41,244 nt of DNA from the NCBI GenBank assembly GCA_017992765.1, contig JAGOOA010000003.1:18003-59246 (forward strand), given 5' to 3'. Under the pieces are notes generated by a model, which did not search any database, was not told where the DNA came from, and saw only the letters and a program-made list of their open reading frames with translations. Numbering within the stretch: the stretch's first letter is position 1; every line of letters begins with the position of its first letter. This stretch comes from Syntrophorhabdaceae bacterium (lineage in GTDB: Bacteria > Desulfobacterota > Syntrophorhabdia > Syntrophorhabdales > Syntrophorhabdaceae). The translations under genes and the position numbers were made by a program. This document shows positions 1-41,244 of the stretch, piece by piece.

Positions 1-665
1 TCGTCTCTTGTGCCGGCAAGCTCCAGGCGCGCGTTCAGCTGTCCCGCGCCTATCTTTCTCGCCGTTTCGGTCATGCTGTCAACCGGCTTCAAGGCCCTGC
101 GCGCGAGCATCCACCCGCCTCCGCCGGCGAAGACCAGCGCAACGGGAAGGAGTATGAGGACTATTAAAAGAAAGCGGTACATGGCGCCGTAAAAGCCTTT
201 TCGCGACATTCCCACGCGCACCACATTGACAAGCCTTCCGGATTCGACCACAGGCCACGTGAGGACCCTGACGGGATATGCGCCGGCAACCGTCATTGTC
301 TCAAAGGTGGCGATGCCCCTCAGGGCGTTCTCCTTTGCTTCTTTTGTAAGAGGGTATCCCTTCCGGCCTGAGAGGCCTTTTTCAAAATTTCCGAAGGGGT
401 CGAACCAGTCGAAATAGCGCTCAACCGGCGGAAAGCCGAAAAAACGGCGGAATACCTCATCCACATCAAAGGGCGAGTATTCCCTCGTCTTGTCTTTTGT
501 GTTTTCGGCAAGGGCGACCGCAACGCTTTTGAGCGCCGAATCCGTCTCCTCGTAGAGAGTATATGCCACCACAGAGTAGGTGATCCCCCCGAGAATAAGG
601 AAGCTGACAGCTAAGATGCCGGTATACCATAGTGTGAGCCTGAACCTTATAGAGCGTAAGCGCAT
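1..665 (-). CDS. Sensor histidine kinase, N-terminal part (runs off window)
   Basis: Reading leftward from the ATG at 665, 221 codons are open to the window edge, so only the input half of the kinase is present. The visible protein has a short basic N-terminus, a first membrane helix (about residues 11-36), an extracytoplasmic region of about 130 residues, a second membrane helix (FLLIVLILLPVALVF) and the start of a HAMP linker (ALKPVDSMTETARKI). The DHp and ATPase domains would lie beyond position 1. The start codon follows the stop of the response regulator by 2 nt, so the two form one two-component operon. The HAMP style resembles heavy-metal-type kinases such as CusS, but the ligand cannot be inferred. 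Confidence 0.88.
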   Translation of the reverse strand, partial: MRLRSIRFRLTLWYTGILAVSFLILGGITYSVVAYTLYEETDSALKSVAVALAENTKDKTREYSPFDVDEVFRRFFGFPPVERYFDWFDPFGNFEKGLSGRKGYPLTKEAKENALRGIATFETMTVAGAYPVRVLTWPVVESGRLVNVVRVGMSRKGFYGAMYRFLLIVLILLPVALVFAGGGGWMLARRALKPVDSMTETARKIGAGQLNARLELAGTRD

Positions 666-667
666 GT

Positions 668-1339
668 CTACCCTGTTTTCAGAATGTATCCCACGCCCCT
701 TACGGTGTGGATCAACTTTACGTCGTGCCCGGCGTCGATCTTTTTCCGCAGATAATTGACATAGACATCGATGACGTTTGTCTCCGTGTCAAAATCATAG
801 TTCCATACATGGTCGGTTATCATCGTCCTGGTCAATACGCGGCCTTCGTTCCGCATGAAATATTCAAGAAGCGAAAATTCCTTCAGCGTCAGGGCGATCT
901 CCTGGCCCTTTCTTGCAACAATGCGCCGGACAGGGTCGAGCGTAAGGTCGGAGACCTGGATGACCGTTGCGTCCGCGTCTCTCTTGCGTCGCAAAAGCGC
1001 CCGCACCCTGGCGATGAGCTCTTCAAAGGCAAAGGGCTTTGTAAGATAATCATCCGCACCTGAGTCAAGGCCGAGGACCTTGTCCTCGATGGCAGCCCTC
1101 ACCGTCAGAAGGAGGACGGGGGTTTCAACCTTTCCGTCCCGGAGCCTTTTGAGAATTGTGAGGCCGTCAATGCCGGGAAGGTAGATATCAAGGACTATGA
1201 GATCGTACGACCGGTCCATGGCGAAATTCAGGCCATCCTTGCCGTTATGCACCACGTCAACGGCATACCCTTCTTCCAGCAGGCCCTTTTTTACGAAGTG
1301 TGCAACCTTTTTTTCGTCTTCAACAACAAGGATTCTCAA
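668..1339 (-). CDS. OmpR/PhoB-family response regulator
   Basis: A 223-residue, full-length two-domain regulator. The receiver domain (1-~120) shows the acidic pair E7/D8, phospho-acceptor D51 in VLDIYLPG, T79 and K101 in TKPF. The C-terminal winged helix (~128-222) has the LTLKEFSLLEYF and VDVYVNYLRKKID signatures of OmpR-type DNA-binding domains and ends in the usual RGVGYIL. The start is a TTG at 1339 behind a purine-rich GGGGGAGG; no in-frame ATG gives a complete receiver domain. It is co-transcribed with the sensor kinase downstream and presumably controls a regulon elsewhere. Confidence 0.95.
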   Translation of the reverse strand: MRILVVEDEKKVAHFVKKGLLEEGYAVDVVHNGKDGLNFAMDRSYDLIVLDIYLPGIDGLTILKRLRDGKVETPVLLLTVRAAIEDKVLGLDSGADDYLTKPFAFEELIARVRALLRRKRDADATVIQVSDLTLDPVRRIVARKGQEIALTLKEFSLLEYFMRNEGRVLTRTMITDHVWNYDFDTETNVIDVYVNYLRKKIDAGHDVKLIHTVRGVGYILKTG

Positions 1340-1410
1340 CGGCCTCCCCCTTATCCATCATCTTCTGATAACACAAGTTCCGGAAAACTTCAACCTCCAG
1401 CAGCATCGAT

Positions 1411-1612
1411 CCGGATTATTCCCCGCAGCACGCTGCGGTGTGACATTATTCCCTCAAGAGGGTCATAGGTAATCGTAAACGCCGCTCATGCTATATCTGC
1501 TCCTCTCCCCTCGCGGAAGAGGGTCATAGCAACAACGTTCCCTCTCCCCTCGCGGGAGAGGGTCAGGGTGAGGGGGCATCATCGCAGCGTGCTGCGGGGC
1601 AGTTCATTGAAT
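1411..1612. repeat. Hairpin-rich intergenic repeat composite (39-bp family)
   Basis: The gap 1340-1723 contains no credible gene. It holds a GC-rich palindrome (1421-1440), two copies of a CCTCTCCCCT-type unit spaced exactly 39 bp apart (1502 and 1541), a GGGAGAGGGTCAGGG hairpin arm, and a second palindrome GCAGCGTGCTGCGG followed by GGGGCAGTTCATTGAA. The same unit recurs near 14128-14410, 31495-31728 and 36081-36300. A separate perfect 7-bp hairpin (1637-1654, CCCGCGC/GCGCGGG) lies just outside and has no T-run. Confidence 0.75.
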
Positions 1613-1723
1613 ATGGCAGGATCTTAACGGCCTCGCCCCGCGCCGGTGCGCGGGTCGAACAGGTGAATACAGCATGAAAGGGATCTGATAAATTGATTCG
1701 GCGGAAACGCCTTGTCTTTTATC

Positions 1724-1751
1724 GCCTCACGTCTGACGCCTCACGCCTTAC
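1724..1751. repeat. Heptamer-period array (GCCTCAC-type)
   Basis: Four consecutive 7-nt units (GCCTCAC, GTCTGAC, GCCTCAC, GCCTTAC) immediately after the stop of the aminotransferase gene. This is one of many different heptamer-word arrays found between genes in this window. Confidence 0.6.
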
Positions 1752-1755
1752 GGTA

Positions 1756-2946
1756 TTATCGCATTTCCGCCGCGGCCTTTTTGATGCGGTCGAGGCCTTT
1801 TTGTATGATCTCCATCGAGGTCGCGAAGGAGAGGCGCAGGTAGCCTTCTTTTCCGAACTCGATGCCGGGGACGACGGCCGTGTGGAATTCTTCCAGGAGG
1901 ATCTCTGTGAGCCCGGCCGATGTCTTCACCGGCCTTCCTTTGTACCGTTTTTTCATATAGGCGCTGAAGTTGGGAAAGACATAGAAGGCGCCCCTGGGGT
2001 CATAGCACGTAACGCCATCGATGCCCCTGAAACCCTCAACGAGGAAATCCTTCCTTTTTTTGAATTCGCTGACCATCGAGGCGATGCAGTCCTGCGGCCC
2101 GTTCAGCGCCGCGATGGAAGCCATCTGGGATATCGAGGTGGGGTTGGAGGTGCTCTGGCTCTGGATGTTCGACATGGCCTGGATTATATCCTTCGGGCCT
2201 GCCGCAAAGCCTATCCTCCAGCCGGTCATCGCGTAGGTCTTCGACACGCCGTGGCAGACGATCGTCCTGTCCCTGAAGGCCTTGTCCATGGAGGCAATGC
2301 TTACGTGTTTGTAATCATCGTAAACGAGCTTTTCGTATATCTCGTCGGAGACGATGAAGAAATTATGCTCGGCGGCGTATTTGCCGATAAGCTCGAGGTT
2401 CTCCCGGTAATAGACCGAGCCGACGGGGTTTGACGGGTAATTGAGAACGATGGCTTTCGTCCTTATGGTGATGTGCTTCCTGAGCATCGCCTCCGTTATC
2501 TGGTAGTCTTCCTTTTCGCTTGTGTCCATAATGACCGGCGTCGCGCCCGCGAGCTCGACCATGGGCGGGTACGAAACCCAGTAAGGCGCGGGGATGAGCA
2601 CCTCGTCGCCTTCCCCGAAGAGCGACTGGAAAAGGTTGAATAGCGAGTGCTTCCCGCCGCAGGAAATAATTATCTCGTCGCGCTTGTATTCGAGGCCGTT
2701 GTCGCGCTTGAACTTTTCTATGACCGCATCCTTGAGCTGCTCCATTCCGGCGGCGGGCGTGTACTTCGTGAATCCGCCATTGATGGCGTCTATGGCGGCC
2801 TTTTTGATATGCTCGGGCGTATCAAAATCAGGCTCTCCTGCACCAAATCCCGCAATGTCGATCCCCTGTGCCTTCAGGGCCTTTTCTTTCGCCGATATTG
2901 CCAGCGTCGGCGATGGCTTGAGTGATGACGCTCTTTTCGATAGCAT
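1756..2946 (-). CDS. Class I/II PLP-dependent aminotransferase (aspartate aminotransferase type)
   Basis: A 396-residue fold-type I aminotransferase of normal length. Visible hallmarks are FGAGEPDFDTP at the N-terminus, the KYTPAAG substrate loop, N169-Y-P-S-N-P near the cofactor, SDEIYE (D201/Y204 region), the PLP Schiff-base lysine K236 in GVSKTYAMTGWRIGF, and a C-terminal RLSFATS carboxylate-binding arginine. These fit the aspartate aminotransferase Ib group, which transfers the amino group between aspartate (or prephenate) and 2-oxoglutarate in the cytoplasm. The ATG has an ideal AAAGGAG 7 nt upstream and follows the preceding gene by 1 nt, so the two are co-translated. Exact substrate is not certain. 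Confidence 0.93.
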   Translation of the reverse strand: MLSKRASSLKPSPTLAISAKEKALKAQGIDIAGFGAGEPDFDTPEHIKKAAIDAINGGFTKYTPAAGMEQLKDAVIEKFKRDNGLEYKRDEIIISCGGKHSLFNLFQSLFGEGDEVLIPAPYWVSYPPMVELAGATPVIMDTSEKEDYQITEAMLRKHITIRTKAIVLNYPSNPVGSVYYRENLELIGKYAAEHNFFIVSDEIYEKLVYDDYKHVSIASMDKAFRDRTIVCHGVSKTYAMTGWRIGFAAGPKDIIQAMSNIQSQSTSNPTSISQMASIAALNGPQDCIASMVSEFKKRKDFLVEGFRGIDGVTCYDPRGAFYVFPNFSAYMKKRYKGRPVKTSAGLTEILLEEFHTAVVPGIEFGKEGYLRLSFATSMEIIQKGLDRIKKAAAEMR

Positions 2947-2947
2947 G

Positions 2948-3499
2948 TTAAAACTCCTTTGGTTTAACGATGATCTCCCGTATCTTGATCTTGAAGAAGT
3001 TGTTCGAGGAATTTGCCCTTATCAGGCATGCCGTATCTGCGCCCCGCCCCGTTCCCGCGATGGCGACGACGTCCGAGAAGGGTATAAGCCCCGCATCCGC
3101 TGCCATGGCAACGATCTCCACGCACACCTTAACGCCCTGGCAGAACATCCTCAGGGTGTTCGCCACAAGGATCTGCTCGGAATAGCCTGTCTGCTCGCGG
3201 ATCGCCGTGCCGAGGCTTCTCAGCACCATCGTCCCCGTGTGGACCCTGACGCCTTTGTTTGTTAGTTCCTGCTTCAGCCCGAAAGGGAAATCCTGCTTTC
3301 CTTCTTCGCCAAAACCTGTGTTGTGCGTAACGACAACGACGTTGAAATCCTTTACATTGTACCTGGCAGCGATCTTCTCGGCCGTTTCACCCCACGTTGA
3401 GGCGACGACAATATCCCTGATATTGTTCTTAACAGCATACTCGAATGCCATTTCCAGGGTATCGTCAGTATTTTCTCTGCCGGATTCTTCGTGAAGCAT
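2948..3499 (-). CDS. Stand-alone pyruvate kinase C-terminal (alpha/beta) domain protein
   Basis: 183 residues matching the PK_C fold alone, with no catalytic barrel: DTLEMAFEYAVKNNIRDIVVASTWGETAEKIA resembles the start of the pyruvate kinase allosteric domain, and a GTGRGADTACLI segment follows. Such single-domain proteins are frequent in anaerobic Desulfobacterota, Firmicutes and archaea, but their biochemical role is not established; a small-molecule-binding role is a guess. It is the first gene of a pair with the aminotransferase (1-nt gap), suggesting an amino-acid or keto-acid related function. The 99-nt gap upstream is AT-rich and contains a TTGACA (minus strand, 3574-3569) but no well-spaced -10. 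Confidence 0.8.
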   Translation of the reverse strand: MLHEESGRENTDDTLEMAFEYAVKNNIRDIVVASTWGETAEKIAARYNVKDFNVVVVTHNTGFGEEGKQDFPFGLKQELTNKGVRVHTGTMVLRSLGTAIREQTGYSEQILVANTLRMFCQGVKVCVEIVAMAADAGLIPFSDVVAIAGTGRGADTACLIRANSSNNFFKIKIREIIVKPKEF

Positions 3500-3598
3500 G
3501 ATCGCTCTCGATTGTTTAATATTAATAATAACAAATAACCAGATAATATCCGATAATCAGCGGCTGTATGTCAATCGAAATGTTAGGATACAAACCGG

Positions 3599-4039
3599 CT
3601 ATTTTCCCAGTATCTCCCCGACGATCTCCGCGGCATCGCGGACCAGTTTGACGCAGACGGCGTCTTTGAGGCCCCTGTCCTTGAATGCCCGCGACCCTTC
3701 CGGCGTGCCGATATGAACGCCGAGAAGCTCCCTGCATAGGATCGATCGGTTCCGTTCCTTGAACCTTTCCACGAACTCGCGGACGAGCTGATAGGTCCTG
3801 TCTTTTGCGTCCCCGTCGCCGGTCTTTGTTTGTCCGTATTTGAGCCCTATGAGCATAAATGCCCCGGTAACGGCGCCGCAGGTCTCGCCCATCCTGCCCA
3901 TGCCGCCGCCGAATGCCCCGGCGGCCCTGAGGGCCGTTTCTCTGTCGACTCCCATTGAAGGCGCATAGCTGGCGAATACCGCCTGCGAGCAGCTGAATGC
4001 TTCATTGAAAAGGGACAGGGCCTCTTTAGGTCCATTCAT
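3599..4039 (-). CDS. C_GCAxxG_C_C family protein
   Basis: 146 residues with the defining features of this family: CSQAVFASYAP near the N-terminus, GAFGGGMGRMGETCGAVTGA in the middle (the C-GCAxxG signature) and a CRELLG cysteine downstream. The spaced cysteines suggest metal or redox-cofactor binding, but the function is unknown. These proteins are common in anaerobes. The gene begins 9 nt after pilU and is last in the miaA-scpB-pilT-pilU operon; this link is positional only. Confidence 0.85.
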   Translation of the reverse strand: MNGPKEALSLFNEAFSCSQAVFASYAPSMGVDRETALRAAGAFGGGMGRMGETCGAVTGAFMLIGLKYGQTKTGDGDAKDRTYQLVREFVERFKERNRSILCRELLGVHIGTPEGSRAFKDRGLKDAVCVKLVRDAAEIVGEILGK

Positions 4040-4048
4040 GCATTTTGC

Positions 4049-5185
4049 CTAATGGTGTTTGAATTTTTCATCTACCTTGAGCTTGAAGGAAGGCTCCTTC
4101 TTGTCTGTCTCGTCTGCCTTGATCTCGGACATCTTGATCTTGAGCCGCAGGTCGTTAGGGCTGTCTGCATATGCTATGGCGTTATTGTAATCGATAACGC
4201 CCGATTGAAAGAGGTCGAAGAGGTGCTGGTCGAAGGTCTGCATGCCTTCGTTGTACGAGTCGGCCATTGTTTCCTTGAGGAAGTGCACCTCTCCCTTGAG
4301 GATCAGGTCTTTCACCCTTGCGCTGTCGAGGAGGATCTCGATGACGGCGACCCTTTTTCCTTCAGGGGTGGGGACCAGCCTCTGCGATATGATGGCCCTC
4401 AGGTTCAGGGAAAGCTGCATAAAGATCTGGAGATGCCGTTCTATGGGAAAAAAGTTGAGGATCCTCTCGATCGCCTGGTTCGCGTTGTTCGCGTGGAGCG
4501 TGCCGAGGCAAAGATGACCCGTCTCGGCAAAGGTGATGGCGTCTTCCATCGTCTCCGTGTCCCTGATCTCGCCGATAAGGATCACGTCGGGCGCCTGCCT
4601 CAGCGTATTCTTCAGGGCGTTCATAAAGTTGTGGGTGTCGAAGCCGACCTCGCGCTGGGTAATGACGCTCATCTTGTGGTTGTGGACAAATTCGATGGGG
4701 TCTTCTATCGAGATGATGTGCCCCCGCTGGTTCGAGTTCCGGTAATCGATCATCCCGGCGAGGGTGGTTGATTTGCCGCTGCCGGTCGCTCCTACCACAA
4801 GGACGATGCCGCGCTTGGTCATTACAACATCTTTTAGCGTATTCGGCAGGCCGAGCTCGTCGATGGTCTTGATGTTCAGCTTTATCTGCCTGATGACAAG
4901 GCCTGCGTAGCCCCTCTGCCTGAAGATGTTGACCCTGAACCTCCCGAGGTCGGCATAGGCAAGGGCAAGGTTCATCTCCATCTCTTCTTCAAAGATCTTT
5001 CTCTGCTTCTCGTTCATCACCGAATGGGCGATCGCTTCTACGTCTTCCGCGGTCAACGGCGTTTCGTCGGTATACGGAAGGGTCGTCCCTTCAATGCGGA
5101 ACATCGCCGGTATGCCCACGGTGAGGTAGATATCTGAAGCATCCTTTTCAACCATGTATTTTAAATACTCTAAGATCTCTGCCAT
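4049..5185 (-). CDS. pilU: Type IV pilus retraction ATPase, PilU-like
   Basis: The reading frame is open further upstream, but the start is placed at the ATG at 5185 because it has GAGGTG 5 nt before it and begins the conserved MAEILEYLKYMVEKDASDIY; the upstream part lies in pilT. The 378-residue protein has an N-terminal PAS-like domain, Walker A GATGSGKST (132-140), an Asp box (IEDPIEFVH), Walker B VILIGEIRD and the His box ETGHLCLGTLHAN, all typical of PilT/PilU hexamers. A long charged C-terminal tail and the ERHLQIFMQLSLNLRAIISQRL segment favour PilU over PilT. It is the accessory retraction motor at the cytoplasmic base of type IV pili. Confidence 0.92.
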   Translation of the reverse strand: MAEILEYLKYMVEKDASDIYLTVGIPAMFRIEGTTLPYTDETPLTAEDVEAIAHSVMNEKQRKIFEEEMEMNLALAYADLGRFRVNIFRQRGYAGLVIRQIKLNIKTIDELGLPNTLKDVVMTKRGIVLVVGATGSGKSTTLAGMIDYRNSNQRGHIISIEDPIEFVHNHKMSVITQREVGFDTHNFMNALKNTLRQAPDVILIGEIRDTETMEDAITFAETGHLCLGTLHANNANQAIERILNFFPIERHLQIFMQLSLNLRAIISQRLVPTPEGKRVAVIEILLDSARVKDLILKGEVHFLKETMADSYNEGMQTFDQHLFDLFQSGVIDYNNAIAYADSPNDLRLKIKMSEIKADETDKKEPSFKLKVDEKFKHH

Positions 5186-5189
5186 GGCA

Positions 5190-6221
5190 TCACCTCGGAT
5201 TAGGAAGGAAAAAGGCGACCTCATCTTTTGTGACGAGGTTCTTTGCGAAAAGGTCCTGACAGGCCGCTTCCATCGTCTGCATCCCGATCGCCTTGCTCGT
5301 CTGCATGATCGATGGTATCTGGGCAAGCTTGTTCTCGCGGATCAGGTTCCTGATCGCAGGGCTTGCGACCATGATCTCGTACGCCGCAACCCTCCCCCTG
5401 CCGTCCTTTCTTTTGAAGAGCGACTGGGAGATGACGGCCATGAGCGATTCCGAGACCATTGCGCGCACCTGGTTCTGCTGCCCTGCCGGGAAGACGTCGA
5501 TGATCCTGTCCACCGTGTTCGGGGCGCCGCTTGTATGCAAGGTCCCGAAGACAAGGTGGCCTGTCTCTGCGGCGGTGAGGGCGAGCTGGATCGTCTCCAG
5601 GTCCCTCATTTCGCCGACGAGTATCACGTCAGGGTCCTCACGGAGGGCGCTCCTCAATGCGCTTGCGAAGCTGTGGGTATGAGGCCCGAGCTCCCGCTGG
5701 TTCACGAGGCATTTTTTCGACAGGTGAACGAACTCCACCGGGTCTTCGACGGTAAGTATATGGCCCTTTTCGTCGTTATTGATGAAGTCGATGATCGCCG
5801 CGAGGGTCGTCGATTTGCCGCTTCCCGTAGGGCCCGTTACCAGCACAAGCCCCTTTTCGTACCGCGCGATGTCCATGAAGACCTTGGGCAGATTGAGCTC
5901 CTCGAAGGTGGGTATCTTCGTGGGAATGGTCCTGAAAACTGCCGCGTCGCCCCTGTACTGCTTGAACACGTTTACCCTGAACCTGGCGAGGTCTCCGAGC
6001 GCAAAGGAGAAATCGAGTTCGTGGTCCTCTTCGAAGACCTTTCTCTGAAAGTCGTTGAGGATATCATAGATCATGTTGTGCACGTCGTCTTTATCAAGCG
6101 ACGGCATATCGATCTTTGTCATTTCGCCATGGATCCTGATAACGGGCGGTTCCCCGGAGCTGATATGCAAATCGGAGCCTTTGCTGTCAACAACAAACCG
6201 TAATAATTCAGAAACGTCCAT
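5190..6221 (-). CDS. pilT: Type IV pilus retraction ATPase PilT
   Basis: 343 residues, the normal PilT length. Walker A GPTGSGKST is at 130-138, the Asp box is VEDPVEFVH, Walker B is VILVGEMRD (catalytic E204), the His box is AETGHLVFGTLHT, and the C-terminal region contains the AIRNLIRE motif diagnostic of PilT. It powers pilus depolymerisation and twitching. The ATG has AGGAGG 6 nt upstream. It lies 4 nt before pilU and 10 nt after scpB. The structural pilin and assembly genes are not in this window. Confidence 0.95.
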   Translation of the reverse strand: MDVSELLRFVVDSKGSDLHISSGEPPVIRIHGEMTKIDMPSLDKDDVHNMIYDILNDFQRKVFEEDHELDFSFALGDLARFRVNVFKQYRGDAAVFRTIPTKIPTFEELNLPKVFMDIARYEKGLVLVTGPTGSGKSTTLAAIIDFINNDEKGHILTVEDPVEFVHLSKKCLVNQRELGPHTHSFASALRSALREDPDVILVGEMRDLETIQLALTAAETGHLVFGTLHTSGAPNTVDRIIDVFPAGQQNQVRAMVSESLMAVISQSLFKRKDGRGRVAAYEIMVASPAIRNLIRENKLAQIPSIMQTSKAIGMQTMEAACQDLFAKNLVTKDEVAFFLPNPR

Positions 6222-6231
6222 ACATGCCCTC

Positions 6232-6750
6232 CTATTTTTCTAACAGTTCAATCTCTTTTAATGTCGGGAGATCGTCCAGGCTTTTTAAACCGTAGGTTTC
6301 CAGAAATTTATCGGTGGTCCTGAATACGAGCCTCTTGCCCGCATCCCCGTCCCTTCCGGCTATTTCGATAAGCCTTCTTTCGAGAAGCTGTTTTATCGCG
6401 CGGACCGAATCGACGCCCCTGATGGTATCGATCTCCTTTTTCGCAACGGGCTGTTTGTACGCTACGATAGAGAGCGTCTCGAGGACGGACTTCGTGAGGC
6501 TCACGTCTCTTTCCTTGACAAACCGCCTGGCCCATTCGCGGTAGTCGATCTTTGTTCTCATCTGGTAGCCGCCTGCAACCTCGACGACCTCGAAGGATCG
6601 CCGCAGTTCTTTGTATTCATGTACCAATTCATGCAGCGCCTTCTCGATATCCTCGGAAGGGAATTCCGGAAGCTTTTTGCGGAAGAGCTTTGGCGATATG
6701 GGTTTTGGAGACGAAAAGAGGATTGACTCAATGATCCTTATTAGCTCCAC
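6232..6750 (-). CDS. scpB: Segregation and condensation protein B
   Basis: 172 residues with two winged-helix domains, as expected for ScpB, the kleisin-binding partner that with ScpA and SMC forms the bacterial condensin. The conserved ESILFSSPKPI start, the central LSIVAYKQPVAKKEIDTIRGVDS and the LLERRLIEIAGR...FRTTDKFLETYGLKSLDDLP tail are all present. The start is a GTG at 6750, 2 nt after the miaA stop, implying translational coupling. ScpA is not nearby. Confidence 0.95.
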   Translation of the reverse strand: MELIRIIESILFSSPKPISPKLFRKKLPEFPSEDIEKALHELVHEYKELRRSFEVVEVAGGYQMRTKIDYREWARRFVKERDVSLTKSVLETLSIVAYKQPVAKKEIDTIRGVDSVRAIKQLLERRLIEIAGRDGDAGKRLVFRTTDKFLETYGLKSLDDLPTLKEIELLEK

Positions 6751-6752
6751 TC

Positions 6753-7670
6753 TTACAGAAACTCCCTGACCTTTTTAAAGATTCCTGCACTATCCTCAGG
6801 ATACTGAAACCAGCTTACATCCTTTTCCTTTGCGAACCAGGTGAACTGTCGTTTGGCATAGCGCCGGGTATGCTTCTTTATATCTTTTACCATATCTTCA
6901 TAACGAATGAAACCATTAATGTACAGCACGATCTCCCTGTACCCGATGCCCGAAAAAGGCTTCAGCCGTTCGCTGTAACCCATTGAGAGTATATCTTTTA
7001 CTTCTTCGACCCATCCCTTGTCAAGCATCTCTTCGACCCTCCGGTCTATCCTTGAATAGAGCTCATTCCTGTCTTTCTGCAGGCCTATCTTCAGGGCGCT
7101 ATACCGCGGCTCCCTGAAGCCGTGGCCCTTCTCCAGGCTTGTCACCGTCATTCCCGTGAGCGTATAGACCTCCATTGCCCTCACGAGCCTTATCCTGTCC
7201 CTGTGGCTTATCCTCATTGCATACTCCGGGTCGATCTCCTTCACCTTTTCATAGAACCCGGGGGGGTCCTCATGGTACTCACCATGAAGGCGCTCCCGTA
7301 AAAGGCTGTCCCTCGGGGCCTTGAAAAGCCCATATATGAGGGCCTTCATATACAGCCCGGTGCCGCCGACGATAACGGGAACCCTGTTCCTTGACCAGAT
7401 CTCCCCGATCGCGCGATCTGCCGATTCCTTGAACATGGCCGCCTGGAAATCACCGGAAGGGTCAACAATGTCAATAAGATGGTGAGGGACGGCATCCCTT
7501 GCGGCAAGGTCCGGTTTGGCAGTGCCTATGTTGAAATGCCTGTAGACCTGCATGGAGTCCCCGTTGACAATCTCGCCGCGGAAGGTTTTTGCCAGGTCGA
7601 CGGAAAGCGCCGACTTGCCCGTGCAGGTCGGGCCTATGACAGCGATGATCTTCCTTGTGTTTGATAACAT
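6753..7670 (-). CDS. miaA: tRNA dimethylallyltransferase
   Basis: 305 residues. It transfers a dimethylallyl group to A37 of tRNAs that read UNN codons. The P-loop GPTCTGKS (13-20), NGDSMQVYRHFNIGTAKP, VGGTGLYMKALIYG and the C-terminal GIGYREI...TRRYAKRQFTWF signatures are intact. The ATG at 7670 gives the P-loop its usual position; no clear ribosome site precedes it. It heads the operon miaA-scpB-pilT-pilU. Its upstream region overlaps the promoter and start of the divergent penicillin-binding protein gene. Confidence 0.95.
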   Translation of the reverse strand: MLSNTRKIIAVIGPTCTGKSALSVDLAKTFRGEIVNGDSMQVYRHFNIGTAKPDLAARDAVPHHLIDIVDPSGDFQAAMFKESADRAIGEIWSRNRVPVIVGGTGLYMKALIYGLFKAPRDSLLRERLHGEYHEDPPGFYEKVKEIDPEYAMRISHRDRIRLVRAMEVYTLTGMTVTSLEKGHGFREPRYSALKIGLQKDRNELYSRIDRRVEEMLDKGWVEEVKDILSMGYSERLKPFSGIGYREIVLYINGFIRYEDMVKDIKKHTRRYAKRQFTWFAKEKDVSWFQYPEDSAGIFKKVREFL

Positions 7671-7689
7671 ATGCGTTATACAGTATAAT
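7661..7689 (+). promoter_or_regulatory. Sigma70-like promoter for the PBP gene
   Basis: TTGATA (7661-7666), a 17-nt spacer and a perfect TATAAT (7684-7689). Transcription should begin about 7696, only some 4 nt before the ATG at 7700, so the mRNA would be nearly leaderless. The -35 element overlaps the first codons of divergent miaA. Confidence 0.7.
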
Positions 7690-7709
7690 ATTTCCTCCTA
7701 TGTATTCAA
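7682..7709 (-). promoter_or_regulatory. Candidate promoter for the miaA operon
   Basis: On the minus strand TTGAAT (7709-7704), a 16-nt spacer and TATACT (7687-7682) predict a start about 5 nt before the miaA ATG. It overlaps the oppositely oriented PBP promoter almost completely, so the two polymerases would compete. Weaker than the plus-strand signal. Confidence 0.4.
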
Positions 7710-9544
7710 GAGTTGTCAAGCTGGTAATTCTGCTGATCCTTGTGCCGGCCCTGTTCGGGGCCGGCCTGGGATACGCCCTCGTAAACTATCTCGAGATCCC
7801 CGATGTGAAGCAGCTTGAATCGTACAAGCCCAAATCGGCAACCAGGCTTTATGCCGACGACAGCACGCTGTTCGCGGAGATCTATGTTGAGAAGAGGATA
7901 CCCATCCCGATCACCGAGATGCCGGGACACCTCAAATACGCCTTTATCGCTATCGAGGACGTAAGGTTCTATAACCACTTCGGCGTCGACTTCCGGGGGA
8001 TAGCGAGGGCGCTTTACCGGAACATCATGAAGAGAAGCGTTGCAGAGGGGGCCTCCACGATCACCCAGCAGCTCGCCAGGAATCTCTACCTCACTCCGCA
8101 GAAAAGCCTGAAAAGGAAGATCGAGGAGGCGATCCTTGCGATCCAGATAGAGCGGGAATATTCAAAGGAAGAGATACTCAATATGTATCTTAACCTCATT
8201 TACCTTGGAGAGGGCGCTCACGGTGTCGAGGCTGCCAGCTATACATATTTTCATAAAAAGGCAAAAGACCTTACCCTTGCGGAATCGGCAACCCTGGCTG
8301 CTTTGACGAAATCCCCCTCGAGGCTCTCGCCTTACAAGAATCCGGTCAAGGCGGCCGAAAGGCGAAATATTGTGCTCAAAAGGATGTACGATGCGGATTT
8401 TATCAACAAGAGGGATTATCAGAGAGCCGTGCAGGCCCCCATTGCGCTTGCCTCCCTCAAGGCCTATGAAAAGAAGACCGGGTACTTCATCGAGTACGTG
8501 AAGCAGGTTCTCGAGGAGTATGTCGAAAACCCCCAGGAGATATACACAACGGGCTTCAATATCAGAACGACGATCAACCTGCAGATGACTGAGTATGCCT
8601 ACGAGGCGATCGACAAGGGCATCCAGGGCTACCGGAAAAGACATCCCAAAGTGAAGCACCCGCCGGAAGTCGCACTTGTCGCGATGGAGGTGAAAACGGG
8701 GGATATCAAGGTTCTCATAGGGGGGAAGGATTTTTCTGTCTCGCCTTACAACAGGGCCGTGCAGGCAAAAAGACAGCCAGGCTCGGCATTTAAGCCGATC
8801 ATATATCTTGCCGCCCTGGAACAGGGCTATACGCCGGACGATCTCCTGGTGGACGCGCCGGTATCCTTCACCAATCCCTATACCGGAGCCGTCTGGCAGC
8901 CGAAAAATTACAAAAACGAATACCACGGCAACGTGACGCTGAGAAGGGCGCTGGAGCTTTCGCTGAATACCGCGACGGTGAGGCTGCTCAACAGTGTTGG
9001 CGTTGAGAATGTCATAAATCTCGCTAAGCAGCTCCACATTGACAGCAAGTTTGAACCCAACCTCTCCCTTTCGCTGGGCACGACGGAGATCGCCCCCCTC
9101 GACCTTGCTGCGGCGTATGCGACCTTCGCGCGGGGAGGGTACTACCTGCCCCCCGTCGCGATCAAGGCGGTGGCGACGATCGACGGCGAAGAGAAGTACC
9201 GTGAGGAGCCCACCGAGGAGCCGGTCGTTTCCCCGGAGGCGGCTTCCAAGCTTGTCGATATTATGCAGGGCGTTATCAGGAGCGGTACGGCAAGAAGCGC
9301 TGCCTCCATGCCTTATATCCTTGCCGGAAAGACAGGAACGACCGACGATTTCAGGGATGCCTGGTTCATCGGGTTTTCGCCGAACCTCCTCTGCGCCGTC
9401 TGGATAGGCTACGACAAGAGAACGAACCTCGGCAATAAGGAATCGGGGGCTACGGCAGCGCTGCCTATATGGATAGACTTCATGTCAAAGGCGCTCACGC
9501 TTTACCCCAAAGAGTATTTCCCCCAACCGATGGCTGAATACTGA
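7700..9544 (+). CDS. Class A penicillin-binding protein (PBP1A-type)
   Basis: Bifunctional peptidoglycan glycosyltransferase/transpeptidase anchored in the inner membrane. The ATG at 7700 is chosen because the upstream extension lies across the promoter; the protein is then 614 residues. A membrane helix (~8-29) is followed by the GT51 domain with catalytic E86 (IEDVRFYNHFGVD) and GASTITQQLARNLYL, and by the transpeptidase domain with S362-A-F-K365, S421-L-N423 and K544-T-G546. It is slightly short for a PBP1A and lacks the OB insert seen in the second PBP of this window. No Shine-Dalgarno sequence is visible. Confidence 0.93.
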   Translation: MYSRVVKLVILLILVPALFGAGLGYALVNYLEIPDVKQLESYKPKSATRLYADDSTLFAEIYVEKRIPIPITEMPGHLKYAFIAIEDVRFYNHFGVDFRGIARALYRNIMKRSVAEGASTITQQLARNLYLTPQKSLKRKIEEAILAIQIEREYSKEEILNMYLNLIYLGEGAHGVEAASYTYFHKKAKDLTLAESATLAALTKSPSRLSPYKNPVKAAERRNIVLKRMYDADFINKRDYQRAVQAPIALASLKAYEKKTGYFIEYVKQVLEEYVENPQEIYTTGFNIRTTINLQMTEYAYEAIDKGIQGYRKRHPKVKHPPEVALVAMEVKTGDIKVLIGGKDFSVSPYNRAVQAKRQPGSAFKPIIYLAALEQGYTPDDLLVDAPVSFTNPYTGAVWQPKNYKNEYHGNVTLRRALELSLNTATVRLLNSVGVENVINLAKQLHIDSKFEPNLSLSLGTTEIAPLDLAAAYATFARGGYYLPPVAIKAVATIDGEEKYREEPTEEPVVSPEAASKLVDIMQGVIRSGTARSAASMPYILAGKTGTTDDFRDAWFIGFSPNLLCAVWIGYDKRTNLGNKESGATAALPIWIDFMSKALTLYPKEYFPQPMAEY

Positions 9545-9552
9545 CGTTAAGG

Positions 9553-9605
9553 CAGCTGTCAGCATACAGCTATCAGCTAAAAAAGAAGGCCTTAGGCGAA
9601 AACTT
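9553..9605. repeat. Heptamer array with AAAAAAG/GGCCTTAGGC core
   Basis: Four 7-nt units (CAGCTGT, CAGCATA, CAGCTAT, CAGCTAA) lead into a core resembling the centre of two other intergenic elements (20576-20698 and 23867-23938). It sits between the convergent 3' ends of the PBP and RsbW-like genes. Confidence 0.55.
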
Positions 9606-9632
9606 GCCGGCTAAAGCGGCAGAGGCCTTCCG

Positions 9633-10055
9633 TCATGGTGCCGGCGGCTGCAAGGTGAAAGTGACGATGTTCTTGCCCTCATAGCGCTTGCATTCGATGT
9701 TCCCTACGGATCGCTTCATGACCTTCGTGGAGGGCCTTTCGTCTGTGGTTAAGGCGTCATCGGGAGTAAGGAAGGGATCGGACTCAATGAGCATGTTAAA
9801 AGGTTTTCCGTTATCGCTGATGGCGATCACCAGCTTCTTCATGTTATCGAGGCTGCAGGCGATCTCTATTGTATAATCTCCGCCGCTGCAAGAGAAGCGA
9901 AGTATATTTCCGAGGGCTTCCTTAAGCGAGAGCACAACCTCCTGTGTCCTTTGATCCGAAAATCCCGAGTCTTTCAGGTGTGTTGAAACAAATTCCACAA
10001 AATCGTTTACAGAACCTGCATCGGCAGGGCGGGAAATCTCTCCAAGCGGCTCCAT
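9633..10055 (-). CDS. RsbW/SpoIIAB-like ATP-binding regulatory protein
   Basis: The ATG at 10055 has AAGGAGG 8 nt upstream and is preferred over more distal in-frame starts that overlap the promoter; the product has 140 residues. It is a single HATPase domain of the anti-sigma-factor kinase type: N-box E46-A-L-G-N50 and G1 box D81-N-G-K-P. Such proteins bind ATP and regulate a sigma factor or an anti-sigma antagonist by phosphorylation. No partner sigma or STAS gene is adjacent, so the target is unknown. It is divergent from the WYL regulator with overlapping promoters. Confidence 0.8.
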   Translation of the reverse strand: MEPLGEISRPADAGSVNDFVEFVSTHLKDSGFSDQRTQEVVLSLKEALGNILRFSCSGGDYTIEIACSLDNMKKLVIAISDNGKPFNMLIESDPFLTPDDALTTDERPSTKVMKRSVGNIECKRYEGKNIVTFTLQPPAP

Positions 10056-10083
10056 TGTTTTACACCTCCTTGTTCGAGCCCCC

Positions 10084-10113
10084 ATTATAACCTTGACAAT
10101 ATTCAATGTGCAA
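10084..10113 (-). promoter_or_regulatory. Promoter for the RsbW-like gene
   Basis: TTGCAC (10113-10108), 18-nt spacer and perfect TATAAT (10089-10084) on the minus strand. Predicted start near 10077, giving a short leader that contains the AAGGAGG site. Confidence 0.65.
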
Positions 10114-10121
10114 AAGATATT
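10093..10121 (+). promoter_or_regulatory. Candidate promoter for the WYL regulator gene
   Basis: TTGACA (10093-10098), 17-nt spacer and GATATT (10116-10121). The -35 lies between the two boxes of the divergent minus-strand promoter, so binding at one should exclude the other. Confidence 0.5.
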
Positions 10122-10175
10122 TCTCATTGATGATTTTTTTTAGTTCAGGTAACATGGAAAGAACAGGGGCATCAT

Positions 10176-11171
10176 TTGATACCGAAGAGTTCCCGATACC
10201 CAAAGAAGAAGAATAAGCGCACCGGCATTTCGGATAAATTCTTCCGCCTCCTCAAGATCTACACGGTCATCGCGCAGAAGAAATACCCATCGGCCGGATC
10301 CCTTGCCGAAAACCTCGGGGTCAACGAGAGGACCATCTACCGGGACCTCTTCGTCATCAACCTCGTTGATCAGGTCGACTATGATCCGGAGAGGAAAGGG
10401 TACGCCTTCACCCACGGCGACAGCATCAAGAAGCCCCTGCTGAGCGATGAGGAGCTCATGACGCTCTTTACGGCAGGCGAGGCCGTGTCGCACCTTGGAA
10501 CGCCTTTCCGCGAGAACTTCCAGCGCCTCGTGGAGAAGATGGTCGCATCTGCCGCCAAAGCTCCATCAAAGGGCAAGCCGCCGATCATCATTAAGGTCCC
10601 CGATACCGCCCGGGGCGTCATCATCGACAGGTCTATCAAGGTCATTGCCGCCTGCCTGCGGGATAAGCGTTCTGTTGACCTTACCTACAAAGCACATGGG
10701 GCAAAAGAAGTAACCAAACGGACCGTCGACCCTTATGGGCTCATCTTTCATGAAGGCATCTGGATCCTGATCGGGCTATGCCACCTGCGAAAGGAGATTC
10801 GAAGCTTTGCCCTCGACCGTATCCAGGACTGCAAGGAAAGATACCTGTATTTTGAACCCCGTTCCGATTTTAACCTGGAGGAATACCTTGCAAAGAGCTG
10901 GGGAGTTATAGACGGGGAAGAGGTGACGGTCGTTGTCAGGTTTAAGCCTGAGGTTGCCGAATATATCACGCGAAAAGATAAATGGCACACGTCAGAGGTA
11001 AGAAAGATGCTCCCCGATGGCGGCGTTGAGCTCACCTTCACCGTTGCCGGCATTTACGAGATAAAGAAATGGATCTATTCCTGGATACCGAACATTGAGG
11101 TCATTAAACCTAAAATTTTACGGGATCTGATCAAGAAAGAGCTCGTTCAGGCCACGCAAGACCACAAGTAA
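10176..11171 (+). CDS. WYL-domain helix-turn-helix transcriptional regulator
   Basis: 331 residues starting at a TTG (10176); the basic N-terminus makes the exact start uncertain and the only upstream ATG is out of frame. An HTH lies at ~39-58 (SAGSLAENLGVNERTIYRDL) like DeoR/PafC-type regulators. A WYL-type ligand-binding domain follows (~165-240, with RTVDPYGLIFHEGIWILIGL and RSFALDRI), then a C-terminal WCX-like extension. Family members sense nucleic acid or nucleotide ligands and frequently control phage-defence or DNA-damage genes. It is first in a plus-strand series with ARPP-1, a Cys-rich protein, a nuclease and an ADP-ribosylglycohydrolase, but a 196-nt repeat-filled gap separates it from the next gene. 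Confidence 0.88.
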   Translation: MIPKSSRYPKKKNKRTGISDKFFRLLKIYTVIAQKKYPSAGSLAENLGVNERTIYRDLFVINLVDQVDYDPERKGYAFTHGDSIKKPLLSDEELMTLFTAGEAVSHLGTPFRENFQRLVEKMVASAAKAPSKGKPPIIIKVPDTARGVIIDRSIKVIAACLRDKRSVDLTYKAHGAKEVTKRTVDPYGLIFHEGIWILIGLCHLRKEIRSFALDRIQDCKERYLYFEPRSDFNLEEYLAKSWGVIDGEEVTVVVRFKPEVAEYITRKDKWHTSEVRKMLPDGGVELTFTVAGIYEIKKWIYSWIPNIEVIKPKILRDLIKKELVQATQDHK

Positions 11172-11199
11172 CTCAAGCCGTCAGCAAACAGCCTTTTCC

Positions 11200-11290
11200 C
11201 TCTCACCTCTCACCTATTACCTATTACCTATTACCCATTACCTATTATTTTTCACCTTTAACCTTTAACCTTTCACTTTTCACTTTCTCC
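11200..11290. repeat. Thirteen-unit heptamer array (CTATTAC/CTTTAAC type)
   Basis: The clearest heptamer array: 13 consecutive 7-nt units moving from CTCTCAC through CTATTAC (three identical in a row) and CCATTAC to CTTTAAC, CTTTCAC and TTTTCAC. The words drift by one or two bases from unit to unit. It fills the gap between the WYL regulator and the ARPP-1 gene. Confidence 0.85.
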
Positions 11291-11367
11291 TCTGACACCC
11301 TGCTGTCATTGACGGTGTTTATACTATATCTGTTTGGAACACATATCAAAGCAAAGGGGGATTGATT

Positions 11368-12348
11368 ATGGAGAAATTAATTGCTGAATATCTGGCCCGG
11401 ATCCAGCTGGGCGGTGTGCAGATATGCGAGAACCTGGGGGTTGTTCCGCTCCTCTTCCCCGGCAACGGCGGGCCGGAGTACATGACCCTCAAAGAGGCCC
11501 TTGAGAGGGGCGTATTGATCGTCACAGAAGTAAGCGAAGGGGGCTCGGTCCCCGAACTGAAGGTTATCAACAAGGGGGATGCGGCGGTCCTTCTCCTCGA
11601 CGGTGAGGAGCTCGTCGGGGCAAAGCAGAACCGCGTCCTCAACACGACGATCCTCGTCGGCGCCCACATGGAGGCGGTTATACCGGTGAGTTGCACCGAG
11701 CACGGGAGGTGGTCGTACACGTCCCGGGAGTTCATGGACTCCGACGTGGTCATGTATGCCAAGGCCAGGAGGGAGAAGTCACGCCACGTCACGGCAAACC
11801 TCAAGGCATCGGTGGGCTTCATGTCCAACCAGGGGGAGGTCTGGGACCATATCGACGAAATGAGGCGCGAGGCGGAGGTGAGCGCCCCCACGGGCGCCAT
11901 GAAGGACGTTTTCGAGCAGAAGGCGCTCGACCTCAACGAGTACATCGAGGCGATACCGCTCATCCCCGGCCAGAATGGCATGATGGTCTTCATCAACGGC
12001 GCCATAGTCGGGTTTGACATCCTTTCGCGCTCTGCGGCGTATGCGTCCCTTCACACAAAGCTCCTCAAGAGCTACGCTATGGAAGCGCTCCTTGATCGGA
12101 AAAGGCACTTTCCTGTCCCTGCAATCGAGGCGGCAAAGGGCTTTCTCGGGGCGGCCGATCCGATCGAGGAGAAGAAGTACCGTTCCACCGGCCTTGGCTG
12201 GGACTACCGCTTCGAGGCGCCGGGAAAGGTTGGCTCCGCCCTTGTCCATGAGGACAGCGTGATCCACATGGCTTTCTTTTCCATCACCGAGAGCGAAAAG
12301 ATCGGCAATATGTCAGGCTTCAGGCAGCGAAGAGGGTACAGGAGGTGA
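11368..12348 (+). CDS. ARPP-1 domain protein (ADP-ribosylglycohydrolase-associated family)
   Basis: 326 residues from the ATG at 11368 (AAGGGGG 7 nt upstream). It resembles the ARPP-1 / DUF6569 family: the segments VLLLDGEELVGAKQNRVLNTT, VIPVSCTEHGRW and GFDILSR...LLKSYAMEAL look like the family's conserved blocks. The family name refers to its association with ADP-ribosyl glycohydrolase and rhodanese-phosphatase genes; no activity is established. No signal peptide or membrane segment is seen. The ADP-ribosylglycohydrolase gene 2 kb downstream fits the known association. The family assignment is from recognition of motifs, not a search. Confidence 0.7.
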   Translation: MEKLIAEYLARIQLGGVQICENLGVVPLLFPGNGGPEYMTLKEALERGVLIVTEVSEGGSVPELKVINKGDAAVLLLDGEELVGAKQNRVLNTTILVGAHMEAVIPVSCTEHGRWSYTSREFMDSDVVMYAKARREKSRHVTANLKASVGFMSNQGEVWDHIDEMRREAEVSAPTGAMKDVFEQKALDLNEYIEAIPLIPGQNGMMVFINGAIVGFDILSRSAAYASLHTKLLKSYAMEALLDRKRHFPVPAIEAAKGFLGAADPIEEKKYRSTGLGWDYRFEAPGKVGSALVHEDSVIHMAFFSITESEKIGNMSGFRQRRGYRR

Positions 12349-12445
12349 GTTGGATGAAGGGGCGAGGACTGTCGTTCCTCTTCTCAACGATAACGATTTG
12401 TGTCATACTGCAATATATAAGGCTTGAGGTCTCACGTATGTTTCG

Positions 12446-12480
12446 CTATGAGCCATGAGCTAAAAACTATGAGCTGATAC
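12446..12480. repeat. Heptamer array (CTATGAG type) abutting a start codon
   Basis: Five 7-nt units (CTATGAG, CCATGAG, CTAAAAA, CTATGAG, CTGATAC) ending exactly at the ATG of the small Cys-rich gene, so this array forms its 5' leader. Confidence 0.6.
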
Positions 12481-12648
12481 ATGGATGATCTTTTTGACAT
12501 GCTCGGCATATCGATCTTCTCGTCAGGCGGGAAGTGGTGCACGCTGAACAACATGCCCTGCATCCCGCTGCCGTCCTGCGATCAGTACCGGGAAGGGGAT
12601 TCCTGCAGATATGAATCCGGCGGGGAAGGGGGTGACGATGATGAATGA
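12481..12648 (+). CDS. 55-residue Cys-rich protein, unrecognised
   Basis: ATG at 12481 to TGA at 12648, overlapping the next gene by 11 nt, an arrangement typical of translational coupling. An in-frame stop just upstream (12475) fixes the ORF boundary. The product starts MDDLFDMLGISIF, has four cysteines in the spacing WC-x6-C-x5-C-x8-C (C20, C27, C33, C42) and ends in an acidic Gly/Glu/Asp tail. The cysteine pattern suggests a small zinc- or Fe-S-binding knuckle. No family was recognised. The ribosome site is weak, so existence rests on the overlap, the cysteine spacing and codon use similar to the neighbours. Confidence 0.5.
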   Translation: MDDLFDMLGISIFSSGGKWCTLNNMPCIPLPSCDQYREGDSCRYESGGEGGDDDE

Positions 12649-14110
12649 CCTCCATCTCAGCAAATCGCTTTTTATCCGCGGGCTGCAGTGCCACAAGTCC
12701 CTCTACCTCCACAAGCACCACCCGGAGCTGAGGGACGAGACGCCGCCCTCACGGGAGGCCCTCTTCCGGAGCGGCTCGGAGGTGGGTGTTGTTGCGCAGG
12801 GCCTTTTCCCCGGCGGGACCACCATCCCCTACGACCCCGATACCTATGACAGGCAGGTAGCGCTCACACAGGAAGAGATCGCGCAAGGCGCATCCACGCT
12901 CTATGAGGCCGCCTTCCACTTCGACAACGTCTTTGTGAAGGTGGACATCCTCAACAAGGGCAAAAACGGCTGGGACATCTATGAGGTAAAAAGCTCCACC
13001 TCGATAAAAGATGTCTATATTCCGGACGCGGCTGTCCAGTATTATGTGGTGAAAGGCTCCGGCCTGCCGGTCTCGCGTATCTTCCTTGTCCATATCAACA
13101 ACCAGTATGTGAGGGAAGGCGGGATCGATGTCCGGCAGCTCTTCACCATCAACGACGTGACCTCCGAGGTACGGCAGATGCAAGACACCGTCGAGGGAGA
13201 GCTCGATGCCCAGAAGACGATGCTCCGCGGCGACATCCCAAGGATCGACATCGGCCCTTACTGCTCAGACCCCTACGAATGCGACTTCGTGGGGCACTGC
13301 TGGCAGCACATCCCCGACGAGTCGGTATTTGATATCAGGGGCAGTAAAAGCTTGCCGTTCACGCTCTATAACCGGGGCATCACCCGCCTCGAAGACGTGC
13401 CGCTCTTCATGCTTACGCCGAACCAGCGGCTCCAGGTGGAGGCAGCCCTCGAGAAGAAGGTCGTCATCTCAAGCGAAGCGATCAGGGAATTTCTCGATTC
13501 CCTCTGGTACCCGCTCTATTTTCTCGACTTCGAGACCGTCGGCGCCGCCATCCCGCTCTTCGACGGGACGAGGCCTTACCAGCAGGTGCCGTTCCAGTAT
13601 TCGCTGCATTATCTGGAAGATGAGGATGCCGGACTTCTGCACCATGAATACCTCGCAGACCCGAAGATCGACCCGAGGGAAGAGCTGATCAAAAAGCTCG
13701 CCGGCGAGATCCCGCAGAACGCATGCGTCCTTGCCTATTATGCGGGGTTCGAGGCAGGGGTATTGAGGGGCCTCGCCGAATGGCTCCCGAAATATCGCGA
13801 TGACATCGATGTAATGCTCAACAACCTGAGAGACCTCGCTGTCCCCTTCCAGAAAAAGGCCATTTACCACTGGCAGTTCAGCGGCTCCTATTCGCTGAAA
13901 TACGTCCTCCCGGCCCTTGTCCCCGACCTAAGCTACGAGGATATGGATGTCCGCGACGGCGACATGGCCATGCAGGCCTATTTCAGGATGCGGGGATCAG
14001 GCGATCCCGAAGAGACCGGCAGGCTCCGCAGCGCCCTCCTCGCTTACTGCCGCCTCGACACCCTGGGGATGGTGAGGATCATTGAAAGGCTGAAGGAGAT
14101 AATGGAATGA
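12638..14110 (+). CDS. RecB/Cas4-like Fe-S nuclease fused to DUF2779 (RNase H-like)
   Basis: 490 residues from the ATG pair at 12638 (AAGGGGG upstream). The N-terminal half is a PD-(D/E)XK domain: D103 and E116-V-K118 (DIYEVKSS) are the catalytic residues, and C18 plus C209-x5-C215-x5-C221 match the four-cysteine Fe-S arrangement of Cas4/AddB-type nucleases. The C-terminal half is DUF2779, whose D297-F-E299 (YFLDFETV) and D474 (YCRLDTLGMV) look like the first and last acidic motifs of a DEDD exonuclease. Two nuclease activities in one chain are therefore likely. Related to COG2251-type predicted RecB nucleases. Overlap with the Cys-rich gene suggests they work together. Confidence 0.82.
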   Translation: MMNDLHLSKSLFIRGLQCHKSLYLHKHHPELRDETPPSREALFRSGSEVGVVAQGLFPGGTTIPYDPDTYDRQVALTQEEIAQGASTLYEAAFHFDNVFVKVDILNKGKNGWDIYEVKSSTSIKDVYIPDAAVQYYVVKGSGLPVSRIFLVHINNQYVREGGIDVRQLFTINDVTSEVRQMQDTVEGELDAQKTMLRGDIPRIDIGPYCSDPYECDFVGHCWQHIPDESVFDIRGSKSLPFTLYNRGITRLEDVPLFMLTPNQRLQVEAALEKKVVISSEAIREFLDSLWYPLYFLDFETVGAAIPLFDGTRPYQQVPFQYSLHYLEDEDAGLLHHEYLADPKIDPREELIKKLAGEIPQNACVLAYYAGFEAGVLRGLAEWLPKYRDDIDVMLNNLRDLAVPFQKKAIYHWQFSGSYSLKYVLPALVPDLSYEDMDVRDGDMAMQAYFRMRGSGDPEETGRLRSALLAYCRLDTLGMVRIIERLKEIME

Positions 14111-14127
14111 CCGTTGCAATCCGGATG

Positions 14128-14410
14128 ATTCCCCGCAGCGCGCCGCGGGGTAACACTGTTCCCTCTCCCCTGGCGGGAGAGGGTCAGGGTGAGGGGGCGC
14201 CCGATGCCGCTGCAAGACGTGCAACTCTCACCTCGCGGGAGAGGATAGGGAGCGAGGCACTGGGGAGGATGATAACAGTAATTCCCTCTCCCCTGGCGGG
14301 AGAGGGTCAGGGTCTATTACGGATATGTTCTGTATATATTTTGTCCCCTCTCCCCTCGCGGGAGAGGGTCAGGGTGAGGGGGCGCCCGATGCTTGCGGAG
14401 GGGTAGTTCA
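14128..14410. repeat. Hairpin-rich repeat composite between nuclease and ARG genes
   Basis: This 300-nt gap holds no gene. It begins with a palindrome (CCCCGCAGCGCGCCGCGGGG, 14138-14157), then three CCTCTCCCCT...GGGAGAGGGTCAGGG hairpins (near 14160, 14283 and 14344). GAGGGGGCGCCCGATGC occurs twice. The right end, GCGGAGGGGTAGTTCATTGAA, is shared with the repeat ending near 1612 and runs into the start of the next gene. Confidence 0.75.
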
Positions 14411-15355
14411 TTGAAAGACAGGATGCTTGGCGGATTGTGGGGCGCTGTCGTAGGGGATGCCCTCGGCGTGCCCGTGGAATTTCAAGGCAGGGAAGAGCGG
14501 AAGAAAGACCCTGTGGCCGATATGCGGGGATACGGGACCTTCAACAAGCCGCCCGGCACGTGGTCGGACGACAGCTCGCTTATGCTCTGCAGCGTGGAGA
14601 GCTTGCTCGATGGTTTCGACACGAACCGCATGGGGGAGCTCTTCGTGCGCTGGATGAAAGACGGGTATTGGACGCCGCAGGGCGTTGTCTTCGATATAGG
14701 TAATGCAACGAGGAGCTCGATCCAACGGATGATGAGCGGCACAGCTCCTGAGGCGGCAGGAGGCGACAGCGAGCATGACAACGGGAACGGGTCGCTGATG
14801 CGCATCCTGCCGGTCGCCATCTATTTCGGGAGATCCTCTCCTTCCTCTATCATCGGCCATGCGCACAAGGCGTCGGCCCTCACGCACCGGCACTGCATCG
14901 CCCAGGCGGCGTGCGCCTTCTATTGTATCATGGTGAAGGCCCTGCTGGAGGGAGCAAACCCTCACGGGGCATATGAGCTGACGGCATACGTCATTCAAAG
15001 CTATTATGACAGGCTGCCTTTCCGCAGCCGATTGCCGTTTTCCCCTTTCTCCCGCCTCTTCTCCGGCAATATAGCAGATCTCCCCGAAGACGAGATACGG
15101 TCAGGCGGCTATGTCGTTCATACCCTCGAGGCGGGCGTCTGGTGCCTCCTCAATTCCAGTTCATACAGAGAAGCGGTCCTCAAGGCGGTCAACCTCGGCG
15201 AGGACACCGACACAACCGGTATTGTCACCGGCGGCCTGGCGGGGATCCATTACGGCTACGACGCCGTCCCGGAAGAATGGCTTTGCCGGATAGCGCGGAG
15301 AGATGATATCCAAAAGCTCTTCGAACAGTTCATCGGCTCTCTATTATTCCGTTGA
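14411..15355 (+). CDS. ADP-ribosylglycohydrolase (DraG/ARH family)
   Basis: A TTG start at 14411 is chosen because GGAGGGG lies 7 nt upstream; the ATG at 14423 is the alternative. The 314-residue protein carries the family's metal-site motifs: GAVVGDALGVPVEF (11-24), W-S52-D53-D54-S and the C-terminal LGED265-T-D267-TTG, which bind two Mg ions in DraG/ARH enzymes. It would remove ADP-ribose from proteins, nucleic acids or small molecules in the cytoplasm. It is last in the WYL/ARPP-1/nuclease series. The ribosome site and start codon lie inside the conserved end of an intergenic repeat. Confidence 0.9.
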   Translation: MKDRMLGGLWGAVVGDALGVPVEFQGREERKKDPVADMRGYGTFNKPPGTWSDDSSLMLCSVESLLDGFDTNRMGELFVRWMKDGYWTPQGVVFDIGNATRSSIQRMMSGTAPEAAGGDSEHDNGNGSLMRILPVAIYFGRSSPSSIIGHAHKASALTHRHCIAQAACAFYCIMVKALLEGANPHGAYELTAYVIQSYYDRLPFRSRLPFSPFSRLFSGNIADLPEDEIRSGGYVVHTLEAGVWCLLNSSSYREAVLKAVNLGEDTDTTGIVTGGLAGIHYGYDAVPEEWLCRIARRDDIQKLFEQFIGSLLFR

Positions 15356-15427
15356 CCCGCGTGGTTATTCTTGTTATTCTTTCACGTTTCAATACTGTGG
15401 CTACACTTACAAGGAAGGTGAAATAGT

Positions 15428-16219
15428 ATGAAAAGGATCGGCTGTTTTTGTTTGATACTTTGCTTGATCGTTCTTGCCGTAAACGTACATGCGGCCCGGA
15501 AGGATATAAAAGGAGCTTCTGGGCTGACAATGCTGACGGAGGAATACCCGCCTGTCACATTCATGAAGGACGGGAAGGTCACCGGTTTTGTCACGGACAT
15601 AGTGCGTGAGATCATTGCCCGCCAGGGTATTCCGGACAAGATCCGGCTGACATCTTGGGACGAGGCTTACACCACAGCGCTGAAGACCCCAAACGTAGTG
15701 CTTTTCAGCGCCGAAAGGACCGATAAAAGAGAGAAGATGTTTCAGTGGGTGGGGCCTGTCGGCAAGAACAGCGCGATATTCTACGCGAAGAAAGGCTCCG
15801 GCGTAAAGATCAAAAGCCTGGAAGAGGCCAGGAAGCTTACCGCCATTGCTACCACTACCAACTGGTTTACCGAACAGTATCTCAAGAACAAAGGGTTTAC
15901 GAACCTGGTCAGCTCTCCTCTCCCGACCACCAACGTCAAGCAGCTTATGGACGGAAGCGTGCAGGTCTCGGTCTTTACCGACATTACCGTTCCGGAGATC
16001 GTGAAAAAGGCCGGGTACAGCATGGAAGACCTGGAGCCGGTCTTTCTTGTGAGCAACACCTATTTCTATATCGCCATATCGCTGGGAACCCCGGCGGAGG
16101 TGGCTGCAAAATGGCAATCCGTCCTGGATGCCATGAAAGCGGACGGCACCTTCGAAAAGATATACCGGAGCTACATTCCCAATGCGGACCTCAAGGATCT
16201 TCTACGGCTTTCCCGATAA
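15428..16219 (+). CDS. Family 3 extracellular solute-binding protein
   Basis: 263 residues, with an N-terminal signal peptide (hydrophobic core ~5-19, likely cleavage after VHA at ~22). It has the SBP_bac_3 organisation: EEYPPVTFMKDGKVTGFVTDIVREI near the start, FSAERTDKREKMFQWVGP in the first hinge region and GTFEKIYRSYIP at the end. It is periplasmic and probably binds an amino acid or other small polar ligand. No permease or ATPase gene is adjacent, so it may be an orphan or serve a distant transporter. The ATG has AAGGAAGGTG upstream; a plausible promoter (TTGTTA, 16 nt, TACTGT) is at 15371-15398. Confidence 0.85.
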   Translation: MKRIGCFCLILCLIVLAVNVHAARKDIKGASGLTMLTEEYPPVTFMKDGKVTGFVTDIVREIIARQGIPDKIRLTSWDEAYTTALKTPNVVLFSAERTDKREKMFQWVGPVGKNSAIFYAKKGSGVKIKSLEEARKLTAIATTTNWFTEQYLKNKGFTNLVSSPLPTTNVKQLMDGSVQVSVFTDITVPEIVKKAGYSMEDLEPVFLVSNTYFYIAISLGTPAEVAAKWQSVLDAMKADGTFEKIYRSYIPNADLKDLLRLSR

Positions 16220-16389
16220 GCGCCGCCTTTGATTACATGGCACCAAGGACAGGGAAGCAATAGGATCGGGATTTTGCCGCCGGGAAGGCGAAATGGATAA
16301 GCTTTATTGAAGAAAACTGTTGGTGCGGTAAAGCCTGAAGCCGTACGGGCAATCATCGACAGGATACGCAAAACCCTGAGGATTAAGAG

Positions 16390-16462
16390 CGTCCCCACGG
16401 GGATTCGAACCCCGGTTGCCGGCGTGAAAGGCCAGTGTCCTAGGCCTCTAGACGATGGGGAC
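16390..16462 (-). tRNA. tRNA-Glu (anticodon UUC)
   Basis: Minus strand 16462 to 16390. The 7-bp acceptor stem GTCCCCA/TGGGGAC is followed by discriminator G. The anticodon loop CTTTCAC carries TTC, and the T arm is CCGGGGTTCGAATCCCCG. CCA is not encoded. It lies 3 nt after tRNA-Lys, so both come from one transcript. The 170 nt beyond its 3' end (16220-16389) show no convincing gene, only a 28-codon protein-like stretch that runs into the tRNA. Confidence 0.95.
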
Positions 16463-16465
16463 ATT

Positions 16466-16539
16466 TGGGCCGTGCAAGACTTGAACTTGCGACTCTCTGC
16501 TTAAAAGGCAGATACTCTACCAGACTGAGTTAACGGCCC
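16466..16539 (-). tRNA. tRNA-Lys (anticodon UUU)
   Basis: Minus strand 16539 to 16466. Acceptor stem GGGCCGT/ACGGCCC with discriminator A; the anticodon arm CTGCC-TTTTAA-GCAG gives anticodon TTT; the T loop is GTTCAAGTC. No encoded CCA. Confidence 0.95.
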
Positions 16540-16593
16540 ATGAAGTTTATTAAGATAAGAAAAATTTTCAACAAAGTCAAGGGTAATAAGAAT

Positions 16594-16728
16594 AGCTGAT
16601 AGCTATCAGCTGTCAGCTATCAGCCAGTACATTCGTCCAGCAATTCGCACGTAGTATACCGTAGTTCGTATATCGTATGCGCAAAGATTCTTTTGCGGTT
16701 CACTATATACGATATACTATATACTATT
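16594..16728. repeat. Series of three heptamer arrays upstream of plsY
   Basis: Three word families follow each other: AGCTGAT/AGCTATC/AGCTGTC (16594-16628), CGTAGTA/TACCGTA/GTTCGTA/TATCGTA (16650-16677) and CACTATA/TACGATA/TACTATA/TACTATT (16701-16728). Each has a strict 7-nt period. No gene is seen in the 242-nt gap between tRNA-Lys and plsY. Confidence 0.75.
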
Positions 16729-16746
16729 CACGGTTTCTTAGATTTA

Positions 16747-16775
16747 TTGACAAGAAATATTATTTTGAATATCAT
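16747..16775 (+). promoter_or_regulatory. Sigma70-like promoter for plsY (leaderless)
   Basis: TTGACA (16747-16752), 17-nt spacer, TATCAT (16770-16775). Only 6 nt separate the -10 box from the ATG at 16782, so the predicted transcription start coincides with the start codon. Confidence 0.7.
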
Positions 16776-16781
16776 AGCTCC

Positions 16782-17372
16782 ATGCTGCAGGCTGCATATA
16801 TTCTCATTGCCTATTGTATCGGCTCGATACCGATCGGCGTAATGCTTGCAAGGCTTAAGGGCAAAGACCCCCGAAAGACCGGGAGCGGAAATATAGGCGC
16901 AACAAATGTGATGCGTACAGCAGGAAAGGCGCTCGGGATCGTTACGCTTTTCGGGGATATCGCAAAAGGCTTCCTGCCGACATTCATAGCGATACGGTGC
17001 GGTGTGCCGAAGGAGGTCGTGGCGGTCATCGGCTTCGCAACCTTCGTGGGCCACCTGTTCCCCGTCTTTCTGAGGTTCCGGGGAGGGAAGGGGGTGGCAA
17101 CGGCGCTTGGCGTCTATCTTGCCGTAGGACCCATCGCCATAATCCCCTGCTTTATTGTCTTTGTCGCTATTTTAATGATTTGGCGGTATGTGTCCCTGGG
17201 GTCGCTCGCCGGCGCAGGGATCGTGCCGTTCGCGATGTACGCACTGAAAGTGCCCGTTGAATATGTCCTGCTCGCTGTTGTCATAGCGGTCTTCGTGTTC
17301 ATCAAGCACAAGGACAACATCAGGCGGCTTATCAAAGGGCAGGAGAACAAGATAAAATTCAAAACTTCTTAA
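16782..17372 (+). CDS. plsY: Glycerol-3-phosphate acyltransferase PlsY
   Basis: 196 residues from the ATG at 16782, which gives the usual PlsY N-terminus; the upstream open frame covers heptamer repeats and the promoter. It is an inner-membrane acyl-phosphate:glycerol-3-phosphate acyltransferase making lysophosphatidic acid, the first step in phospholipid synthesis. Signatures are YCIGSIPIGVMLARL, DPRKTGSGNIGATNVMR (the active-site loop), GHLFPVFLRFRGGKGVATALG and a C-terminal FIKHKDNIRRL. About five membrane helices are visible. No Shine-Dalgarno sequence precedes the ATG, consistent with a leaderless message. Confidence 0.95.
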   Translation: MLQAAYILIAYCIGSIPIGVMLARLKGKDPRKTGSGNIGATNVMRTAGKALGIVTLFGDIAKGFLPTFIAIRCGVPKEVVAVIGFATFVGHLFPVFLRFRGGKGVATALGVYLAVGPIAIIPCFIVFVAILMIWRYVSLGSLAGAGIVPFAMYALKVPVEYVLLAVVIAVFVFIKHKDNIRRLIKGQENKIKFKTS

Positions 17373-17392
17373 TGAGAAAGGTGATAGGCTAT

Positions 17393-17452
17393 AGGTAATA
17401 GGAACTGCGGTGCAGTGCGTTACCCATCACCCATCACCTATTACCTGTTTTT
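17393..17452 (+). terminator. Heptamer-derived hairpin downstream of plsY
   Basis: AGGTAATAGG (17393-17402) is the exact inverse of CCTATTACCT (17437-17446), which is followed by a T-rich stretch. An inner ACTGC-GGT-GCAGT hairpin (17404-17416) lies in the loop. The arms are 7-nt-period repeats of opposite orientation (GTGATAG/GCTATAG/GTAATAG and CCCATCA/CCCATCA/CCTATTA). It probably ends transcription between convergent plsY and the amidohydrolase gene, though the loop is long. Confidence 0.45.
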
Positions 17453-19197
17453 CACTCTACAAACAAGGATACCAGCTTCTTGGTCTTTATATCCGCAAGC
17501 CCTTTGTCGGTTATCCTTAAAAACGGCAGGCCCGTAAAGGGGATGGTCTGCATGTTGAGAAAAGGCTTGTCAAAGGACGTCCCTATCGCAGGGAGCTTAG
17601 TTTCGAGCTCCTTGATCTTGTCCTTTATGTTTTCCATGCTGTCGGTCGATATGAGGCCGAAGACAGGCGTGGGAAACTCGTAGACGATCTCGCCGCCCGA
17701 TATTATGACAGCGCCGCCCTGGATATCTATGATCCTGTTCACGGCAAGCGCCATATCCTTTTCGCTGCTCCCTATGACGAATATATTGGCGGTATCCCAG
17801 ACGATGGTTGTGGCCAAGGCGCCGTTCTTGATGCCGGTTCCTTTAATGAAGGCGTTGCTGCGCTGCTTTGAGTTCGTCCTGTTAATTACCGCAACGGGTA
17901 TAATGTCATTTTCAAGGTCTTTCTCCAGGTAGCCTCCCCGGACAGTAGGCCTGTGCCTGACCTCTCTGGTAATGGTCTGGTTCACGACCTCGATGACGCG
18001 TATCTCGGGGCGCTTCGGGTCTGCCTTTATCTTAAAATCCTCTTCGGTGCATTTTGCGGCCGCTATTGTCTGCCTTACTCTGAGCGGATATTCGAATGGC
18101 GTGATGTCTTTCAGGAATCTCCCCCCTTCGAAGACCATCTCCCCGTTGGCCATGACCCTCTCTATCGCTACATCCTCTAAGCTTTTTAAAAAGAGGATAT
18201 CAGCATATCGCAAAGGAGCTATTGCGCCGAGGTACCGCAGCCCATAATAGTCCGCGGGGTTGATCGTGGCCATTTTGATCGCGTCCATCGGGGCGAACCC
18301 GTACCGGATGGCATTTTTTACCACGACGTCGAGATACCCCTCTTCGCAGAGCATGACCGGGTCGAAGGTGTCAGAGACGAGCATGACCCTCCGTTTGTCC
18401 ACGTCGTGATCTTTCAGCTTCGCAAGCTCGGGGAGTTCCTTCCGCACGAAGCCTTCCCTGATCATGACATAGATGCCGTATCTCAGCTTTTCGAGGGCCT
18501 CGTCGACGTTTACCGATTCGTGGCATGAGGTGATGCCGGTGAGGGCGTACTCAACGAGCCTCTTCCCGCGGGCGCCCGCGGCATGGCCGTCAAGCCTTTT
18601 GTTGAGCGACATCGCAAGCTCCGCCTGCTTAAGGATCCTGCCGTCGCCGTTGAGGGCCCTCATCCAGTATGCCTCTCCTACGCCGACGAAGTCCTCACGC
18701 TTCAGGAGCTTTGAGAACTCTTTGTAGGTTATGCCAAGGGCGCCTTCCATCGAGGGGAAAGGCGGCGTATGCGGCGGGGCGACAAAATAGCACCGCAGGG
18801 GGTATCCTTTTGTGCTGTCGATGAACGCTTCCGCTCCCTGGATGCCCGTCGCGCAGCTTACGGCGCCCATCTCCGTTATGATCGTTGTTGTCCCGCCTTT
18901 TAACGCGTAGGGGACAAGGGCATGGAATGAATGAGAGTTGTCTATGTGCGTGTGGGCGTCGATGAAGCCCGGGCAGAGGTACGACCCTTCCGCATCGATC
19001 ACCGGCGCATTGCCATAAGGCGAGCGCCCTTCATCTTTTTCAATGGATGCGATGAAGCCATTCTTGATAGCGATGAGAAGGTTTTCTTCTATGGCATTGG
19101 TAAAGACGTTCACAACCTTGCCGTTGCGCACAACGCAATCGGGCGGGGTTATTCCCTTTACAACATTAAGCAAATCTTTTAATATCTCTTTTTGCAT
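17452..19197 (-). CDS. Adenine deaminase-like amidohydrolase
   Basis: 581 residues, the length of AdeC-type adenine deaminases. The amidohydrolase metal motif is H82-T-H84 in PGFIDAHTHIDNSH, the second half has GHAAGARGKRLVEYALTGITSCHESVNVDEALEKLRYG-like sequence (shown in part here), and ATINPADYYGLRYLG precedes a typical AdeC C-terminal domain (~400-580). Two features differ from textbook AdeC: HIHIESS is HTHIDNS, and the DPHEIANV block is replaced by ITEMGAVSC. It may therefore deaminate adenine or act on another cyclic amide or amidine. The start has GGAGA 7 nt upstream. It is divergent from an MFS transporter that might move its substrate. Confidence 0.78.
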   Translation of the reverse strand: MQKEILKDLLNVVKGITPPDCVVRNGKVVNVFTNAIEENLLIAIKNGFIASIEKDEGRSPYGNAPVIDAEGSYLCPGFIDAHTHIDNSHSFHALVPYALKGGTTTIITEMGAVSCATGIQGAEAFIDSTKGYPLRCYFVAPPHTPPFPSMEGALGITYKEFSKLLKREDFVGVGEAYWMRALNGDGRILKQAELAMSLNKRLDGHAAGARGKRLVEYALTGITSCHESVNVDEALEKLRYGIYVMIREGFVRKELPELAKLKDHDVDKRRVMLVSDTFDPVMLCEEGYLDVVVKNAIRYGFAPMDAIKMATINPADYYGLRYLGAIAPLRYADILFLKSLEDVAIERVMANGEMVFEGGRFLKDITPFEYPLRVRQTIAAAKCTEEDFKIKADPKRPEIRVIEVVNQTITREVRHRPTVRGGYLEKDLENDIIPVAVINRTNSKQRSNAFIKGTGIKNGALATTIVWDTANIFVIGSSEKDMALAVNRIIDIQGGAVIISGGEIVYEFPTPVFGLISTDSMENIKDKIKELETKLPAIGTSFDKPFLNMQTIPFTGLPFLRITDKGLADIKTKKLVSLFVE

Positions 19198-19279
19198 GGC
19201 GAATCTCCGTTGTTTAAAATTGCTTTATTGTACATGAAAGCATATAGAATGTAAAATCTGAACGGACGATCATTGTTAC

Positions 19280-20563
19280 ATGAAAAAAGGGCTTGAAAAG
19301 GTCTACCGATACCGCTGGTATATCTTCGCGATACTCGCCGCGCAGTATCTCATTGTATATTTCCAGAGGGTTGCGCCTGCCGTTGTGGCGCAGGAGCTGA
19401 TCGATGATTTCATGATATCGGGCGCAAGCCTGGGGCTGCTTGCCTCCGCCTATTTTTATCCGTATGCCCTGACGCAGGTGCCGGTGGGCATTCTATCGGA
19501 TTCATGGGGGCCGAAGAAGACCCTTGTCGCGTGCGGTTTTTTTGCGTCCTTCGGGGCCTTATTTTTTGGCCTTGCGCCGCGTTTTGAATTTGCCTTTGCG
19601 GCAAGGGCGTTCGTGGGGCTTGGCGTTTCTGCCGTCTTTATCGCGACGATGAGGGTATTATCGGAGTGGTACAGGGGTGTTGAGCTGGCAAGGATATCGG
19701 GCATCCTTATGGCTATCGGGGGGGTAGGATGGCTGACGGCAACAACGCCGCTCGCGGTCCTCTCCCACGCATTCGGCTGGAGGACATCCTTTGTCGTGAC
19801 CGGCGCAGTGTCTCTTGCTTTGACCGTTATGACGTGGCTTTTCGTCGAGGACAGCCCTGCGAAAAAAGGGATGGCAGGCATCGTCGGGCACACATACAAT
19901 GATATGCCGGTGAAGAGAAGCATTGTAAGAGACCTGAAGGTTATCGTGCGGGAAAAACATTTCTGGGCTATTGCCATATGGTTCATTATGAGGGGAGGGG
20001 CGCTTTTCGGCTTCTTCGGGCTCTGGGCAGGGCCCTACCTTATGGACGTCTATCAGCTATCGAAAAACACCACGGGGAATATCCTCTCAATGATCGCCTT
20101 CGCGATGATCTTTTTGAGCCCCGTCATCGGGCATCTTTCCGACAAGACATTGATGAGCAGAAAAAAGGTGCTTGTCGGCACGTCGGTACTTAACTGCCTG
20201 TGCTGGCTGGTGGTGCTGCTGTTTTATAAGACGCTGTCGATCCCGGCGCTGTACGTACTCTTTTTTTTGATGGGCGTCACGATCAGCTCGGTAGGAACCA
20301 TCGCCATAATTGCGACAAAAGAGCTCTTTCCCGGCGAGATCGCCGGCACGTCCATGGGAACGATGAACATCTTTCCTTTTATCGGCGGGATCATCTTCCA
20401 GCCCTTGATGGGATATGTTCTCGACAGTGCCGGCAAGACGCAGGGCATGTACCCGCCGTCAGCATACAGGACGATCGTATGGATCCTCTTTGTTACCAGC
20501 CTTATCGCCCTCGCGAGCATCATGCGGTCAAAGGAAACGATGAAACAGCCAGGTGAAAGGTGA
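19280..20563 (+). CDS. Major facilitator superfamily transporter
   Basis: 427 residues with 12 predicted membrane helices in two six-helix halves and a central cytoplasmic loop (~195-220). The first half has the MFS loop 2-3 signature GILSDSWGPKKT and a matching GHLSDKTLMSRKK in the second half. RVAPAVVAQELIDDF resembles the organic-anion or sugar-acid transporters of the superfamily, but the substrate cannot be assigned. The 82-nt upstream gap contains a weak promoter-like TTGTAC, 18 nt, TAAAAT (19228-19257). Divergent from the adenine-deaminase-like gene. Confidence 0.88.
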   Translation: MKKGLEKVYRYRWYIFAILAAQYLIVYFQRVAPAVVAQELIDDFMISGASLGLLASAYFYPYALTQVPVGILSDSWGPKKTLVACGFFASFGALFFGLAPRFEFAFAARAFVGLGVSAVFIATMRVLSEWYRGVELARISGILMAIGGVGWLTATTPLAVLSHAFGWRTSFVVTGAVSLALTVMTWLFVEDSPAKKGMAGIVGHTYNDMPVKRSIVRDLKVIVREKHFWAIAIWFIMRGGALFGFFGLWAGPYLMDVYQLSKNTTGNILSMIAFAMIFLSPVIGHLSDKTLMSRKKVLVGTSVLNCLCWLVVLLFYKTLSIPALYVLFFLMGVTISSVGTIAIIATKELFPGEIAGTSMGTMNIFPFIGGIIFQPLMGYVLDSAGKTQGMYPPSAYRTIVWILFVTSLIALASIMRSKETMKQPGER

Positions 20564-20575
20564 AAGAAATAAGAC

Positions 20576-20698
20576 AGCTGTCAGCATTCAGCAGACAGCT
20601 GTCAGCTGGAACAAAAAAGGTCTTTAGGCTGATGGCTGAAAGCTGATCGCTGATAGCTATCCAGCATCAAGCATCGAGTATCCAGCATCGGTTTGCCA
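20576..20698. repeat. Composite heptamer element with AACAAAAAAGG core
   Basis: Left arm: AGCTGTC/AGCATTC/AGCAGAC/AGCTGTC/AGCTGGA (20576-20610). Core: AACAAAAAAGGTCTTTAGG. Right arm: GCTGATG/GCTGAAA/GCTGATC/GCTGATA/GCTATCC then AGCATCA/AGCATCG/AGTATCC/AGCATCG (20629-20691). The arms are roughly inverted so the RNA could fold. The reverse complement of 23867-23938 has the same plan and core. Confidence 0.75.
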
Positions 20699-20753
20699 CA
20701 ATACTGTTGATAAAATGTGTGTTTTGGTATAGAAATGTAAGCAGGTTCTCGAT

Positions 20754-21149
20754 ATGAAAGAGGAATTGCAAAGAAAGATGGCAAAGGACACGCCTTACTT
20801 TGGGCATATCGGCATTGAGGTCGTCGAGATCGGCGAAGGATATGCGAAGCTCCAGCTCGATTTCAAGGACCACCTGACGCACCCCTTCGGCTATTTCCAC
20901 GGCGGGGTTATCGCAAGCCTTGCTGACTCGGCGGGCATCAATGCCGTGATGTCGATCCTGCATGAAGGCGAGAAGGCCCTCACCCTCGAGATGAAGATAA
21001 ATTATTGTGCGGCCGTCAAGGACGTGCCTATCTATGCCGAAGGCAGGGTCGTACACAGGGGAAAAAGATTTGCGGTAACAGATGTGGACGTAAAAAGCGC
21101 GGACGGTAAATTAGCTGCCAAGGCCATAGTAACCTGTGCAATCTCATGA
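20754..21149 (+). CDS. PaaI-type hotdog-fold thioesterase
   Basis: 131 residues, one hotdog domain. The family signature HGGVIASLADSAG (~48-60) includes the glycines and the acidic residue used for thioester hydrolysis, and EMKINYCAAVK and GKRFAVTDVDV complete the fold. It probably hydrolyses an acyl- or aryl-CoA in the cytoplasm. It stands alone between repeats and the second PBP gene, so the physiological substrate is unknown. Confidence 0.88.
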   Translation: MKEELQRKMAKDTPYFGHIGIEVVEIGEGYAKLQLDFKDHLTHPFGYFHGGVIASLADSAGINAVMSILHEGEKALTLEMKINYCAAVKDVPIYAEGRVVHRGKRFAVTDVDVKSADGKLAAKAIVTCAIS

Positions 21150-21224
21150 CATGCCGAAGGGCAATTCTGCTTTATCCCTCAAAGGCAGGAATGAATAATT
21201 GTCGTTGTTCAGCGGAGCAATGCG

Positions 21225-23366
21225 TTGGCTAAGAAAAGGACAAGGCCCTTCAAAAAGAGACTCCCTTTCTACCTGATCATACTTGTCCTGTTATCCTGCG
21301 TGCTTCTCTCCGCGGGCTTCGTTATTTATATCATGAGCGACATACCGTCAGTTGATGTTCTAAAACATTTGAAGAACAAGCCGGTCACCAATATTTACGA
21401 CAACAACGACCAGCTCATCTATCTCATCGTGCCGGACAACAGGATATTTGTCGCCTACAATAAGATCCCGAAATACGTGAAGGACTCCTTCCTCGCAGCC
21501 GAGGACGCCGACTTCTTCAAGCACGGCGCAGTGGATCCGCTCAGCATCGTAAGGGCGCTCTGGAAGAATATTCTCTACGGAAAGGTTGTGCAGGGCGGAA
21601 GCACAATAACGCAGCAGGTCGTAAAGTCGCTCATGCTCACACCTGAAAAGAACATAACGCGAAAGGTGAAAGAGGCGATACTCTCCTACCGCCTGGAAAA
21701 TTCGCTGACGAAAAAGGAGATCCTCAATCTCTATCTTAATAATATTTACATGGGGCACGGTGTGTACGGGGTTGAGGCGGCCTCCCAGGTCTATTTCGGG
21801 AGGCACGTATGGGAGATATCGAGGGCTGAAGCGGCGCTTCTCGCCGGCATTGTGCAGGCCCCGTCCCGCTATACCCCTAAAAAACATCCCGGCAACGCGA
21901 GGGCGCGCCAGGAATACGTGGTAGATCAGATGGAAGAAAAGGGCTTCATCAATGCCAGGACAAAGAACTCTATGCTGAAGGAGAAGATTGCCATCAGAGA
22001 GGACCACGGTGTCTTTGCGGACAGCTACTATAAGGATTTTATTTTCCGTTATGTGGAAGAAAAATACGGGAAGGGCGCCGTTTCGAGAAAAGGCCTTAAG
22101 ATATACGCAGCGGTGGATATCCAGCTGCAGAAGCTCGGGGAGGAGGCTGTCAGGAGAGGGCTGAACCTTTACGAGCAGCGAAAAGGCGATTACGTCGTCG
22201 CCTATCGCCTGGACAAGAAGAAATGGGAGGGCTTTATAAAGGCCGAAGACAAGGATATCAGGCTTTCCGGATTGAGGGAAGGGAAGACGTACAACCTCCT
22301 CGTATCGGAGAGGATGAAGAAAGGCTACCTGGTCCATGCGGGCAATGAAAAAGGCGTGCTTCAAACGGACGACTTTCCCTTCAAGCCCGGTGATGTGGTA
22401 AAAGGCAGGTACTCCGGCACCGATAAAAAGAAGACCCGCACCTTTCAGCCTGTACGCAGTTTAAAGGTAGAGGGAGCGCTGCTCTGTATGGATGTCGGGA
22501 CGGGATATGTCCACGCGATGGTCGGCGGAAGGGATTTTGAACGAAGCCCTTACAACAGGGCGGTCTCGGCAAAGGTCCAGTCCGGAAGCGCATTCAAGCC
22601 GTTCATATATATTACTGCATTAAAAAAGGGGTATGACCTTGATACGGTGATCGTCGATGAGCCGAAGGAATACCGCATTGGCGCCGGCAGGACATGGACT
22701 CCGAAAAATTACGACAATAAGTACGACGGCCAGATAACGATACGGGATGCCGTCGCGTATTCAAAGAACGCGGCCACGGTGAGGCTTCTCGAAGAGATAG
22801 GCATAGGTCCCGTGAAGGAAACGCTGAAAGAGCTCGGGCTTAATGTTGAGGTTGAAGACAACCTTTCCATCGCGCTGGGGACATCAAACCTGACGCTCCT
22901 CGACCTTGTGAAGGGATTTGCGGTGTTTGCGAACGGGGGATACCGGATAAAGCCTGTTTTCGTGAAGCGGATCATCGACAACGAGGGGAATGCTCTCGAA
23001 GAAAATCCCGTGGAAAAAGAACGTGCCATCAGCGAGGACATAGCGGCGAAGATGAATGCCCTCCTGAAGGGACCGACAGAATACGGCACGGCAAAAGGGG
23101 CTTCGAAGATGGGGTACCCTGTGGCAGGAAAGACAGGCACCACAAGCAACTACTACGACGCCCTTTTTGTCGGCTACTCTCCGCATATCGTCACGGGCGT
23201 GTGGGTCGGTTTTGATGCGAGGACATCGCTTGGCAAAGGGGAAAGCGGCGCCAGGGTATGCCTGCCGATCTGGATGAGCTTTATGGGCTCGGCGCTGCGG
23301 CGCTATCCTCCTGATGATTTTGCGGGAATCGCAATGCCGGCTACTGATCCGTTTCTCTATCATTGA
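21225..23366 (+). CDS. Class A penicillin-binding protein with OB-like insert
   Basis: 713 residues from a TTG at 21225 (GGAG 7 nt upstream; the nearby ATG at 21220 is out of frame). A basic N-terminus and membrane helix (~14-36) lead into the GT51 domain with E93 (AAEDADFFKHG) and GGSTITQQVVKSLML. An extra ~90-residue region (~317-410) resembles the OB domain of PBP1A. The transpeptidase domain has S455-A-F-K458, S513-K-N515 and K636-T-G638. It is an inner-membrane cell-wall synthase, longer than the PBP at 7700-9544; the two are paralogues with possibly distinct roles. Confidence 0.94.
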   Translation: MAKKRTRPFKKRLPFYLIILVLLSCVLLSAGFVIYIMSDIPSVDVLKHLKNKPVTNIYDNNDQLIYLIVPDNRIFVAYNKIPKYVKDSFLAAEDADFFKHGAVDPLSIVRALWKNILYGKVVQGGSTITQQVVKSLMLTPEKNITRKVKEAILSYRLENSLTKKEILNLYLNNIYMGHGVYGVEAASQVYFGRHVWEISRAEAALLAGIVQAPSRYTPKKHPGNARARQEYVVDQMEEKGFINARTKNSMLKEKIAIREDHGVFADSYYKDFIFRYVEEKYGKGAVSRKGLKIYAAVDIQLQKLGEEAVRRGLNLYEQRKGDYVVAYRLDKKKWEGFIKAEDKDIRLSGLREGKTYNLLVSERMKKGYLVHAGNEKGVLQTDDFPFKPGDVVKGRYSGTDKKKTRTFQPVRSLKVEGALLCMDVGTGYVHAMVGGRDFERSPYNRAVSAKVQSGSAFKPFIYITALKKGYDLDTVIVDEPKEYRIGAGRTWTPKNYDNKYDGQITIRDAVAYSKNAATVRLLEEIGIGPVKETLKELGLNVEVEDNLSIALGTSNLTLLDLVKGFAVFANGGYRIKPVFVKRIIDNEGNALEENPVEKERAISEDIAAKMNALLKGPTEYGTAKGASKMGYPVAGKTGTTSNYYDALFVGYSPHIVTGVWVGFDARTSLGKGESGARVCLPIWMSFMGSALRRYPPDDFAGIAMPATDPFLYH

Positions 23367-23393
23367 TAGAAATAACGTCTTTGGGAGGTCACT

Positions 23394-23792
23394 ATGAAGA
23401 TGTCTGCAAAAATTTTATCAGTCTTTTTTCTTAGCCTGATCATAACGGGAGCCTACTCAACATCATACGGGCAGGAATGGAAGGCTTTTTACGAAAGCGA
23501 AAAGGAACGGTTCTATTTTGACAATACGAGCCTCGAGCGTCTTGGCGATAAATCATTCAAAATATGGCAGAAGGCAACAGAGAAACAGGGAGGCACCGAC
23601 GAAGTCGACAAGTTTAAATCTCTGATCGAAATAAATTGCGAGCAGAAGATCTACAGGACGCATGCACTGGTTGAGTATGATACGGTAACCGGAAGGGCCT
23701 TGCCCGAGCAGAGATACGGAGATGACCAGCCGTGGATAAAGTTCTCGCTGGAATCAAAATTTGGCGCCCTCTACGATAACTTTTGTCCGTGA
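23394..23792 (+). CDS. Surface-adhesin protein E-like exported protein
   Basis: 132 residues with a signal peptide (hydrophobic stretch ~8-21, cleavage near YGQ at ~27). The mature part has the pattern of small SAP-E-like proteins: W-x-A-F-Y-E-S, YFDNTSLERLGDKSFKIWQKA, a central INCEQKIYRTHALVEYD and a C-terminal cysteine. Function outside the Haemophilus adhesin is unclear. It follows the PBP gene by 27 nt with GGGAGG before the ATG and is probably co-transcribed. Confidence 0.65.
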   Translation: MKMSAKILSVFFLSLIITGAYSTSYGQEWKAFYESEKERFYFDNTSLERLGDKSFKIWQKATEKQGGTDEVDKFKSLIEINCEQKIYRTHALVEYDTVTGRALPEQRYGDDQPWIKFSLESKFGALYDNFCP

Positions 23793-23799
23793 TAAGTAA

Positions 23800-23975
23800 G
23801 CTGAGAGCTGAGAGCTGAGAGCGGAGAGCTTGTTGCCGGATAGCCGATGCTGGATTGACAGTTTTTTAGCTATCAGCTTTCAGTCTAAAAGCCTTTTTTG
23901 TTTCAGCTGACAGCTGTGTGCTGAACGCTGAAAGCTCTCTTATTCCCTTTCACATTTCACTTTTCACATTTCACC
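23800..23975. repeat. Heptamer arrays and composite element after the SAP-E gene
   Basis: GCTGAGA x3 plus GCGGAGA (23800-23827); then a composite element (23867-23938) that in reverse complement shares CAGCTGTCAGCTGAAACAAA, the AAAAAAGGCTTTTAG core and AAGCTGATAGCTA with 20576-20665; then CTTTCAC/ATTTCAC/TTTTCAC/ATTTCAC (23948-23975). It separates the convergent SAP-E and metF genes. Confidence 0.75.
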
Positions 23976-23987
23976 GGGTTAAGCGAC

Positions 23988-24911
23988 TTACGATTGTGGC
24001 CGGGGGTAAAGGCCGGCTGATCTGACGATCTCCGGCACCATCTGCTCCCATTCGATGGCCATGATGTGGATGCCGCTGACCCCTTTGATGCCGCGCACCT
24101 TCTCGATCGTCTCCAGACAGATCCTGATGCCTTCCTCTGCCTGCTTTTCCTTCGGGGTATCCTGCATGCGCCTGATGAGGTCATCGGGCACATCCATGCC
24201 CGGCACGGAGTTTTTCATGTATTTCGCCATGCCGGCGGATTTCATCGGCGTGATCCCCGCGAGGATGTAGACCTTCTCGTGGACGCCGAGGTCTCGCACC
24301 ATCTCCATCCATTTCCCGAATTTATCGACGTTGAAGATGCACTGGGTCTGGACGAACTGTGCGCCGGCCTTTACCTTTTTCGCGAGCCGCATGGCCCTGA
24401 TCTCAAAGGGATCGGCGAAGGGGTTTGCGGCGCACCCCACGAAGAGGGCGGGCTTGCCTTTTATCTCTTCACCGCTTAGAAACCTGCCGTCGTCCGCCAT
24501 CTGCCTGATACACTGTATGAGCTGCATGGAGTCGATATCGAAGACGTTTTTTGCGGTGGGGTGGTCCCCGAACTTCTGGTGGTCGCCGGATAGGCAGAGG
24601 ATGTTGCTGATGCCCAGCGCGGCGGCGCCGAGGACGTCGCTCTGGATGGCGATCCTGTTCCGGTCCCTGCACACCATCTGCATGACAGGATCGAAGCCCA
24701 TCGCCTTCAATATGAGGGAGGCGGAGAGGCTGCTCATCCTCACGACGCTCGTCTGGTTGTCGGTGACGTTCACCGCATCGACATACCCTAACAGGAAACC
24801 TCCTTTTTTCTTTACTGCCTCCGGGTCAGCTCCTCGCGGGGGGCCGCACTCGGAGGTGACGGCAAAGTTGCCGGCCTTCAGTACCCTTTCCAGGCTGCTT
24901 GCAGTGCTCAT
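23988..24911 (-). CDS. metF: Methylenetetrahydrofolate reductase, MetF (copy 1)
   Basis: 307 residues of the MetF barrel. It reduces methylene-THF to methyl-THF in the methyl branch of the Wood-Ljungdahl pathway. Landmarks are TSECGPPRGADP at the N-terminus (catalytic Glu region), VNVTDNQTSVVRMSS, the flavin-binding CRDRNRIAIQSDVLGAA, LCLSGDHQ and QFVQTQCIFNVDKF. It overlaps metV by 4 nt (ATGA). This is the last gene of the 17-kb cluster. In Moorella the metV-metF pair is co-transcribed with hdrCBA-mvhD, the same order as here. Confidence 0.93.
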   Translation of the reverse strand: MSTASSLERVLKAGNFAVTSECGPPRGADPEAVKKKGGFLLGYVDAVNVTDNQTSVVRMSSLSASLILKAMGFDPVMQMVCRDRNRIAIQSDVLGAAALGISNILCLSGDHQKFGDHPTAKNVFDIDSMQLIQCIRQMADDGRFLSGEEIKGKPALFVGCAANPFADPFEIRAMRLAKKVKAGAQFVQTQCIFNVDKFGKWMEMVRDLGVHEKVYILAGITPMKSAGMAKYMKNSVPGMDVPDDLIRRMQDTPKEKQAEEGIRICLETIEKVRGIKGVSGIHIMAIEWEQMVPEIVRSAGLYPRPQS

Positions 24912-25576
24912 ATCTTCAAATCCTCCCTGATCCTCTTGCGCGGGCCGCCGTCCCTGCTTGTCGACCAGTCCTTAGCCGGCTGTATATCGAGGTACCTGTC
25001 AAGCATGCCCATCTCTTTGTAGCGGTCTACGATAAGCTGCCACGCGCAGGGCGTATCCTTGTCCACCTCGCAGACGCCTCCCTGCGAGCCGCCGCAGGGC
25101 CCGTTGAAGATGCTCTTCGCGCAGCGCGTAACGGGGCATATGCCGAGTGTTCTATCGAGGACGCAGTTGCCGCACCCCTGGCAGCGCTCGGCCCACATGC
25201 CGTGCTGCTCAGTGACGCCGTAAAACGTAGTGTTTACGGCGGGCAGGACGATCTTGTTCCGGTAATGCTCACCCACGAACTGTATGCCGCAGCCGCACGC
25301 CATCGAAAGCACAGCGTCAAAGTCATTGATAAAAGGCTTCAAGGCCTCAACGTATTCCGGGTCGCAGTTCCTTTCCAGGGTCACCTCTTTGATCTCTACG
25401 GGCTTGCCTTCCTTTGCCCTGAACAGGCGTATCTCCGACGCGAGCACCGCAACCTCCTTGGCGCCGCCGGCTGCGCAGACGGTAACGCATTCGTTGCAGC
25501 CGAGAAGGAGTATGCTGGAATAGGGCTTCAGCATCTCTATAATCTCTTCAAAAGGCTTTCTGTCAGCGACGATCAT
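24908..25576 (-). CDS. metV: MetV, Zn/Fe-S partner of MetF (copy 1)
   Basis: The frame is open far upstream through repeat DNA, but the start is set at the ATG at 25576, which has AAGGAG 7 nt upstream and begins the conserved MIVADRKPFEEI. The 222-residue protein has an N-terminal GCNECVTVCAAGG, an MACGCG block and a C-terminal cysteine-rich part (ERCQGCGNC, GICPVTRCAKS, FNGPCGGS, GGVCEVDKDTPCAWQL). MetV is the obligate small subunit that docks MetF and passes electrons to it. A 297-nt gap with two 123-bp repeats separates it from mvhD. Confidence 0.92.
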   Translation of the reverse strand: MIVADRKPFEEIIEMLKPYSSILLLGCNECVTVCAAGGAKEVAVLASEIRLFRAKEGKPVEIKEVTLERNCDPEYVEALKPFINDFDAVLSMACGCGIQFVGEHYRNKIVLPAVNTTFYGVTEQHGMWAERCQGCGNCVLDRTLGICPVTRCAKSIFNGPCGGSQGGVCEVDKDTPCAWQLIVDRYKEMGMLDRYLDIQPAKDWSTSRDGGPRKRIREDLKI

Positions 25577-25600
25577 AATAAACTCCTTAATTGAAATCCG

Positions 25601-25723
25601 AAGGACGAAGCACGTCCGCTCACTGCGTTCGCTCGGACGACCGCTTCGCTCGGACGAAGAGGCACTTGCTTTTGCGTCCCTCGTCCTAATGAGTCCCGCA
25701 CTTCGCGGGGCGAATGGTCGTCC
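25601..25723. repeat. 123-bp repeat, copy 1
   Basis: Begins AAGGACGAAGCACGTCC and ends GCGAATGGTCGTCC. It contains CGTCCG...CGGACG and CCCGC-ACTT-GCGGG stem-loops. Identical to copy 2 at 25743 (offset 142 bp), and like copy 3 at 26316 except for two mismatches. It has no coding signs. Confidence 0.92.
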
Positions 25724-25742
25724 CTCATGCCTTAACTCCAGG

Positions 25743-25865
25743 AAGGACGAAGCACGTCCGCTCACTGCGTTCGCTCGGACGACCGCTTCGCTCGGACGAA
25801 GAGGCACTTGCTTTTGCGTCCCTCGTCCTAATGAGTCCCGCACTTCGCGGGGCGAATGGTCGTCC
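25743..25865. repeat. 123-bp repeat, copy 2
   Basis: Second direct copy in the gap between mvhD and metV, separated from copy 1 by 19 nt and ending 9 nt before the mvhD stop. Its GGACGA...TCGTCC ends are inverted, in the manner of a miniature palindromic element. Confidence 0.92.
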
Positions 25866-25873
25866 TTCGTCCC

Positions 25874-26299
25874 TCATTTCTTATCTCCCTGCCGTTTCAC
25901 TGGATTCGGCCCCAGCCCCCGTATCTTCTCCGTCATTTCCTGCGCGATCTGGGCGAACTTCTGCCCCTCTGCCGATGAAAGGTTGTACATGGCAACCCGG
26001 TCTCGGCCGATCCCGCACTCGTCGAGAAGCTGCTTCGCGTATTCGACACGCTTCCGTGCCCTTATGTTTCCCACAAGAAAATGGCAGTCCCCTTCGAGGC
26101 AGCCGACGAGGCAGACGCCGTCGGCGCCGCTCTCAAAGGCCTTCATCACGTGAATGACATCAACCCTGCCTGTGCAGGGGACCTTAACGATCTTTACATT
26201 TGCCGGGTACGAAAGCCTCATCGAACCTGCCAGGTCCGCCGCCGTATACCCTCAGTACTCGCAGCAAAAAGCAATGATCTCCGGCTCAAAACTATTCAC
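25874..26299 (-). CDS. mvhD: Selenocysteine-containing MvhD-like hydrogenase/Hdr iron-sulfur subunit
   Basis: A GTG at 26299 with AAGGAG 5 nt upstream opens a frame that reads VNSFEPEIIAFCCEY, then TGA (26254-26252), then GYTAADLAGS and on into the rest of MvhD. Read as selenocysteine U16, the protein has 141 residues and the expected length and cofactor ligands: C12, C13 and U16 in FCCEYUGY, C42 (VPCTGRVD), C67 and C72 (GCLEGDCHF). MvhD carries a [2Fe-2S] cluster passing electrons to HdrA. A cut at the TGA would remove the N-terminal ligands. The final stop codon is also TGA. It lies between hdrA and metV and is bracketed by 123-bp repeats. Sec-containing MvhD homologues (VhuD type) are known. 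Confidence 0.88.
26223..26254 (-). promoter_or_regulatory. Candidate bacterial SECIS element of mvhD
   Basis: Directly after the in-frame UGA, 20 nt lead to a 6-bp stem GGACCU/AGGUUC closing a GGC loop. A short apical loop starting with G, 16-37 nt from the UGA, is the usual requirement for SelB-dependent insertion. The fold was drawn by eye. Confidence 0.65.
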
Positions 26300-26315
26300 A
26301 GCAACTCCTTGAATG

Positions 26316-26438
26316 AAGGACGATGGACGTCCGCTCACTGCGTTCGCTCGGACGACCGCTTCGCTCGGACGAAGAGGCACTTGCTTTTGCGTCCCTCGTC
26401 CTAATGAGTCCCGCACTTCGCGGGGCGAATGGTCGTCC
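26316..26438. repeat. 123-bp repeat, copy 3
   Basis: Same orientation as copies 1 and 2, with two mismatches near the left end. It fills most of the hdrA-mvhD gap, so mvhD lies between direct repeats. Confidence 0.92.
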
Positions 26439-26452
26439 TTCGTCCTTCGTCA

Positions 26453-29400
26453 TTATTTCACGCACAGCGCCTTCACCTTCTCCTCGAGCTGTATATCCCT
26501 GTAGTGCATAAGGTCGATCGCCTTTGCAGGGCATTCGGCTGCACAGGTGCCGCAGCCCTTGCATTTGCTGATGTCGATCTCCGCCTCGCCCCGCTCATTG
26601 ATAACGGGCACTGAATAGGGGCATACCCGGACGCAGGTGAGGCATGCTGCGCATTTCTCTCCCTCGACGCAGGCGACGACGCCGCCGACAGCCATCTTCT
26701 CTTTTGAGAGTATTGTCATCGCCCTCGCCGCCGCGCCTTCAGCCTGAACGATCGTCTCCTTCATATTTTTCGGCGAATGGGCGATGCCGCAGAGAAATAT
26801 GCCGTCAGAGGCGAAATCCACTGGCTTAAGCTTCATGTGGGCTTCGAGGAAGAACCCTTCGTTGGTTCTCGGCAGCTTAAGGAGCGTCGCGAGATCGTTG
26901 TTGTCCGGCGGTACGATGGCGCTGCTCAACACAATGAGGTCAGCGTCGAAGGATATGTTCTCCATAACGGACGGGTCATGGCAGGCCAGGGTGGGGTTGC
27001 TTCCTTTCAGGTCCAGAACCGGCTGCGCCGACATCTCATACCGTATGAACCTCACGCCGAGCCTCCTCGCCTCCAGATAATACCTTTCCAGGAAGCCGTA
27101 GGTGCGGATATCCCGGTAGAGGACCACCACATCGCACTCCGGGGCGAGATCCTTCAGCGCTATGGCGTTCTTTATGGCAGTAGAACAGCAGACCCTGCTG
27201 CAGTAAGGCCGCTCTTCGTTCCTTGACCCGACACACTGTATCATGGCGCATCGCTTAAAGGGGCCAAGCGTGCCGGCAGCGATCTTTCCCTCAAGCTCAT
27301 GCTGCGTCATGACCCTTTTATCTTCGCCGTAGCCGAAATGGCCGTGAGGCTTCAGCTCCTTGCCGCCTGTGGCAATGATGATGACCCCGTGCTCTATCTT
27401 CTTGTGTTCTTTCGATGCGCCAGCTGCGATGCCCGTTGAAAAATTTCCCTTAAAGCCGCCGTGGTCGACGACGGCGGCATTTATCTCCACGTGGATGAGC
27501 GGGTGGCCCGTTACCTTTTCTATTGTTTCTTTCAGGAATCCCTGCACATCGATGCCATCGAGGGTGCGGTGAATGTGGCGAAGGTTTCCGCCAAGCGCCT
27601 CTTCCTTTTCTATCAGGAAGACCTCGAAGCCCTGGTCGGCAAGCTTGAGGGCCGCCGTCATACCGCCGATGCCGCCGCCGACAACGAGCGCCTTTCTGTT
27701 GACATCTATGGTGGCCTCTCTCAGCGGCTTTATATGGTTGGCGTTCATGACCGCCATTCTTACGAGGGCCTTTGCCTTTTCCGTCGCGTCCTCTTTATCG
27801 TGCATATGGACCCATGAGCACTGGTCCCTGATATTCGCCATCTCGAAGAGATATTTATTCAACCCCTTCTCGCGAATGGTCGCCCTGAAGAGGGGCTCGT
27901 GCGTCCTGGGAGAGCAGGAGGCGACGACGACCCTGTTTATCCTGTGCTCCTCAAGGAGCTTCTTCATCTTGTCCTGGGTATCCTGGGAACAGGTAAAGAG
28001 GTTGTCGTCGGAAAGGACGACATTGGGAAGCCCTTTTGAATATTCCTTCACCTCGGGGACATTTACCACGCCGCCGATATTGACGCCGCAATTGCAGACA
28101 AAAACGCCTATCCGCGGCTCCTCGGCGTCGACGTCTCGTTCGTCAGGGAGCTTTTGGACGACGAGGTCTTTTCCCCGCGCCCCGGTGATGAGCGATGCCG
28201 CCTCGCATGCCGCGCCGCAGGCGGCCGTCACGGTCTCGGGGATATCCTGGGGGGATTCGCAGGCGCCGCATGCGTAGATCCCCTCGCGCGAGGTGAGGAG
28301 GGGATTTTCTGCCCCTCCCTTGATAAAGCCGTATCCGTTGAGCTCTATGCCCAGCGTCGTTGCAAGCTTTGCGAGGTTTTTTGATGGCCTTAAGCCCACA
28401 GAGAGAACGATCATGTCGAATGTTTCTTCCCGCAGCTCGCCGCCGTCGTCAACGTATACGACGGACACGTCTTGCGTCGCGGGGTTCTCAAGGATCCTCG
28501 ATACCATCGATTTTATATACCTGACGCCATACTCGCCTTTTGCCCGCTCAAAGTACTGATCGAAGCCTTTTCCGTACGCACGTATATCCATGTAAAAGAT
28601 CGTCGCCTCGACGTCGTTCTGGTGCTCCTTCGCAATGACCGCCTCTTTGGTCGCGTACATGCAGCATACGGACGAGCAGTATTCGTTCACCTTGTCCCTG
28701 CTCCCTACACACTGGATGAAGCCGATCTTTTTCGGTATCTTCCCGTCGGAGGGCCTCATGACAACGCTCCCCGTGGGGCCCGTCGCAGAGAGGATGCGCT
28801 CGAATTCGACGCTGGTGACCACGTTCGGGTAGACCCCGTAGCCGAATTCCTTTTTCCCGTGGGCGTCGTATTCATCAAAACCGCTTGCCACGATGATGCT
28901 GCCTACCTCCAACCTTTCTTCGACGGGCCCTTCGCTGTAATCAATGGCCTCGGGTTTGCAGAACTCCTCGCATATCCTGCACCCCAGGCACCTTCGGCAG
29001 CTTAAACACCTCTTCGCCTCTTCCATGGCCTCTTTTTCGTTGAGCGCCAGGTAGACCTCATGGAAGCCTTTTCTTTCTTCGACCGGTATCGATGGTATGG
29101 CAACGCGCGCCTTCTTTGCTATACCGCCGGGAACATCCTCAACGAGCGCATCCTCGCGGGCCAGCCTTCCTTCCCTCAGGTCTCTTCCCTCAAGATAGCG
29201 CCTGATCGACTCGGCCGCCTCGTTGCCCTGGGCTATCGCGTCGATCGCCATCTTCGGCCCTGTCGCGGCGTCTCCGCCCGCAAAGATGCCTTCAGCAGAC
29301 GTCTGGAGGGTGACGGGGTCTGCCTTGATCCTGCCGTCAGGGTATCGCTCAATGCCCTGGATGCCTGCAAGGAAGTCCGTATCGACAGCCTGCCCGATGG

Positions 29401-30859
29401 CAAGGATGACCGTGTCGGCCTTGAAGCGCTTTGTCGTCGAGTCCTCGTAGCAAGGGTTGAAGCGCCCGCTCTCGTCAAACACGGAGAGGCACCGCTTGCA
29501 GTCGATGCCCGCCGCGCAGCCTTCGTCGGACAGCATGATCTCTTTCGGCCCCCAGGACGTATGGATCGTAATCCCTTCTTCGAGGGCCTGCCTGATCTCC
29601 CATTGATGGGCCGGCATCTCGTCCCAGCGCTCGAGGCACGCCATGTGCACATCGCCGGCGCCGCATCGTTTTGCCGTGAGCGCCACATCGATGGCGACGT
29701 TGCCGCCCCCGATGACAAGGACGGTGCTGCCCAGCTCCACCGGTTCATTTTTGTTGACCTTCCGCAAAAATTCTATCCCGTTTATGACGCCGCCGGCCCT
29801 TTCGTTCGCGATGCCGAGGCCCCTGCTGCCGTGTGCGCCGGGGCTTACGAAGAGGGCGTCATAATCGCTGCGGATCTCGTTGATCGATACGTCTTTCCCG
29901 ACGGCCGTGTTGTACCGTACCGTGATGCCCATCTTTTCCACAATGGCGACTTCCCTCGCCAGCACGTCCTTTGGCAGGCGGTATGCGGGGATACCGAGAT
30001 AGAGCATGCCGCCGAGCCTGTCGTGGGCCTCGAAGACCGTGACGCCGTACCCTGCCTTTCTCAGCTCTATGGCGCATGCGAGTCCTGCTGGCCCTCCCCC
30101 TATGACCGCTATCTTTTCCTTCCGCGCTTCGGCGATCTCCGGGACAGGGGCTTCTCTTCTCCCGGCCTCGTAGTCGGCAACGAACCTTTTCAGGGCGCAT
30201 ATAGCGACGGGCTGGTCCACTTTTCTGCCCCGAAGGCACTCGTCCTCGCAGGGGTGGCTGCATATGCGGCCGATGACGCCGGGGAAGGGGAGCCTTTCCC
30301 TGATGAGGTCAAGGGCGTCGAAAAACCTGCCCTCGGCGATGAGCCCCACGTAGTCGCGCACGTTGAGGTTGACGGGGCAGCGGTCAACGCACGGCGCTAT
30401 CTCCCTGTCTATCATATATGTCGATGGGATCGCCTGGGGAAAATTGAGGTATGCCGCGCTCCGCTGCGACATTCCCATGTTGTAGCCGCTTCCTACCTCA
30501 AGGGGGCAGCTGGGGGCGCAGAGCGCGCAGGACGTGCATTTATCGGGCAGCACCCTGCGGGGCCTCCGCTTCAGCGTGACAGTGAAGTTGCCCGGCACGC
30601 CGTCGAGGGCCGCGACATCGGAGTTCATGAGGAGCTCGATGTTCGGGTTCCTTCCCACCTCCACGAGCTTCGGCGCCATGATGCACATGGAGCAGTCGTT
30701 GGTGGGGAACGTCTTGTCGAGCTGCGACATATTGCCGCCGATGTTCGGCTTCTCGTCGACGAGGTACACCCTGTAGCCCGCCTCGACAAGATTGAGCGAC
30801 GCCTCCATCCCTGCGATGCCGCCGCCGATCACGAGAACCTTTCCAACCTTTTCTGTCAT
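26453..30859 (-). CDS. hdrA: Giant HdrA with inserted GltD-like module
   Basis: 1468 residues. Domain order: HdrA-type FAD start (GGGIAG 12-17); a 4-Cys cluster C108-C118; a GltD-like insert (~150-570) with an N-terminal C157/C161 ferredoxin-like part, FAD site GGGPAG (254-259), NAD(P) site GGGNVA (384-389) and an AGGDAATGP tail; cysteine-rich C618-C634; the second part of the first HdrA with QCVGSRD and CSSVCC (~717-733); then a complete second HdrA (~916-1468) with CNCGVN, GGGIGG (1061-1066), CVGSRN, and two C-terminal [4Fe-4S] motifs (C1403-C1413, C1433-C1443). HdrA flavoproteins bifurcate electrons in the cytoplasm. The GltD part should bring NAD(P)H into the complex. It follows a small winged-helix gene across a repeat-filled gap. 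Confidence 0.93.
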   Translation of the reverse strand: MTEKVGKVLVIGGGIAGMEASLNLVEAGYRVYLVDEKPNIGGNMSQLDKTFPTNDCSMCIMAPKLVEVGRNPNIELLMNSDVAALDGVPGNFTVTLKRRPRRVLPDKCTSCALCAPSCPLEVGSGYNMGMSQRSAAYLNFPQAIPSTYMIDREIAPCVDRCPVNLNVRDYVGLIAEGRFFDALDLIRERLPFPGVIGRICSHPCEDECLRGRKVDQPVAICALKRFVADYEAGRREAPVPEIAEARKEKIAVIGGGPAGLACAIELRKAGYGVTVFEAHDRLGGMLYLGIPAYRLPKDVLAREVAIVEKMGITVRYNTAVGKDVSINEIRSDYDALFVSPGAHGSRGLGIANERAGGVINGIEFLRKVNKNEPVELGSTVLVIGGGNVAIDVALTAKRCGAGDVHMACLERWDEMPAHQWEIRQALEEGITIHTSWGPKEIMLSDEGCAAGIDCKRCLSVFDESGRFNPCYEDSTTKRFKADTVILAIGQAVDTDFLAGIQGIERYPDGRIKADPVTLQTSAEGIFAGGDAATGPKMAIDAIAQGNEAAESIRRYLEGRDLREGRLAREDALVEDVPGGIAKKARVAIPSIPVEERKGFHEVYLALNEKEAMEEAKRCLSCRRCLGCRICEEFCKPEAIDYSEGPVEERLEVGSIIVASGFDEYDAHGKKEFGYGVYPNVVTSVEFERILSATGPTGSVVMRPSDGKIPKKIGFIQCVGSRDKVNEYCSSVCCMYATKEAVIAKEHQNDVEATIFYMDIRAYGKGFDQYFERAKGEYGVRYIKSMVSRILENPATQDVSVVYVDDGGELREETFDMIVLSVGLRPSKNLAKLATTLGIELNGYGFIKGGAENPLLTSREGIYACGACESPQDIPETVTAACGAACEAASLITGARGKDLVVQKLPDERDVDAEEPRIGVFVCNCGVNIGGVVNVPEVKEYSKGLPNVVLSDDNLFTCSQDTQDKMKKLLEEHRINRVVVASCSPRTHEPLFRATIREKGLNKYLFEMANIRDQCSWVHMHDKEDATEKAKALVRMAVMNANHIKPLREATIDVNRKALVVGGGIGGMTAALKLADQGFEVFLIEKEEALGGNLRHIHRTLDGIDVQGFLKETIEKVTGHPLIHVEINAAVVDHGGFKGNFSTGIAAGASKEHKKIEHGVIIIATGGKELKPHGHFGYGEDKRVMTQHELEGKIAAGTLGPFKRCAMIQCVGSRNEERPYCSRVCCSTAIKNAIALKDLAPECDVVVLYRDIRTYGFLERYYLEARRLGVRFIRYEMSAQPVLDLKGSNPTLACHDPSVMENISFDADLIVLSSAIVPPDNNDLATLLKLPRTNEGFFLEAHMKLKPVDFASDGIFLCGIAHSPKNMKETIVQAEGAAARAMTILSKEKMAVGGVVACVEGEKCAACLTCVRVCPYSVPVINERGEAEIDISKCKGCGTCAAECPAKAIDLMHYRDIQLEEKVKALCVK

Positions 30860-30894
30860 AACCTTACATAACCTTTCATAAGTCCTTAAAATCT

Positions 30895-31040
30895 GTTCAA
30901 CGTTCTATGTTCAACGTTCAACGTTAAAACAAAACAGACCATATAAACGCCTTATACTTCTTTGTAATCTCGATATACGAAATACTATATACGATATACG
31001 ATTTGCCATGAGCCATGAGCTATCAACCATGAGCCGCATC
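30895..31040. repeat. Three heptamer arrays between hdrA and the winged-helix gene
   Basis: GTTCAAC/GTTCTAT/GTTCAAC/GTTCAAC/GTTAAAA (30895-30929), CGATATA/CGAAATA/CTATATA/CGATATA (30971-30998) and CCATGAG/CCATGAG/CTATCAA/CCATGAG (31006-31033). All keep a strict 7-nt step. The gap holds no gene. Confidence 0.8.
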
Positions 31041-31041
31041 T

Positions 31042-31404
31042 CTATCTTTTCCTCCTGAATATCACATCCCTGTCCCTGTGTCCTGCCATCTCAACGAGGT
31101 TCTTTCGCACAAGCTCCTTGAGGTGGTCAAATATCATTTTTTGTCCCATGCCGAGCCTTGCGGAAAGGACAGGTATGGTTTCGCCCTGCTCCGGCAGCGC
31201 CTCCAGTATCTTTGCCCTCTCAAGGGCAGCGGCAAGGAGGGGTGCAAAAACAAGGGAGAACTGCCTGTTCGTAAAGCGCTCCCCGTATACGTTCCCCGTA
31301 TTCAGCGCATCCTTCCTGTCGAGAAGCCTCTTCAGCCTCTGTGCCCCTTCGGGATCGTGTGTTCCTATGAAAGCGAGTTTATCTACAACGTCGGAGCTGT
31401 TCAT
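31042..31404 (-). CDS. Small winged-helix protein in the hdr cluster
   Basis: 120 residues. The N-terminal 60 show no recognised motif (helical, with RKDALNTGNVYGERF). The C-terminal half is a winged helix: ETIPVLSARLGMGQKMIFDHLKELVRKNLVEM, then a basic wing RDVIFRRKR. It resembles ArsR-like or MarR-like DNA-binding domains, so it may regulate the cluster; a structural role in the Hdr complex cannot be excluded. It lies between hdrB and hdrA, where Moorella has no such gene. A promoter directly before its ATG would allow it and hdrA-mvhD-metVF to be transcribed separately. Confidence 0.7.
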   Translation of the reverse strand: MNSSDVVDKLAFIGTHDPEGAQRLKRLLDRKDALNTGNVYGERFTNRQFSLVFAPLLAAALERAKILEALPEQGETIPVLSARLGMGQKMIFDHLKELVRKNLVEMAGHRDRDVIFRRKR

Positions 31405-31409
31405 GATAA

Positions 31410-31440
31410 ATTATCCCTGATACATAATTTGGAGTGTCAA
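31410..31440 (-). promoter_or_regulatory. Candidate internal promoter before the winged-helix gene
   Basis: TTGACA (31440-31435) and GATAAT (31415-31410) on the minus strand. The 19-nt spacer is longer than ideal. Only 5 nt lie between the -10 and the ATG, predicting a leaderless message. Confidence 0.4.
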
Positions 31441-31494
31441 TGCCGGGCTTTCCGCAAGCAAACCATCGAGGCGAGGAAGCTCGGTCGTATAATC

Positions 31495-31728
31495 CCCCCT
31501 CTCCCTGACCCTCTCCCGCCAGGGGAGAGGGAATGTTTGTGCTATGACCCTTTTCCGTAAAGAGAGAGGGAATGTTTGTGCTATGACCCTTTTCCGTAAA
31601 GAGAGAGGGAATGTTTTTGCTATGACCCTTTTCCGTAAAGAGAGAGGGAATGTTTTTGCTATGACCCTTTTCCGTAAAGAGAGAGGGAATATTGTTACCC
31701 CGAAGCGCTGCTTCAGGGGATCTATTGA
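31495..31728. repeat. 39-bp tandem array (four units) with flanking palindrome
   Basis: The 396-nt gap between hdrB and the winged-helix gene has no gene. A CCTGACCCTCTCCCGCC lead is followed by four 39-bp units starting at 31531, 31570, 31609 and 31648. Each runs GAATGTTTxTGCTATGACCC and then TTTTCCGTAAAGAGAGAGG. A palindrome (CCCCGAAGC/GCTTCAGGGG) closes the array. Confidence 0.9.
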
Positions 31729-31800
31729 TGGAGCGTGTTTGCGGGGAAAGCCCGGCATCGACACTCATCCTTATAGAAGATCCGGTTTTTTCCATTTTCA

Positions 31801-32673
31801 TTATTCGAGGGCGTTGCATTTCCTTTTCACCTTCTTCACAATTTCGTCAACCGGAATGATATGCGAGCTTGTCCCTTTCAATGCGCCGAAGAACGCGAGC
31901 TCAAGGAGCTCTGTGAGAAAGAGCACGGGCACGCTCCTGCCCTCTCTCCCAAGATAGGGCAGGAGGTCAAGGTTCAACTGGCACAAGGGGCAGGGGGTCA
32001 CAATGGCGTCTGCGCCTAAGGAAACGGCCATATCCATGATCTTTGACGACAGCTTGAGCGTCATATCCTTGTTGGTGAGGGTCTTGCTCGCGCCGCAGCA
32101 TTCCATCTTGTACGGCCAGCTTACGAGCTCCGCGCCCGCTGACCAGATGAGGCTGTCCATGCTTGCCGGGTCCTCTTTGTCGTCGAAGGCGTCCATCTTC
32201 ATGAGGCGCGTAAGGACGCATCCATAATAGGGGACGACCCTGATCGAAGAGAGGTCATAGGCGATACGTTGCGCGATCATTTCGATGCCCGCATGGTCGT
32301 GCAGCACCTCGATGATATTCTTCACCTCAACGGCGCCGGTGCATTGAAGGGGATAGAGCGCTTTGTTGATCTCCTCCCTCAGTTCCTTGTTTTCCCCGAT
32401 CCGGGCGTTTGTTATCAACGAGCGGTTGTAGCAGGCGGAGCAGGGGGCGAAGAGGTGGCGTCCTTCGCGTTCGGCGAGCGCAAGGTTCCTTGCGGCCAGA
32501 GCATAGCCGAGCAGCTCATCGATCGTGTGCGCAGCCGAGGCGCCGCAGCACGACCAGTCCCCAAGCTCCTTGAATTCGATCCCGAAGAAAGAAAAAATGG
32601 CCTTGAACGATTCCTCGTAGAACCGGCTTGAGGTCTTCAAGGAACACCCGGGATAATAGGTCAACGTCACCAA
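31801..32673 (-). CDS. hdrB: HdrB-like subunit, CCG-domain protein
   Basis: 290 residues with two CCG cysteine motifs. Repeat 1 has C10, C42-C43 (SCCGA), C78 and C81. Repeat 2 has C152, C192-C193 (ECCGA), C228 and C231. In HdrB these bind two non-cubane [4Fe-4S] clusters at the disulfide or equivalent electron-acceptor site. The start is a TTG at 32673 (or the adjacent GTG) behind AGGAGAGG. In Moorella-type complexes HdrB lies between HdrA and HdrC; here a winged-helix gene separates it from hdrA. Confidence 0.93.
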   Translation of the reverse strand: MVTLTYYPGCSLKTSSRFYEESFKAIFSFFGIEFKELGDWSCCGASAAHTIDELLGYALAARNLALAEREGRHLFAPCSACYNRSLITNARIGENKELREEINKALYPLQCTGAVEVKNIIEVLHDHAGIEMIAQRIAYDLSSIRVVPYYGCVLTRLMKMDAFDDKEDPASMDSLIWSAGAELVSWPYKMECCGASKTLTNKDMTLKLSSKIMDMAVSLGADAIVTPCPLCQLNLDLLPYLGREGRSVPVLFLTELLELAFFGALKGTSSHIIPVDEIVKKVKRKCNALE

Positions 32674-32693
32674 TAAATACCTCTCCTAAATCC

Positions 32694-32728
32694 GTTCGGT
32701 GTCAGGCGTTCGGCGTTCGGCGAAAAGG
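32694..32728. repeat. Heptamer array (GTTCGGC type)
   Basis: GTTCGGT/GTCAGGC/GTTCGGC/GTTCGGC/GAAAAGG in the 107-nt gap between hdrC and hdrB. A weaker TTACTAT/TCACTAC/CTCTCAC run follows at about 32764 to the hdrC stop. Confidence 0.6.
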
Positions 32729-32780
32729 TCCCGCCGTATCGTATCTTCAGTTTTTTTTGTTCCTTACTATTCACTACCTC

Positions 32781-33320
32781 TCACCCTCTCACCTTCTTAT
32801 CATCTATCTTTTTGAAGATCCCCTTCATTCCATTCCTGTCCTTGATATTGTGCGGAAGCAGCCCCATCCGGCCTTTTTTCAGCATCCCCATGCCCATCAC
32901 CGTATCACCGAAGAGGTCTTTTTTGCCGATCTTGTACCGGAGGATAGCCTCCAGCTCGTTCAGCCTGCCGTGCCTCTGAACGCTTTCGAGGAAGATCTCG
33001 TCAAAGCGCCACACGTCCTTCTCTGCCATCTTCCCTTCCCATGCAGAGATCTTCCTGAGGGCGTCAAAGACGCGGGCAACGTCTATGTCGTTGGGGCACC
33101 GTACGCTGCAGGTCGTGCACTGGAGGCAGGTCCAGATCATTTTCGACCCGAGCGCCCTGTCCCTGTCGCCAAGGATGATATGGCGTATGATCCTGTGGGG
33201 ATAGATGTCCATGTCGGCGGCGACGGGGCAGCCGGCGGTGCACCTGTAGCACTGGTAACATGCAGAGATATTTTCGCCTGTAGCCTTCTCCACTTCACGG
33301 AGAAAACCAAGATCATTCAT
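32781..33320 (-). CDS. hdrC: HdrC-like [4Fe-4S] subunit
   Basis: 179 residues with two four-cysteine motifs, C21-x2-C24-x2-C27-x3-C31 and C65-x2-C68-x2-C71-x3-C75, and a helical C-terminus, as in HdrC. It relays electrons between HdrA and HdrB. The ATG has GAGGG upstream. It starts 15 nt after the amidotransferase-like gene, which suggests that the glutamate-synthase-like and Hdr genes share a transcript. Confidence 0.93.
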   Translation of the reverse strand: MNDLGFLREVEKATGENISACYQCYRCTAGCPVAADMDIYPHRIIRHIILGDRDRALGSKMIWTCLQCTTCSVRCPNDIDVARVFDALRKISAWEGKMAEKDVWRFDEIFLESVQRHGRLNELEAILRYKIGKKDLFGDTVMGMGMLKKGRMGLLPHNIKDRNGMKGIFKKIDDKKVRG

Positions 33321-33335
33321 AAAGCCCTCGGGACA

Positions 33336-36038
33336 TTATATCTTAGTATAATGTGCGTCGTGATGAAATAAAATATCGGGCATCCCTTCGACCTTTTTTC
33401 CTGTCACCCACTCTTCATTCATGGCCAGAGCGCTGCTCGCGAGTACCGAAAGCCTTACGGCCCCGATGGTGCGATAGACCTCCCCTGGCTTCCGGCGTTT
33501 TCCGTCAACGGTGAGGAGGTGCCTGTTGATGGAGATGCCGAAAAGCCGCTCGTTCTCTTTTAGGTAAGGGAGGATAAGCTCCCAATCGCGTTCGTCGAAG
33601 GGCAATATCTGCCCGCCGTTCAACTGCTCAGGAACGATCTTTTTGTACGGGTCCCTGATGAATATGGCCCCGCCCGACGCGAGCGAGAAGAGGTTCGACC
33701 CCGGGTAGGGGGTATCCTGCGGGATGACGCGTCCGCTGCCATCAAATGCCATGCCGTTCACGATCACGAAGCCTCCCCCGTTATAGGGATCTCCCGCCAT
33801 GAAGGATTCGGCGAGGAAATCAAGCGCCGTGCCGTTTATGATGACCCGCGGCCTCCCCACGGCGTTGATAAGCGGCCTCCCGGCGGCATTGCCGAGGACA
33901 TAGACCTCGCCGCCTTTTGCCCCGTACATGAACGTTTGCCCCACGTCGCCGTAAACGACGAGCTTTCCCCGCTTCAGGATCTGCCCGAGCTGGTCCTGCG
34001 CATTGCCGTGGACGTATATCTCGAGGCCGTCGATCCCCGACGCGAGGTAGTCCCCCGTTGAGTCGTATGCATCGATGCGCACGCCGTCTGTTTCAGGCCC
34101 GAAACCGCAGCCGAGGAAGCGCTGGCCGCGGTGGCCGAAACAGATAAACCTTTTCCAGCCCAGCCTGTAAGCCTCGGAGATGAGCTGCGCGTAGGAGTCA
34201 TCCCCTTCCGGCGGAAACCCGGCGGCATCGGCGACGAGGACCTCTTCCCCGGAAAGGGGCGGACGGAGGCCCTGTCTTTTTTCAAAGTTTATCCGTCCAT
34301 GGCGGCCGGCAGGCGCATCGCCCAGGAGGGGGACGGCGTTGAACATTGAACGCAGCGTTTCCGTTGCCATCTGCAAGATCGAGCGGCGCCTCTTTTTCCC
34401 TGTAGGGTAATGCCGGTCAAGGAAGAGCGTAAGGAGCCGGATCGCATTGTCCTTCAGTGCATCGTCCTTCGCGAGATCCCTGAGCTTTGCAAAGACCGAA
34501 CCCGTGAGGCTGTAATCCCATCCGGCCAGTCCTTTTGCAAGGGCAGTAAAGAGCCCTTCAACATCTCCTGCTCCAAGTTTTTTTCTTAAACCCGCCTGGA
34601 AGGCCCTTTCGAGCCTTATAGGGGGAAGCTTCTTTGTGAGGTCGCAGGGCCTTTGATCTCGGGGAACATCGATCTGCCTGCCGAACTTGTCGCTGCAGGT
34701 GAGGGTTTTTTGTCCGTTGCCCGATCCGCTGACCGTGAAGATGAAGGCGCCGCCGTCGGTGTAGCTGCCGCCGCGGGCATTCCAGTAATGGTCGGCAACG
34801 GTTCCGAAGCGGGGATCCTCCCTGGAGAGGCTCTCAAGGGTCGCATCGATTGCCTGTTTTTCGGAGCAGATCAGGCCTATCTCAACGCCGCCCTTCTGGA
34901 TCGCGAAGACCTGCGGCCTCAGCATGGCCGTGTCGGTAATGCCGATAAGCTGGTACTGCCTTTTCTTTACATCCGTGCGGGCGATGATGAAAAACCACGG
35001 CCCGTCGGGCGATCCATGGATGTGCGCCGCCTGGATCTGCCTGTAGACGCGCTGCTTCTCCTCCGGCAGATGGTCGAAGTCCATCTCCGCCGTCGGCGCC
35101 AGCGCCTCGATGATGTACTCGAGGGGATATCCGTAGACCCTGTTCAGAAGGTCGAAGATCTGCACAGATACCTCCGTGTCGGTAAGGAAAAGAGGGTAGA
35201 TATTTCTCTGTTTCAGGTATTCCGTGACAGAGTAGTAGTTTGCGAAATCTCCGTTGTGCACGAGGGCCTCGTCGAGCCCGATGAAGGGGTGGGCGCCTCC
35301 GGGATGCCACACGCGTCCCTTGGTCGGGTAGCGCTGGTGGGCGATCCATATATGGGCATCGAAGTTGTCGAGCTTATAATACTGCGCAACCTGCTCGGCA
35401 TAGCCGACGATCTTGAGTATCATCATGTCCCGGCCGTGTGAAAGGACAAAGGCCCTTTTCTCGCCGAGGGAGCTGTAAAGGGCGAGGTTGAGCCGGTAGG
35501 TATTCTGGTAGATGAATTCCTCTTCGGCCTTGTCTTCAGGGAGCATCGAGAGGTTCCTTCCTTCCCGGAAGCGGGCGAGGGCATCCGGTTTGACGCGGAC
35601 AAAATAGCGCTTCACTGCCGGCGGCTTTACCTCGAGGCCGGGAATGTCCCTGTAGTCATCGATGGTATCGACGAATGCCTCATGGTCGACCCTGAAATGC
35701 GGGTGGATGAACCGCTCTTCCATCTCGGGCGCCACGGCCTCGTCGAGGAGGGCGACCTGGAGAAGAAAATCCTCATCGAGCGTCTTTTGATCGACGCCCA
35801 GCTTTGCCGGCGTGAGGCCGACGGCGGCAAGCCCGCCCCCCTTGCCGTTGCCGCGGTTGTGCATCTGAACCGACGGCTCGAAGATATGCCGTCCGCTCAC
35901 GGGGATGTTGCAGGCAAAGCCCGTGACTCCGCAGCCTCCTTCTTCGGCGTCCACGCGCGGGCGGCCCATGTTCTTCGCCCCATCCCGGAGATGGCTGCGG
36001 GAATCGATGATATGCTGTGCGTAATTCTTATTTTTCAT
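33336..36038 (-). CDS. GltB-like class-II amidotransferase plus GXGXG domain protein
   Basis: 900 residues. The glutamine amidotransferase domain (~36-430) begins at C36 in EEGGCGVTGFA; a 35-residue N-terminal extension would be removed to expose the catalytic cysteine, as in GltB. AHQRYPTKGRVWHPGGAHPF and VHNGDFANYY are the glutamine-site signatures. The C-terminal part (~665-815) is the GXGXG beta-helix of glutamate synthase (GNAQDQLG, YGDVGQTFMYGAKGG, MAGDPYNGGG). The FMN/[3Fe-4S] domain that normally lies between them is missing here and is encoded by the two upstream genes. The 39-bp array and heptamers precede it. Confidence 0.88.
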   Translation of the reverse strand: MKNKNYAQHIIDSRSHLRDGAKNMGRPRVDAEEGGCGVTGFACNIPVSGRHIFEPSVQMHNRGNGKGGGLAAVGLTPAKLGVDQKTLDEDFLLQVALLDEAVAPEMEERFIHPHFRVDHEAFVDTIDDYRDIPGLEVKPPAVKRYFVRVKPDALARFREGRNLSMLPEDKAEEEFIYQNTYRLNLALYSSLGEKRAFVLSHGRDMMILKIVGYAEQVAQYYKLDNFDAHIWIAHQRYPTKGRVWHPGGAHPFIGLDEALVHNGDFANYYSVTEYLKQRNIYPLFLTDTEVSVQIFDLLNRVYGYPLEYIIEALAPTAEMDFDHLPEEKQRVYRQIQAAHIHGSPDGPWFFIIARTDVKKRQYQLIGITDTAMLRPQVFAIQKGGVEIGLICSEKQAIDATLESLSREDPRFGTVADHYWNARGGSYTDGGAFIFTVSGSGNGQKTLTCSDKFGRQIDVPRDQRPCDLTKKLPPIRLERAFQAGLRKKLGAGDVEGLFTALAKGLAGWDYSLTGSVFAKLRDLAKDDALKDNAIRLLTLFLDRHYPTGKKRRRSILQMATETLRSMFNAVPLLGDAPAGRHGRINFEKRQGLRPPLSGEEVLVADAAGFPPEGDDSYAQLISEAYRLGWKRFICFGHRGQRFLGCGFGPETDGVRIDAYDSTGDYLASGIDGLEIYVHGNAQDQLGQILKRGKLVVYGDVGQTFMYGAKGGEVYVLGNAAGRPLINAVGRPRVIINGTALDFLAESFMAGDPYNGGGFVIVNGMAFDGSGRVIPQDTPYPGSNLFSLASGGAIFIRDPYKKIVPEQLNGGQILPFDERDWELILPYLKENERLFGISINRHLLTVDGKRRKPGEVYRTIGAVRLSVLASSALAMNEEWVTGKKVEGMPDILFHHDAHYTKI

Positions 36039-36080
36039 GGTGCGTTATACCTTTGCTCCTTTTCATTGAGCTTGTTGTAT

Positions 36081-36300
36081 CCCTTCATCCCCCCTCACCC
36101 TGACCCTCTCCCGCCAGGGGAGAGGGAATGGTGTTGCTGTGACCCTTTCCCTCAAAGGGAGAGGGAATGGTGTTGCTGTGACCCTTTCCCTCAAAGGGAG
36201 AGGGAATGGTGTTGCTGTGACCCTTTCCCTCAAAGGGAGAGGGAATGGTGTTGCTGTGACCCTTTCCCTCAAGGGGAGAGGGAATGGTGTTGCTGTGACC
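36081..36300. repeat. 39-bp tandem array (four units plus partial)
   Basis: Part of a 484-nt gene-free gap. Units start at 36126, 36165, 36204, 36243 and (partial) 36282. Each runs GAATGGTGTTGCTGTGACCC and then TTTCCCTCAAAGGGAGAGG. Period and plan match 31531-31686, but the unit sequence differs. Confidence 0.92.
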
Positions 36301-36329
36301 GATTTATCATGAACCATGAGCGATCTCCT

Positions 36330-36507
36330 TCTCCTTACGCCTTACGATATCTTTAATACGGTCGTACGTCATGAGTCGTAAGTCGTAATGGGTTAAATCG
36401 CCTGACGCCTTACGCCTTACGGCCTTTATCGGCTTTAATACGGTCGTAAGTCGTGAGTCGTAAGTGGTTAAATCGCCTGATGCCTTACGCCTTACGGCCT
36501 TTATCGG
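36330..36507. repeat. Duplicated heptamer module (CTTACGC / GTCGTAA type)
   Basis: Two ~75-80-bp copies (36351-36432 and 36433-36507). Each has TTTAATACG, then GTCGTAA/GTCGTGA-like units, then TTAAATCGCCTGA, then CTTACGC/CTTACGG units and GCCTTTATCGG. A higher-order repeat made from heptamers. Confidence 0.8.
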
Positions 36508-36522
36508 GTTTAGGGTCTTCAT

Positions 36523-38040
36523 TCAGTCCAGCTCTCCTTCTACCTCTTCCTGCTTTATGTAGTCCAAATGTGCAATGACGTCGAAGCGCCCCACGAGCTC
36601 CGTGACGCTTTTCATGCCGAGACGCCCGAGGATGCTGACAAGCTGGGCGCGCCACGCGCTGTACATATTGATGATGCGCTGGGTGCCCCACTCAAGCTCC
36701 ATAAGGCCGGTAAGCTCCTCGTCGGTAGTGGCGATGCCGCGGGCGCAGCCCCGGCCTGACTCACAGTGGTGGCAGCGGATGCATTCGAGCGCTACGAGGT
36801 CCGCTGTTCCGAGGCAGACACCATCGGCCCCCATGGCAATGATCTTTGCCATATCGTATGCAGACCTGATGCCGCCGCTCGCGATAATAGTGATCTTGTC
36901 CCTTATCCCTTCGGCGAGGAGGAACTTATGGACCTTGGGCAGCGCGTACTCGATAGGCATGGCGATGTTCTTCTTCGCAATATCGGGCGCGGCGCCGGTT
37001 CCGCCGTAGCTGCCGTCGAGCTGGACGATGTGCGCACCTGCGTAAAAGCTTCCGACGACGACCATATCGACGTCGGTCGGCGTGGACACCTTGACGGACA
37101 CGAGGGCCTTTTTGTTGATCTCCTTGATCCAGTCCACGTGCTTCTTGTGGTCTTCGACGGAGTAGACGCTATGGAAAGGGAATGGGGAAAAGAGCGCGCT
37201 TCCCGCCACTGCCTCGCGCATCTGCGCCACGCGGGGAGTTACCTTGTCGCCGAGAAGGTGCCCGCCTAGCCCCGGTTTCGCGCCCTGCGCGTATTTGAAC
37301 TCAACAATGCGGACGCGCTTGATCGTCTCTTCCCGCACGCCGAAAAGGCCCGTCGCGACCTGGGTGATGATATGGTCGTCGTAGTCCATCAGCTCTTCGG
37401 GATAGCCGCCTTCCCCGGTGCAGCAAAAGGTTCCCAGCGCCGCTGCGGCCCGAACGCGGGAGAGCATGGTCACGATGCTCACGGAGCCGAAGGACATGCC
37501 GCCGAGGTAGAGCGGCACAGGGATGGCCACCTTTGGGCGGGAGTCGCCGGAGCGGTTCAATTCAATGGCGGTGGAGATGCTATCATCTGTGCCGGGACTG
37601 CCGTTCCAGTTCTTCTTGGGGAGGATAAACCGTATCTTGTCAAAGCCGCCGCCGGAGCTGCCTGTCTTGTAATCCAGGTCCTGGTGTGGGACGGCCCCTG
37701 TCTCCGCCATGTGCCACGTGCCGGCGAGGAGCTCCGCGGGCCAGCGCCTGTCGCCCAGCACTTCGAACGAAGGGTTCTGCCGGATATGGATCGCCTTTTC
37801 GGGACAACGGCCCATGCAATAGAAATCGTTTTTTGAACAGGAAGGGCCGAGGCAGAGATGTTCGTCCGACGGCTTCGGCCGTTTTGAGCCGGCGTGGTAT
37901 ACGCCATAGGGACAAAGCTCTACGCACAATCCGCAATTGGTGCACGCCCTGGTTATTGTGATGCGGTATTTGCCGAGGGCGTTGCGGAAGCGGCTCGGGG
38001 CCCTTCTGATCTCAGGAAATTGGAAATGATCTGTTGCCAT
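36523..38040 (-). CDS. Glutamate synthase FMN-domain protein with N-terminal ferredoxin domain
   Basis: 505 residues, resembling the archaeal-type GltB2. An N-terminal 2[4Fe-4S] ferredoxin part has C33/C36/C39/C43 and C63/C68/C75/C79. The FMN barrel has GEGG (209-212), KPGLGG (255-260), DGSYGGTGAAP (342-352) and ASGGIRS (387-393), and a C-terminal cluster C420-x2-C423-x2-C426-x5-C432. All signatures needed to bind FMN and form glutamate from 2-oxoglutarate and ammonia are intact. It starts 3 nt after the upstream paralogue. The amidotransferase partner is the next gene downstream. Confidence 0.9.
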   Translation of the reverse strand: MATDHFQFPEIRRAPSRFRNALGKYRITITRACTNCGLCVELCPYGVYHAGSKRPKPSDEHLCLGPSCSKNDFYCMGRCPEKAIHIRQNPSFEVLGDRRWPAELLAGTWHMAETGAVPHQDLDYKTGSSGGGFDKIRFILPKKNWNGSPGTDDSISTAIELNRSGDSRPKVAIPVPLYLGGMSFGSVSIVTMLSRVRAAAALGTFCCTGEGGYPEELMDYDDHIITQVATGLFGVREETIKRVRIVEFKYAQGAKPGLGGHLLGDKVTPRVAQMREAVAGSALFSPFPFHSVYSVEDHKKHVDWIKEINKKALVSVKVSTPTDVDMVVVGSFYAGAHIVQLDGSYGGTGAAPDIAKKNIAMPIEYALPKVHKFLLAEGIRDKITIIASGGIRSAYDMAKIIAMGADGVCLGTADLVALECIRCHHCESGRGCARGIATTDEELTGLMELEWGTQRIINMYSAWRAQLVSILGRLGMKSVTELVGRFDVIAHLDYIKQEEVEGELD

Positions 38041-38043
38041 CGC

Positions 38044-39426
38044 TTAACCTCTCTTGCCCATTGCCGCGAAGGTCTCCCGCTCGAGCTCCTCGAAGAACAT
38101 GGCTCTCCCCATCTCGCCGCGGAGGCGCCTTGCCTCGCGGATGCCCATGGCACCGAGTATTTCGAGGAGCTGGCTGTGCCACGCGGCCATCAGGTTCGCA
38201 ATGCGGAGCGAGCCCCACACGGGGTCCACGCCATCAAGCTCAACGGGGCATGCGATCCCCTCTTTGCACCGCCTGCATACCCTGCATTCCATCGCCACGA
38301 GGAGCGGTATATCGATCGAAAGCGCATCGGCGCCGCAGATGATGAGCTTCGCCATGTGCTCCGCCATGGCGATGCCTCCGCCGCCGATGATCGTAACCTG
38401 GTCCCTTACGCCTTTGTCCACGAGGTGAAGGTGGACCTCTTTCACCCGTTCTTTGATGAACAGCGGTTCGCTGCCTTCTTCAAGGCCATACTCGTCAGCG
38501 ACGAGGTGGAGGACCTCGGCGCCCTGCTCAATGAGCGCAAGCGCGCGCTCCTGGATGTTTGGGCCGAGCCGCAGCCTTATCATGACGACGAGTTCGGGAT
38601 TTATTGACTTGAGCCTCTCCTGCAGCGCTGTGGCGTCTTGCCCGTCGGGGATCTCGATGATCCGCGCGGAAGAGAGCAACTCTTTCCTCAGTCTATCGGG
38701 GTTCCCGTCGACATAGATGATCGCGTGGGGGAGGAATTCCCTTGTTGCGGGGTTGATGCCCGACTGCCTGACGACGGCAAAGGTGCCGAGCGCCCTCGCA
38801 CCGTAGAGGAATGCGAGCGGGATATTGTCTCCCGGTGGAGACCAGGGCAGCATATCGAAGATGACCGGCAAGGGTATCTCAACGAGGGGCGGCGCCTGGG
38901 AGACGATCTCGCCGCCGGGGCCGAACTCGATGGACATGGCCTTGCGGCCGATGTCGACGGTGGTGCTTATATATTCGCGCCCGTGGATCCCGTCCCTTGT
39001 GGGCCGGACGATCTCGGACATATCCGTCCACATGGCGTCGAAGCCCGGGCCGGAGAAGGGCCCCCCGTAGCCTGCGCCTGAAACTGGTATGCGGCCGCTC
39101 TCCGCCTGAAACCATAGCCCCGATATGATCTCCGGGGTCCAGTAGTGGTCGCCCAGCGCCTTGTAGGAAGGGTTAAGGCCTTTATGGATGAGCCTGTTGG
39201 GGCAGTTCTGGACGCAGCGGAAGCAGTCCATGCAGGTGCTGTCCAGTGAATCGAGCATCTGGCGGTCATCGAGGCCCCGCTTTTCGTACACCTGGTAGAC
39301 GCAGTCTTTTTTTACGCAGCGGGCGCACTTCAGGCACCCTTCTTCCCAGGCGATGATGCCCGAGCGGGTTATCTTCTGATACCGGTTCGGCGCCTGAGAT
39401 GTTTCAATGTGATATTTAAGCGGCAT
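38044..39426 (-). CDS. Degenerate paralogue of the glutamate synthase FMN protein
   Basis: The ATG at 39426 has AAGGGAG 7 nt upstream and starts 4 nt after the metF stop; the frame is open further but overlaps metF. The product has 460 residues. Ferredoxin-like cysteines C31/C34/C37/C42 and C65/C68/C71/C75 are kept, as is a C-terminal C381-x2-C384-x2-C387-x5-C393 with the same spacing as in the neighbour. The FMN and substrate motifs are lost: no GEGG, no KPGLGG, and DEYGLEEGSEP where DGxxGGTGAAP is expected. IIGGGGIAMAEHMAKLIICGADAL still aligns with the end of the barrel. It is probably a non-catalytic Fe-S partner of the intact protein. Confidence 0.82.
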   Translation of the reverse strand: MPLKYHIETSQAPNRYQKITRSGIIAWEEGCLKCARCVKKDCVYQVYEKRGLDDRQMLDSLDSTCMDCFRCVQNCPNRLIHKGLNPSYKALGDHYWTPEIISGLWFQAESGRIPVSGAGYGGPFSGPGFDAMWTDMSEIVRPTRDGIHGREYISTTVDIGRKAMSIEFGPGGEIVSQAPPLVEIPLPVIFDMLPWSPPGDNIPLAFLYGARALGTFAVVRQSGINPATREFLPHAIIYVDGNPDRLRKELLSSARIIEIPDGQDATALQERLKSINPELVVMIRLRLGPNIQERALALIEQGAEVLHLVADEYGLEEGSEPLFIKERVKEVHLHLVDKGVRDQVTIIGGGGIAMAEHMAKLIICGADALSIDIPLLVAMECRVCRRCKEGIACPVELDGVDPVWGSLRIANLMAAWHSQLLEILGAMGIREARRLRGEMGRAMFFEELERETFAAMGKRG

Positions 39427-39430
39427 TATG

Positions 39431-40363
39431 CTACTCCCTTGAGGTCTCTGGCCTGGGATAAAGCCCGGCCTCTTCCACGATCTGGGGAACGACATCTTCC
39501 CATTCGATGGCCATGATGTGGACGCCGTGAACCCCTTCCATGTATTTCAGCGCCATAATGGTTTCGACGGCTATCGCGATGCCTTCCCGGCGCTGGTCCT
39601 TTGGGTCAACGCCCTTCATCCGGCTTATGATAGTGTCAGGCACGTCCATCCCGGCTACCTGCCTGCTCATATATTCAGCCATACGAGCCGATTTCAGCGG
39701 TGTCACGCCGCCAAGGATGTACACCTTCTTGTCGAGGCCCCTGTCGCGGGCCTGCCTTATCCATTCCGCGAAGCGCTTCAGGTTATAGATGCACTGGGTC
39801 TGGATGAACTCGGCTCCTGCAGCGGCCTTTTTGCCAAGCCGGACGACCCGGTAGTCGAAGGGATCGGCAAAGGGGTTTGCCACGGCGCCGATAAAAAGCC
39901 GCGGCGGCTCTGAAAGTTTCTCTCCGCCGATGATCAGGCCCTCATCCCTCATCCTGCGCACGGCCTGGATAAACTGTATGGAATCGATATCGAATACGCC
40001 CTTTGCCTGTGGCTGATTCCCAAAGGATTGATGGTCTCCCGAAAGGCAGAGGATGTTCCTGATGCCGAGCGATGATGCCCCGAGAACATCCGACTGGAGG
40101 GCTATGCGGTTCCGGTCGCGGGTTACCATCTGGAGGACAGGGTCAAGCCCTTCCTGCTTGAGAATGGCGCAGGCGGCCATGCTGCTTAAGCGGACCACCC
40201 CGGTCTGGTTGTCCGTCACGTTGACGCTGTCCACGTAGCCCTTCAGAATATCACCTTTTTTTTGTATGACCACGGGATCAGCCCCTTTTGGAGGGCCGCA
40301 TTCGGCAGTAACGGCAAAATTGTGTTGCGTCAGGACATTTTTCAGGTTGCTCTCAGCTTTCAC
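39431..40363 (-). CDS. metF: Methylenetetrahydrofolate reductase, MetF (copy 2)
   Basis: 310 residues from a GTG at 40363 with GGGAGG upstream. It is a clear paralogue of the copy at 23988-24911: AECGPPKGADPVV, VNVTDNQTGVVRLSS, TRDRNRIALQSDVLGAS, LCLSGDHQ and EFIQTQCIYNLKRF align without gaps, with many conservative differences elsewhere, so it is not a recent duplicate. It overlaps metV copy 2 by 11 nt. Being first in the cluster and next to the glutamate-synthase-like genes, it may feed a second version of the complex. Confidence 0.93.
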   Translation of the reverse strand: MKAESNLKNVLTQHNFAVTAECGPPKGADPVVIQKKGDILKGYVDSVNVTDNQTGVVRLSSMAACAILKQEGLDPVLQMVTRDRNRIALQSDVLGASSLGIRNILCLSGDHQSFGNQPQAKGVFDIDSIQFIQAVRRMRDEGLIIGGEKLSEPPRLFIGAVANPFADPFDYRVVRLGKKAAAGAEFIQTQCIYNLKRFAEWIRQARDRGLDKKVYILGGVTPLKSARMAEYMSRQVAGMDVPDTIISRMKGVDPKDQRREGIAIAVETIMALKYMEGVHGVHIMAIEWEDVVPQIVEEAGLYPRPETSRE

Positions 40364-41027
40364 TTCTCTGGTCCTCCCTTACTATTTTCCTGGGCCCCTT
40401 CCCCTGCTGCTTTGACCAGTCCGCAGGGGGGTAGATCGCCTCCAGGAGGTCGCTGCGGCCTTCGCTGTCAAGGCGCTCGACGATAAGCTGCCACGCGCAG
40501 GGGGAGTCGGGGTCGACCTCGCAGGCGCCGTTCTTCGAGCCGCCGCAGGGCCCGTTGAAAAGGCCTTTTGCGCAGCGCGTGACAGGGCAGACACCGGCGA
40601 AATAACCAAGCTTGCAGTCGCCGCAGGCGCGGCAGTTCTCCACCCACAGGCCGGACTCTTTCGTCTCGCCGATGAAGGTTGTGTTCAGGGCAGGGACGAC
40701 CGGGGTCTTCGGGAATACCTCTGCCACGGCCTGGACGCCTGCTCCGCAGCCGAGGGAAAGGATGACCTCGTATCTGTCCGCGATCCCGGTGAGCTGGTCG
40801 ATAAATTCGTAGACGCACTGGCGGTCTATGGTCATCTCATGTGCCTCGATCGTACGCCCCTCCATCTGCGCGTCCATGCGAAGCGCCGACGCGAGGAGCC
40901 CGACCTCCTTTTCTCCTCCGGAGGCGCATTCGGCAACGCAGGTCCCGCATCCCACCACGAGGACCTTCCTGTAAGGCGCAAGCATTGCCCTGATCTCGGC
41001 CAGGGGCTTTCTTTCTGCAGTTATCAT
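40353..41027 (-). CDS. metV: MetV, Zn/Fe-S partner of MetF (copy 2)
   Basis: 224 residues; ATG at 41027 with AAGGAG 7 nt upstream. It has the same cysteine layout as copy 1: GCGTCVAECASGG, SLGCGAG, ENCRACGDC, GVCPVTRCAKG, FNGPCGGS and GACEVDPDSPCAWQL. One difference is visible: the internal CGCG of copy 1 is GCGAG here. It is the first gene of the cluster, with the 77-bp tandem array just upstream. Confidence 0.92.
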   Translation of the reverse strand: MITAERKPLAEIRAMLAPYRKVLVVGCGTCVAECASGGEKEVGLLASALRMDAQMEGRTIEAHEMTIDRQCVYEFIDQLTGIADRYEVILSLGCGAGVQAVAEVFPKTPVVPALNTTFIGETKESGLWVENCRACGDCKLGYFAGVCPVTRCAKGLFNGPCGGSKNGACEVDPDSPCAWQLIVERLDSEGRSDLLEAIYPPADWSKQQGKGPRKIVREDQRSES

Positions 41028-41040
41028 TTCTTCACTCCTT

Positions 41041-41244
41041 GCTACAAATTAATGGGGCTCACGTCGCCCCCTCCAGCAGCAAAGCTGCCGGAGCCACCCC
41101 CTCTCGCTCGTGAACTCGCTACAAATTAATGGGGCTCACGTCGCCCCCTCCAGCAGCAAAGCTGCCGGAGCCACCCCCTCTCGCTCGTGAACTCGCTACA
41201 AATTAATGGGGCTCACGTCGCCCCCTCCAGCAGCAAAGCTGCCG
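41041..41244. repeat. 77-bp tandem repeat at right edge (2.6 copies)
   Basis: Units start at 41041, 41118 and 41195 with no visible mismatch; the third is cut by the window end. Each contains CTCC-A-GCAGC-AAA-GCTGC-C-GGAG, a stable imperfect hairpin, and GGGGC...GCCCC. No gene is seen in 41028-41244, the expected promoter region of the metV2-led cluster. Confidence 0.95.

Follow-up and report, generated by a model that had tools for sequence, protein, structure and literature searches.

Does the TGA triplet that lies within the mvhD gene of this Syntrophorhabdaceae genome stop translation, or is it a codon for selenocysteine (Sec)? According to the original prediction, made from the letters of the window (the whole stretch of 41,244 nucleotides analyzed here), a frame that starts at a GTG with a good ribosome-binding site passes through this one TGA directly into the rest of MvhD, the TGA would replace a putative cluster-ligand cysteine in FCC-x2-U-G-Y, and, UGA being also the natural stop of the same gene, recoding would have to depend on context. 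The relevant elements of the locus are as follows.

25874..26299, minus strand: mvhD, predicted selenoprotein MvhD/FlpD of 141 residues with Sec16 (from the frame, Pfam and the loci of relatives)
26252..26254, minus strand: in-frame TGA, putative Sec codon of the C-x2-U motif (from TGA in the closest loci, TGC or TGT in Cys homologues and X in 9sfi_K)
26305..26310, minus strand: AAGGAG, ribosome-binding site, 5 nt upstream of the start codon (from the sequence)
26222..26238, minus strand: SECIS-like hairpin with CGGACCU/AGGUUCG stem and GGC loop (from folding, synonymous constraint and a consensus fold of 38 sequences)

Reading frame and protein product

The minus-strand frame is open from the GTG at 26299 to the TGA at 25874 save for one TGA at 26254-26252, and AAGGAG at 26310-26305 is found 5 nt upstream of the GTG; the start, the ribosome site and the natural stop, a TGA at 25876-25874, are all as the original prediction had them. 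With the internal UGA read as Sec at residue 16, the product is 141 residues long and begins with VNSFEPEIIAFCCEYU-GYTAADLAGSMRL (in fuller spelling, VNSFEPEIIAFCCEYU-GYTAADLAG); the segment around Sec is IIAFCCEY-Sec-GYTAADLAGSMR. In Pfam searches, the FlpD domain (PF02662) spans the TGA, as residues 8-130 match positions 1-123 of the 123-position profile with E 7.9e-51. The UGA takes the second place in the CxxC/CxxU motif, where homologues have Cys. The nearest solved chains, through which the fold is known, are MvhD/VhuD proteins. One of them, PDB 9sfi_K, has a non-standard residue X aligned to the Sec column, which we infer to be Sec, and another X in a later motif, G-X-K.

The gene is flanked by three copies of a 134-nt repeat that are 97-98% identical, one before mvhD (26315-26448) and two after it (25742-25875 and 25600-25733), and the natural TGA stop sits at the edge of one copy. 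A whole-genome search found no further full copy of this repeat, and none was detected in the related loci searched, UBA6106 among them.

Conservation of the TGA codon among relatives

The host genome is a MAG, and its nearest relatives with names are recorded as Deltaproteobacteria bacterium UBA6106 and as Syntrophorhabdus sp. Protein matches to MvhD were found in 59 of 60 related genomes. When the 30 closest loci were compared, with the window's own among them, 29 proved to have the identical TGA at the identical codon, one of which has an additional TGA near its end, and the remaining locus has TGC; in distant copies and paralogues, the Sec column is mostly TGC or TGT. The column is thus Sec or Cys in the relatives, which bears out the proposal that the TGA replaces a cysteine.

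The exceptional TGC locus (L037, which seems to be one gene with L100) is from Syntrophorhabdus sp. PtaU1.Bin058. In addition to TGC at the Sec codon, it has an altered hairpin base (GCA to GCC), and the genome G006 keeps selA and selB despite TGC at the Sec codon of L037/L100; a recent Sec-to-Cys change in this organism is possible. A different arrangement is seen in a set of paralogues or distant relatives (L066-L069, L071-L073), which have Cys at the CxxC motif and TGA at a later position of GG-U-HxGDCH type; this later TGA matches the second X of 9sfi_K.

Translation might also begin at the ATG at 26221, 3' of the TGA, which would give a 115-residue protein lacking CxxU, and this ORF is indeed open and was listed mechanically. 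We consider such a start very improbable, as the codons 5' of the TGA encode a segment that is conserved in all relatives, most changes between the close ones being synonymous, and the FlpD match begins upstream of the TGA. In particular, the 13 codons preceding the TGA have accumulated 3-7 synonymous versus 1 non-synonymous changes in four same-genus copies, as expected if they are translated. Homologues likewise start upstream of the TGA with an FCCxxU/C motif, and not downstream of it.

A hairpin frozen at synonymous sites

The GGC-loop hairpin placed by the original prediction 20 nt downstream of the TGA was found at 26238-26222 of the minus strand, as CGGACCU-GGC-AGGUUCG with a 7-bp stem; the loop (26231-26229) begins after 20 nt from the UGA. 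A bacterial SECIS is a hairpin directly 3' of the UGA that has a G in its small apical loop (PMC1088965), and the mvhD hairpin fits this description. Folding energy does not set it apart from shuffled sequence (z -0.47 and +0.31), and for this reason conservation was used as the evidence for SECIS; covariation is uninformative on the stem, the pairs of which hardly vary.

Conservation is informative at the level of codons. The six hairpin codons GCG GAC CTG GCA GGT TCG are used in, respectively, 37, 38, 37, 36, 37 and 33 of 38 TGA copies, and the same six positions are filled by varied codons in 26 Cys copies. In the 38 TGA copies, the mean modal-codon fraction is 0.965 for these six codons vs 0.552 for 42 other conserved codons, the highest of which reaches 0.771 (Mann-Whitney P 4.5e-5, a nominal value since the sequences are related). 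Relatedness does not explain this contrast, which is within the gene, and it holds when the set is reduced to 12 sequences that mostly represent different families. All of the TGA copies read on named contigs from a separate collection (L098, L099, L101, L103, L106, L109, L110, L122, L133, L137) have GCGGACCTGGCAGGTTC. The hairpin core has a mean energy of -6.8 kcal/mol in Sec copies vs -3.2 in Cys copies. The synonymous constraint, seen only in the copies with TGA, is decisive for the hairpin and is the strongest new evidence for reading this codon as Sec. With the kept TGA and the conserved codons before it, the pattern goes far beyond chance.

The idea that a sequencing error, or mutation in a pseudogene, has turned a Cys codon (TGC or TGT) into the TGA draws on the presence of Cys in homologues and of TGC in one same-genus genome, but is scarcely credible and was already refuted by the conservation of the TGA, as the same TGA recurs in dozens of genomes that were assembled independently and come from different families of the phylum, and the synonymous sites of the hairpin are frozen only where it is present.

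Selenocysteine machinery

The host assembly (2.42 Mb in 71 contigs, 95% complete) was searched for the genes of Sec insertion. A tRNA-Sec (selC) with anticodon UCA, located at a contig edge, selB, and two selD genes all score over the cut-off, and each selD has its own in-frame TGA within GAG-U-ASK. Of the four genes that the original prediction proposed to look for, only selA was not found in the host assembly; 55 of 60 relatives have it, among them 5 of 6 same-genus genomes. In the closest relative, sel genes are on separate contigs, and the 13.4 kb around its selA match the host genome only at dispersed repeats. Since the neighborhood of selA is itself absent, an assembly gap is likely, and it most likely took in the selA region. 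True absence of selA was considered and judged unlikely, given that the genome retains selC, selB and two selD genes of Sec type, that 55 of the 60 relatives have selA, and that its whole neighborhood is missing. Apart from this gap, the machinery is present.

Decoding of the UGA by non-Sec means, such as insertion of Trp or plain read-through, for which the lack of selA in the assembly might speak, is extremely improbable: mvhD uses UGA as its own stop, homologues have Cys and not Trp at the aligned position, and tRNA-Sec, selB and selD are present, with selD itself containing a Sec-type UGA.

The gene almost certainly encodes a Sec-containing MvhD, with insertion at residue 16 directed by SelB and the hairpin; the protein most likely serves as a [2Fe-2S] electron connector to HdrA in an Hdr-MetVF system. 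SelB with Sec-tRNA-Sec (UCA) would recognize the hairpin immediately 3' of the UGA, and Sec would be placed in the C-x2-U motif, at a position that is Cys in homologues. The final UGA of mvhD would terminate translation, as the conserved hairpin does not follow there, and in this form the predicted dependence of recoding on context would hold.

Gene neighborhood and probable function

Read along the minus strand, the genes come as metV-metF, glutamate-synthase-like genes, hdrC, hdrB, a gene for a small HTH protein, hdrA, mvhD, metV, metF. Those closest to mvhD are listed below; the start of metV was placed at MIVADRK by homology, and the listed ORF extends upstream into the repeats.

32781..33320, minus strand: hdrC, 4Fe-4S dicluster
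31801..32673, minus strand: hdrB, CCG cysteine-rich domains
26453..30859, minus strand: hdrA, 1468 aa, extra NAD(P)-binding module, upstream partner gene of mvhD
24908..25576, minus strand: metV, MTHFR C-terminal-type protein, DUF5981
23988..24911, minus strand: metF, methylenetetrahydrofolate reductase

The order hdrA-mvhD-metV-metF is retained in nearly all close relatives, and no hydrogenase genes were recognized among the neighbors examined. MvhD/ElpC is known to have a [2Fe-2S] cluster, which in MvhD homologues passes electrons towards the flavin of HdrA (PMC12350162). Because of the gene order hdrC-hdrB-hdrA-mvhD-metV-metF, MvhD probably serves an Hdr-linked methylenetetrahydrofolate reductase, and not a hydrogenase; it would carry a [2Fe-2S] cluster and act there as the electron connector to HdrA.

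Directly upstream of hdrC, the region 33336-41027 contains a further metV-metF pair together with three glutamate-synthase-like genes, which suggests a larger redox cluster. Between hdrA and hdrB, at 31411-31764, there is a mechanically listed ORF made of a short-repeat array encoding NIPSLFTEKGHS-like repeats, probably an intergenic repeat.

Implications

Gene prediction in which every UGA counts as a stop would cut mvhD short, with loss of the N-terminal CxxU, and the annotation of such MAGs therefore needs correction. The locus also suggests selenium dependence of the Hdr-linked methylenetetrahydrofolate reductase in these syntrophs. With moderate confidence, we lean towards the broader view that one large branch of syntrophic deltaproteobacteria has Sec-MvhD as the standard electron connector of this enzyme, which would make the corresponding step of the Wood-Ljungdahl pathway selenium-dependent, and that the SECIS is held there as one almost invariant 18-nt sequence, not only as a structure. 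The TGA and Cys copies form a clean set for the study of constrained SECIS bases.

Comparison with known systems

Sec-containing MvhD/VhuD with CxxU figures among the listed families of selenoproteins (PMC13188914), turned up in genome surveys dating from 2005 (PMC1242214) and is already known in methanogens and sulfate reducers; as a selenoprotein, the mvhD product is an ordinary further example. It belongs to the same family (PF02662) and has Sec at the same C-x2-U position. Archaeal SECIS elements are located in the 3' UTR. The mvhD gene has a single Sec codon, followed directly by a hairpin of bacterial type, in contrast to vhuD of Methanococcus maripaludis, which has two TGA codons (PMC9622424).

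Among bacteria, Sec MvhD has been reported in Desulfococcus multivorans (mvhD, dmul_C28840/50) and Desulfobacterium autotrophicum HRM2 (mvhD1, 2, 3 and 5) (PMC5109826, PMC2702500). By their description, these genes adjoin hdr genes, as mvhD does here; the organism is different, and mvhD is here in an operon with metV-metF.

The gene layout matches that of the HdrCBA-MvhD-MetVF methylenetetrahydrofolate reductase known from Moorella thermoacetica and from Sporomusa ovata, for which pull-downs show interaction of MvhD with HdrA, HdrB and MetF (PMC9430772). The accessible text on the acetogen complex does not mention Sec in MvhD, and a literature search of partial coverage returned no publication obviously on Sec in the MvhD of a MetVF complex. 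The gene set hdrC, hdrB, hdrA, mvhD, metV, metF is the same in the acetogens and here, and HdrA is large in both (1468 aa here, 162.8 kDa in M. thermoacetica; PMC9430772). Compared with the acetogen complex as described there, the Syntrophorhabdaceae system is distinguished by a predicted Sec in MvhD and by the glutamate-synthase-like genes and second metV-metF pair upstream.
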